Assembly (NCBI RefSeq): GCF_001418575.1
Contig: NZ_LIQR01000165.1
Span: 1 to 37,816, forward strand
Length of the DNA: 37,816 nt
Direction: 5' to 3'
DNA from: Peterkaempfera griseoplana
GTDB taxonomy: Bacteria; Actinomycetota; Actinomycetes; Streptomycetales; Streptomycetaceae
A program made the translations under genes and the position numbers. Shown in pieces: positions 1 to 37,816 of this stretch (within the stretch, counting starts at the first letter, position 1; every line of letters starts with the position of its first letter). Under the pieces are notes generated by a model that saw nothing but the letters and a program-made list of their open reading frames with translations, made no database searches and was not told where the DNA came from.

Positions 1-2
1 AC

Positions 3-98
3 CGCGGCCGCCGCTCCCCCGTCGTCGGCAAGAACGGCAAGTGGGAGGTCCACCACGACCCCCACGACGCACCCGGCAACGCCTCCCCCGCGACCTGA
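3..98 (+). CDS. 3' end of an unidentified protein (partial)
   Basis: An open frame enters from the left edge and stops at TGA 96-98, giving the last 31 residues of a protein. The tail contains VVGKNGKWEVHHDP followed by a Pro/Ala-rich end. I do not recognise a family in so short a piece. Codon use is G/C-rich at third positions, as expected for a real Streptomyces gene. The following 169 bases up to the SDR stop hold nothing I can identify. Confidence 0.35.
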   Translation, partial: RGRRSPVVGKNGKWEVHHDPHDAPGNASPAT

Positions 99-267
99 TC
101 ACCTACCCCGAAACCATCTCCCACCCCGAAGACAAAACCCCAGACCCGAACCTCAGCCCCCGTCAAAACGACCGCTCCGTCACACCAGGGTCCTTCTGTC
201 GGTCCGCTCACGCTCTCGCCCTCGATGCCGTCCGATGCCCGATCCGCTCGGCCGTTCCGGGTGCGGA

Positions 268-1149
268 TCAGTTGAAGTAGTGGCCCAGGTCGATGTCCTC
301 GATGAGCCCGGGGTGGGCGGGCTTCCAGCCCAGGAGATCCTGGGTGAGGGCGCTGGAGGCGGGCATGTCGGTGGTGAGAAGGGGCACGAACATCCCGGCG
401 AATTCGTCGTCGGGCAGGGATCGGACAGGCAGACCCAGATTTCGGCCGATCGCCTCAGCGATCTCACGAACGGGCACGCCCTCGTCGGCGACGGCGTTGA
501 GAACCGACCCGGCGGGAGCCTGCTCGATGGCCAGCCGGTAGAGACGAGCGGCATCCTTCACGTGGACGGCGGGCCAGCGGCTCGCTCCGTCGCCGATGTA
601 GCCGGAGACGCCTTTCGCCCGGGCCATGGAGATGAGCTGGGGAACGAAACCGTGGCGCTCCCCCTCGCCGTGCACCGAACGGGGCAGCATGACCAGGACG
701 ACCCGGACCACGCGATCCACGGCGGCGAGAGCAGCCTGCATGTTGCGGATGCGGGCGGCGACGGGCCCGGCGGCGACGAGTTCGTCGCGCTCGGTCGCGG
801 GCCGGCCGGGCGTGCGAAGCGTCGCGCCGGAGATGACCAGGGGCTTGCTGGAGCCGGCCAGAGCGCCGACGAACGTCTCGATCGCCGCCGCGTCGGTCTG
901 CGTCGCGGCCTCGCTCACGCTGGGCACGAGGTAGGCGAGGTGGATGACACCGTCGCACCTGAGGGCGCCGGCGCGCAGGACGTCCGTATCGTTCAGGTCT
1001 CCGAGCAGCACCTCGGCACCGGCCGCGGCGACCCTTTCGGCGGCGGAGTCGGAGCGGGCCAGCCCGAGGACCTGGTGCCCGGCGCCGATGAGCTCGGGAA
1101 CGACGGCCGAGCCGATCCAGCCGGAGGCTCCGGTGACGAAGACGCGCAT
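268..1149 (-). CDS. Atypical extended SDR (NAD-dependent epimerase/dehydratase-like)
   Basis: A 293-residue Rossmann-fold oxidoreductase, presumably cytoplasmic. The glycine-rich dinucleotide loop is TGASGWIGS at residues 6-14, and the acidic patch LLGDLNDTD follows the second strand. The C-terminal half has VHGEGERHGFVPQLI and ASRWPAVHVKDAARL, typical of the 'SDR family oxidoreductase' group. The usual YxxxK catalytic pair is not evident, as is common in this atypical branch, so the reaction cannot be named. The start at 1149 was chosen over an in-frame upstream ATG at 1194 because AAGGAG lies 8 bases before it. The gene is divergent from a TetR gene, and three palindromes fill the gap, so it is probably that repressor's target. 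Confidence 0.85.
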   Translation of the reverse strand: MRVFVTGASGWIGSAVVPELIGAGHQVLGLARSDSAAERVAAAGAEVLLGDLNDTDVLRAGALRCDGVIHLAYLVPSVSEAATQTDAAAIETFVGALAGSSKPLVISGATLRTPGRPATERDELVAAGPVAARIRNMQAALAAVDRVVRVVLVMLPRSVHGEGERHGFVPQLISMARAKGVSGYIGDGASRWPAVHVKDAARLYRLAIEQAPAGSVLNAVADEGVPVREIAEAIGRNLGLPVRSLPDDEFAGMFVPLLTTDMPASSALTQDLLGWKPAHPGLIEDIDLGHYFN

Positions 1150-1219
1150 GAAGATCTCTCCTTGGTCGTGCTTCTTGGGATGACGGCGGTGCACGGCTCG
1201 GGGCCGCGCCAGAAGCGCC

Positions 1220-1238
1220 GATGCGATCCAGTCGCATC
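1220..1238. promoter_or_regulatory. TetR operator copy 1
   Basis: Palindrome with 7-bp arms GATGCGA and TCGCATC around a 5-base centre. It is the copy nearest the SDR gene and overlaps the region expected to hold that gene's promoter. It shares its arms with two further copies at 1252-1268 and 1282-1300. Confidence 0.7.
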
Positions 1239-1251
1239 AACCTTACACGCC

Positions 1252-1268
1252 ATGCGACCGAGTCGCAT
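1252..1268. promoter_or_regulatory. TetR operator copy 2
   Basis: ATGCGAC-CGA-GTCGCAT, a perfect 7-bp inverted repeat with a 3-base centre. It lies between the two divergent start codons. On the minus strand, TAAGGT at 1245-1240 is a possible -10 box for the SDR gene just beyond it. Confidence 0.7.
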
Positions 1269-1281
1269 CAACATCGATGGC

Positions 1282-1300
1282 GATGCGATCTGATCGCATC
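1282..1300. promoter_or_regulatory. TetR operator copy 3
   Basis: GATGCGAT-CTG-ATCGCATC, a perfect 8-bp inverted repeat, the best of the three copies. It sits directly upstream of TACGAT (1304-1309), the likely -10 box of the TetR gene, and would block that promoter when occupied. Confidence 0.75.
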
Positions 1301-1303
1301 GCC

Positions 1304-1309
1304 TACGAT
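1304..1309 (+). promoter_or_regulatory. Putative -10 box, leaderless TetR transcript
   Basis: TACGAT followed by exactly 6 bases and then the GTG start at 1316, so transcription would begin at the start codon. No good -35 box is present at the expected distance, where operator copy 3 lies instead. Confidence 0.45.
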
Positions 1310-1315
1310 GGCCCC

Positions 1316-1891
1316 GTGAGCAGATGGGCACCGGATGCGCGCGAACGCCTGGAGGCGGCCGCGCTGGATCTGTTCGCGGAGAACGGGTACGAACAGACGA
1401 CCGTCGCGCAGATCGCGGACCGCGCCGGCCTGAACCGCGCCACGTTCTTCCGGCACTTCGCCGACAAACGGGAAGTCTTGTTCGGCGGCGAGGACGTGCT
1501 GGCCGACCTGTTCGCCGACGCCATCCGCACCGCCCCCGCGCACGCGACGCTTCCCCAATGCCTGCGGGCCGCGCTGGAAGCGGCCTGCGCCGTGATGACC
1601 CCGGAGCGCCGGAGCAGAGCCGCCCAGCGCAGATCGGTGGTCGCGGCGAACACCGAGGCGCAGGAGCGGGGGCTGCTCAAACACGCCAAGATCGCCGGAG
1701 CGATCAGTGCGGCGCTGAGCGAGCGGGGCGCGGACGAGTTGACCGCCCGACTCGGCGCGGAAATGGGGATGCTGAGTTTCACCGTCGCATTCGAACGCTG
1801 GATGAAGGCGAACGACGACGAACCGTTCCCGCCCTTCGCCCACGCCGCCCTGAGCGACCTGCAGACGCGCGCCGCGAACATGTCCTCTTGA
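1316..1891 (+). CDS. TetR/AcrR family transcriptional repressor
   Basis: A 191-residue regulator. The N-terminal helix-turn-helix covers about residues 25-50 (TTVAQIADRAGLNRATFFRHF, then DKREVLF), and the rest is a helical ligand-binding domain of normal family length. I start it at GTG 1316 rather than at the in-frame ATG 1277, because the upstream start would put operator copy 3 inside the gene. TACGAT lies 6 bases before the GTG, which suggests a leaderless mRNA; no Shine-Dalgarno is visible. The divergent SDR gene and three operators between them point to control of itself and of that enzyme. The ligand is unknown. Confidence 0.85.
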   Translation: MSRWAPDARERLEAAALDLFAENGYEQTTVAQIADRAGLNRATFFRHFADKREVLFGGEDVLADLFADAIRTAPAHATLPQCLRAALEAACAVMTPERRSRAAQRRSVVAANTEAQERGLLKHAKIAGAISAALSERGADELTARLGAEMGMLSFTVAFERWMKANDDEPFPPFAHAALSDLQTRAANMSS

Positions 1892-2109
1892 CTGGGACGG
1901 CGGCCGAGCCACTCCATCGAGGGCCACTTCAGGCACACGCCAGCCACTTCCGGGCCGCCTGACGCCTTACGGGCAGGCGCATGGTGACCACCGGGCCGAG
2001 GCGCATTCGCCCGAAGTACCGGCCGGAAGCTCTGCTCACGCCTGATCAGTCGCCCTCGGAGGTGGGGCGGCGCAGCCCGTCCAGGCGTGGCGAGCGGTAG
2101 GGCCAGGGC

Positions 2110-2885
2110 GGCCTTGCTGCCCGCTGGTCCACCCGCAAACTCGTCGGCCTGCCTGCGCAAAGTCCACGGGCGCGTCACCCGGGTCGGCCGCGAGGCGTTA
2201 CGCTGCCTGCTCGCCCGCCGCGGCATCACCTTCCAGCGCACCAAAACCTGGAAGAAATCACCCGACCCCGACCGCGACGCCATGCTCGACCCCATCGAAC
2301 ACGTCCTTGACCGCTTCCCCGACCGTGTCTACGCGTTCGACGAGTTCGGCCCATTCGGCATCCTCCCCACCACCGGATCCGGCTGGGCCCGCGCCGGTCA
2401 CCCGAGCGGCACCCCGCGACCTACCACCGCACCCACGGCGTCCGCTACTTCCACGACTGCTACTCGATCGGCGACGGCACCCTCTGGGGCGTCAACCGCC
2501 GCAAGAAGGGCACCGACAACACCCTGGCCGCCCTCCGCTCGAGCCGCGCGGCCCTCCTGTCTATGTCATCCTGGACAACCTCCCCGCCCAGACGATCCGG
2601 CGCTGGGCGAGGAAGATCCGCGTCGAGCTGTGCTTCACCCCGACCTACGCGTCCTGGGCCAACCCGATCGAGGCATACTTCGGACTCTTGCGACAGTTCA
2701 CGATCGCGAACTCCAACCACCGCAACAACGCCGTCCAGACCCGAGCGCCGCACGCCTCTCTGCGGTGGCGCAACCCAACCGCCCGCCACCCCGACGTTTT
2801 CGCCGCTCAGCGCAAGGAGCGCGCTCGCGTCCGCAGCGAGAAGGGCATCCGCTGGAGCGGACACCCACTCACCGCGGCGGCCTGA
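2110..2885 (+). pseudogene. IS630-family transposase remnant (C-terminal two thirds, frameshifted)
   Basis: Remains of a DDE transposase of the IS630 type. The pieces occur in order but in three frames. WSTRKLVG begins near 2125. LRKVHGRV to RITFQRTKTWKK-like sequence and FDEFGPFG follow in the frame of 2087. After a one-base loss near 2400 the frame ERHPATYHRTHGVRYF to WGVNRRKKGTDNTL takes over. After a second loss near 2550, PVYVILDN, ELCFTPTYASWANPIEA and RKERARVRSEKGIRW run to the TGA at 2883-2885. The DDE acidic residues are still recognisable (FDEFGP, ILDN, ANPIEA). The N-terminal DNA-binding part is missing and I found no terminal inverted repeats. It cannot make an active enzyme. Confidence 0.85.
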
Positions 2886-3210
2886 CCGACCCGTGAACCT
2901 GTGCGGTCACAGCACCAGCCAGATCAATCGCGGAACCTCGACGCGGTCGGCGAGGGTGGACAAGCACCGGAGGCGCCTCGGGCGATCTTGGTCGTGAACC
3001 CGTCCACCAGGAGCTCCGCCACTTCGTACAGTCCATCAGCAACCGGAGCACGCCTCGCCGTCAGGTTGGAAAGGGCTCCATGCCGAGACCGTTCCCGCCG
3101 GTGTGCGAGGGACGGGCCGTGCAGTGCCCAGACGCGTCCCCCCAGCGCGCCTGCCGGGGAGCCGACGAACCGCGGCGCTGTGCCCGGATCGTCCGCTCCC
3201 CGCGCCTGAA
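2886..3210. other. Gene-poor gap after the IS remnant
   Basis: These 325 bases separate the transposase remnant from the SDR stop codon. A minus-strand frame is open over part of it (VADGLYEVAELLVDGFTTKI) but it has no recognisable family, no credible start and no ribosome binding site. It may be the end of another decayed gene. Confidence 0.4.
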
Positions 3211-3936
3211 TCAGGATGCATATGCTCGGAGCTGGTCGTGGATCCAGGGGTAGAAGTCCTCGGCCTTCGTGCCGAGCCTGGTCTTCAGCTCGCGTGTCTG
3301 CTCGTCGGCGAGCACCTCGAGGGAGCCGTCGGCGACCCCGTCGTAGGCCTGGGCGACCACGCTTGCGGCACTGACCTTGGGAACAGCCCACCGCGCCGAC
3401 ATCGGAGTGTCGATCATGCCGACGACCAGGCCGATCACCTGGGTACCCTGCTCCTGCAGAGCCAGCCGCAGCGCGTTGGTCGCCGACCACATGGCCGCCT
3501 TCGAGGCTGCGTAGCCGGTCGGCATGCTCACCCACGCGGCGGAGGACAAGATGTTCAGGAGCGTCCCGCCGCCGTTCGTGCCGAGCACCGGAGCAAACGC
3601 GTTGGCCACCCGGAGGGTTCCGAAGAAGTTGGTCTCGAAGATCCGCCGGAGCTCGTCCTCCGGCCCGCGGATGGAATCGTTGTCGGGCGCGATGGCCGCG
3701 TTGTTGATCAGCAGGTCGACATCAGGCGCCGCGGTGGCGGCGCGGGTGGCGTGATCGGGGTCGGCGATGTCGAGCGACAGCGGGCGGACCCGGGGCTCGT
3801 CCCATGCCTTTGGTGTGCGGGCCGTCGCGTAGACCTTCGCGGCGCCGCGTTCGAGCGCCTGGCGCACGAACTGCTCGCCGAGGCCTCCGTTCGCGCCCGT
3901 CACCAGCACCGTGCGGCCCTGGAGCGACTGGTTCAT
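3211..3936 (-). CDS. Classical short-chain dehydrogenase/reductase
   Basis: A 241-residue NAD(P)-dependent oxidoreductase of normal classical-SDR length. The cofactor loop TGANGGLG is at residues 13-20, NNAA at 78-81, the catalytic Ser near 131 and the YAASK motif with Tyr142 and Lys146. All catalytic elements are intact. The tail WIHDQLRAYAS is usual for SDRs that stand beside TetR genes. The start ATG at 3936 is preceded by GAGGAG at 5-6 bases. It is divergent from a TetR gene, and the 50-bp nested palindrome between them begins only 13 bases upstream of the start, so repression by that regulator is likely. The substrate cannot be inferred. Confidence 0.9.
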   Translation of the reverse strand: MNQSLQGRTVLVTGANGGLGEQFVRQALERGAAKVYATARTPKAWDEPRVRPLSLDIADPDHATRAATAAPDVDLLINNAAIAPDNDSIRGPEDELRRIFETNFFGTLRVANAFAPVLGTNGGGTLLNILSSAAWVSMPTGYAASKAAMWSATNALRLALQEQGTQVIGLVVGMIDTPMSARWAVPKVSAASVVAQAYDGVADGSLEVLADEQTRELKTRLGTKAEDFYPWIHDQLRAYAS

Positions 3937-3949
3937 CTATACTCCTCGA

Positions 3950-3999
3950 CTAAGTGGGGAGTGTCCCCATATCACTATGTGGGGATACTCCCCACTTAG
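3950..3999. promoter_or_regulatory. Nested palindromic operator between SDR and TetR
   Basis: A near-perfect inverted repeat spans the whole element: CTAAGTGGGGAGT at the left matches ACTCCCCACTTAG at the right, with TCAC at the centre. Each arm contains its own smaller palindrome of the form GGGGANNNTCCCC, at 3957-3969 and 3981-3993. This would suit two repressor dimers bound side by side on a promoter region serving both directions. Confidence 0.8.
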
Positions 4000-4022
4000 T
4001 CAACCGGCCGGAGGTGGAAGTC

Positions 4023-4607
4023 TTGGCACCTGCCCGGGGCGCCGGCGCGAAGGCGCCGCGCGCCGACGCCCAGCGCAACCGCGACGCGATCCTGCGCGCG
4101 GCACGCGAGACCTTCGAGTCTGACGGCGTGCTCGCCTCCCTCGACGGCATCGCCGCCCGCGCGGGCGTGGGAAACGCCACGCTCTACCGGAACTTCCCGA
4201 CCCGCGACGATCTGCTCGCCGCGGTCATTCAGGCCGGCATCGAAGCGGCGCTGGCCGAGGCTGACGAACTGTCCCGCACCCTCAGTCCGCGAGTGGCCCT
4301 GAGGGAATGGCTGGCACGCCTCACCTGGCAGTTGCGCATCTGGCACGACCTGCCTTCCTGCATCGCCAACGCTCGCGAGGACCCGGAATCGTCCATGAAC
4401 GCCGCCTGCTCGCCCCTCATCGCCCGCACCGCGGTCCTGCTCGATGCGGCGCGGTCTCGCGGCGAGGTAGTCGAGGGGGTGACCGCGGACGAGGTGTTCG
4501 AGCTGATCACGGCACTGTCATGGGGGGTCGATCGGTTCCACGACGACGAAGCAGCCGCACGCCGACGCGTCGACATCGCGACGGCGGGCGTCTTCACCCA
4601 GGACTAG
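4023..4607 (+). CDS. TetR/AcrR family transcriptional repressor
   Basis: A 194-residue regulator. Its helix-turn-helix lies at about residues 38-60 (SLDGIAARAGVGNATLYRNF, then PTRDDLL). The C-terminal part, with WLARLTWQLRIWHDLP and FELITALSWGVDRF, matches the common Streptomyces TetR group that sits beside SDR genes. I start at TTG 4023 because GGAGG lies 8 bases before it and the in-frame ATG at 3954 would fall inside the operator. A GTG at 4014 is an alternative. The regulator most likely represses itself and the divergent SDR through the palindrome at 3950-3999. Confidence 0.85.
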   Translation: MAPARGAGAKAPRADAQRNRDAILRAARETFESDGVLASLDGIAARAGVGNATLYRNFPTRDDLLAAVIQAGIEAALAEADELSRTLSPRVALREWLARLTWQLRIWHDLPSCIANAREDPESSMNAACSPLIARTAVLLDAARSRGEVVEGVTADEVFELITALSWGVDRFHDDEAAARRRVDIATAGVFTQD

Positions 4608-4633
4608 CGCGGGTACCCCCGCACCGTCCCGAA

Positions 4634-4655
4634 CGGTCGCCGAAGGCGGCGACCG
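4634..4655 (+). terminator. Hairpin after the TetR gene
   Basis: CGGTCGCC and GGCGACCG pair as an 8-bp stem with a 6-base loop, 26 bases after the TetR stop. A smaller ACCGT/ACGGT stem lies immediately before it. There is no T-tract, as is common for Streptomyces terminators. Confidence 0.45.
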
Positions 4656-4921
4656 GGAGCAACGCGCTCTACGCCTCTGCGGCGGGCGGGGCGGCAAGGC
4701 GTGGGCCCCCTTGGGTGGGCGAACCCGGCGAGGTCGATCGCGGTCATTGCGGCAGCGATCGCGTCCATGGGGACGAACGCGGGCCAGAGGTGGAAGCCGT
4801 TGAAGGAGGGAGACGGTATTTCGGTGCGCAGCCTGGTGAGGTCGCCCCGACGTGATCGACCTGATGGGTGGGCTGGTCGCACGGACAGGTTCCGTCCTCG
4901 CGGTCGGCGCACCGCCCGGGA
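4656..4921. other. Intergenic stretch without a supported gene
   Basis: No supported gene lies between the TetR terminator and the MarR stop. On the minus strand a short run IPSPSFNGFHLWP recalls the start of prolipoprotein diacylglyceryl transferase (Lgt), but the likeness ends after a dozen residues, so I do not call a gene. Confidence 0.35.
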
Positions 4922-5422
4922 CTACAGGCACGACCCCTTGTCGCGAGTGTCGCCGATGATCTCGAAGAGCATGCGCCGAAATGCGCTGACACTCTCTTCG
5001 CTGAACCCGTTGAGCATCGCCGCCTCGACGCGCTCGCATGAGTCCGCGACCTCGGCACGTAGAGCGCTTCCGGCCTCGGTGTTCTGCGGTATGCGCGCTC
5101 GTGCGTCGCGCGGATCGACGCGGCGGATGATCAGGCCCATCCGCTCGAGTCGGCCGAGTTGGTTCATCAGCGTGGTCTTGTCCAGGCCGAGAGAGGTTCC
5201 CAACTCGATCTGGGTCAGGTTCGGGTTCTGGTCGATGGCGGTCAGGATGATGTACTCGCGGAGCGTGATGCCGTGCGCTTCGGCTTGTTCGCCCGTGGCG
5301 TTGCGCAGGCGTTGCGCTGCGCGGTGCAGAAGCCAAGTGATCTCGGAGTCGGCCGAGGGCCGCAGACCGTCAGCCGCGGCCGGGTCTTCGGCGGACCGGC
5401 CGGACGATGGGTGACTTCGCAT
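4922..5422 (-). CDS. MarR family transcriptional regulator
   Basis: A 166-residue winged-helix regulator. The core runs ITLREYIILTAIDQNPNLTQ, then IELGTSLGLDKTTLMNQLGRLE (recognition helix) and GLIIRRVDPRDARAR (wing), at about residues 52-120. A helical dimerisation tail follows. The start at 5422 was chosen because everything upstream in the frame is Pro/Arg-rich shadow sequence, and because TACGGT at 5434-5429 lies 6 bases before the ATG, indicating a leaderless transcript. It follows the beta-lactamase-fold gene on the same strand and may control it, possibly through the palindrome in that gene's promoter. The ligand is unknown. Confidence 0.85.
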   Translation of the reverse strand: MRSHPSSGRSAEDPAAADGLRPSADSEITWLLHRAAQRLRNATGEQAEAHGITLREYIILTAIDQNPNLTQIELGTSLGLDKTTLMNQLGRLERMGLIIRRVDPRDARARIPQNTEAGSALRAEVADSCERVEAAMLNGFSEESVSAFRRMLFEIIGDTRDKGSCL

Positions 5423-5428
5423 GGCAGA

Positions 5429-5434
5429 ACCGTA
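5429..5434 (-). promoter_or_regulatory. Putative -10 box, leaderless MarR transcript
   Basis: TACGGT on the minus strand with 6 bases to the ATG at 5422. A GGAGAC-like sequence further upstream is too far away to serve as a ribosome binding site. No clear -35 box is present. Confidence 0.4.
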
Positions 5435-5489
5435 CGCTCCGTCTCCTGCTCGGCGATCCCGGCCCCCGGCCGGCTCCTGCTTGGGCCGC

Positions 5490-6338
5490 CTAGCCGGAGG
5501 TGGAGCCCGGAGACAGCAGAGGAATTCCTTCGTAGGAGCCGAGGTCGTGGGCGGGCACGACCTGCATCCGTCCGGCGAAGGAAGCGATCCGGCGCAGGCC
5601 CTCGCGCACCTGTTCTTCATCGCTGTCGGCGAGTTTGCGCAGCAGCAGCGGGCGCTCGGCCAGCCGCGTGACTCCCTCGAGCTGCCAGGTCAGGTCGCCG
5701 ATGAAGGCGTAGCGCTTGCCGGTCGGCAAGGTGACGAAGACGATCACCGATCCCGTCGTGTGACCGCCGGCCAGTGCCACGACCACCGAGCCGTCGCCGT
5801 ACACGTCGTAGCTGGCGGGAAAGCCGAGATAAGGCTTGTCCTCGAATTGGTACTGGTGGATCTCACGTTCCTTCGACACGGCCTGGAAGACTCTTCCGTC
5901 GCGGTCCTCGGCGGCGTACCGCAGTTCGCTCGGGTTGATCCAGACGGGCACGCGAAGCTGGTCGAGACCGCCCACGTGGTCCCAGTGGGCGTGGGTAACG
6001 AGCACGCCGCTCAGCCGCTCGCGGTCGTACCCAACCGCATCGAGTTGGTCGTTGACGGTGCTGGTCGCGTGGTAGGGGGCGCGTGCGAACCAGGGCTGGG
6101 TCCGCATGTGCGCCGCGACGTCGGCGCCGAAGCCCGCATCGATCAGAAGATCGCCCTGGGGATGCCTCACGAGGACGGCTGTTGCGGCGAAGCGGCGCTT
6201 GTCACGGAAGGAGCCGCCCTTGAACGCGAACCACGCCCTGACGTCGTAGGTACCGGTGGGCAACTGGTAGAGCGCCATGTCCGGCGGTGGAGCCGCCTCG
6301 GGAAGGAGCTCCGTGAACGCGGGTGGAGGTGAGATCAC
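5490..6338 (-). CDS. Metallo-beta-lactamase-fold hydrolase (lactonase-like)
   Basis: A 282-residue metal-dependent hydrolase. The zinc motif THAHWDHVGG gives His116, His118, Asp120 and His121. Further metal ligands are the His in GGHTTGSV, the Asp in IGDLTW and the His in VPAHDLG. Size and arrangement match the N-acyl-homoserine-lactonase-like branch of the fold, but the substrate is not proven by sequence. There is no signal peptide. The GTG start at 6338 follows an excellent promoter at leaderless distance. A MarR gene lies downstream on the same strand, so ligand-induced expression is plausible. The start overlaps the stop of the HNH remnant by chance. Confidence 0.85.
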   Translation of the reverse strand: MISPPPAFTELLPEAAPPPDMALYQLPTGTYDVRAWFAFKGGSFRDKRRFAATAVLVRHPQGDLLIDAGFGADVAAHMRTQPWFARAPYHATSTVNDQLDAVGYDRERLSGVLVTHAHWDHVGGLDQLRVPVWINPSELRYAAEDRDGRVFQAVSKEREIHQYQFEDKPYLGFPASYDVYGDGSVVVALAGGHTTGSVIVFVTLPTGKRYAFIGDLTWQLEGVTRLAERPLLLRKLADSDEEQVREGLRRIASFAGRMQVVPAHDLGSYEGIPLLSPGSTSG

Positions 6339-6703
6339 CGAGGGATCGTACGAGTTGAGATTATCTCGGTCAAGACGTTTTCTGAAGGGCTGTCAGTCCT
6401 GGTGGCCTGTTGTGCGGCAGCGAGGGTGACGGTGCCGCCGCAGATCGCCGTGTGCAGGTGGGTCTCCACGGCATCCTTCGGGTTGTTCGGGCCGGCACCT
6501 GACCCGTGTCCCGGGGACGGCGGCTCCACCCACAGGTTCCCTGGGTCGTTGGGGTCGCCGCCAAGCTGCAACGAGATCAGGTGGTCGTACTCGGCGTCCC
6601 GCATGCTGCCCGTGTACCCATAGGACTTGGCGTTCGCCGTCTTCTCCTTACCGACGTCCCGGCCGGCGCACAGATCATCGGCACCGACGACCAGCGCAAG
6701 CAC
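6335..6703 (-). pseudogene. HNH-endonuclease-like fragment
   Basis: A piece of the small HNH-like proteins common in Streptomyces. The core EYDHLISLQLGG, NDPGNLWVEPPSPG and NPKDAVETHLHTAICGG is clear. The N-terminal secretion signal and domain usual in this group are absent. After AAAQQATRTD the reading departs from the expected end into unrelated sequence, so both ends appear cut. The frame stays open upstream of 6703 without a proper start. I treat it as a remnant rather than a working gene. Confidence 0.6.
6345..6373 (-). promoter_or_regulatory. Leaderless promoter with palindrome in the spacer
   Basis: On the minus strand TTGACC (6373-6368) and TACGAT (6350-6345) are separated by 17 bases, and 6 bases then lead to the GTG start of the hydrolase. 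This is close to the consensus for the main vegetative sigma factor. The spacer holds the palindrome GAGATTATCTC (6357-6367), a good position for a MarR-type repressor. Confidence 0.7.
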
Positions 6704-6774
6704 ACCTGAGCCTCCGGAGTCGGCTCCCCCCTGCCGGCACGGGTGGTACGCGCCCGGCCGGCCCGGACCGCCCC

Positions 6775-7158
6775 GCTGACCGCGCTGCGCGAGACTTCCT
6801 CCAGGGGCTGCGCGACCGGGACCCGATCACCGGGCTCAACGACCACCCCCAGGTGCGCAGGGTCCACCGGATGATCCTCGACGCCCCCTCGCTGGTGGCC
6901 CGGATGGAGCGGTTCAAGACCGGCGCCGAACGCGCACTCGCCCAGGCGTTGCGGGAGACGGCGGACATTCCGGAACTCACCGCGCGGCTCGCCGCCGTCC
7001 AGATCGTCTCGGTGCAGTGGGCGCTGGCCCAGGACAACGCCGAACGCATCGCCTACGGGGAGCCCGCCGACGAGCGCTGCCCGGGTGCGCCGGCCGACGC
7101 GGAGTACGCCTTCGCCCTGCTGGAACACGGACTGCGGCAACTCACCGCGGAGCAGTGA
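6775..7158 (+). pseudogene. TetR family regulator, C-terminal fragment
   Basis: The ligand-binding half of a TetR regulator. Recognisable pieces are DRDPITGLNDHPQV, APSLVARMERFKTGAERALA, LTARLAAVQIVSVQWALAQD and AEYAFALLEHGL. The helix-turn-helix half is missing: upstream of about 6775 the frame is only Pro/Arg-rich. It could not bind DNA in the usual way. A GTG at 6853 could start a 101-residue peptide, but no function is expected. It abuts the HNH fragment on the opposite strand, marking a recombination scar. Confidence 0.7.
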
Positions 7159-7305
7159 CCCGGGGCACCCGGGCGTCGGTGCGAAACCCGGGGAGGGCGC
7201 GGCCGTCCGGACGTCGGCAGCGGCCAGGCGCCGCGCCGACGAGGCGAGGTCCGGGACCGGCCGGGCCCCCACCCGGCCATGGACGGCGCCCGCACAGCCG
7301 GAAAA

Positions 7306-7340
7306 CGGTGGGACCGGGTGCACAGCACCCGGTCCCACCG
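7306..7340 (-). terminator. Strong intrinsic terminator of the sedolisin gene
   Basis: A perfect 16-bp stem (7306-7321 with 7325-7340) and a 3-base loop lie 16 bases after the protease stop. Read on the minus strand the stem is followed by TTTTCC, giving a U-tract. Confidence 0.85.
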
Positions 7341-7355
7341 CCCCGCCGGCGCGTG

Positions 7356-10300
7356 TCAGTGCTGGCCGACAGCCCCGTGGCCGCGCGGCTGCACCGTCAT
7401 CGAGACCGGCACGGTGCCCGCGCCGTAGGGCCCGTCGATCTCGAATCCCAGCGACGCCGAGACGGTCCCCGGCCGGGCCGGCACCGCACCCCGGGCGTCC
7501 AGCCTGACCCGTACGGTCGCCTGCCGGCCCGGCTGGATGGTCAGCACGGTCCTGCTCTCCGACAGCCAGGGAACGTCCACCGGTTCCGCGGTGTCGTAGC
7601 CGGACAGCACCGAGACGGTCGCCAACGCGGACAGATCGGGACCTGTACCGCCGATGGCGTGGAAGCCCCCTGCCCCGACGACGCCGACCGCGTTGTTCCG
7701 CCCCTCCTGAGCGCCGGGCAGCGGGAACCACCAGTCCATCGCCGGGTCGTAGGCGTATGCCTGGCCGGTCACGTCCGAGGCGTTGGCCGTGAATCCACCG
7801 GAGACCAGCAGCCTTCCGTCGGCCACGCCGTACGCCGACTGGGCCATGTCGATCGGCAGGTCGGCGATCCGGGTCCAGGAGTCACGGGCAGGGTCGTAGA
7901 CGAAGGCATCCTTGACCTCCCGGCCTCCGGAACCGCCGCTGCTGAGGTTGGTCACGCCGCCGGCGCAGTAGAGCTTGCCGGCGATCGCGCCGCACGACGC
8001 TCCGTAGACGCGCTCAGGGTAGGAGTGGACCGCGCTCCACTTGTTCGTCCTGGGGTCGTAGACGCTGACGGTGGCGTGGAAGGCGTCCTCCGTGGTCATG
8101 CCGCCGACGGCATACAGTTTGCCGTCGAGCACCGCGGTACCGGCGCCCGCCAGTGCGTCGGGGTTGTCGGCTGCGATGGCCCAGGTGTCGGTGGCGGGGT
8201 CGTAGACCTGCGTCCTGGTCTCGATCCCGAGCGACGAGAAGTCCGGCGCGACCCAGTAGCCACCGGTGACATAGAACTTGCCGCCGATGAAGGCGCCGGA
8301 TGCGGATGCGACCGCAGAGGGTGCGTCGGCCTTCTGCCGCCAGACACGGCCGGCCTGGTCGTAGGCGTAGAACGCCGCCGTCGGTACGTAGGCGTCGACG
8401 CCCGAACCCAGGCCCGCGTACAGCGTGCCGTCACTGCTGCCGCCGACCATGCCGGAGCCCTCAGTGGGCAGGGACCCGGCCGCGGTCCAGGCCGGGGCCG
8501 CCGTGCCGGTGGACTCGTCGAGCTTCACCTTGAGGGGCGCGTCGCCGGTGTTGGTGAGGGTGAGGTCACGGGTCGCCGAACCCCCCTGCGCCACGGTCCC
8601 GCTGACCGGGCCGCCGAGCTTGAGCCGGCCGGCGTGCAGCGCCAGGTCGACGCCCGTGGTCCGGTCCGCGACCAGCTTCACCTTCTCCGAAGCCGTCTTG
8701 TAGAAGGGCATGGTCGCGGTGACTGACTGACGGCCCGTCAACGGGGAGAAGAACCAGTAGAAGCCGTCCTCACGGCCGGCACGTCCAGCCATGGGCGCAC
8801 TGAGCGTCGACTGCGCCGGCCCGTTCGCCACGGCCACGGTCGCACCGTCCATGGGCTTCGCGGTGTTGCCGTCGGTGATGTTCCCGACGACGAGGCCACC
8901 GGGCTGCTTGACGAGCTTCGCGCCACCCACCCGGACGTCGTACAGGAACCAGCCCGCTGCCGCGCCGGCCCCCCCGGTGTACTGCTGGTAGCGGAACTTG
9001 AGCCGTACGGAGACCGCCTTGCCGCTGTCGGGCAGTGCGAACCCGGCTCCGTTGTCGTACAGCCCGCTCTCCGACCAGCCCGTTGTCCAGGTCCTGCCGC
9101 CGTCCGTGCTGTACTCGACGGTTGCGAGGCCGCCGTTGACACGGGTGTTGAAGTACACGAACGGCGTCTCACCGGCCGGCACCTGGAAGTCGGGGGAGGT
9201 CAGCGAGGTGTCACCGGGCTTTCCACCGGTCCAGCCCTCCACATGTGCCTGACCGAAGTTCCCGTAGTTGAAGAAGCCGCGCTCGAAGAGCCAGGGGTCT
9301 CCCACCGCGGTGTCGACACTCCAGCCGGCCGGCGCCGTGGTTCCGTCGAAGGTCTCATTGCTGCCTTCTGCCTGCTGCGTGTAGCCGGGCGCGGAGCCGG
9401 ATTCGGACAGCAGCTGGGCGGTGAGACCGATGTCGTGGACGCTGTCCTTGGTCTTCGTCGTCACACTGGTGTCGCGCTCGGTGTAACCGCGGTAGTTGGC
9501 AGCGGCGTGCAGGGTGTAGTGGCCGTTCTCCGGCACCTGCACGGAGTACCGGCCGGTGACCGGGTCGCTGTAGACGGGCGCGAGAGGGGTGTTCTCGACC
9601 GTGACCTTGGCGTACAGCGGCCAGCCGTGCCCGGATGCGTCCGCGACGGTGCCGCTGACGGTCACCATCGGAGTGCCGGTCAGCTTGACGTCGGCCGTGC
9701 TGGTGGTGTCCGCGCTGACGGTGATGCCGTCCACCGACCGGTCGTCGTAGTCGAAGGCGCTGACAGCGATCTCGTACGACCCGGTCGACAACCGCATCCG
9801 GTAGGTGCCGTCGGAACCTGTGACCGCACTCGCCGTCGACGCACCGGTCACGCGGACCTCGGCGCCGGAGACCGGCTTGCCCGACGATCCGTCCGTGACG
9901 GTTCCACTGAGCAGGCCGGACGGTCCGCTGGAGAACGCGGCGGTCCCGTTCGGCGTCCCGAGGCCGGTGGGGCCGTCGTAACCGGGCCCCGCCTGGCACA
10001 GATAGGCGGGCTCGCAGGTGCCGTTGGAACCCGAGGTCACATCGTTGAGGCTGCCCGGGTGCGCATAGGGGAAGCTGTTGGGGTGCACACCGCTGGGAAG
10101 CGACCCGGCGAGCGCATAGGTCGCGGCGATGATCGGCGAGGCGGCGCTGGTACCGCCGTACTGCGCCCAGCCGGTGCCGTAGGTGGAACCGAAGGTGTCG
10201 TACACGGAGACACCGGTGACCGGATCGGCGACCGCCGAGACGTCGGCGACGGTGCGCTGTGCGCAGCCGGTGTCCTTCTGGAAAGCGGGCTTCGGCTGGA

Positions 10301-11306
10301 CCAGCGAGCAGCCGGAACCGGGGCCACCGCCGTGGCTGTTCCAGGTCGTCTCGCTCCATCCGCGTGCGGTGGATGCGTCGCGGACCAGTGAGGTGCCGCC
10401 CACGGAGGTGACATACGGCGACGACGCCGGGAAGCTCACACCGTAGTTGCCGTCCCCGCTGCTGGCCACGATCGCGGCGCCGGGGTGGTCGTAGTACCGA
10501 CTGGACAACCGCACGTCGTCCGGAGACTCGCCCGAACCGGGTATCGACGAGTACGCCGTGCCATAGCTGTTGGACACATAGGTCGCGCCCAGGGCCACCG
10601 CTTGGTCGACCCCGGCGCCGAGGTTGTCGATGCTCGGGGTGTCGGCCTCGACCAGGATGATGGAGGCCTGGGGGGCGATCGCCGAGACCATGTCGACGTC
10701 GAGCGAGATCTCGGCCGCCCAGCCCTCGTCGGCCGCGGGGTAGTCGCTCTGCAGGCCGCGCTCGTTGACCTTGGTGAACTGGCCGGGCTTCAGCGGCGGC
10801 AGGCCGTACTGGGCGCGGTACACGGCCAGGTCCGCCGCGACGTTGGGGTTGTCGTAGGCGTCCACGATGGCGATCGTCGCACCGGCGCCGCCGTCCTTGG
10901 GCAGGTTGTAGGCGCTGGTCAGGTCGCTGGGCGTCAGGCCGTGGGGAAGGTCGGAGGCGCTCCGCAGGCCCTTGCCCGCCTCGGTGCCGTCGACGTGGAG
11001 GGCGAAGCACCGCGCCTCGTTCTTCGACCTGGGCACCTCGCACGCGGGGGTGACGCCGCCGGCGGCTCGCGCCTGGGTGGCCGCGGCCGGCTGGTGCGCT
11101 CCGCGCTTCGCCCGCACCGCGGCCAGCTGGGCCGCCAGCGTGGTGCCCGGGGCGAACGACGCCGCGGACCGCCCTGCGGTGTTCTGCCCGGCCCCCGCTG
11201 CCGCCGGGTCGACGGCGACGGCGGAGGTCTGGGCTCCGGCGAAGGTACCGAGGCAGGCGGCTATGAGGAAGGAAACCGGAGCGCGCAGGCGTGCGCGTCT
11301 CATCAT
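7356..11306 (-). CDS. Secreted S53 (sedolisin) protease with Kelch repeats
   Basis: A 1316-residue exported serine-carboxyl peptidase. Residues 1-32 form a signal peptide: an Arg-rich start, then VSFLIAACLGTFAGAQTSA. The S53 domain (about 120-465) has the catalytic Glu199 and Asp203 in EISLDVD, the oxyanion Asp285 in SSGDGNYG and the nucleophile Ser387 in GGTSAASP. Two carboxypeptidase-regulatory-like domains follow (about 467-605), then a jelly-roll-like region (650-800), a third regulatory-like domain (805-880), five Kelch-type repeats with VYDPxxDxW and VxGG patterns (955-1245), and an Ig-like end. The start at ATG 11306 was preferred to 11354 because AAGGG lies 9-10 bases before it and it opens directly into the signal peptide. 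There is no pro-domain of the usual large size. A LAL regulator lies upstream on the same strand. Confidence 0.9.
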   Translation of the reverse strand: MMRRARLRAPVSFLIAACLGTFAGAQTSAVAVDPAAAGAGQNTAGRSAASFAPGTTLAAQLAAVRAKRGAHQPAAATQARAAGGVTPACEVPRSKNEARCFALHVDGTEAGKGLRSASDLPHGLTPSDLTSAYNLPKDGGAGATIAIVDAYDNPNVAADLAVYRAQYGLPPLKPGQFTKVNERGLQSDYPAADEGWAAEISLDVDMVSAIAPQASIILVEADTPSIDNLGAGVDQAVALGATYVSNSYGTAYSSIPGSGESPDDVRLSSRYYDHPGAAIVASSGDGNYGVSFPASSPYVTSVGGTSLVRDASTARGWSETTWNSHGGGPGSGCSLVQPKPAFQKDTGCAQRTVADVSAVADPVTGVSVYDTFGSTYGTGWAQYGGTSAASPIIAATYALAGSLPSGVHPNSFPYAHPGSLNDVTSGSNGTCEPAYLCQAGPGYDGPTGLGTPNGTAAFSSGPSGLLSGTVTDGSSGKPVSGAEVRVTGASTASAVTGSDGTYRMRLSTGSYEIAVSAFDYDDRSVDGITVSADTTSTADVKLTGTPMVTVSGTVADASGHGWPLYAKVTVENTPLAPVYSDPVTGRYSVQVPENGHYTLHAAANYRGYTERDTSVTTKTKDSVHDIGLTAQLLSESGSAPGYTQQAEGSNETFDGTTAPAGWSVDTAVGDPWLFERGFFNYGNFGQAHVEGWTGGKPGDTSLTSPDFQVPAGETPFVYFNTRVNGGLATVEYSTDGGRTWTTGWSESGLYDNGAGFALPDSGKAVSVRLKFRYQQYTGGAGAAAGWFLYDVRVGGAKLVKQPGGLVVGNITDGNTAKPMDGATVAVANGPAQSTLSAPMAGRAGREDGFYWFFSPLTGRQSVTATMPFYKTASEKVKLVADRTTGVDLALHAGRLKLGGPVSGTVAQGGSATRDLTLTNTGDAPLKVKLDESTGTAAPAWTAAGSLPTEGSGMVGGSSDGTLYAGLGSGVDAYVPTAAFYAYDQAGRVWRQKADAPSAVASASGAFIGGKFYVTGGYWVAPDFSSLGIETRTQVYDPATDTWAIAADNPDALAGAGTAVLDGKLYAVGGMTTEDAFHATVSVYDPRTNKWSAVHSYPERVYGASCGAIAGKLYCAGGVTNLSSGGSGGREVKDAFVYDPARDSWTRIADLPIDMAQSAYGVADGRLLVSGGFTANASDVTGQAYAYDPAMDWWFPLPGAQEGRNNAVGVVGAGGFHAIGGTGPDLSALATVSVLSGYDTAEPVDVPWLSESRTVLTIQPGRQATVRVRLDARGAVPARPGTVSASLGFEIDGPYGAGTVPVSMTVQPRGHGAVGQH

Positions 11307-11340
11307 GGACAGCAACCCTTCGTTCGGGGATGGGAGAGCG

Positions 11341-11463
11341 TCAGAGCGGTTCATAGCCGGAGGGCTCCTCGCGGTCGGATGTCTCCCCGTCCGCGCCCTC
11401 GGGCTCGTCGTGTTCGCCGTACGGTCCGTGACCGCACGCGCTCACCTCGGCTGCACCGCACAT
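11341..11463 (-). CDS. Possible acidic 40-residue ORF upstream of the protease
   Basis: A minus-strand frame from ATG 11463 to TGA 11341-11343. GGAGGGG lies 5-6 bases before the ATG, and about 80% of third codon positions are G or C. The product begins MCGAAEVSACGHGPYGEHDE and its second half is rich in Glu and Asp. It has two cysteines and no membrane segment. It ends 35 bases before the protease start, so it could be a leader ORF or small protein cotranscribed with the protease. I do not recognise a family, and it may be chance. Confidence 0.35.
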   Translation of the reverse strand: MCGAAEVSACGHGPYGEHDEPEGADGETSDREEPSGYEPL

Positions 11464-11588
11464 GAACGCCCCTCCGTCGCCGCGTCCCTGGCGGACCCGG
11501 CCCCGGTGAGTATCGGCCGGGTGAACGGACGCTTGCGATTGGGCAGATGGGTTAAACATCGGCGACGCGGAGACGACGCGCCCGCGTC

Positions 11589-14405
11589 TCAGTCCAGACC
11601 CGCCTGTGTCACGCTCACCGCCAACGCGGTCCGGGACGTCACTCCGTGCTTGCGCATGGCGGACTTCAGCTGCGCGGCCACCGTGCTCGGCGACCGCGAC
11701 AACTCCTGCGCTATCTGACGGTTCGTCTTTCCTTGCAGCACCAGTCGCACGACCTCCAGCTCGCGCGGCGACAGCCTGCTCCCGTAGCCGCGCCGGCCGC
11801 CGCGCCACACCCCCCGAGCGGCCCGGGTGCAGCGCTCGGCGGCCTCCCGGGCCAGCGCCTCCTCGTGCGGCCGGGGCAGCTGCGACCACGCCCGGGCCGC
11901 CTCGCCCCACGCCCGGGCGGCCGCCTCGAACTCCCCCCGCGCCTCGACGCAGAGCGCCCGGCACTCCTCCAGCGCCGACCGTGCCGCCGGGGCGTCCCGC
12001 CCGAGGATCCCCTCCCCGAAGGCGGCGACGAACTGCTCCGCCTCCGTCAGCCGCCCGGCCGCCGCCAGCGCCGCCACCCGCACGGACGCCGTCTCCGTGG
12101 CCCAGACCCACATGGACTTGCCGGTGATCAGCCGTACGGAGTCCTCGGTGAGCGCGAGCGCTTCCTCGGCGTCCCCCGCGGAGAGCCGCAGCCGGGCATG
12201 GGCGGCGGCGGACTCCAGCCACAGGGCGATGATGCCGCGGCGCTCCCCCTCCTCGCTGATGGTCCGCAGCAGCTCTTCGAGCTCTTCGCCGCTCTCCGCC
12301 GCCGCCAGCCTCAGCTGGGCTCCCAGCAGCCGCGCCTCCAGCCGGCAGACCGGCACATCCGCCGTGTCCGCCCAGTGGTCGGCCCGTTCGGCCAGCCCCT
12401 GCCGTGCGCCGGTGAGGTAGTCCAGACGCAGCAGCGTCACCAGCGACATGATCCGGAGCACCTGCAGATCGTGGCGGCCCGCGACGTCGACGGCGCGGGT
12501 GAGGCGGACACGCGCCTCCGCGTACCGCCCCCACCGCATCGCCGCGTCGCCGACGTTCAGCTCGGCGCGGGCACGTTCGAGGGCGATCTGCGGTGTGGAC
12601 TCGTCGTCGCCCAGTTCCTCCGCGAGGGTCCAGCCCGACTCCTCACCCAGTTCGAGAAGCGCGGTCGTCCGGTTGACCAGCAGGCACAGCCGCTCGTGCG
12701 GAGCCAGTCCGGAGCCGGCCACGAACCGCTCGGCCCGGTCCAGCCAGTGCAGATGGGTGGCGGCCGGCCAGGGCCCGACCCACGGCAGACCGAGCGCGGT
12801 CATCGCCCAGGCGTCCACGAAGCTGCCCTCCCGGAGATCGGGTACGGCCAGCTCCAACTCGACCGCCGCGGCGGTGTAGTCGCCGAGGCTGAAGAGCACC
12901 CTCCCGAGCTGGCCGCGCACATCCGCGCGGTCGCGCGCGCCGAGCCGGTCCGTCTCCAGGACGGCGCGCAGGGCGGTCACGGCCTCCGCCCGCCGGGCAT
13001 AGTCGGTGAACGCCAGGAACGGCATCTTCCGTACCAGTGGAGCAACCGCCTCCGCGGGCAGCAGCGGTTCGGTGATCAGTTCGTGCAGCAGGGTGACGGC
13101 GGTGAGGTGGTCGCCGGAGGCGAGGGCGACATCCGCCGCCTGCTCGGTGTACTCGCACCACCGCGCCGTCTCACCGGCCTCCCGGAAGTGGTGGGCGAGA
13201 CGCCCGATCTGCCTCGGCCTCGCGGTCTCCAGGAGGACGGCGGCGCGCCGGTGGGCGGCCCGCCGCTCGGACGGCGGCACCCGGTCGTACACCGCCCGCG
13301 CGGCGAGTGCATGGCGGAAGGCGATCCGGCCGGGGCCTGAACCGTCCTCGATGAGCAGGCCGCTGACCAGGGCGTCGGAGACCGCGGCTGCGACCACGGG
13401 GTCGAGTACCGGGCTCGCGCCCTCCGCCAGTCCGCCGACCGCGCCCAGCATGCGCTCGTCGGCCGGGTCGCTCAGTACGGCGGCCGCCAGCAGCACCCGC
13501 TGGGCGTCCGCCCCGAGCCGCGCCACCCGTTCGGTGACGGCGTCCCGGATCGTCGGCGGCACGGCGATCTCACCGAGCGTGCGCCGCACCCATTCGCCGT
13601 CCCGCCGGACGATGTCCGCGCGGTCCCGCATCAGTCGAATGCACTCCTCCAGCACGAGCGGCACTCCCGCGGTCCGTTCGTGCAGGAAGGCTGCGAACGC
13701 GGCGGAGACCTGCTCGTCGTCCAGCACCGAGGAGACGAGCTCCGCGGTGTCCGCCACCGCGAGTCCGCCGAGGTCCACGCGCACACGGCTGGTTCCCGCG
13801 CCCGTCGGCCCCCGGGAGGAGAGACGGAGCAGCAGGGAGTCGGCGGCCACCTCCTCGGGGCGGTACGTCAGCACCAGGCTGAGCGGTTGCGGTCGCTGCG
13901 AGGCGAGGAACAGCAGCAGTTCCAGCGTCGCCTCGTCCGCCCAGTGCACGTCCTCGACGACCAGGATCCCGGTGCCGAGCCGGCCGAGCAGCTCCGCGAA
14001 GGCCCGGATCAGGCGGTGCCGGGCGGAGCCTGCGTCGGCCGGCGGCTCGGGGGCGGGCGGCAGGCCTTCCGCCCATTCGGGGAAGAGCGGCCGCAGCGTC
14101 CCGGCCAGCGCCGAAAGCCCCAGGTCCGCGATGTCGGCGCTGCTCGGCGCGGCCTGGCGGGCCGCGTCGACGATCGGGCCCAGGGTCAGCGCCTCACGGT
14201 ACGGCGGACAGACCGCCACCAGTGGGCGCGGCCGTTCCGGGGCGACGTCCGCCAGGGCCTCACGCACCAGGCGGCTCTTGCCGATACCGGCTTCACCCTC
14301 CACCAGGACGAGGGCCGGGCGTCGTCTCAGCGCGTCCGTCACGCGCCGCAGTTCGGCGTCGCGTCCGACGAAGCGGGTACTGTCCGGACCGGTACTCCGC
14401 TGCAC
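11589..14405 (-). CDS. LuxR family ATP-binding regulator (LAL/MalT type)
   Basis: A 938-residue transcriptional regulator. The N-terminal AAA domain has Walker A GEAGIGKS at residues 37-44 and Walker B GILVVEDVHWADEAT near residue 140. A long helical TPR-like middle follows. The C-terminal LuxR helix-turn-helix reads LSPRELEVVRLVLQGKTNRQ, IAQELSRSPSTVAAQLKSAM. Length fits the large-ATP-binding LuxR group. I start at GTG 14405 (GGAAGG 8-9 bases before it); a GTG at 14465 is an alternative adding 20 Arg-rich residues. These proteins usually activate nearby genes in response to an unknown ligand. The secreted protease immediately downstream on the same strand is the obvious candidate target. Confidence 0.9.
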   Translation of the reverse strand: MQRSTGPDSTRFVGRDAELRRVTDALRRRPALVLVEGEAGIGKSRLVREALADVAPERPRPLVAVCPPYREALTLGPIVDAARQAAPSSADIADLGLSALAGTLRPLFPEWAEGLPPAPEPPADAGSARHRLIRAFAELLGRLGTGILVVEDVHWADEATLELLLFLASQRPQPLSLVLTYRPEEVAADSLLLRLSSRGPTGAGTSRVRVDLGGLAVADTAELVSSVLDDEQVSAAFAAFLHERTAGVPLVLEECIRLMRDRADIVRRDGEWVRRTLGEIAVPPTIRDAVTERVARLGADAQRVLLAAAVLSDPADERMLGAVGGLAEGASPVLDPVVAAAVSDALVSGLLIEDGSGPGRIAFRHALAARAVYDRVPPSERRAAHRRAAVLLETARPRQIGRLAHHFREAGETARWCEYTEQAADVALASGDHLTAVTLLHELITEPLLPAEAVAPLVRKMPFLAFTDYARRAEAVTALRAVLETDRLGARDRADVRGQLGRVLFSLGDYTAAAVELELAVPDLREGSFVDAWAMTALGLPWVGPWPAATHLHWLDRAERFVAGSGLAPHERLCLLVNRTTALLELGEESGWTLAEELGDDESTPQIALERARAELNVGDAAMRWGRYAEARVRLTRAVDVAGRHDLQVLRIMSLVTLLRLDYLTGARQGLAERADHWADTADVPVCRLEARLLGAQLRLAAAESGEELEELLRTISEEGERRGIIALWLESAAAHARLRLSAGDAEEALALTEDSVRLITGKSMWVWATETASVRVAALAAAGRLTEAEQFVAAFGEGILGRDAPAARSALEECRALCVEARGEFEAAARAWGEAARAWSQLPRPHEEALAREAAERCTRAARGVWRGGRRGYGSRLSPRELEVVRLVLQGKTNRQIAQELSRSPSTVAAQLKSAMRKHGVTSRTALAVSVTQAGLD

Positions 14406-14690
14406 TCGGCCGCCTTCCGCATCACGCCCCGTCCTCCGGTACCGGAGACTCCGCCGGCCCCGCACGGCCCTGCGGGGACGGGGTGGTCGGCGAGGGCGTC
14501 GTCAGAGCGGCGTCAGAGGTGGTACGGGTCCGAGCGCCCGCGCGAACCATCCGGTTCCGGGAGCACCTGGCGAAATGTGTTCATCGATCCCGTCCTGCGG
14601 CTGTCTGCGAGGTGGGGCGGTTCGCACCGGGGTGCACGGACTCCGACCGGAATCCATGGAGCACGCAGGGACGCAGCGGGTACGCCGGAA

Positions 14691-14753
14691 CTTGCCTCAT
14701 CAAGCAGATGATTGTCGGGTGAAGTAGACACTGGCGAAGCTTGCCTCGTCAAG
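14691..14753. repeat. Pair of 14-bp direct repeats upstream of the LAL gene
   Basis: CTTGCCTCATCAAG at 14691-14704 and CTTGCCTCGTCAAG at 14740-14753 differ at one base and are 49 bases apart. They lie in the 475-base gap between the LAL start and the IS630 remnant, which otherwise holds no gene. They could be regulator-binding sites or IS-related debris. Confidence 0.5.
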
Positions 14754-14881
14754 AAGAGCCGGAGCGCACGGCGGACACCGTCCGGAATCGAAGACCGCAG
14801 GTCGATGCGGTCACCCCACCCTCCCGACCGCCGGACGGGCCCGGCGCTCGGGTGCGCTCGCAGAACAACGACTCTCGGCGT

Positions 14882-15330
14882 GGAAACCGGGTCCCGGTGA
14901 TCGCGGAGCTGGTCCAGGCCGACGACCAGCGGAACCCGGCAGCATCATCGCGCGCCGGTAGCGCACCGAACTGGTGCTGCCCCGGCGCACGATCTGCTGC
15001 AGCTTCTGCCCCTCCTGGTCGGTCAACCTGCGCACGCGGACAGGCTCGGCCACCACACCCCCCAGCAGTCGGATCGGACGTCGCTGCACATCCAACCGCC
15101 AGAACCACCGACCCGGCGAACCGCTGTTCCGATGGGCTTCTACTTGTGCCCCTGGACATTAGGCTTCAAGCAATCCAGCTTTGCCCATATCGCGCGGGTC
15201 TTGCGGCGCTCCGTCGAACCGTCCGGGATGTGATCCACCGGTTCAACGACGTCGGCCTGGCCTGCCTGGACCCTCAGTGGGCGGGATGCCGTCCCCGCCT
15301 GCTCAGCCAGATGTGTGCAGGGCAGGCCCG
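14882..15330. pseudogene. Rearranged IS630-family transposase N-terminal remnant
   Basis: Pieces of one IS630 transposase N-terminus lie on both strands. On the minus strand, between about 15095 and 14925, is PVRVRRLTDQEGQKLQQIVR followed by RGSTSSVRYRRAMML. The segment that should follow it, GNRVPVIAELVQADD, is on the plus strand at 14882-14926. The next segment, TVRDVIHRFNDVGLACLDPQ then WAGCRPRLLS, is on the plus strand at 15218-15310. The part with the DNA-binding helices has therefore been inverted relative to its neighbours. The catalytic domain is missing. The 120 bases between the pieces show no other gene. Confidence 0.75.
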
Positions 15331-15381
15331 GACGGGGTGCGTTCGACCGATCAGCGGTCGCGTCGGCGAACGTGTGCGCCT

Positions 15382-16821
15382 CTACGCAGTACGTCGGTTC
15401 GGACCGCCGTCATGCCTGGTCGTGAGGTGAGGCGGGAACGCGCTGGCCACCATGGCGGTAATCACCACCACCCAGACTGCGGCGGCGACCCAGATTTCCC
15501 CGCGACCCAGCGTGGTCATCCACGACGTCCCGGTTGTACGTCCCAGTTCATGGGTGGTGACCCCGTACATGCCGATGGGGAACACCAGGTTCCACCAACC
15601 GAACTCGTAACGCAACGGAATCCGTCGCAGCACATGCCGCCATACGCCTAGAGCCAGCAGCAGCGGAATCAGCCAGCTGGAAAACGACCACAGGACGACG
15701 GACGACCCGGCGATGACCGAACGCGACGGCAGGATGCCCCCTGGGGGCAATTCGAGCAACCTCGCACCGGCGAGCACGATGATCGCCGCCGCACCCATGA
15801 AGATCCAGGCCGAAGTCATGAGATTCCCCGGCGCCACCGGTCGCACCAGTAGCCTGGCCAGGACGATCGCGGCGGTCAACAGGTACTGCATCAGTCCGAT
15901 GGCCCAGCACACCAAGGCCAGCAGCGGCAGCAGGTGGCCCGTGGTCTGCCGGCCCAGAGCGGCTGCCGCGACGGCCACCGACTCGGATCCCACCGCCCAG
16001 AGGAACCAGGTGCCGTTTACCTGGTCGATCGATGGGCCCCGTCTCGTATTGGCGATCAGGCCGAGGGGAATCCCGTAGCCCAGCAGCAGCCACCCCAGCG
16101 CCCCGAAGGCCAAGAACGCCTCGGCCGCTGCGGTATGGCCGTCCGGTACGAGGCGAGCAGCCAGCACATTGGAGGCGATGGCAATGGTGAGGAAGGCGAA
16201 TGCGCGCGGGCCGACGAAATCCGCGATGAACCGCTGCCGCCAGCGCACCAGTCGCCAGCCGTACGCAGGCAACAGCACCGCGAAACCGACAAGGCCGACC
16301 ACCAGCAGTGCCACGGAGGGGACGCCGACGCCGTTGATGTTCAGGGCGGTGGACACGATGGCTGTGCCCATGACGAACGCGCACGCCCCCGCATTGAGGT
16401 CCGCGACTGCGGAGGATGCAGCCGCACGGAATCCGTGTGGACGCGGATCAGGCTCGGGGCCGTCGGCACTGGTAAGCCATTCGGCGAGGACGGCGGCATG
16501 GCCGTGGTCCACATCCTCGGCAGCGGTCAGCAAGGTGAGCTTGCTGTGTCTGGCCAGGTCACGTAGACGGCCCGCTGCCGACTGGTGTCCAGCGTCCCCC
16601 AGTTCGGCGAGATAGCGGCGGCGGAACTCCGCAGAGCGGAGGGGCTCATGGCTGTACCAGCGTCGCAGTTCGGTGGATGGCGCGACATCGCCCAGCCACT
16701 CGTCGAGATGCGCGTCTTCCATGCTGATGCCCTGGGGCCAGACGCGGTCAACGAACACCCGCTTCCCGTCCTCGGGAGACGTCTGCTCATAGACTTTGCG
16801 ACAGGTCACCTGCTTGCCCAT
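15382..16821 (-). CDS. DUF488 domain fused to a TDT (SLAC1/TehA-like) transporter
   Basis: A 479-residue membrane protein in one uninterrupted frame. Residues 1-118 are a complete DUF488 domain, with RVFVDRVWPQGIS, VAPSTELRRWYSHEP and FRRRYLAELGD. After a short linker (119-135) residues 136-470 have ten hydrophobic spans, the number expected of the tellurite-resistance/dicarboxylate transporter (TDT) fold. Typical pieces are AGACAFVMGTAIVSTAL, LLLGYGIPLGLI, SSWLIPLLLALGVWRHV and WWNLVFPIGMYGVTTHELG. The family exports or conducts anions such as dicarboxylates or sulfite; the substrate here is unknown. The start ATG has GAAAGG 7 bases before it. The DUF488 half would lie on the cytoplasmic side if the first span starts there. 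Confidence 0.85.
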   Translation of the reverse strand: MGKQVTCRKVYEQTSPEDGKRVFVDRVWPQGISMEDAHLDEWLGDVAPSTELRRWYSHEPLRSAEFRRRYLAELGDAGHQSAAGRLRDLARHSKLTLLTAAEDVDHGHAAVLAEWLTSADGPEPDPRPHGFRAAASSAVADLNAGACAFVMGTAIVSTALNINGVGVPSVALLVVGLVGFAVLLPAYGWRLVRWRQRFIADFVGPRAFAFLTIAIASNVLAARLVPDGHTAAAEAFLAFGALGWLLLGYGIPLGLIANTRRGPSIDQVNGTWFLWAVGSESVAVAAAALGRQTTGHLLPLLALVCWAIGLMQYLLTAAIVLARLLVRPVAPGNLMTSAWIFMGAAAIIVLAGARLLELPPGGILPSRSVIAGSSVVLWSFSSWLIPLLLALGVWRHVLRRIPLRYEFGWWNLVFPIGMYGVTTHELGRTTGTSWMTTLGRGEIWVAAAVWVVVITAMVASAFPPHLTTRHDGGPNRRTA

Positions 16822-17088
16822 GACGTACCTTTCGCGGATGGGTGTCCCGGGCCGTTGAGGTGATACGCGGCTACCCGCGCGGCGCTCGCGCCGGGTTTGG
16901 CCCGCTACCGCCGAGTTGCGGCGGGGTGCGGTGCCGCGTGTCGGCAGCGCCCCTCACCGCGCGGCCGCCCTTCCGGATGTTCATTCATCGGACATGGAAC
17001 GGTAGCTCGGGGCCTGCGGGTGTCGCGGGCACCGGGAACACCCCGGTGACGAGGGCTGTGGAGAATGTCTGTCATCAGCCATCCTGGT
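16822..17088. other. Intergenic stretch, no gene seen
   Basis: Upstream of the DUF488-TDT fusion. It holds G/C-rich partial palindromes around 16870-16910 but no frame with a recognisable product. The promoter of the fusion gene must lie here, but no convincing boxes were found. Confidence 0.4.
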
Positions 17089-17119
17089 GCCGGCCGGGGC
17101 CGATGAGGGCCCGGCCGGC
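17089..17119 (-). terminator. Terminator hairpin of the LLM oxidoreductase gene
   Basis: GCCGGCCGGGGCC and GGGCCCGGCCGGC pair as a stem of at least 10 bp with a 5-base loop, 7 bases after the stop codon. It has no U-tract, which is usual for very G/C-rich actinobacterial terminators. Confidence 0.65.
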
Positions 17120-17125
17120 TGTCGG

Positions 17126-17953
17126 CTACCGATAGTCGCTGACGAGTGCGGCCAACATGTCCAGTATGCGCAAAGTCTCCGTCTCGGGCCGGGTCGGTAG
17201 TGAAAGCGCCACACGGTCGGCCCCCGCCTCCGCGTAGGCGGCGATGAGTTCGGGCCTGGGTGACACGGATGCCACGATCACCGGCACGTCTCCGGCGACC
17301 TCGGCCAACCGGTTCAACTGGGACCGGACCCGGGCCGGGTGGCCCACGGAGTGCGGCATCCAGCCATCGCCGTACGACACCACCCTGGCCAACGCCGCCT
17401 CGCCGTCGCCACCGATGTAAATGGGCGGATGCGGGCGTTGTACCGGCTTGGGCCAACAGAAAATCGGGTCGAAGTCGATGTATTCGCCGTGGAACTCGGC
17501 CTCGTCCTTGGTCCAGATCTCCTTGAGCGCGGCCAACCGTTCGTTCAGCAGTTTTCCCCGGGTGCGTGGATCTGTGCCGTGATTACGCATCTCCTCACGG
17601 CTCCAGCCCGTGCCCACGCCCAAGATCACGCGGCCGCCGGACACCAGGTCAAGGCTGGCGACCTGCTTGGCGGTATGAATCGCATCGCGCTGAACCAGCA
17701 GAGCCACCCCGGTTCCCAGCACCAGGTTGTCGGTCACGGTCGCGGCCGCCGTCAGCGCGACGAACGGGTCGAGCGTGCGGTAATACATCCGGGGCAGCTC
17801 CCCGCCCCCGGGGAACGGCGTCTCCCGATCCACTGCAACGTGGCTGTGTTCGTGCAGGAAAAGCGATTCAAAATCGCGCTCCTCCAACGCTTTGGCCAGC
17901 GGGGCAGGCCCAATGCCTTCGTCCGTCGTGAACGTCGTGACACCGATCTTCAT
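17126..17953 (-). CDS. F420-dependent LLM-class oxidoreductase (TIGR03619-like)
   Basis: A 275-residue luciferase-like TIM-barrel enzyme that would use the deazaflavin F420. Diagnostic stretches are LFLHEHSHVAVDRETPFPGG, YYRTLDPFVALTAAA, LVLGTGVALLVQRDAIHTAK and GGRVILGVGTGWSREEMRNH. The substrate loop PHPPIYIGGDGEAALARV follows. The end, RILDMLAALVSDYR, is normal and the length is typical. The cofactor assignment rests on family knowledge. The ATG at 17953 has no obvious Shine-Dalgarno. It stands alone between a terminator and the left inverted-repeat arm. The substrate is not deducible. Confidence 0.88.
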   Translation of the reverse strand: MKIGVTTFTTDEGIGPAPLAKALEERDFESLFLHEHSHVAVDRETPFPGGGELPRMYYRTLDPFVALTAAATVTDNLVLGTGVALLVQRDAIHTAKQVASLDLVSGGRVILGVGTGWSREEMRNHGTDPRTRGKLLNERLAALKEIWTKDEAEFHGEYIDFDPIFCWPKPVQRPHPPIYIGGDGEAALARVVSYGDGWMPHSVGHPARVRSQLNRLAEVAGDVPVIVASVSPRPELIAAYAEAGADRVALSLPTRPETETLRILDMLAALVSDYR

Positions 17954-18011
17954 AGCATAAGTGAACCACGCGGCCTGTCTTTTCCCTGGCCTTGTCGAGA
18001 GCGGGGTTACT

Positions 18012-18095
18012 GAGGTTCAATGCGTGATGTCGCGAGGCTCTACCCCTTGAACTGCGAAGACGGGTATCCGCAGCACAGCATCATGCGAAGATCAC
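18012..18095 (+). repeat. Left arm of an 84-bp inverted repeat
   Basis: It matches the reverse complement of 19190-19273 at 77 of 84 positions by my alignment, without gaps. It starts GAGGTTCAATGCG and ends GCATCATGCGAAGATCAC. It contains a 26-codon frame (18020-18100, MRDVARLYPLNCEDGYPQHS then IMRRSQ) pointing towards the methyltransferase. Confidence 0.9.
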
Positions 18096-18150
18096 AGTGA
18101 CCCAGAGGTGCATGGCCGGGCGGGGCGACGGGCAAATCGGTGGCGCTGGC

Positions 18151-18170
18151 GCGACGAGCGTCGCTAGCGT
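18151..18170 (+). promoter_or_regulatory. Putative operator and -10 box of the methyltransferase
   Basis: GCGACG-AG-CGTCGC at 18151-18164 is a perfect 6-bp palindrome. It is followed at once by TAGCGT (18165-18170), a possible -10 box 6 bases before the GTG start, which would give a leaderless mRNA. No -35 consensus is visible. Confidence 0.4.
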
Positions 18171-18176
18171 CGCGCC

Positions 18177-19079
18177 GTGATACACCAGAATCCGCTCGCC
18201 TACTTGGTGGGCCTTGAAGGCACTGCCCTGCTGCGATCGTTCACCGGGGAGCACGATCGCGAGTTCGTCGATGCGCGTATCGGCGAGATCCGGAGGCTGC
18301 TTGACGACGAGACGCTGGCGGATGCCGCTGTGGACGTTGCCCCGGTGGGCACGGTCGATGGATACCAGATCTGGTCGAGGACCTATGACGGCCCCAACTC
18401 GGCGTTCGACTTCGACGAGCCGGTGGTCGGGGAAATCCTCGATGGAATGCCGACTGGTGTCGCCTTGGACGCCGCCTGCGGCACCGGTCGGATGACGGCC
18501 CTGCTGGCCGAGCGCGGTCACCGGACAGTCGGCGTCGACAGCTCGGCGGACATGCTGGCGCGGGCACGTGAGCGGGTACCAGCAGGCGAGTTCCTCCTTG
18601 GCGACCTGCGCCGGCTGCCCGTGGCCGATGATGCCATGGACCTGGTGGTCTGTTCTCTTGCCCTGACGCACGTCGCCGACCTGGGGCCGGTGATGGCGGA
18701 GTTCGCCAGGGTTTTGCGTCCGGGCGGGCACCTCGTGACCTCGGACATCCACCCGGAATGCGTGGCGCGGGGTTCGATTCCCTCGGTGCGCTTGGCGGAC
18801 GGGAGGCCGGGGCAGTTGGAGACCTATCGTCATCCGGTCGGGGACTATCTACGTGCCGCGCTTGCCGTGGGGCTACAAGTCCGGCGCTGTGAGGAACCCG
18901 AGGAGCGAGCCGGGGGACGGACCGGGGCACAGGATCCGCCACGGAAGCTCACGATCGACTTGGGTCCGTGGGAGGACTGGCCATGGTGCCTGATGGACCT
19001 GGTACCCGAGGCTGCTGTGGCGGCCAACGCCGGGGTTCCGGTGGAGATCATCTGGCACTTTCAACTGGCCGAGACCTGA
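18177..19079 (+). CDS. Class I SAM-dependent methyltransferase
   Basis: A 300-residue cytoplasmic methyltransferase. The SAM-binding motif I is ALDAACGTGRMT (residues 96-107), the acidic end of strand 2 is GVDSSADML (Asp121), and LGDLRRLPVADDAMDLVVCS and VLRPGGHLVTSDIHPE are the later motifs of the ubiE/Methyltransf_11 fold. An N-terminal helical part of about 90 residues precedes it. The C-terminal 60 residues (EIIWHFQLAET end) are not recognised. The substrate is unknown. The GTG start has a -10-like box 6 bases upstream. The gene is enclosed by an 84-bp inverted repeat, with transposase debris just outside the right arm, so it may have arrived as a passenger. Confidence 0.85.
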   Translation: MIHQNPLAYLVGLEGTALLRSFTGEHDREFVDARIGEIRRLLDDETLADAAVDVAPVGTVDGYQIWSRTYDGPNSAFDFDEPVVGEILDGMPTGVALDAACGTGRMTALLAERGHRTVGVDSSADMLARARERVPAGEFLLGDLRRLPVADDAMDLVVCSLALTHVADLGPVMAEFARVLRPGGHLVTSDIHPECVARGSIPSVRLADGRPGQLETYRHPVGDYLRAALAVGLQVRRCEEPEERAGGRTGAQDPPRKLTIDLGPWEDWPWCLMDLVPEAAVAANAGVPVEIIWHFQLAET

Positions 19080-19189
19080 ACGCCCGTACATGATTTCGTC
19101 TGCCACCGGAACATCGCTTTCCGGCGCAGGATCATCGCCACCCACAGGCAGGGGGATCAGAGCGGGCGCTACAGTCCGCTCATCTACTG

Positions 19190-19273
19190 GTGATCTTCGC
19201 ATGATGCCGTGCAGCGGAAACCCGTCTTCGCAGTTCAAGAGGTAGAGCCCTGCGACATCGCGCATTGAACCTC
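19190..19273 (-). repeat. Right arm of the 84-bp inverted repeat
   Basis: The partner of 18012-18095. Read on the minus strand it opens with AAGGAGG, a perfect Shine-Dalgarno, 4 bases before ATG 19265, and encodes MRDVAGLYLLNCEDGFPLHG then IMRRS. That frame runs on, antisense to the methyltransferase, to 18873 with no recognisable product. Of seven differences from the left arm most change an amino acid, so DNA or RNA, not the peptide, seems to be what is conserved. Confidence 0.9.
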
Positions 19274-19342
19274 CTTACGTTGTTGGTGGGTCGCTTCCGG
19301 TCACTCGTAGGATCGGGAGGCCCAGGGGTACTGGGTGTGGCT

Positions 19343-19627
19343 GTCAAGATCCTGCTGGACGACGGCTACCTCGGCCTGCGACGTGACCACCCCACGCAGG
19401 CGATCACCCCGCCGATGAAGCCAAACAAGATCGCCGCACCAGAAGTCCACCATGCACGGGAGCAAGCCCGCCACGAGCACTCCTCCCCACGCATCCCCGT
19501 CGAGCACGCCCTGGCCGACCACAAGCGCTGGAAGGGCCTGAGCCGCTGGATGCACCGCCGGGAGGCCCTGCCCGCTACCTACCTTGCCGTCGCCGGTCTC
19601 GTCTCCGACCGCACCGCAACCACCTGA
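19343..19627 (+). pseudogene. IS5-family transposase, C-terminal fragment
   Basis: The end of an IS5-type (DDE_Tnp_4-like) transposase. It starts near VKILLDDGYLGLRRDHP and continues with ITPPMKPNKIA, RIPVEHALADHKRWKGLSRW and AVAGLVSDRTATT to the TGA. The catalytic Glu in VEHALA and the Asp in LLDDGY are present, but the earlier DNA-binding and first catalytic region is absent. The sequence before 19343 back to the right inverted-repeat arm is unrelated. No matching terminal repeats were found. The fragment marks the right border of the methyltransferase block. Confidence 0.75.
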
Positions 19628-19639
19628 GCAAAGCCCCCA

Positions 19640-19996
19640 GACCTCGGCCGGCCCCGACCCCCCATCCCCATCACGCACAAGCTCGTCACAGGCCCGGCAC
19701 AGCACGACGCGGCGCCCCTCCCGTGGTGGTTGGGGCGCCCTGCCGGTGTCGTCGGCGGTCACGGCCTCGGCGGGGCGAGCAGCGTGCCGTGAACCGCAGC
19801 CAGGTGCAGGCGCGGGGCTTCACGCCCTGGTCCCACTCGCCGTCGTCCCCGAGGCGGGCACCGTGCCGGGTCACAGCCCAGCGACCCTCACCACGGTACT
19901 CGCGTCGATTCCGAAGACGTGGGAGTCGATGCCGTCCCCCGGCAGGCAGTTCACGGTGAAGCGGACGGGCTGGACGATGGGCTCGGGTGGGGCCAT
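19640..19996 (-). pseudogene. Decayed actinobacterial hypothetical gene
   Basis: On the minus strand ATG 19996 opens MAPPEPIVQPVRFTVNCLPG, then DGIDSHVFGID, followed by a one-base loss. In the next frame it continues EYRGEGRWAVTRHGARLG and DDGEWDQGVKP, and then loses likeness. I recall this arrangement from small conserved Streptomyces proteins of unknown function found in accessory regions. A further stretch, RRVVLCRACDELVRDGDG near 19680-19730, may belong to the same or a neighbouring remnant. It is not functional as it stands. Confidence 0.45.
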
Positions 19997-20671
19997 GTGC
20001 CGGCTCCGCCTGTTGCCCACCGGTAGTGGTGTAGTGCACTGGTGGACCTGGTCAAGCCGCGGCGGGGTCCACGGGCGGCAGCGATGAGCGTCGCCCTGCG
20101 CGATCTCCCGCCCGATCCTGCGGAGAACGGCCGCGACGACTGGCGGACTGACTCGTCCGGAGCAGGCACCTCCGAACCTCCGCCATCGCAACGCCTTCCG
20201 CCGCCTGGCCGAACTGCGGACAGGGCCCAACCGCACCCGGACCGGCGGGCTGACATCTGCTCAGAGACCTGTGGCGGACCGCTGTTGCGCAGTCGCCCCA
20301 CTTCCCAGTGGATCGAACGTCACGCCTGCTGCGATCCAGCCTTCGCGCCGACTGCTTGTCCATGATGATGCTCATCAACCCCCGGCAGCGATCCCTCCTG
20401 CCGCAGCGGCCCCGGGCGGCGTGTCGTCGACCCGGCCCTCCTGTTCCGTCTCTGAGCCCTCCGGCTGCCGGGTTACGGATCCCGCCCGACCCACGGCGCA
20501 TGTGACGTACGCCACAATCCCCTTCGGGCGGACCGGACATGTCGCTACGAATCCCCTGGGGTCGACCCCGGCCGCGCAGGGTGCGGGCCCGAATGCGCCC
20601 CGCGCCTTCCGGGGGCCGCCGCACTAGCAACCGGAAGATAACGATCCGGACTCGCCCCTTGCCTGTAACGA
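19997..20671. other. 675-base gene-poor region before the ribose operon
   Basis: Several frames are open by base composition alone, but none has a convincing start, ribosome binding site or recognisable product. Short G/C-rich dyads occur (for example near 20560-20580). The ribose operon promoter should lie at its right end. Confidence 0.4.
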
Positions 20672-20708
20672 TGTAATCGATTGCACTTGCCGCCTGCAAT
20701 CGTTTCCA
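20672..20708 (+). promoter_or_regulatory. Two LacI-type operators before the rbs operon
   Basis: TGTAATCGATTGCA (20672-20685) and TGCAATCGTTTCCA (20695-20708) both fit the LacI/GalR half-site pattern around a central CG, 23 bases apart centre to centre. They end 16 bases before the lacI-like start, so the operon repressor most likely controls its own synthesis here. Confidence 0.75.
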
Positions 20709-20724
20709 TGCAAGGGATGCGTCA

Positions 20725-21735
20725 ATGGCGAGCATCAAGGACGTGGCTTCCAGAGCGGGGGTGTCGACAGCCACCGTCTCCCGGGCCCTCAACAACCATC
20801 CGGCCGTTGCGCCGGACACCCGGACCCGGGTGCTGGAGGCCGCCGACACCCTCGGTTACCACCCCAACGGCGTCGCCCGTTCGCTGCGGACCAACCGGAC
20901 CCGCACGCTCGGACTGGTCATCAGCGATGTGCTCAACCCCTTCTTCACCGAACTGGCCCGGGCGGTCGAGGATGAGGCCCGCGCCCTCGGCTACAGCGTG
21001 ATCATCGGCAACGCCGACGAGCAGCCCGACCTCCAGGACCACCACATCCGCACCCTGGTCGGGCGACGCATCGACGGACTGCTGGTCAGCCCGGCCGACG
21101 GCGAGGCGCCCGTGCTGAGGGAGACCGCCCGCGCCGGTCGGACCCCGATGGTCTTCGTCGACCGCTCGATACCCGGCCTGGACGTTCCCGTGGTGCGCAC
21201 CGACGGCACCGGCGCCGTGCGCGACCTGGTGGACCACCTCCACCGGATCGGTCACCGGCGGCTGGCCGTCATCGGCGGCCCGGCGGCGACCACCACCGGG
21301 GCCGAGCGCGTCGATGCCTTCCGGCACGCCCTCGCCCGGTACGGACTGCCGCTCCCGGACGAGTACATCGGGCACGGTGACTTCCAGGTCGGGAGCGGAC
21401 GCCGGATCACCGAGGGCTTCCTCGATCTGGAGCAGCCGCCACAGGCGGTGTTCGCCGCCGACAACCTGATGGCGCTCGGCGCGATGGACGCCATCCGGGA
21501 GCGTGGCCTGCGGGTACCGCAGGACATCGCGCTGGCTGCGTTCGACGACATCCCCTGGTTCCTGCACACCGCCCCACCGCTGACCGCCATAGCCCAGCCC
21601 ACCGGAGACCTCGGCCGTGCCGCCGTACGCGCTCTGGTCGACCGGATCGAGGGGCGGCCCGCCCGATCGGTCACCCTCACCGCCACTCTCGTGGTTCGCC
21701 GCTCCTGCGGCGCGACGGAAAGGAGCAGCCGTTGA
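20725..21735 (+). CDS. LacI family repressor of the ribose operon
   Basis: A 336-residue regulator. The N-terminal LacI helix-turn-helix is SIKDVASRAGVSTATVSRAL (residues 3-22), with hinge NGVARSLRTNRT. The periplasmic-binding-protein-like sensor domain follows, with GLVISDVLNPFFTELARAVE and LAAFDDIPWF. It is the first gene of the ribose operon and is translationally coupled to rbsA: its TGA overlaps the rbsA TTG. AAGGG precedes the ATG by about 10 bases. Two operator-like sites lie just upstream. By analogy with RbsR, ribose or a derivative would release it, but the ligand is inferred from the neighbours. Confidence 0.9.
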   Translation: MASIKDVASRAGVSTATVSRALNNHPAVAPDTRTRVLEAADTLGYHPNGVARSLRTNRTRTLGLVISDVLNPFFTELARAVEDEARALGYSVIIGNADEQPDLQDHHIRTLVGRRIDGLLVSPADGEAPVLRETARAGRTPMVFVDRSIPGLDVPVVRTDGTGAVRDLVDHLHRIGHRRLAVIGGPAATTTGAERVDAFRHALARYGLPLPDEYIGHGDFQVGSGRRITEGFLDLEQPPQAVFAADNLMALGAMDAIRERGLRVPQDIALAAFDDIPWFLHTAPPLTAIAQPTGDLGRAAVRALVDRIEGRPARSVTLTATLVVRRSCGATERSSR

Positions 21736-23312
21736 GCAGCGTCGCCACATCGGCCACCCCGCCCCCAACGACACCCGGCACGTCCGGGGAGATCCTGCGG
21801 ATGGAGGGGGTACGCAAGACCTTCCCGGGTGTCGTGGCCCTCGACCACGTCGACTTCGACCTCAGGCGCGGCGAGGTGCACGTCCTGCTCGGAGAGAACG
21901 GCGCGGGCAAGAGCACCCTGATCAAGATGCTGTCGGGCGCCCACCGCCCCGACCAGGGACAGATCCTGGTGGACGGCGAGCCGGTGCGCATCAACAGCGC
22001 CCAGGCCGCCGAGCGGCTCGGCATCGCCACCATCTACCAGGAGTTCAACCTGGTCCCCGAGCTGAGCGTCGCCGAGAACATCTTCCTCGGCCGTCAGCCG
22101 CGCCGCCTCGGCCTGGTGGACCGCCGCCGGATGAACGCGGACGCGGCCGAACTGCTGGCCCGGGTCGGCGTGGACGTCGCGCCGCAGACCCGGGTCGGGG
22201 ACCTGGGCATCGCCCGGCTGCAGATGGTGGAGATCGCCAAGGCGCTCAGCCTCGACGCCCGCGTCCTGATCATGGACGAGCCGACCGCGGTGCTCACCAC
22301 CGACGAGGTCCAGAAGCTCTTCCGGATCGTGCGCGCCCTGCGCGCCGACGGGGTCGGCGTGGTATTCATCACCCACCACCTCGACGAGATCGCCGAACTG
22401 GGCGACCGCGTCACCGTCCTGCGCGACGGCCGCAGCATCACCCAGGTGCCGGCCGACACCCCGCAGGACGAACTGGTGCGGCTGATGGTCGGCCGCAGCA
22501 TCGAGGACCAGTACCCGCGGGAGCAGGGCGAGGTCGGCGAACCGCTGCTGCGCGTCACCGGCCTCACCCGCGACGGCGCCTTCTCCGACATCAGCTTCGA
22601 GGTGCGGGCCGGCGAGGTCGTCGGCCTGGCCGGACTGGTCGGCGCGGGGCGCACCGAGGTGGTCCGCGCGGTCTTCGGCGCCGACTCCTACGACTCCGGC
22701 ACGGTGGAGGTGATGTCCGCCCGGCTGCGCCGCGGGGACGTCAACGCCGCGATGGACGCCGGGATCGGCCTGGTGCCGGAGGACCGCAAGGGACAGGGAC
22801 TGGTCCTCGAGGCGTCCATCGAGGAGAACCTCGGCCTGGTCACCCTGGGGCGGCGCACCCGCTACGGGTTCGTCGACCGGGCCGACCAGCGCCGCAGCGC
22901 GGAACGGATGGCCGGCTCCCTCAAGGTCCGCATGGCCGGCCTCGACCAGCACGCGGGCACCCTCTCCGGTGGCAACCAGCAGAAGCTGGTCATCGGCAAG
23001 TGGCTGCTCGCCGACTCCAAGGTCCTCATCCTCGACGAACCGACCCGCGGCATCGACGTGGGCGCCAAGGTCGAGATCTACCAGCTGGTCAACCGGCTGA
23101 CGGCGTCCGGACACGCCGTCCTCATGGTCAGCAGCGACCTGCCCGAGGTGCTCGGCATGAGCGACCGCGTGCTGGTCATGGCCCAGGGCCGGATCACCGG
23201 CGAAGTGAAGGCAAGCGAAGCGACCCAGGACGCCGTCATGGCACTGGCCGTTACGGACCCGGCGGCAAAGGAGCCGTCGGACAGGAAGGTGGAGGTCTCC
23301 CGTGGCCACTGA
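21732..23312 (+). CDS. rbsA: Ribose ABC transporter ATPase RbsA
   Basis: A 526-residue tandem ATPase that powers sugar import. The first half has Walker A GENGAGKST (residues 54-62), signature-region LGIARLQMVEIAKALS and Walker B VLIMDEPTAVL. The second half has the altered loop GLAGLVGAGRTEVVRAVFG, the signature LSGGNQQKLVIGKWL and VLILDEPTRGIDVG, exactly the asymmetry known for RbsA/XylG/MglA proteins. The start is TTG 21732, with AAAGGAG 6 bases upstream, and overlaps the lacI stop. Its end overlaps the next gene by 11 bases. Ribose as substrate is inferred from rbsK and rbsD in the same operon. Confidence 0.92.
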   Translation: MSSVATSATPPPTTPGTSGEILRMEGVRKTFPGVVALDHVDFDLRRGEVHVLLGENGAGKSTLIKMLSGAHRPDQGQILVDGEPVRINSAQAAERLGIATIYQEFNLVPELSVAENIFLGRQPRRLGLVDRRRMNADAAELLARVGVDVAPQTRVGDLGIARLQMVEIAKALSLDARVLIMDEPTAVLTTDEVQKLFRIVRALRADGVGVVFITHHLDEIAELGDRVTVLRDGRSITQVPADTPQDELVRLMVGRSIEDQYPREQGEVGEPLLRVTGLTRDGAFSDISFEVRAGEVVGLAGLVGAGRTEVVRAVFGADSYDSGTVEVMSARLRRGDVNAAMDAGIGLVPEDRKGQGLVLEASIEENLGLVTLGRRTRYGFVDRADQRRSAERMAGSLKVRMAGLDQHAGTLSGGNQQKLVIGKWLLADSKVLILDEPTRGIDVGAKVEIYQLVNRLTASGHAVLMVSSDLPEVLGMSDRVLVMAQGRITGEVKASEATQDAVMALAVTDPAAKEPSDRKVEVSRGH

Positions 23313-25263
23313 CACGATGGAAAGCCGCGGAGGCGTGGCCGGCGGTTCCGGCCTGCGCCGGCTGCTGCTCGACAACGGGGCGCTCGCCGCCCTCCTGGTC
23401 CTGGTGGTGGCGCTGTCGGTGCTCTCCGGCAGCTTCCTGACCACCGGCAACCTGCTCAACGTGGGTGTCCAGGCCGCGGTCGTCGCGATCCTGGCCTTCG
23501 GCATGACCTTCGTCATCGTCGCGGCCGGCATCGACCTGTCCGTCGGCTCGGTGGCCGCACTGTCGGCGACCGTGCTCGCCTGGCTGGCCACCACCTCCGG
23601 CGTGCCGGTCTGGATAGCGGTGATCCTGGCGGTGGCCACCGGCGTCGCCAGCGGCCTCGTCAGCGGGGCACTGATCGCCTTCGGACGGCTGCCCTCCTTC
23701 ATCGCCACCCTCGCGATGCTCTCGGTCGCCCGCGGCCTGTCCCTGGTGATCTCCCAGGGCAGCCCGATCGCCTTCCCGCACTCCGTCTCCGCGCTCGGCG
23801 AGACCATCGGCGGCTGGCTCCCGGTCCCGCTGCTCGTGATGATCGCGATGGGCCTGGTCGCCGCCCTCATCCTCGGCCGCACCTACCTCGGCCGCTCCAT
23901 GTACGCCATCGGCGGCAACGAGGAGGCGGCCCGCCTCTCCGGCATCCGTGTCAAGCGCCAGACGCTGGCCATCTACGCGCTCTGCGGCCTGTTCGCCGCC
24001 GTCGCCGGTGTCGTCCTCGCCTCCCGGCTCTCCTCCGCCCAGCCCGAGGCCGCCAACGGCTACGAACTGGACGCCATCGCGGCCGTGGTCATCGGCGGGG
24101 CCAGCCTCTCCGGCGGCAAGGGCAAGGCGTCCGGCACCTTCGTCGGCGCCCTGATCCTCGCCGTGCTGCGCAACGGCCTCAACCTGCTCAATGTCTCCTC
24201 CTTCTGGCAGCAGGTCGTCATCGGCGTCGTCATCGCCCTCGCGGTGCTGCTCGACACGCTGCGCCGCCGCGGCTCCCGCACCCCGACCGCGGCCGGCGCC
24301 ACCGCCGGGGCCCCGCAGGGCGGCCGGCGCAACCTTCGCGGCAACGTCCTCGGCGCGGTCGCGGTCATCGCCGCGGTCGCCCTGGTGGTCGGTGTGAACG
24401 CCGCCCGCTCCGGCTCCAACGCGAAGATCAAGGTGGGCCTGACGCTCTCCACCCTCAACAACCCGTTCTTCGTCTCGGTCCGCTCCGGCGCCCAGGCGGA
24501 GGCCAAGGCCCTGGGCGTCGACCTCACCGTGACGGACGGCAACAACGACGCCTCCGCCCAGGCCGACCAGGTGTCCAACTTCCTCAGCCAGGGCGACCAG
24601 GCCGTGATCCTCAACCCGGTGGACTCCGACGCCGCCGCGCCCTCGGCGAAGCTGGCCCTGAAGTCCAAGGTCCCGGTCATCGCGGTGGACCGCGGCGTGA
24701 CCGGAGTCCCGATCTCCAGCCTCGTCGCCTCCGACAACGTCGCCGGCGGCAGGCTCGCCGCCCAGGCGCTGGCCGAGCAGATCGGCGGCCACGGCACCAT
24801 CGTGGTCCTCCAGGGCACCGCGGGCACCTCCGCGGCCACCGAGCGCGAGCAGGGCTTCAAGCAGGGCATCTCCGCCTACCCCGGCATCAGGATCGCCGCC
24901 GAGCAGCCGGCCGACTTCGACCGCACCAAGGGCCTGGACGTCATGGGCAACCTGCTGCAGGCGCACCCGGACATCAGCGGTGTCTTCGCCGCCAACGACG
25001 AGATGGCGCTCGGCGCGATCAAGGCGCTGGGCAGCAAGGCCGGCACCAGCGTCAAGGTCGTCGGCTTCGACGGCGAGGCGGACGGCCTGGCCGCGGTCAA
25101 GGCCGGCAAGGAGGCCGCCGACATCGCCCAGCGCCCGTCGCAGCTCGGCAAGCTCGCCGTGGACAACGCGGTGCGCGCCGTGAAGGGCGAGAAGGTCACC
25201 GGTGACGTCAAGGTGGCGGTCGAGGTCGTCACCGTGAAGAACGTCGCCGGCTTCAAGCCCTGA
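23302..25263 (+). CDS. rbsCB: Ribose ABC permease-substrate-binding fusion (RbsC-RbsB)
   Basis: A 653-residue fusion. Residues 1-325 are an RbsC-type permease with eight or more hydrophobic spans, carrying MTFVIVAAGIDLSVGSVAAL, YAIGGNEEAARLSGIRV and ELDAIAAVVIGGASLSGGKG. A linker rich in Arg, Gly and Ala and one more membrane span (NVLGAVAVIAAVALVVGVNA, near residues 348-368) lead into an RbsB-type binding protein: KVGLTLSTLNNPFFVSVRSG, AVILNPVDSD, AVDRGVTGV, FAANDEMALGAIKAL and VGFDGEADGL. The binding domain is thus tethered outside the membrane without a lipobox. The GTG start overlaps the rbsA stop, with GGAGG 7 bases before it. Such fusions replace separate rbsC and rbsB genes in some actinobacteria. 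Confidence 0.92.
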   Translation: MATDTMESRGGVAGGSGLRRLLLDNGALAALLVLVVALSVLSGSFLTTGNLLNVGVQAAVVAILAFGMTFVIVAAGIDLSVGSVAALSATVLAWLATTSGVPVWIAVILAVATGVASGLVSGALIAFGRLPSFIATLAMLSVARGLSLVISQGSPIAFPHSVSALGETIGGWLPVPLLVMIAMGLVAALILGRTYLGRSMYAIGGNEEAARLSGIRVKRQTLAIYALCGLFAAVAGVVLASRLSSAQPEAANGYELDAIAAVVIGGASLSGGKGKASGTFVGALILAVLRNGLNLLNVSSFWQQVVIGVVIALAVLLDTLRRRGSRTPTAAGATAGAPQGGRRNLRGNVLGAVAVIAAVALVVGVNAARSGSNAKIKVGLTLSTLNNPFFVSVRSGAQAEAKALGVDLTVTDGNNDASAQADQVSNFLSQGDQAVILNPVDSDAAAPSAKLALKSKVPVIAVDRGVTGVPISSLVASDNVAGGRLAAQALAEQIGGHGTIVVLQGTAGTSAATEREQGFKQGISAYPGIRIAAEQPADFDRTKGLDVMGNLLQAHPDISGVFAANDEMALGAIKALGSKAGTSVKVVGFDGEADGLAAVKAGKEAADIAQRPSQLGKLAVDNAVRAVKGEKVTGDVKVAVEVVTVKNVAGFKP

Positions 25264-25276
25264 CGAACCCCGCGTG

Positions 25277-25318
25277 CTGGGGCCGGCCGCCGGGTGAACC
25301 CCCGGCGGCCGGCCCCAG
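25277..25318 (+). terminator. 18-bp hairpin between rbsCB and rbsK
   Basis: 25277-25294 and 25301-25318 form a perfect 18-bp stem with a 6-base loop, 14 bases after the rbsCB stop. There is no T-tract. Since rbsK and rbsD follow only 18 bases further on, with no evident promoter, it is more likely a partial terminator or mRNA-stabilising structure that sets transporter and kinase levels apart. Confidence 0.7.
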
Positions 25319-25336
25319 GAGAGGAAACGAAGAACG

Positions 25337-26290
25337 ATGGACCCTTACGACCTGGTGGTGGTCGGCTCGGCCAACGCCGACCTGGTGGTCGCGGTGGAAC
25401 GCCGGCCCGAGGCCGGGGAGACCGTACTCGGCTCCGACCTGGTGACCCACCCCGGCGGCAAGGGCGCGAACCAGGCCGTGGCAGCCGCCCGGCTCGGGGC
25501 GTCCGCCGCACTGCTCGCCCGGATCGGCGCGGACGGCCACGGAGACCTGCTCGCCGACTCGCTGCGCGGCGCCGGAGTGGACACCTCCGGCGTCCTGGTC
25601 GACGGCACGCCCACCGGGGTCGCCCTGATCACGGTCGACCCCTCCGGCAACAACAGCATCGTGGTCTCGCCCGGTGCCAACGCCCGCCTGACCCCGCAGG
25701 ACGTCCGGCAGGCCGAGCCCCTGCTGGCCGCCGCCCGGGTGGTCTCCCTGCAGTTGGAGATCCCCCTGGACACGGCCGCCGAAGCGGTGCGCACCGCCGT
25801 CCGCAACGGCACCCGGGTCGTGCTCAACCCGTCGCCGCCGGCGCCGCTGCCCGCCGATGTGCTGGCCGCCTGCGACCCGCTGGTGGTCAACGAGCACGAA
25901 GCGCGCCACCTGCTGCGCGCGGCCGAGCACGGGGCCGCCGACGCCGCATCGCCGCACGAGTGGGCCGCCGGGCTCCTCGCCGCCGGGCCTCGGTCGGTCG
26001 TGGTGACCCTGGGCGAACGGGGTGCGCTGGTCGCGGACGCCGACGGGGTGCTGCCGGTGCCCACGCCCAGGGTCGAGGCGGTCGACACCACCGGTGCCGG
26101 GGACGCCTTCACCGCGGCCCTGGCCTGGCGCCTCGCCCGCGGCGAGGCGCTGGCCGACGCGGCGCGGTTCGCCGTCCGGGTCGGCGCGCTGGCCGTGACC
26201 CGGCCGGGAGCCCAGGAGTCCTACCCCACCCTGGAAGAGGTCGACCAGGGCCGTCGGGCTGAGCCCGGGACGGAGGCAGTCGAGCGGTGA
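25337..26290 (+). CDS. rbsK: Ribokinase RbsK (PfkB family)
   Basis: A 317-residue sugar kinase that phosphorylates ribose at O5 with ATP. The first PfkB signature is at residues 39-54 (PGGKGANQAVAAARLG). The second is DTTGAGDAFTAALAWRLA with the catalytic base Asp256 and its anion-hole glycines. The middle has VSLQLEIPLDTAAEAV and VVLNPSPPAPLP as in ribokinases. The ATG is preceded by GAGAGG about 10 bases upstream. Its TGA overlaps the GTG start of rbsD. It supplies ribose 5-phosphate to the pentose phosphate pathway. Confidence 0.92.
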   Translation: MDPYDLVVVGSANADLVVAVERRPEAGETVLGSDLVTHPGGKGANQAVAAARLGASAALLARIGADGHGDLLADSLRGAGVDTSGVLVDGTPTGVALITVDPSGNNSIVVSPGANARLTPQDVRQAEPLLAAARVVSLQLEIPLDTAAEAVRTAVRNGTRVVLNPSPPAPLPADVLAACDPLVVNEHEARHLLRAAEHGAADAASPHEWAAGLLAAGPRSVVVTLGERGALVADADGVLPVPTPRVEAVDTTGAGDAFTAALAWRLARGEALADAARFAVRVGALAVTRPGAQESYPTLEEVDQGRRAEPGTEAVER

Positions 26291-26682
26291 AGAAGTCCGG
26301 AATCATCAACAGCCGCCTATCCGGAGCCCTGGCCGGCCTCGGCCACACCGATCAGGTCGTCGTCTGCGACGCGGGCCTGCCCATCCCCGCCGGGCCCGAG
26401 GTCGTCGACCTCGCCTTCCGCTTCGGCATCCCGTCGTTCGCCGAGGTCCTCGCGGGACTGCTGGACGAACTGGTGGTGGAGTCCGCCGTGGCCGCCGAGG
26501 AGGTGCAGGCCGCGAACCCGACGGCCGCCCGGCTGCTGGCCGGGGCCTTCCCCCGTCCGGCCCTCGAACTCGTCCCGCACGAGGAGCTCAAGGCGCGCAC
26601 CGCCTCCGCCCGCCTCGTGGTGCGCACCGGCGAGGCCCGGCCGTACGCCAACGTCCTGCTGCGCTGCGGGGTGCCGTTCTGA
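26287..26682 (+). CDS. rbsD: D-ribose pyranase RbsD
   Basis: A 131-residue mutarotase that converts pyranose and furanose forms of ribose so that the kinase receives its substrate. MKKSGIINSRLSGALAGLGH opens the protein with the conserved catalytic His20. DAGLPIP, FPRPALELVPHEELK and TGEARPYANVLLRCGVPF are family hallmarks. Length is normal. The GTG start overlaps the rbsK stop (GTGA), so translation is coupled. It is the last gene of the operon. Confidence 0.92.
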   Translation: MKKSGIINSRLSGALAGLGHTDQVVVCDAGLPIPAGPEVVDLAFRFGIPSFAEVLAGLLDELVVESAVAAEEVQAANPTAARLLAGAFPRPALELVPHEELKARTASARLVVRTGEARPYANVLLRCGVPF

Positions 26683-27161
26683 TCCCGCTCCGCGGTGAGG
26701 GCCGGTCCTGTCGCGCCGCTCGTGCATGTCGCCGCACGCATCATTCGCACCGCCGAGGAGTGTGGGCCTACAGCTTGAGTGAGCCGTGACAAGCCCAGAA
26801 CAAAGGGCGGAGGGGAGGCCTCGCCTCGCCGCGGGGAAACCAGGGCGTACCGCCGACTGGTCGCCTGAACCACAAATTACGAGGACGGGCGGCTCGGGTC
26901 CGCCACGGGAGCTGCGGCGCCCGGGATGGGTTCCGGGTTCCGGTGCCGGGCCTCCCCGGAGCTGACGGCTGATCATCTGCTGTCGCTCGCCGAGTGCTCG
27001 CGCAGCTCAGTCCTCAGCCGTCGGCTCGCGGGCGCTTCGGTGGTCGCAGCCGCGCAGGCTGCTCACCCTCGGACGGCCTCCGCGTCAACTGGAGGTGGGG
27101 CCGCCGACCGTACGGCCCGCCGGCTCCAAAGTGCCCACGCCGCCGGCAGGGTGCCGCCGTC
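26683..27161. other. Intergenic stretch between rbsD and the hemerythrin gene
   Basis: Some 480 bases between convergent genes. I see no credible gene, no clear terminator after rbsD, and one small A/T-rich patch at 26869-26882 (GAACCACAAATTAC). The rest is G/C-rich without pattern. Confidence 0.4.
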
Positions 27162-27845
27162 TCAGGCGCCGATGCGGGGCGGTGTGGCCGTGCCGTGGAT
27201 CCGCTTGGCGTAGGCCGCGTACTTGCGGCGTCCGATGGCGGGGACGAGCAGCCGGACGGGCAGGGGGGCCGTCGCGAGGACGGCCTTGACGACCTCCGGC
27301 TCGCCCTCGTACATCGCGATTCCGAAGACGAGCGGCAGGATCTTCTTGGGCAGGGCCTCCATGCCGCGCTCCCCGAGCTGGTGCCACTCCTTCGCGGTGA
27401 CGTACTTCTCGGCCAGCGGCAGGATCTCTTTCTCCTCCAGTGCCATGTGCTCATCGAGGACCGCGGCCAGCGCGTCGAACGCCTCGGCGAGCTCCTCGCC
27501 GCCCGACGCGGTGGAACGCCAGCTGCCGAGCAGCCCGACCGCCTCCGCGTAACGCTCCTCGATGACCTGGTGCTGCCGCTCGACTGTCGGCACAATGGCG
27601 GCCGCCTCCGCGCCGCCGCGCTCCGTGAGCTTGGGCCACAGCAGCAGGTCCTCGCCCTCGTGGTGCCCGTGCAGGACGTCGCACATCAGTGTCGCGTGGG
27701 CCCCGACGACCTCCGCACGCCGGCTGTCGCCGGGCTGGACGGACCGAATGAGGTCGGGCAGCAGCCGGAACTCCCGGCGCAGTCCCGCGTGGGCCATGTA
27801 CATGTCCCGCGTGTCGGCCATGGGTTGAGTGGCGAGTGGAGCCAT
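27162..27845 (-). CDS. Hemerythrin HHE domain protein
   Basis: A 227-residue cytoplasmic protein with a four-helix hemerythrin-type di-iron site in residues 10-150. Likely ligands are His19 (MAHAGLRREF), His61/His62 and Glu65 (HGHHEGEDLLLWP), His92 (QHQVIEE), and His133 with Glu137 (EHMALEEKEILP). The C-terminal third, with LPLVFGIAMYEGEPEVVKAV and RRKYAAYAKRIHG, is usual for Streptomyces members. Such proteins bind oxygen or nitric oxide or act in redox sensing; the role here is unknown. The ATG has AAGGAAGAG just upstream. It lies near a LAL regulator on the same strand, but 436 bases apart. Confidence 0.9.
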   Translation of the reverse strand: MAPLATQPMADTRDMYMAHAGLRREFRLLPDLIRSVQPGDSRRAEVVGAHATLMCDVLHGHHEGEDLLLWPKLTERGGAEAAAIVPTVERQHQVIEERYAEAVGLLGSWRSTASGGEELAEAFDALAAVLDEHMALEEKEILPLAEKYVTAKEWHQLGERGMEALPKKILPLVFGIAMYEGEPEVVKAVLATAPLPVRLLVPAIGRRKYAAYAKRIHGTATPPRIGA

Positions 27846-28281
27846 GTTCTCTTCCTTGTGTTGCGGCCGCAGTTCCTGTCACCGGATGCGGCCGGTCTTC
27901 GTCGACCGGGCATGACGCCATGGACGGCCGGACAGTCGGCGGGCTGCGAACCCGTCGCCGCCGAGGAGGGTCGCCGAGCGGCGTCCTCCTGCGGGCGAGG
28001 CCGTGCGGATCAGGGCGCTTGCCCTGCCGAGGCCCCGCAACTGCCAGAGCAGCATGTCCGGGGGACGCCTCTCCGGGCATCGGTCGGATGACCTAGCCAG
28101 GCAATCCGGGTATGGGTCACGGAACGGTCTCAGCCGACGGGCGGGACCCGCCCTCCGGAACTCCGTCGTTCGCGGGTCCGGCGCAAGGGGCCTGCCCGCA
28201 GCGCCGGACCAGGGACCAGGGGCGAGGCCCTGGGCCCGACCGCCGACCGGGTTCAGACCGGACGGCACCGCCGAGGCGCGG
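27846..28281. other. Intergenic stretch upstream of the hemerythrin gene
   Basis: Contains an inverted repeat GGCCGCA/TGCGGCC near 27863-27893, close to the hemerythrin start and possibly regulatory. No supported gene. No terminator for the LAL gene was recognised. Confidence 0.4.
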
Positions 28282-31068
28282 TCACCGCCGGTCCAGGTCC
28301 TCCAGGGCGTCACGCAGCGCCGCCCTGGAGGCGATCCCGAGCTTGGGAAACACCTGGTAGAGGTGGCCGCTCACGGTGCGGTGCGAGAGGTGGAGCTTCT
28401 CGGCGATCTGCTTGTTGGTGAGTCCGGAGGCGGCGAGGTGGGCGACCTCCCACTCCTGCGGCGTGAGCCCGACGGAACCCGAAGCGCGCCGGACCGCCCA
28501 CCCGGCCGCCTTCAGCTCGCGTCCGGCCCGGTCCGCCCACGGACGGGCGCCAAGCTCCTCGAAGATGCCCAGCGCCGTCACCAGCGCCTCTCTGGCAGCG
28601 GTGGTCATCTTCGCCTTCCGCAGCCGTTCGCCGTAAGCGAGGGTCACCCGCCCCCGTTCGAAGGGCCAGTCGTCGATGCCCGGAAGCGACAGCGTCTGAT
28701 CGAACAGCGCGGTCGCCTCGTCGTGCGCCGTGGCCGCCATGGCGGAGGCGCCGCCGACGAGCAGCGCGAGGCGGGGCGACACGCTCGCGGTCCCCGCTTC
28801 CCTGACGGCCCGCACATGGGCGGTCGCCGCCGCCTCGCGGCGGGTGCGCACGGCCGCTTCCACCAGGTCCATCACCACCCAGAGCGCATGGGGGACGTAG
28901 CGCGCCAGCGTGCCTGCGGGGCTGATGAACTCCGCATGACGGAAGGCGCTCTCGAAGTCCCCTTCCGCCACCGCGGCCAGTACCCGGATGTGCGCGGCCG
29001 CGGTCATCATCTGACCCGCGCCGCGGGCGACGGCCCAGGACGTCATCGCGTCGGCCGTCTCCGCCGCGGGACCGAAGTCACCGCGGGCCGCCGCGACCAT
29101 GGCCTTCTCGTACCGGAAGTACCAGGCGTAGAAGGGGTACTCGACCTGCTCCGTCAGCAGGAGTCCCTCGTCGGCCAGGCGGATCGTCTCGTCCCACCGG
29201 CCGGTGTTGAACGCGTCCTGGCACAGGAGCGGAAGCACCGCCAGCTTCTTGACCGACAGGCCCGCGTCCTGTCCCTGGCGCCAGATGCGGCGGGACGCGT
29301 CACGCGCTCGGTGCAGCCTGTCCACATAGACGCCAGCGGTGCCGATGCGGACGATCCTCCCGGGGTCGCTCTCATGGACCAGCCCCGCGCACAGTTCGTC
29401 CAGGCCGCGCAGCGCCGCGGCGGTGACCCGCGCCGGATCGCCGAACACCGCCGCGGACACCGTCAGCACCGCGGGCACCTCGGGCAGACGCTCCACGATC
29501 CTGTGGAACGCTTGCCACAGTTCGGGCCGGCCGCTGAAGTGGCACAGCAGCATCAGCACATTGAGGGCTTCGTCGAGCGCGGAGTCGTAGGCATCGCGCC
29601 CGTGGAGCGTCGCCTCGATGGCGTTGACGATGACCTGGTGGGCCATGTCGATGTCCCCGGTGCCGTTGAGTATCAGGTAGACCGCGGTGGCCGCCGCATA
29701 GAGGGAGGCGTGGTCGTCGGCGCCGGCCTGCCGGACCCCTTCGAGGAGCTGGGAGGCGCTGACCAGTTCGCCGGTCGCGTCGGCGCCGATGAAGGCCGCC
29801 TGCGCCAGTCGGCGGGCGCGGTCGGGCGCCGCGGGGCTCAGATGTCCGGCTCGGGTCAGGGCCCGGATCGCCGCGAACGAGTCACCGCGCGCCACGACCG
29901 TGCGGGCGCTGCACTCAAGGAGGGCGGCGACCTCCTCATCGGGTTCCACGGCCGCTTCGCCCAGATGCCACGCCCGGCGTTCGAGCTGGTCGTGCAGCAC
30001 TTCGGCGATGGCGCGGTGGGCCGCGCGGCGCTCAGCGGTGGTGGAGGCGCCGACGATCGCCGAGCGGATCAACGGATGCCGGAAGTCCAGGCGGTGGTCG
30101 CTCTCGTCGATCCGGACCAGGTCGTCCTGTTCGGCGGGGCCGAGATCCACGAGCGAGGCCCGTACGGAGGGGTGCTGCCCCGCGCGTTGCAGGACGGCCA
30201 GCTCGCCCGTCCCGTCCAGCGCTGCGATCAGCAGCAGACGGCGAGTGGCGCGGGGCAGGCCGGCCACGCGCGCGACGAAGAGGGCTTCCAGCCGCCGGCC
30301 CAGAGGCAGCACCTCGGGGAGGCGTTCCAGCGCGGCGCGCTGGGGTCCGGACAAGGCGGTGGGCAGCTCCAGCAGCGCGAGGGGGTTGCCGTGGGCGGCG
30401 GCGACGACCCTGTCAACGACGCTCCCGGCCAGGCCCGGATGACGGAAGCCGACGAGTCGGCGCGCCGACCGGTGGTCCAGCGGCAGGACCTCGTGTTCGG
30501 GCAGGTTCAGAGGGTCGAGGAAGCCCCCGCTTCCCCTGCGGGCAGCCGCCAGGACGGTGATCCGGGTGCCGGTGAGCCGGCGGGCCACCAGGCCGAGGAT
30601 CACCGCGCTGGCCCGGTCGATCCAGGGAAGGTCGTCCACGACCAGCAGCAGCGGCTGCTGCGCGGCCGCACCACGCAGCAGCGCCAGGGTGGCGTTGGCC
30701 ACGACGAGGCTCGGCGGTGGCGGGCCGGTACCGAAACCCAGGGCCACCCGCAACGCCTCGCGATACAGCTCGTCGAGCGCCTCGACCTCCTCGTGCAGCG
30801 GAAGAAGCAGCTGGTGGAGACCGGAGTACGTCATATCCGACTCGAACTGCGCACCCACCGCCCACAGGACCCGGGTCCCCGTCGCCGCGGCGTGCCGGGC
30901 GACCGCGTTCAGCAGGGCGGTCTTGCCGACCCCGGCCTCACCCGAGAGCAGCAGCGCCCCCGGGGCGTCCGCCGGACGGTCGAGGAGGTCGTCGATCAGC
31001 TCGAGGTCCTGCCGCCGCCCGACCAGACTCCCCGGTTCGCCGTCGTGCGAACGGTGATCGCGGTTCAC
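28282..31068 (-). CDS. LuxR family ATP-binding regulator (LAL/MalT type)
   Basis: A 928-residue regulator of the same class as the one at 11.6-14.4 kb but only distantly alike. Walker A is GEAGVGKT (residues 43-50) and Walker B is LLLVVDDLPWIDRAS near residue 135. A long alpha-helical repeat region follows, and the LuxR helix-turn-helix is at the end: LTPQEWEVAHLAASGLTNKQ, IAEKLHLSHRTVSGHLYQVF. The start GTG 31068 was chosen because GGGAG lies 6 bases before it. An ATG at 31095 and a frame open much further upstream exist, but that extra sequence is Arg/Pro/Gly-rich and not protein-like. Its target and ligand are unknown; the hemerythrin gene is the nearest downstream gene. Confidence 0.9.
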   Translation of the reverse strand: MNRDHRSHDGEPGSLVGRRQDLELIDDLLDRPADAPGALLLSGEAGVGKTALLNAVARHAAATGTRVLWAVGAQFESDMTYSGLHQLLLPLHEEVEALDELYREALRVALGFGTGPPPPSLVVANATLALLRGAAAQQPLLLVVDDLPWIDRASAVILGLVARRLTGTRITVLAAARRGSGGFLDPLNLPEHEVLPLDHRSARRLVGFRHPGLAGSVVDRVVAAAHGNPLALLELPTALSGPQRAALERLPEVLPLGRRLEALFVARVAGLPRATRRLLLIAALDGTGELAVLQRAGQHPSVRASLVDLGPAEQDDLVRIDESDHRLDFRHPLIRSAIVGASTTAERRAAHRAIAEVLHDQLERRAWHLGEAAVEPDEEVAALLECSARTVVARGDSFAAIRALTRAGHLSPAAPDRARRLAQAAFIGADATGELVSASQLLEGVRQAGADDHASLYAAATAVYLILNGTGDIDMAHQVIVNAIEATLHGRDAYDSALDEALNVLMLLCHFSGRPELWQAFHRIVERLPEVPAVLTVSAAVFGDPARVTAAALRGLDELCAGLVHESDPGRIVRIGTAGVYVDRLHRARDASRRIWRQGQDAGLSVKKLAVLPLLCQDAFNTGRWDETIRLADEGLLLTEQVEYPFYAWYFRYEKAMVAAARGDFGPAAETADAMTSWAVARGAGQMMTAAAHIRVLAAVAEGDFESAFRHAEFISPAGTLARYVPHALWVVMDLVEAAVRTRREAAATAHVRAVREAGTASVSPRLALLVGGASAMAATAHDEATALFDQTLSLPGIDDWPFERGRVTLAYGERLRKAKMTTAAREALVTALGIFEELGARPWADRAGRELKAAGWAVRRASGSVGLTPQEWEVAHLAASGLTNKQIAEKLHLSHRTVSGHLYQVFPKLGIASRAALRDALEDLDRR

Positions 31069-31887
31069 GAACGTCTCCCAGTGACTTCGGTCCATGTGGG
31101 TGCGGGCTGCACGGCGTCGGCCCACCCCGCTGGTGCGGCACTCCCCCGCCGCGGAAAGCGGCCACGGGGGCCGCCCGCAGACGCCGCCCACGGAGGCGGA
31201 AGCCGGTGGACGACTTCCGAGCACGGGCCCCGGACCGGACCCTCGTCCGCTCCGGCCGCTCAGGCGCCCGTACTTCTCCTGAACGCCCGCCGCCGGCGTT
31301 TCGTGCCAGGTCCGGGTAGCTGTCCGGGCTGCCGTCCGGCCGGTGGCCGGGGTCGCGTACCGGGAGCCGCCTCCTTGGGGGAGGCGCGCCTCCGGACACC
31401 CTGGACGGGAACCGCCGCCGCCCGGTCCCGCTGCCGCCGTCCGACGCGGGAGGCCCGTCCCGGCCGGTGACAGCCGGAAACGGCTGCTGCATGAACATGC
31501 CGCACGCGATCGCGGGCGGGCGCGCGGCTTCGCCGCGTCGACGGCTGCATCGGGCCCCCGCGACCTCCCGACCATCCCAGCTGTCCCGCAGGCCGTGACA
31601 CGTGTCCTGCCGCCCGTTTCGACCCGCCCCCGCGGAGCGAGGGCTGGTCACCGGCGCCCGCGGTCCGCAGTTGCCGGACAGGGGTGGTCCTGTCATGCAC
31701 GCCAAGGGCAGTGGCCAGACCCGCGCGGGCAGGAACCATGGCTGCGGGCAGCCCCACTCTCCACTGGTCGCTGGCGCTCAACGGTCCACTTCACGAAACC
31801 GCGGGGCTGAGGGCCGACCAGCCGCCACGACTCCCGAACATGCGCCCGCACCCGCCCAGTAGCCTGTACACAAAGAGAGGGGTGGGC
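31069..31887. other. 819-base region upstream of the second LAL gene
   Basis: No gene is supported. A perfect 12-bp palindrome GAGGCGCGCCTC lies at 31381-31392. The frame that extends the LAL ORF through part of this region shows no family likeness. The promoters of the LAL gene and of the small membrane protein must lie at its two ends. Confidence 0.4.
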
Positions 31888-32007
31888 ATGTCACGGGCAG
31901 GGAAGCTCACGGCTGTCGCACTGATCGGGGCGATCGCCGGCTTTTGCTGGAAAGCCCGAGGGTGGCTCTTCTACATGTGGGCCACATGGCGCGAGTCCAG
32001 GGACTGA
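31888..32007 (+). CDS. Small single-span membrane protein (39 residues)
   Basis: ATG 31888 is preceded by AGAGAGGGG at a suitable distance. The product is MSRAGKLTAVALIGAIAGFC followed by WKARGWLFYMWATWRESRD. It has one short hydrophobic helix, an Arg/Lys start and a Trp-rich, charged tail, as expected of a small membrane protein with its N-terminus inside. I do not recognise a family. No operon partner is apparent; the neighbouring frames run on the opposite strand. Confidence 0.5.
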   Translation: MSRAGKLTAVALIGAIAGFCWKARGWLFYMWATWRESRD

Positions 32008-32039
32008 CGACCGGGATCCCCGGGCCGGGCAGAGACCCG

Positions 32040-32191
32040 TCATCCGCGTTCGACGGGTGGCCGCAGTATGCGGAGGCGCATGCGATCGTCATCGAGGTAC
32101 AGCCAGAAGTCTGTGATCGGCTCGCTCCCGACATTCGATTCGGATCGATCACGAGCTCCAGCGCCTTGAGTGCCCCGTAGGCCGCGGGCAT
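32040..32191 (-). pseudogene. Frameshifted remnant of a hypothetical protein
   Basis: Two protein-like stretches occur in adjacent frames on the minus strand. MPAAYGALKALELVIDPNR starts at ATG 32191. Then, after a frame change near 32135, VGSEPITDFWLYLDDDRM and RLRILRPPVERG run to TGA at 32042-32040. The combined reading looks like one conserved domain, but I cannot name it. The first frame stays open back to the stop of the next gene, so the original start may lie further upstream (to about 32240). Confidence 0.4.
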
Positions 32192-32242
32192 CGCGATCTC
32201 GTCCGCTTGGCCGACGGCTCTCGACCAGGAGAGGTGATGTGA

Positions 32243-32488
32243 TCAGTCGCCCGTCCGCATTCGGGCCTCTTCCGCGCGACGGCGGCCTTCCTCGGCGGCA
32301 CGGAGCAGGGCTCGGCCCACGCGCTCGGCATCGTCCGGGAACAGGTGGATCTCATCGGCCCAGAGCACCGACAGCCGGACCGTGCCGTCCAGCAGGTTGG
32401 TGGCCACGTCCACCTCAGCATCATCTCCGGTGGCGTCGGTGACCTTCAGATCCCGGTCGCTGCTGTAGGCACTCACACCGTTGAGCAT
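32243..32488 (-). CDS. Conserved hypothetical protein
   Basis: An 81-residue acidic protein beginning MLNGVSAYSSDRDLKVTDAT, continuing DDAEVDVATNLLDGTVRLSV and LWADEIHLFPDDAERVGRAL, and ending in a Glu/Arg-rich helix. It looks like a small soluble protein of the kind common in Streptomyces, with a beta-rich half and a C-terminal helix. No function can be assigned. The ATG at 32488 has no clear ribosome binding site; the GTG at codon 5 is an alternative. Confidence 0.55.
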   Translation of the reverse strand: MLNGVSAYSSDRDLKVTDATGDDAEVDVATNLLDGTVRLSVLWADEIHLFPDDAERVGRALLRAAEEGRRRAEEARMRTGD

Positions 32489-32596
32489 GCCCGAGTGCCC
32501 GCGCCCCTGAGGGGGATTACAGCCTGATCGTCCGGCCCGCAAGCGTCGACTGAACTCAGACCCGCACTCGTCCACATCCACTCGCCAAGCCCCGAC

Positions 32597-32887
32597 TCAC
32601 CGGGGGGCTCCCGGCAACTGGTGGAGAGCTCCGGCGGGTAGCCGCTCAAGGAAGTCACTCAGCCGCGAGAGGTCGGCATCCGGGACGAGGTGATGCTTGA
32701 AAGCTCCCACGCTGTCGATGACGGTGTTCGCCGCCCAGGGTTGGGCGTTGAAGGCTGCGGCGAAGTAGGAGCCGCCGGACGCGACCACCTCGGCCCCTTC
32801 CTCGGACACCACCACAAGGTGGTTGAGTCCGCAGCCGCACGCACAGCACACCATCGGGATCCCGCCCATCCCGGCAAGGCGTGCCAT
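32597..32887 (-). CDS. Hypothetical protein with a Cys-rich N-terminus
   Basis: A 96-residue protein. After MARLAGMGGIP comes MVCCACGCGLNHLVVVSEEG, with four cysteines in six positions, then a region with YFAAAFNAQPWAANTVIDSV and an amphipathic end DLSRLSDFLERLPAGALHQL. The cysteine cluster could bind a metal, but no family is recognised. The start could also be the ATG at codon 7 or 12. The preceding upstream frame is not protein-like. Confidence 0.45.
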   Translation of the reverse strand: MARLAGMGGIPMVCCACGCGLNHLVVVSEEGAEVVASGGSYFAAAFNAQPWAANTVIDSVGAFKHHLVPDADLSRLSDFLERLPAGALHQLPGAPR

Positions 32888-33119
32888 TCTGGCACCGCCA
32901 CCCTGAGTTCCCGTCGGGTCGCCGATAGGAGAGCGGACTGGCGGCCTCGACGCGCAGACTGACCCCGGGGACGGCCCTCCCACTGGTGGGACTGGATGTG
33001 CGCCGCCCAAAGACGCCACTACAGGGCACTTTCCCGCCACGATCTCCCGCTCCCCCGCCCAGCTCTCAGAGCACAGCCGCCGGAAGCCAGTGCGACCGCA
33101 AGCTCGTTGATGGGCAGGA

Positions 33120-33527
33120 TTACCTGGGATCCCCCGCGGCATCCAGAGCTTCCTGACCTATCGCAATCCGAACCAATGGGGCATCCCTCTTCGGCAGCGC
33201 GACCTCGTGACATCCATCCACTCCGGTCAGCTCGAAGTACGCCAACCGGCTGTTCAGCGGAACCTTCCTGTCGAGCTGAGTGAGCGTGAACGGGCCACTC
33301 AGTAGCGTCTCGTTGCCGGTTCGGCGTTCCCGCCAACCGGTGGCTTCCCTTGGGCAACAAGAAACGCCTGGCGGGATCGAAGCCCCTGGACACATCGCAG
33401 GGGCTTGCAACCGTGTTGACTCCACCAAAGGGACATCACCGTGCGCACCGCCCCCTGAAGAGGCTTCGGCGGCCACAATGACGGCGGCGATCCGGTAGCC
33501 GAAGCCGTGCTCCGGGTCCCCCGCCAC
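33120..33527 (-). CDS. Uncertain hypothetical ORF (135 codons)
   Basis: Minus-strand frame with GTG 33527 and TAA at the end. The first part (GFGYRIAAVIVAAEAS) and the last part (LSGPFTLTQLDRKVPLNSRL, AYFELTGVDGCHEVALPKRD) look protein-like. The middle is less so, and third-position G/C drops below that of neighbouring genes. It may be a recently acquired gene or a fusion of fragments. No ribosome binding site is obvious. Confidence 0.3.
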   Translation of the reverse strand: MAGDPEHGFGYRIAAVIVAAEASSGGGAHGDVPLVESTRLQAPAMCPGASIPPGVSCCPREATGWRERRTGNETLLSGPFTLTQLDRKVPLNSRLAYFELTGVDGCHEVALPKRDAPLVRIAIGQEALDAAGDPR

Positions 33528-33532
33528 CGCCT

Positions 33533-33570
33533 GATCCCGGTGGCCGGCTGGTGTGCCGGCAACCGGGATC
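33533..33570 (-). terminator. Terminator hairpin of the hydrolase gene
   Basis: 33533-33548 and 33555-33570 form a 16-bp stem with a single mismatch and a 6-base loop, 50 bases after the hydrolase stop. Confidence 0.7.
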
Positions 33571-33620
33571 AGCGGCTGAAGGCCTGAGCCCCCTCGACGG
33601 GCCGCCTGCCGCAGCCGGTG

Positions 33621-34547
33621 TCATGCCTCGTTCGTCAGGTTGTCCGTGAAGAAGGTGGCGAGCTTGTCGACGGCGGGGTCGAGGTACTCCTTCTTGTCGT
33701 AGAGGTCGACGTGGCTGGCGCCCTCGATCCAGTGGAGCTCCTTGGGGCCTGTCGCACGCTGGTGGACGTCGACAGCCATCCACGCGGTGACCGCACGCGT
33801 ACCGACGATCTGGAGCAGGGGGCGGGGTCCGATCAGCGGGACGGCGTGGAAGGCGTCGAAGAAGGCCAGCTTGTCGATACTGGGCCAGGCGAAGGTCTTG
33901 GCCGAGCGCTCGTGCTCACCGCGGGCGGTGCAGTAGTACTCGAATCCCTCCACGGCGTGCTCTCCGCCGAGCACGTCGGCCTGTTCGGCGGTCTCGGGGA
34001 AGATCGGCAACGACCCCGGATCCTCGCCGCGGGCTACGGCGGTGCGGGCCTGAGCGGCCGCGTCGAGCAGGCTCCGGAAGACGGCCGGATCCTGGGTGCC
34101 GTCGGCACCGAGGCGGAACTGGCGGGCCACATCGACACCGGAGACGGTGGCGACCGCCCTGACCCGCTGGTCCGAGCCGGCCACGGTCAGGGAGTAACCG
34201 CCGGAGGCGCAGATGCCGAGCAGTCCGATGCGGTCGGCGTCGACATCGTCACGGGTGGCGAGGTAGGAGACGGCGGCCTTGAAGTCCTCCACACGCTGGC
34301 CCGGGTCCTCCAGACCGCGGGGCAGGCCTCCGGACTCGCCCTGGTGGGCGGCGTCGAAGGCGAGGGTGATGAACCCGCGCTCCGCCAGCTGCTGTGCATA
34401 CAGGCCGGAGGACTGTTCCTTGACGCTGGTACCCGGATGACCGACGACAAGGGCCGGCCGCGGACCTGTTGCCGGGCGGTCAGGGGTGTAGAGGTGGGCG
34501 GCGATGCGGATGCTGGCGCTGTCGAAGGTCACACTGCTGCGTGCCAC
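33621..34547 (-). CDS. Alpha/beta hydrolase, dienelactone-hydrolase-like
   Basis: A 308-residue cytoplasmic hydrolase. The nucleophile elbow GICASGGY (residues 111-118) carries Cys113, as in dienelactone hydrolase and YcjY/UilS-type proteins, instead of the usual Ser. The His of the triad is probably in EGASHVDLYD near residue 280. Other landmarks are VVGHPGTSVKEQSSGLYAQQ, FDAAHQGESGG and RPLLQIVGTRAVTAW. The GTG start has AAGGAG 7 bases before it. It is divergent from a MmyB-type regulator that is known in this arrangement to control such enzymes, and repeated sites lie between the two. The substrate is unknown. Confidence 0.88.
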   Translation of the reverse strand: MARSSVTFDSASIRIAAHLYTPDRPATGPRPALVVGHPGTSVKEQSSGLYAQQLAERGFITLAFDAAHQGESGGLPRGLEDPGQRVEDFKAAVSYLATRDDVDADRIGLLGICASGGYSLTVAGSDQRVRAVATVSGVDVARQFRLGADGTQDPAVFRSLLDAAAQARTAVARGEDPGSLPIFPETAEQADVLGGEHAVEGFEYYCTARGEHERSAKTFAWPSIDKLAFFDAFHAVPLIGPRPLLQIVGTRAVTAWMAVDVHQRATGPKELHWIEGASHVDLYDKKEYLDPAVDKLATFFTDNLTNEA

Positions 34548-34692
34548 GGAGAGTCTCCTTGTGGGTGGGGAAAGTGTCCCGCTGAGGGTCGGATTCGTCG
34601 TGGGGTTTCAGGGTCCTCGACAGGGATGCTGTCGTCCCTTGGGCCGCCAATGACGTTTCTACAGCCGCCGGGGCCTGGGCTGGAGAGCCAGG

Positions 34693-34729
34693 TTCTTGCC
34701 GGGGAAGGATCCATCCCCCCATACGTGTG
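34693..34729. repeat. Direct repeat A with CATACGTGTG
   Basis: Begins TTCTTGCC, contains GGAAGGATCC at 34703-34712 and ends CATACGTGTG at 34720-34729. It matches the repeat at 35065-35102 in the same orientation. Confidence 0.65.
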
Positions 34730-34945
34730 CTGCAGGCGGCAGATGGCGCCTGGTCACACATGCGGGCGTGCCGTCCTTCCCTGTGAGCCCCGGGTGTCGA
34801 GGTCGGGACGGATGCCCCGTGCCTCGTGCAGGCCCGCGAGGGCTGACCTATTGGCCGCCATTCACGGCGCCCGACCGGACCGGCCTTCGGGCAACCGTCC
34901 CCCAAAGCCGGCGCAGGCGGCATCGGTGGTTTGACTGCCGTCCCG

Positions 34946-34955
34946 CATACGTATG
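34946..34955. promoter_or_regulatory. Palindrome CATACGTATG
   Basis: A perfect 10-bp palindrome between the hydrolase and the MmyB-type regulator. Its half-site CATAC also ends both direct repeats, so it may be the best copy of one regulator's binding site. Confidence 0.55.
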
Positions 34956-35064
34956 TCGGCGTCGGCGGATCACCGCCGGGCACCTGCCTCAGGGCGAACC
35001 GCAGCAGGTCCGCCCTGCGCTGACTCATGTCACCGACTGCTGACGGGAGGGAAGGGCCGCCCGC

Positions 35065-35102
35065 TTCCTGCCTCGGAAGGATCCTGCCCCCTCACATACA
35101 TG
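35065..35102. repeat. Direct repeat B with CATACATG
   Basis: Begins TTCCTGCC, contains GGAAGGATCC at 35075-35084 and ends CATACATG at 35095-35102, 25 bases before the regulator start. It matches the repeat at 34693-34729. Confidence 0.65.
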
Positions 35103-35126
35103 CGTCGCCCCGACATACTGAAGGGC

Positions 35127-36005
35127 ATGACACCCGCATCCGATGCACGAAGATTCGGTTCCTTCCTCAAGGCCTGCCGGGATCAGCTGACCCCGCAGGA
35201 ATGCGGTCTGCCCCCGTCGGACTCCCCCCGCAGGGTGCCGGGCCTGCGTCGGGAGGAGGTGGCCGGGCTCGCCTCGATCAGCGTCGACTACTACACCCGC
35301 CTGGAGCGAGGACAGGTACGCGCCTCGGCATCCGTGCTCGGCCCCCTGGCCCGAGCGCTGCGTCTCGACGAGGACCAGCAGAGATACCTGTACGAGCTGG
35401 CAGGCAAGGCCGACGCCCGGCCCCGCCGCAGCCGACCCGCACAGCGGGTCCGCCCATCCGTCGCACGCCTGCTCGACCAGCTCCCCCAGACCCCCGCGGT
35501 CGTCCTCGGCAGGCGCCTCGACGTTCTGGCCTGGAACCCAGCTGCCGCCGCCCTGTACGGGGACTTCGCGTCGATCCCCGCGGCCGGACGCAACTATGTA
35601 CGCCTGATGTTCACCAACCCGGCGTTCCGCGCCATGCACCGGAACTGGGAGCATGACGCACGCGACACCGTGGCAGCCCTGCGCATGGCAGCGGCGGCCG
35701 AGCCCGACGATCCCGAACTGGCGCGCCTCGTCGGGGAGCTGTCCCTCCGGGACGCCGACTTTCGCACCTGGTGGGCCGAGCAGCGTGTCCTCGGTGCCGG
35801 CAGTGGCACCAAGCACTACCACCACCCTCTGGTGGGCGACCTCACCCTCGACTGCGACACCTGGAACAGCCCCGACGGCGGCGAGCAGCGTTTGATGATC
35901 CTCACCGCGGAACAGGGCAGCCCCTCACAGGACAAGCTGCGCATCCTCACCTCCTGGACCGCCGACCACGTCGATGCGGGACGCCCCGAGGGGAGCACCC
36001 CTTGA
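35127..36005 (+). CDS. XRE family regulator with MmyB-type ligand domain
   Basis: A 292-residue regulator. Residues 8-80 are the helix-turn-helix, with RRVPGLRREEVAGLASISVD, YYTRLERGQVRASASVL and ARALRLDEDQQRYLYELAG. Residues 110-275 are the MmyB-like domain, with VVLGRRLDVLAWNPAAAALY, NYVRLMFTNP, RNWEHDARDTVAALRM and HHPLVGDLTLDCDTW. The ATG 35127 was chosen because the domain starts there; the frame upstream is not protein-like. AAGGG directly precedes it. It is divergent from the hydrolase and overlaps a DUF2255 gene, a common Streptomyces arrangement in which the regulator controls its neighbours. Confidence 0.9.
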   Translation: MTPASDARRFGSFLKACRDQLTPQECGLPPSDSPRRVPGLRREEVAGLASISVDYYTRLERGQVRASASVLGPLARALRLDEDQQRYLYELAGKADARPRRSRPAQRVRPSVARLLDQLPQTPAVVLGRRLDVLAWNPAAAALYGDFASIPAAGRNYVRLMFTNPAFRAMHRNWEHDARDTVAALRMAAAAEPDDPELARLVGELSLRDADFRTWWAEQRVLGAGSGTKHYHHPLVGDLTLDCDTWNSPDGGEQRLMILTAEQGSPSQDKLRILTSWTADHVDAGRPEGSTP

Positions 36006-36394
36006 CCACCGCATGGACGCCCGCAGAACGTACGCTGTTCGGCACCGCCCCCTCGCTCGTCCTGAGCGCCGGGGACGGCGGCCACCCGGGGGTGGAGGTC
36101 GGTATGGTCGTCGTGCAGGGCGACCTCCACGTACGCGCTCAGCGCGGCGTGGGGTCCCGCTGGTTCCTGGCGGCCAGGGAGTACGGCCGGGGGCGAATCG
36201 AGGTGGGAGAGTTCGGGCGGGACGTCCTGCTGGAGACCGACGGCGACTGGGACGCCGACGCCCTCGACGCCGCCTACCGTGCCAAATACGGTGCCGCCGC
36301 GACCCTCCTCGCAGGTCCGGACTCCCGGGCGGCCACGATCCGGATCAGGCCCGATCTGTCGGGCCCTCTCGCCCCGCCATCCCCTCACGCGTGA
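36002..36394 (+). CDS. DUF2255 family protein
   Basis: A 130-residue protein. TTG 36002 overlaps the TGA of the regulator and has GAGGGGAG upstream, so the two are translationally coupled. The pieces VEVGMVVVQGDLHVRAQRGV, GSRWFLAAREYGRGRIEVG and ALDAAYRAKYG fit DUF2255, which resembles the split-barrel fold of deazaflavin-dependent nitroreductases. Function is unknown. The Pro-rich tail is poorly conserved in such proteins. Confidence 0.75.
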   Translation: MTTAWTPAERTLFGTAPSLVLSAGDGGHPGVEVGMVVVQGDLHVRAQRGVGSRWFLAAREYGRGRIEVGEFGRDVLLETDGDWDADALDAAYRAKYGAAATLLAGPDSRAATIRIRPDLSGPLAPPSPHA

Positions 36395-36415
36395 ACCGGC
36401 CGCCTCCTCACTGAG

Positions 36416-36434
36416 GGACGGTGGTGCTCCGTCC
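36416..36434 (+). terminator. Weak hairpin after the DUF2255 gene
   Basis: GGACGG and CCGTCC pair over a 7-base loop, 22 bases after the stop. The stem is short and lacks a T-tract. Confidence 0.35.
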
Positions 36435-36492
36435 GCGGGCCGGCCCAGCCGGTCCTGCCCGCGAGATCGCCCAAGCCGGCATCGGCACCCTC

Positions 36493-36631
36493 ACACGTGT
36501 CTCGGATGCCACGGCGTGGTGGCCAGGCCAGGTAGGGGGCGCGCCCTGAGTCGGCCGGCGCGGGTGAACCGGATCGCCTCCCGCTCAGAACGCACTGCGT
36601 CAGCGTCGAGGAGATGCAGACACGTGTCTCG
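36493..36631. repeat. Direct repeats ACACGTGTCTCG
   Basis: Identical 12-base copies at 36493-36504 and 36620-36631, each containing the palindrome ACACGTGT. They lie in the gap upstream of the ABC-F leader. They could be sites for a transcription factor. Confidence 0.5.
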
Positions 36632-36682
36632 CCGGGGTGGCCGCCCCCGGAAAATCCCTGGGGTCGGGAGGGCGAGCACTGG

Positions 36683-36688
36683 TACGCT
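36683..36688 (+). promoter_or_regulatory. Putative extended -10 of the ABC-F transcript
   Basis: TGGTACGCT gives TACGCT with an upstream TG, 38 bases before the leader ORF. No -35 consensus lies 17 bases upstream, so an extended -10 promoter is the likely reading. Confidence 0.4.
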
Positions 36689-36726
36689 GTTCGGCGACGC
36701 AGACCGTGTATCGAGGAGTGGCAGAC

Positions 36727-36756
36727 ATGCTGGGTGAGGACGACATCTCCGGGTGA
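36727..36756 (+). CDS. Nine-codon leader ORF of the ABC-F gene
   Basis: ATG 36727 with GAGGAG 8 bases upstream encodes MLGEDDISG and stops at TGA 36754-36756. It ends 127 bases before the ABC-F start. Very short ORFs in this position are the drug sensors of attenuated resistance genes: a ribosome stalled here by an antibiotic changes folding of the RNA that follows. The strong ribosome binding site and the competing hairpins downstream support that reading. The peptide itself matches no leader I know. Confidence 0.65.
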   Translation: MLGEDDISG

Positions 36757-36830
36757 GATCCGGATCTGAGGGCCATCGGGCGCGCTGATCAGCGCAGCCG
36801 TGGCGTCTTGTCGTCGTACCCGCTTCCCCG

Positions 36831-36845
36831 TCTGCCCAGGGCAGA
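36831..36845 (+). promoter_or_regulatory. Antiterminator-like hairpin
   Basis: TCTGCCC-A-GGGCAGA is a perfect 7-bp stem. It uses the same GGGCAG (36839-36844) that forms the left side of the terminator, so the two cannot form at once. The one-base loop is sterically tight, so the actual pairing may be shorter or involve upstream partners. Confidence 0.45.
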
Positions 36846-36866
36846 GGTCTCTTCCTGCCCCGTTTT
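36839..36866 (+). terminator. Attenuator terminator upstream of the ABC-F gene
   Basis: GGGCAG (36839-36844) and CTGCCC (36855-36860) pair over a 10-base loop and are followed by CGTTTT, an intrinsic-terminator layout. The T run ends 17 bases before the ABC-F start. It would stop transcription when no ribosome disturbs the leader. Confidence 0.6.
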
Positions 36867-36883
36867 CCCTTGAGGTCGTCTCC

Positions 36884-37816
36884 ATGTCCGACGTCGCCGT
36901 CGTCTGCTCGAACCTGTCCTTCTCCTGGCCCGACGACACCCCGGTCTTCGCGGGCCTGTCCTTCACCCTGACCGCCGGCCGCACGGGCCTGGTGGCCCCC
37001 AACGGCTCGGGCAAGAGCACCCTGCTCAAGCTGATCGCCGGCGAGCTGAAGCCCGCCGCCGGCTCGGTGTCCGTCGCCGGCACGCTCGGCTACCTCCCGC
37101 AGAGCCTCCCCCTGACCGGCGATCTCACCGTCGCCCAAGTCCTCGGCGTCGCCGAGGTCATCCGCGCCCTGGACGCCGTCGAGTCCGGAGACGTCAGCGA
37201 GCAGCACTTCGCCACCATCGGCGACGACTGGGACATCGAGGAACGCACCCGCGCCCAGCTCGACCGGCTCGCCCTGGCCGATCTCGCCCTGGACCGCACC
37301 CTCGGCACCCTCAGCGGCGGCCAGGTCATCACGCTCGGCCTCGCCGCCCAGCTGCTCAAACGCCCCGACGTACTGCTGCTGGACGAGCCGACCAACAACC
37401 TCGACCTGCAAGCCCGGCACCGGCTCTACGACGCGCTGACGGACTTCACCGGCTGCCTGCTGCTGGTCAGCCACGACCGCGCACTGCTCGACCGCATGGA
37501 CCGCACCGCCGAACTCGGCAGCGGTGAACTGCGCCTGCATGGCGGCAACTTCACGCAGTACGAGCAGGCCGTGCGCACCGAGCAGGAGGCCGCCGAGAAG
37601 AACGTCCGCAACGCCGAGCAGGAGCTGAAGCGGGAGAAGCGGGAGATGCAGCAGGCCCGCGAACGCGCCGAGCGCCGGGCGAGCAACGCCGCGCGCACCC
37701 TCAAGAGCGCCGGTCTGCCCCGGATCTTCGCCGGCACCATGAAGCGCGGCGCGCAGGAGTCCGCCGGCCGCGCCGGCCAGACGCACGCCGCCCGCGTCAG
37801 CGAGGCCCGGGCGCGG
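36884..37816 (+). CDS. ABC-F ATPase, ribosome-protection type (3' truncated by window edge)
   Basis: The first 311 residues of a soluble tandem ATPase without membrane spans. Domain 1 has Walker [10 protein letters not shown] (residues 38-46), the Q-loop GYLPQSLPL, signature LSGGQ (143-147), Walker [13 protein letters not shown] (164-173) and the switch His in [11 protein letters not shown]. An interdomain linker rich in Glu, Arg and Lys follows from about residue 222 ([20 protein letters not shown]), ending [20 protein letters not shown]. This is the ribosome-contacting P-site tRNA interaction motif region of ABC-F proteins. The second ATPase domain lies beyond the window. The ATG has TTGAGG 9 bases upstream. 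Its leader suggests induction by ribosome-targeting drugs. Which drug it counters cannot be read from sequence. Confidence 0.88.

Follow-up and report, generated by a model that had tools for sequence, protein, structure and literature searches.

A tiaA-type upstream-ORF leader with a covarying nested RNA fold precedes an ABC-F gene in Peterkaempfera griseoplana

Introduction

What controls the ABC-F gene at the 3' end of contig NZ_LIQR01000165.1 of Peterkaempfera griseoplana? The contig, analysed over its full 37,816 nt and referred to below as the window, ends inside this gene, and the bases before it hold a promoter element, a nine-codon upstream ORF (uORF) and several inverted repeats. A first-pass annotation, made from the letters alone, had read this arrangement as a drug-responsive attenuation leader, and here we ask whether such a leader is present and by which pairings it could act.

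Ribosome-mediated attenuation of ABC-F genes has published precedents, among which the tiaA (SCO0636) leader of Streptomyces coelicolor, described by Koberska et al. (mBio 2025; PMC12421871), is the one most relevant here. TiaA is an ARE5 ABC-F protein that confers resistance to tiamulin and pristinamycin IIA and contributes to lincosamide resistance; its 194 nt 5'UTR carries the uORF tiaAL (MVGDDDISG), and expression is induced by lincosamides, streptogramin A and pleuromutilin and not by erythromycin (PMC12421871). Toeprinting located the stalled ribosome at the uORF start codon; a response to drug was seen with the translational reporter alone, and the transcriptional reporter was constitutive (PMC12421871). 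Terminator and antiterminator forms of the 5'UTR are described in that study, whose authors see the constitutive reporter as at odds with the transcription attenuation that had been predicted and suspect its strong ribosome binding site; the level of control, transcription or translation, is left open (PMC12421871). In Clostridioides difficile, the cplR leader mediates uORF-dependent induction by pleuromutilin and lincosamide, and mutation of the poly-U does not abolish control, so translational attenuation is enough by itself (PMC10201436). The vmlR leader of Bacillus subtilis has the uORF MIN (PMC10201436), and the lmrC leader of Streptomyces lincolnensis, in which the uORF partly overlaps the terminator, works by transcription attenuation through a terminator and an antiterminator (PMC8546547).

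Results

Elements of the leader and the downstream gene

All leader elements lie on the forward strand. An extended -10, TGGTACGCT (36680-36688), was read directly from the sequence, and transcription is expected to start near 36694, which would give a 5'UTR of ~190 nt. The Shine-Dalgarno (SD) sequence GAGGAG (36713-36718), seen also in the leader alignments, precedes a uORF at 36727-36756 with the codons ATG CTG GGT GAG GAC GAC ATC TCC GGG TGA; its product, MLGEDDISG, belongs to the tiaA leader peptide family, as comparison with relatives confirmed. Two palindromes follow, AGATCCGGATCT (36756-36767) and GCGCTGATCAGCGC (36782-36795), and then a hairpin, H4 (36839-36860), formed by GGGCAG (36839-36844) and CTGCCC (36855-36860). 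This candidate terminator or barrier hairpin lies 5' of the ABC-F ribosome binding site, with a run of four T (36863-36866) on its 3' side. The ABC-F SD sequence GAGGTC occupies 36872-36877, and the TiaA-type ATPase gene starts with the ATG at 36884 and runs out of the contig after 311 codons (36884-37816). Every element that the first-pass annotation had named, from the extended -10, SD, nine-codon uORF and palindromes to the hairpin, T run and ATPase gene, was thus recovered where it had been placed.

An ABC ATPase domain was found in the window ABC-F, and the profile NF000355 (antibiotic-resistance ABC-F) gave 193 bits against a cut-off of 380, only 311 residues being present in the window. 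In the best 80 of 591 confirmed ABC-F loci, the protein is 66-76% identical to 13 named uORF-bearing orthologues outside the window's family, and within the family it is 69-88% identical (median 82) to 99 other products of genes located behind such a uORF. Judged by its identity to these uORF-bearing genes, which serve as a proxy, the gene is probably of the TiaA clade.

The promoter, leader and ABC-F start are present twice in the genome, window positions 36566-37816 matching a second contig (G000:C54; L226, motif at 7630). The two copies are 98.1% identical over 1252 bases and have different 5' flanks, and both contigs stop at the same ABC-F codon, as at an assembly repeat. Among the other genes of the window, a single reverse-strand ORF (15382-16821) joins an N-terminal DUF488 domain to a C-terminal SLAC1 anion-channel domain, a forward-strand ORF (23302-25263) fuses a BPD_transp_2 permease to a periplasmic sugar-binding domain next to a PfkB kinase ORF, and two large LuxR-type regulators with AAA domains are encoded on the reverse strand (11589-14465 and 28282-31575).

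Conservation of the leader in relatives

Taken alone, the window gives little indication of a regulatory RNA. The fold of 36695-36884 is unexceptional (z -1.48; 14 of 200 shuffles were equally good), a consensus scan of the region found neither a sigma-70 promoter nor a T-tailed terminator, and in an Rfam scan of the window no family reached its gathering score. The case therefore rests on the comparison with relatives.

A blastn search with 36670-36890 matched the leader in 111 of the 394 genomes of the window's family, Streptomycetaceae, a few of the weakest matches being spurious (e.g. L192 and L193) and one decayed (L155); of the three genomes of the window's genus that were searched, the window's own included, the other two lack the leader. 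The motif GAYGACATHTCNGGNTGA was present in 26 of 394 class genomes, the reversed control giving 0 among the rows listed. It occurs at 27 places, the two copies of the window's genome included, and 25 of these precede an ABC-F gene, which is of the window type in 24 and of a different type in one (L218); the remaining two (L194 and L199) look like chance occurrences. More broadly, the uORF family M-x-x-[D/E]DDISG comprises 127 distinct leaders, 101 in the window's family and 26 in other families. A uORF of the form M-[V/A/L]-G-[D/E]-D-D-I-S-G-stop is found 5' of the window's ABC-F start. The nine residues of the tiaA leader peptide, MVGDDDISG, recur in 17 of the 101 family leaders, and MLGEDDISG was found among them only in the two copies of the window's genome. 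Upstream of the uORF start, at a distance of 30-58 nt, 71 of the 101 family leaders have an extended -10 of the form TGnTAnn(n)T, where 1.2 would be expected, and so do 14 of the 26 others (0.4 expected).

Among the best 80 of the 591 confirmed ABC-F loci, the uORF precedes 14 of the 20 ABC-F genes of at least 60% identity and none of the 60 below that level, and the named genera that carry it are Micromonospora, Amycolatopsis, Saccharopolyspora, Lentzea, Pseudonocardia, Mycolicibacterium, Paractinoplanes and Streptomyces. Five of the six exceptions at or above 60% in this set have a recognisable variant uORF; in the sixth (L018), which is tiaA-like and lacks the motif, no recognisable uORF was found. 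The ordinary fold of the window and its scans, devoid of a T-tailed terminator and of a sigma-70 consensus, would suit a chance assembly of short motifs without function, but the conservation of 127 distinct leaders before the same gene type, with covariation between their arms, refutes this explanation, to which we attach virtually no probability. The first-pass proposal had staked itself on the uORF and hairpins being conserved in close relatives, and both are kept.

Some leaders are found in unusual settings. In one genome (G377; L174, 560-1401, and L224, from 3061 onward), an intact DDISG uORF with its stop-codon hairpin is followed 256 nt on by a large ORF for prephenate dehydratase, not an ABC-F, and may be a remnant or a re-used leader. 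The decayed leader L155 (G312) has TAG as its stop, and the stretch examined contains no match to an ABC-F; behind the intact leader L175 (G186) the ABC-F seems to be without most of its first ATPase domain, with an in-frame jump after ~10 codons.

A nested fold that includes the uORF start

For the analysis of covariation, 80 of the 101 family leaders were aligned (A1); outside it were a near-copy of the window (L084) and 20 leaders with at least 140 bases between the uORF stop and the ABC-F start. RNAalifold returned just 14 pairs on the 80 rows, a low yield for which the many gaps in the variable 3' half are the probable reason. A single row (L085) served to define the helices by hand, and these were counted against shuffled and slid controls. 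In the window, helix H1 pairs GGCAGAC (36720-36726), directly 5' of the uORF start codon, with GTCTGCC (36830-36836), the latter referred to as arm1. Two further helices start inside the uORF: H1b joins GGGT (36732-36735) to ACCC (36818-36821), with 83.6% of cells paired, and H1c joins GACGA (36739-36743) to TCGTC (36811-36815), with 96.7%. The uORF stop-codon hairpin H2 (36748-36764) pairs TCCGGG (36748-36753) with TCCGGA (36759-36764) and exposes the UGA in its loop. The central hairpin H3 (36772-36804) consists of GCCA/TGGC, CGG/CCG and an apex of 36782-36786 with 36791-36795; the window row has mismatches at two of the six H3 pairs of the alignment and pairs in a shifted register. Last, in the best fold of the window, the two ends of the leader meet in H0, whose 5' side (36696-36716; 36696-36698, 36702-36705 and 36711-36716), located in part 5' of the uORF SD, pairs with 36868-36880 and hence with the ABC-F SD. 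The unconstrained best fold of the window holds H0, H1, H1b, H1c, H2, H3 and H4 together. As for the two palindromes of the first-pass annotation, both are present, but the first does not pair with itself in the best fold, its TCCGGA being the partner of the TCCGGG of codons 8 and 9.

Across the 80 leaders, the nested structure amounts to 36 pairs with 91.3% of cells paired, and 17 of these pairs show changes on both sides. Its covariation score was 0.181, compared with 0.131 +/- 0.004 after shuffling (0 of 500 shuffles reached it) and at most 0.070 after sliding. Double-change cells numbered 45 in H1 and 28 in H4, against 18.8 and 9.0 in shuffles. H1c is nearly invariant and so gives little covariation, and both H1b and H1c rest on conservation. 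In the relatives, H1 extends into the uORF start codon, and covariation is seen between the first base of this codon and the base opposite: of the 74 rows with letters, 30 have G-C, 25 have A-U, 7 have G-U and 12 have no pair. This start-codon pair is absent in the window, where the partner is an alignment gap.

Shuffles ignore relatedness, and the slide control is biased towards helices that were named from a single sequence; segments were therefore also swapped between leaders. Own partners paired better than swapped ones in H1 (z -9.1), H3 (z -9.2) and H4 (z -11.1) and, more moderately, between the 5' end and the ABC-F SD region (z -5.4); within H0, this moderate support concerns the portion located 5' of the uORF SD. 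When swaps were confined to nearest relatives, p was 2e-5 for H4, 0.0013 for H3 and 0.009 for H1, and for the 5' end with the SD 0.014 in the best sub-segment and 0.075 over the whole; after Bonferroni correction over the 18 tests, H4 and H3 alone survive, and H1 and the pairing of the 5' end with the SD fail. An unbiased scan for five-pair stems ranked H4 first, H3 second, a G-U-rich register at 36730/36814 third, H2 fourth and H1c ninth; H1 is absent from its 25 stems, probably because gaps were counted as unpaired. Taken together, covariation in the 80 relatives supports one nested fold that would include the helix at the uORF start and the hairpin at 36839-36860.

Why the uORF peptide looks frozen

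The first-pass annotation had proposed that ribosomes stall within the peptide, at Glu-Asp-Asp followed by Ile. A peptide-specific stall of this kind would account for the near-fixation of D-D-I-S-G (119 of 120 rows, under a search pattern that allowed I/V/L and S/T) and for a constant Ile codon that lies outside helices H1c and H2; the pairs give no reason for Ile-7, which is invariant in the 119 DDISG uORFs and replaced by V in the variant L007.

The codons themselves point to RNA pairing as what is conserved. Of 119 DDISG uORFs, 111 use TCC for Ser-8 and 115 use GGG for Gly-9, GGC being the usual glycine codon of such genomes. These two codons form the 5' arm of H2, the mean energy of which is -10.47 in the family leaders and -10.92 elsewhere, compared with -6.50 and -6.37 for shuffled flanks; 49 of the 101 family leaders and 18 of the 26 others have an H2 that ranks among the best 5% of shuffles. 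Codon 9 ends in A only where a U stands opposite (3 of 3). The codons of Asp-5 and Asp-6 form H1c, and the matching downstream T[CT]GTC is found in 92 of the 101 family leaders (29.4 expected) and 22 of the 26 others (6.1 expected). In L013, codon 5 is GTC and finds better pairing in its own partner strand than in those of 124 of the 127 other leaders; compensation of changed uORF codons is clear in this one of five variant leaders and was not seen in the other four.

Against a stalling peptide stand this RNA-like fixation of TCC and GGG, the occurrence in relatives of MAGDVDISG, MVGELDISGVTRL, MVCEDDVVG and MVVEDDIEG, with the matching partner-strand change of L013, and the toeprint of the orthologous leader at the start codon (PMC12421871). 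On these grounds a new stalling peptide was rejected; we judge it very improbable, and the proposed stall at Glu-Asp-Asp-Ile finds no support. The covarying pairs explain at least part of the constancy of the peptide, even though the drug stops the ribosome before the peptide is made.

Transcription or translation as the output

We consider it highly probable that the stretch is a tiaA-type attenuation leader working through a nested fold, a start-codon stall, opening of H1 and production of the ABC-F protein. In the absence of drug, a single nested fold would tie the uORF start and codons to 36811-36836 through H1, H1b and H1c, with H2, H3 and H4 formed within or beside it, and expression of the ABC-F gene would be low. 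By analogy with tiaA, a lincosamide, streptogramin A or pleuromutilin would freeze the ribosome on the uORF start codon. With an assumed footprint of about 36713-36743, this ribosome would have to open H1, H1b and H1c, upon which the ABC-F ribosome-protection protein would be made; the opening of H1 is the presumed switch. In this scheme, the drugs, the start-codon stall and the induction of the protein are data from the orthologue (PMC12421871), and the homology, conservation and pairings come from the present analysis.

What follows the opening of H1 may be mainly translation of the ABC-F gene, which we place only slightly ahead of transcription termination at H4. Masking the start-codon footprint in full-length equilibrium folds did not melt H4 (mean 0.84 to 0.82) and did not form the pairing of arm1 with arm2, which overlaps the 5' strand of H4 (0.02 to 0.03). 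Nor did it expose the ABC-F SD hexamer (0.277 to 0.265), whose partner in the window's best fold is the 5' end. The ABC-F start region from -16 to +2 became more open on average, from 0.409 to 0.497, a difference that carries no significance test; it stood at 0.485 with the mask at codon 6 and at 0.343-0.388 with masks at the stop codon and further down. With H4 melting and SD release both negative under masking, simple folding does not account for how an open H1 would lead to expression.

In classical transcription attenuation, the stalled ribosome would free arm1 (36831-36836), which would pair with arm2 (36840-36845) and block the H4 terminator. The arm1-arm2 pairing is possible in most relatives (83.7% of cells), 21 of the 80 leaders have 4-5 T among the ten bases after H4, mostly scattered, and both the terminator and antiterminator forms reported for tiaA (PMC12421871) and the control of lmrC (PMC8546547) lend it precedent. 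Partial transcripts ending after arm2 point the same way: among 79 leaders (one row without a usable arm2 being left out), arm2-arm1 pairing rose by more than 0.2 in 40 with the start-codon mask, compared with 38 at codon 6, 20 at the stop codon and 4 mid-way. However, the rise is partly by construction, the mask removing arm1's other partner, and in the window itself it is small (0.70 to 0.83). The footprint at codon 6 acts about like that at the start codon, so the masking tests do not point to the start codon.

Other observations weigh against this scheme. The arms show no coevolution, own partners being no better than swapped ones (z 0.08; 37 of 500 shuffles reach the score; p 0.15 with nearest-relative swaps). 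A conserved U tract after the hairpin, the mark of an intrinsic terminator, is lacking in the 80 leaders: the T4 run is confined to the window itself (1 of 80, missing in 79), and the longest T run is 0 or 1 in 54. The tiaA transcriptional reporter, with the reservation of its authors cited above, was constitutive (PMC12421871). We regard transcription attenuation as a serious candidate that falls somewhat short of even chances. As the arms lack coevolution and T4 occurs in one copy only, a plain terminator switch is doubtful, and the first-pass claim of an antiterminator competing with a T-tailed terminator, which the consensus scan also failed to find, is not supported. This agrees with the translational control published for tiaA (PMC12421871), although simple folds gave no switch. 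The cplR leader, which stays inducible after mutation of its poly-U, is a precedent for translation attenuation in a leader of this sort (PMC10201436).

The same leader before a second ABC-F type

At six loci, five in the family (L137, L144, L176, L177 and L184) and one in another family (L218), the same leader precedes an ABC-F just 35-39% identical to that of the window. The best NCBIfam match of this second type is TlrC/CarA/OleB/SrmB, at 455 and 451 bits for two full-length proteins, below the cut-off of 800. Compared with the TiaA-type leaders closest to them, the leaders of L137, L144 and L218 show 80-85% identity over 177-179 nt, and those of L176, L177 and L184 give shorter or weaker matches. 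Between the leader and the second, TlrC/CarA-like ABC-F of L218 and L221 (977-2849; G679) lies a 34-codon ORF (1126-1230) with a tiaA-like beginning, and its TGA overlaps the GTG start (1227) of that ABC-F. This arrangement looks like leader capture, with possible translational coupling. In the literature searched, leaving aside Data S4 of PMC12421871, we found no report of this leader before a second ABC-F type.

Discussion

The window leader is a further member of the published tiaA-type leaders, and its function is proposed by homology. A text search for the peptide family found MVGDDDISG printed in PMC12421871, which was also the sole result of a whole-word search for SCO0636. The leader resembles that of tiaA in its uORF peptide family, in its 5'UTR length (~190 nt predicted, compared with 194) and in the type of ABC-F gene downstream; it differs in starting with ATG CTG (MLGE...), in the T4 run after H4 and in the presence of the gene start twice in the genome. 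The idea of a drug-responsive uORF leader is supported by a published orthologue, whose description also removes the novelty that had been claimed for the inducing drug and the stall codon, both being in print for the leader with MVGDDDISG (PMC12421871).

Other known systems share some features. The cplR leader is similar in its uORF-dependent induction by a pleuromutilin and a lincosamide and in a 5' hairpin that holds the uORF; unlike the window leader, it has a three-codon uORF (MRI), a real poly-U terminator and its SD inside the terminator hairpin (PMC10201436). The vmlR and lmrC leaders share the ribosome-mediated attenuation of ABC-F genes, but have other uORFs and other RNA in the accounts cited (PMC10201436, PMC8546547).

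The present analysis adds the covarying structure, the arguments against a terminator with a simple U tail and the use of the leader by a second ABC-F type. The covarying pairs name the bases on which control can be tested, namely the uORF start with arm1, H4, and the 5' end with the ABC-F SD. Tentatively, and with rather more doubt than belief, we suggest that the tiaA leader is a portable sensor, based on RNA unfolding at the start codon with a translational output, that ABC-F genes of the TlrC/CarA/OleB/SrmB-like type have captured more than once, L218/L221 being one case. If true, a sensor for one drug class would at L218/L221 switch on a different protector. The finding of one leader in front of two ABC-F types suggests an exchange of sensors and protectors among actinobacteria.
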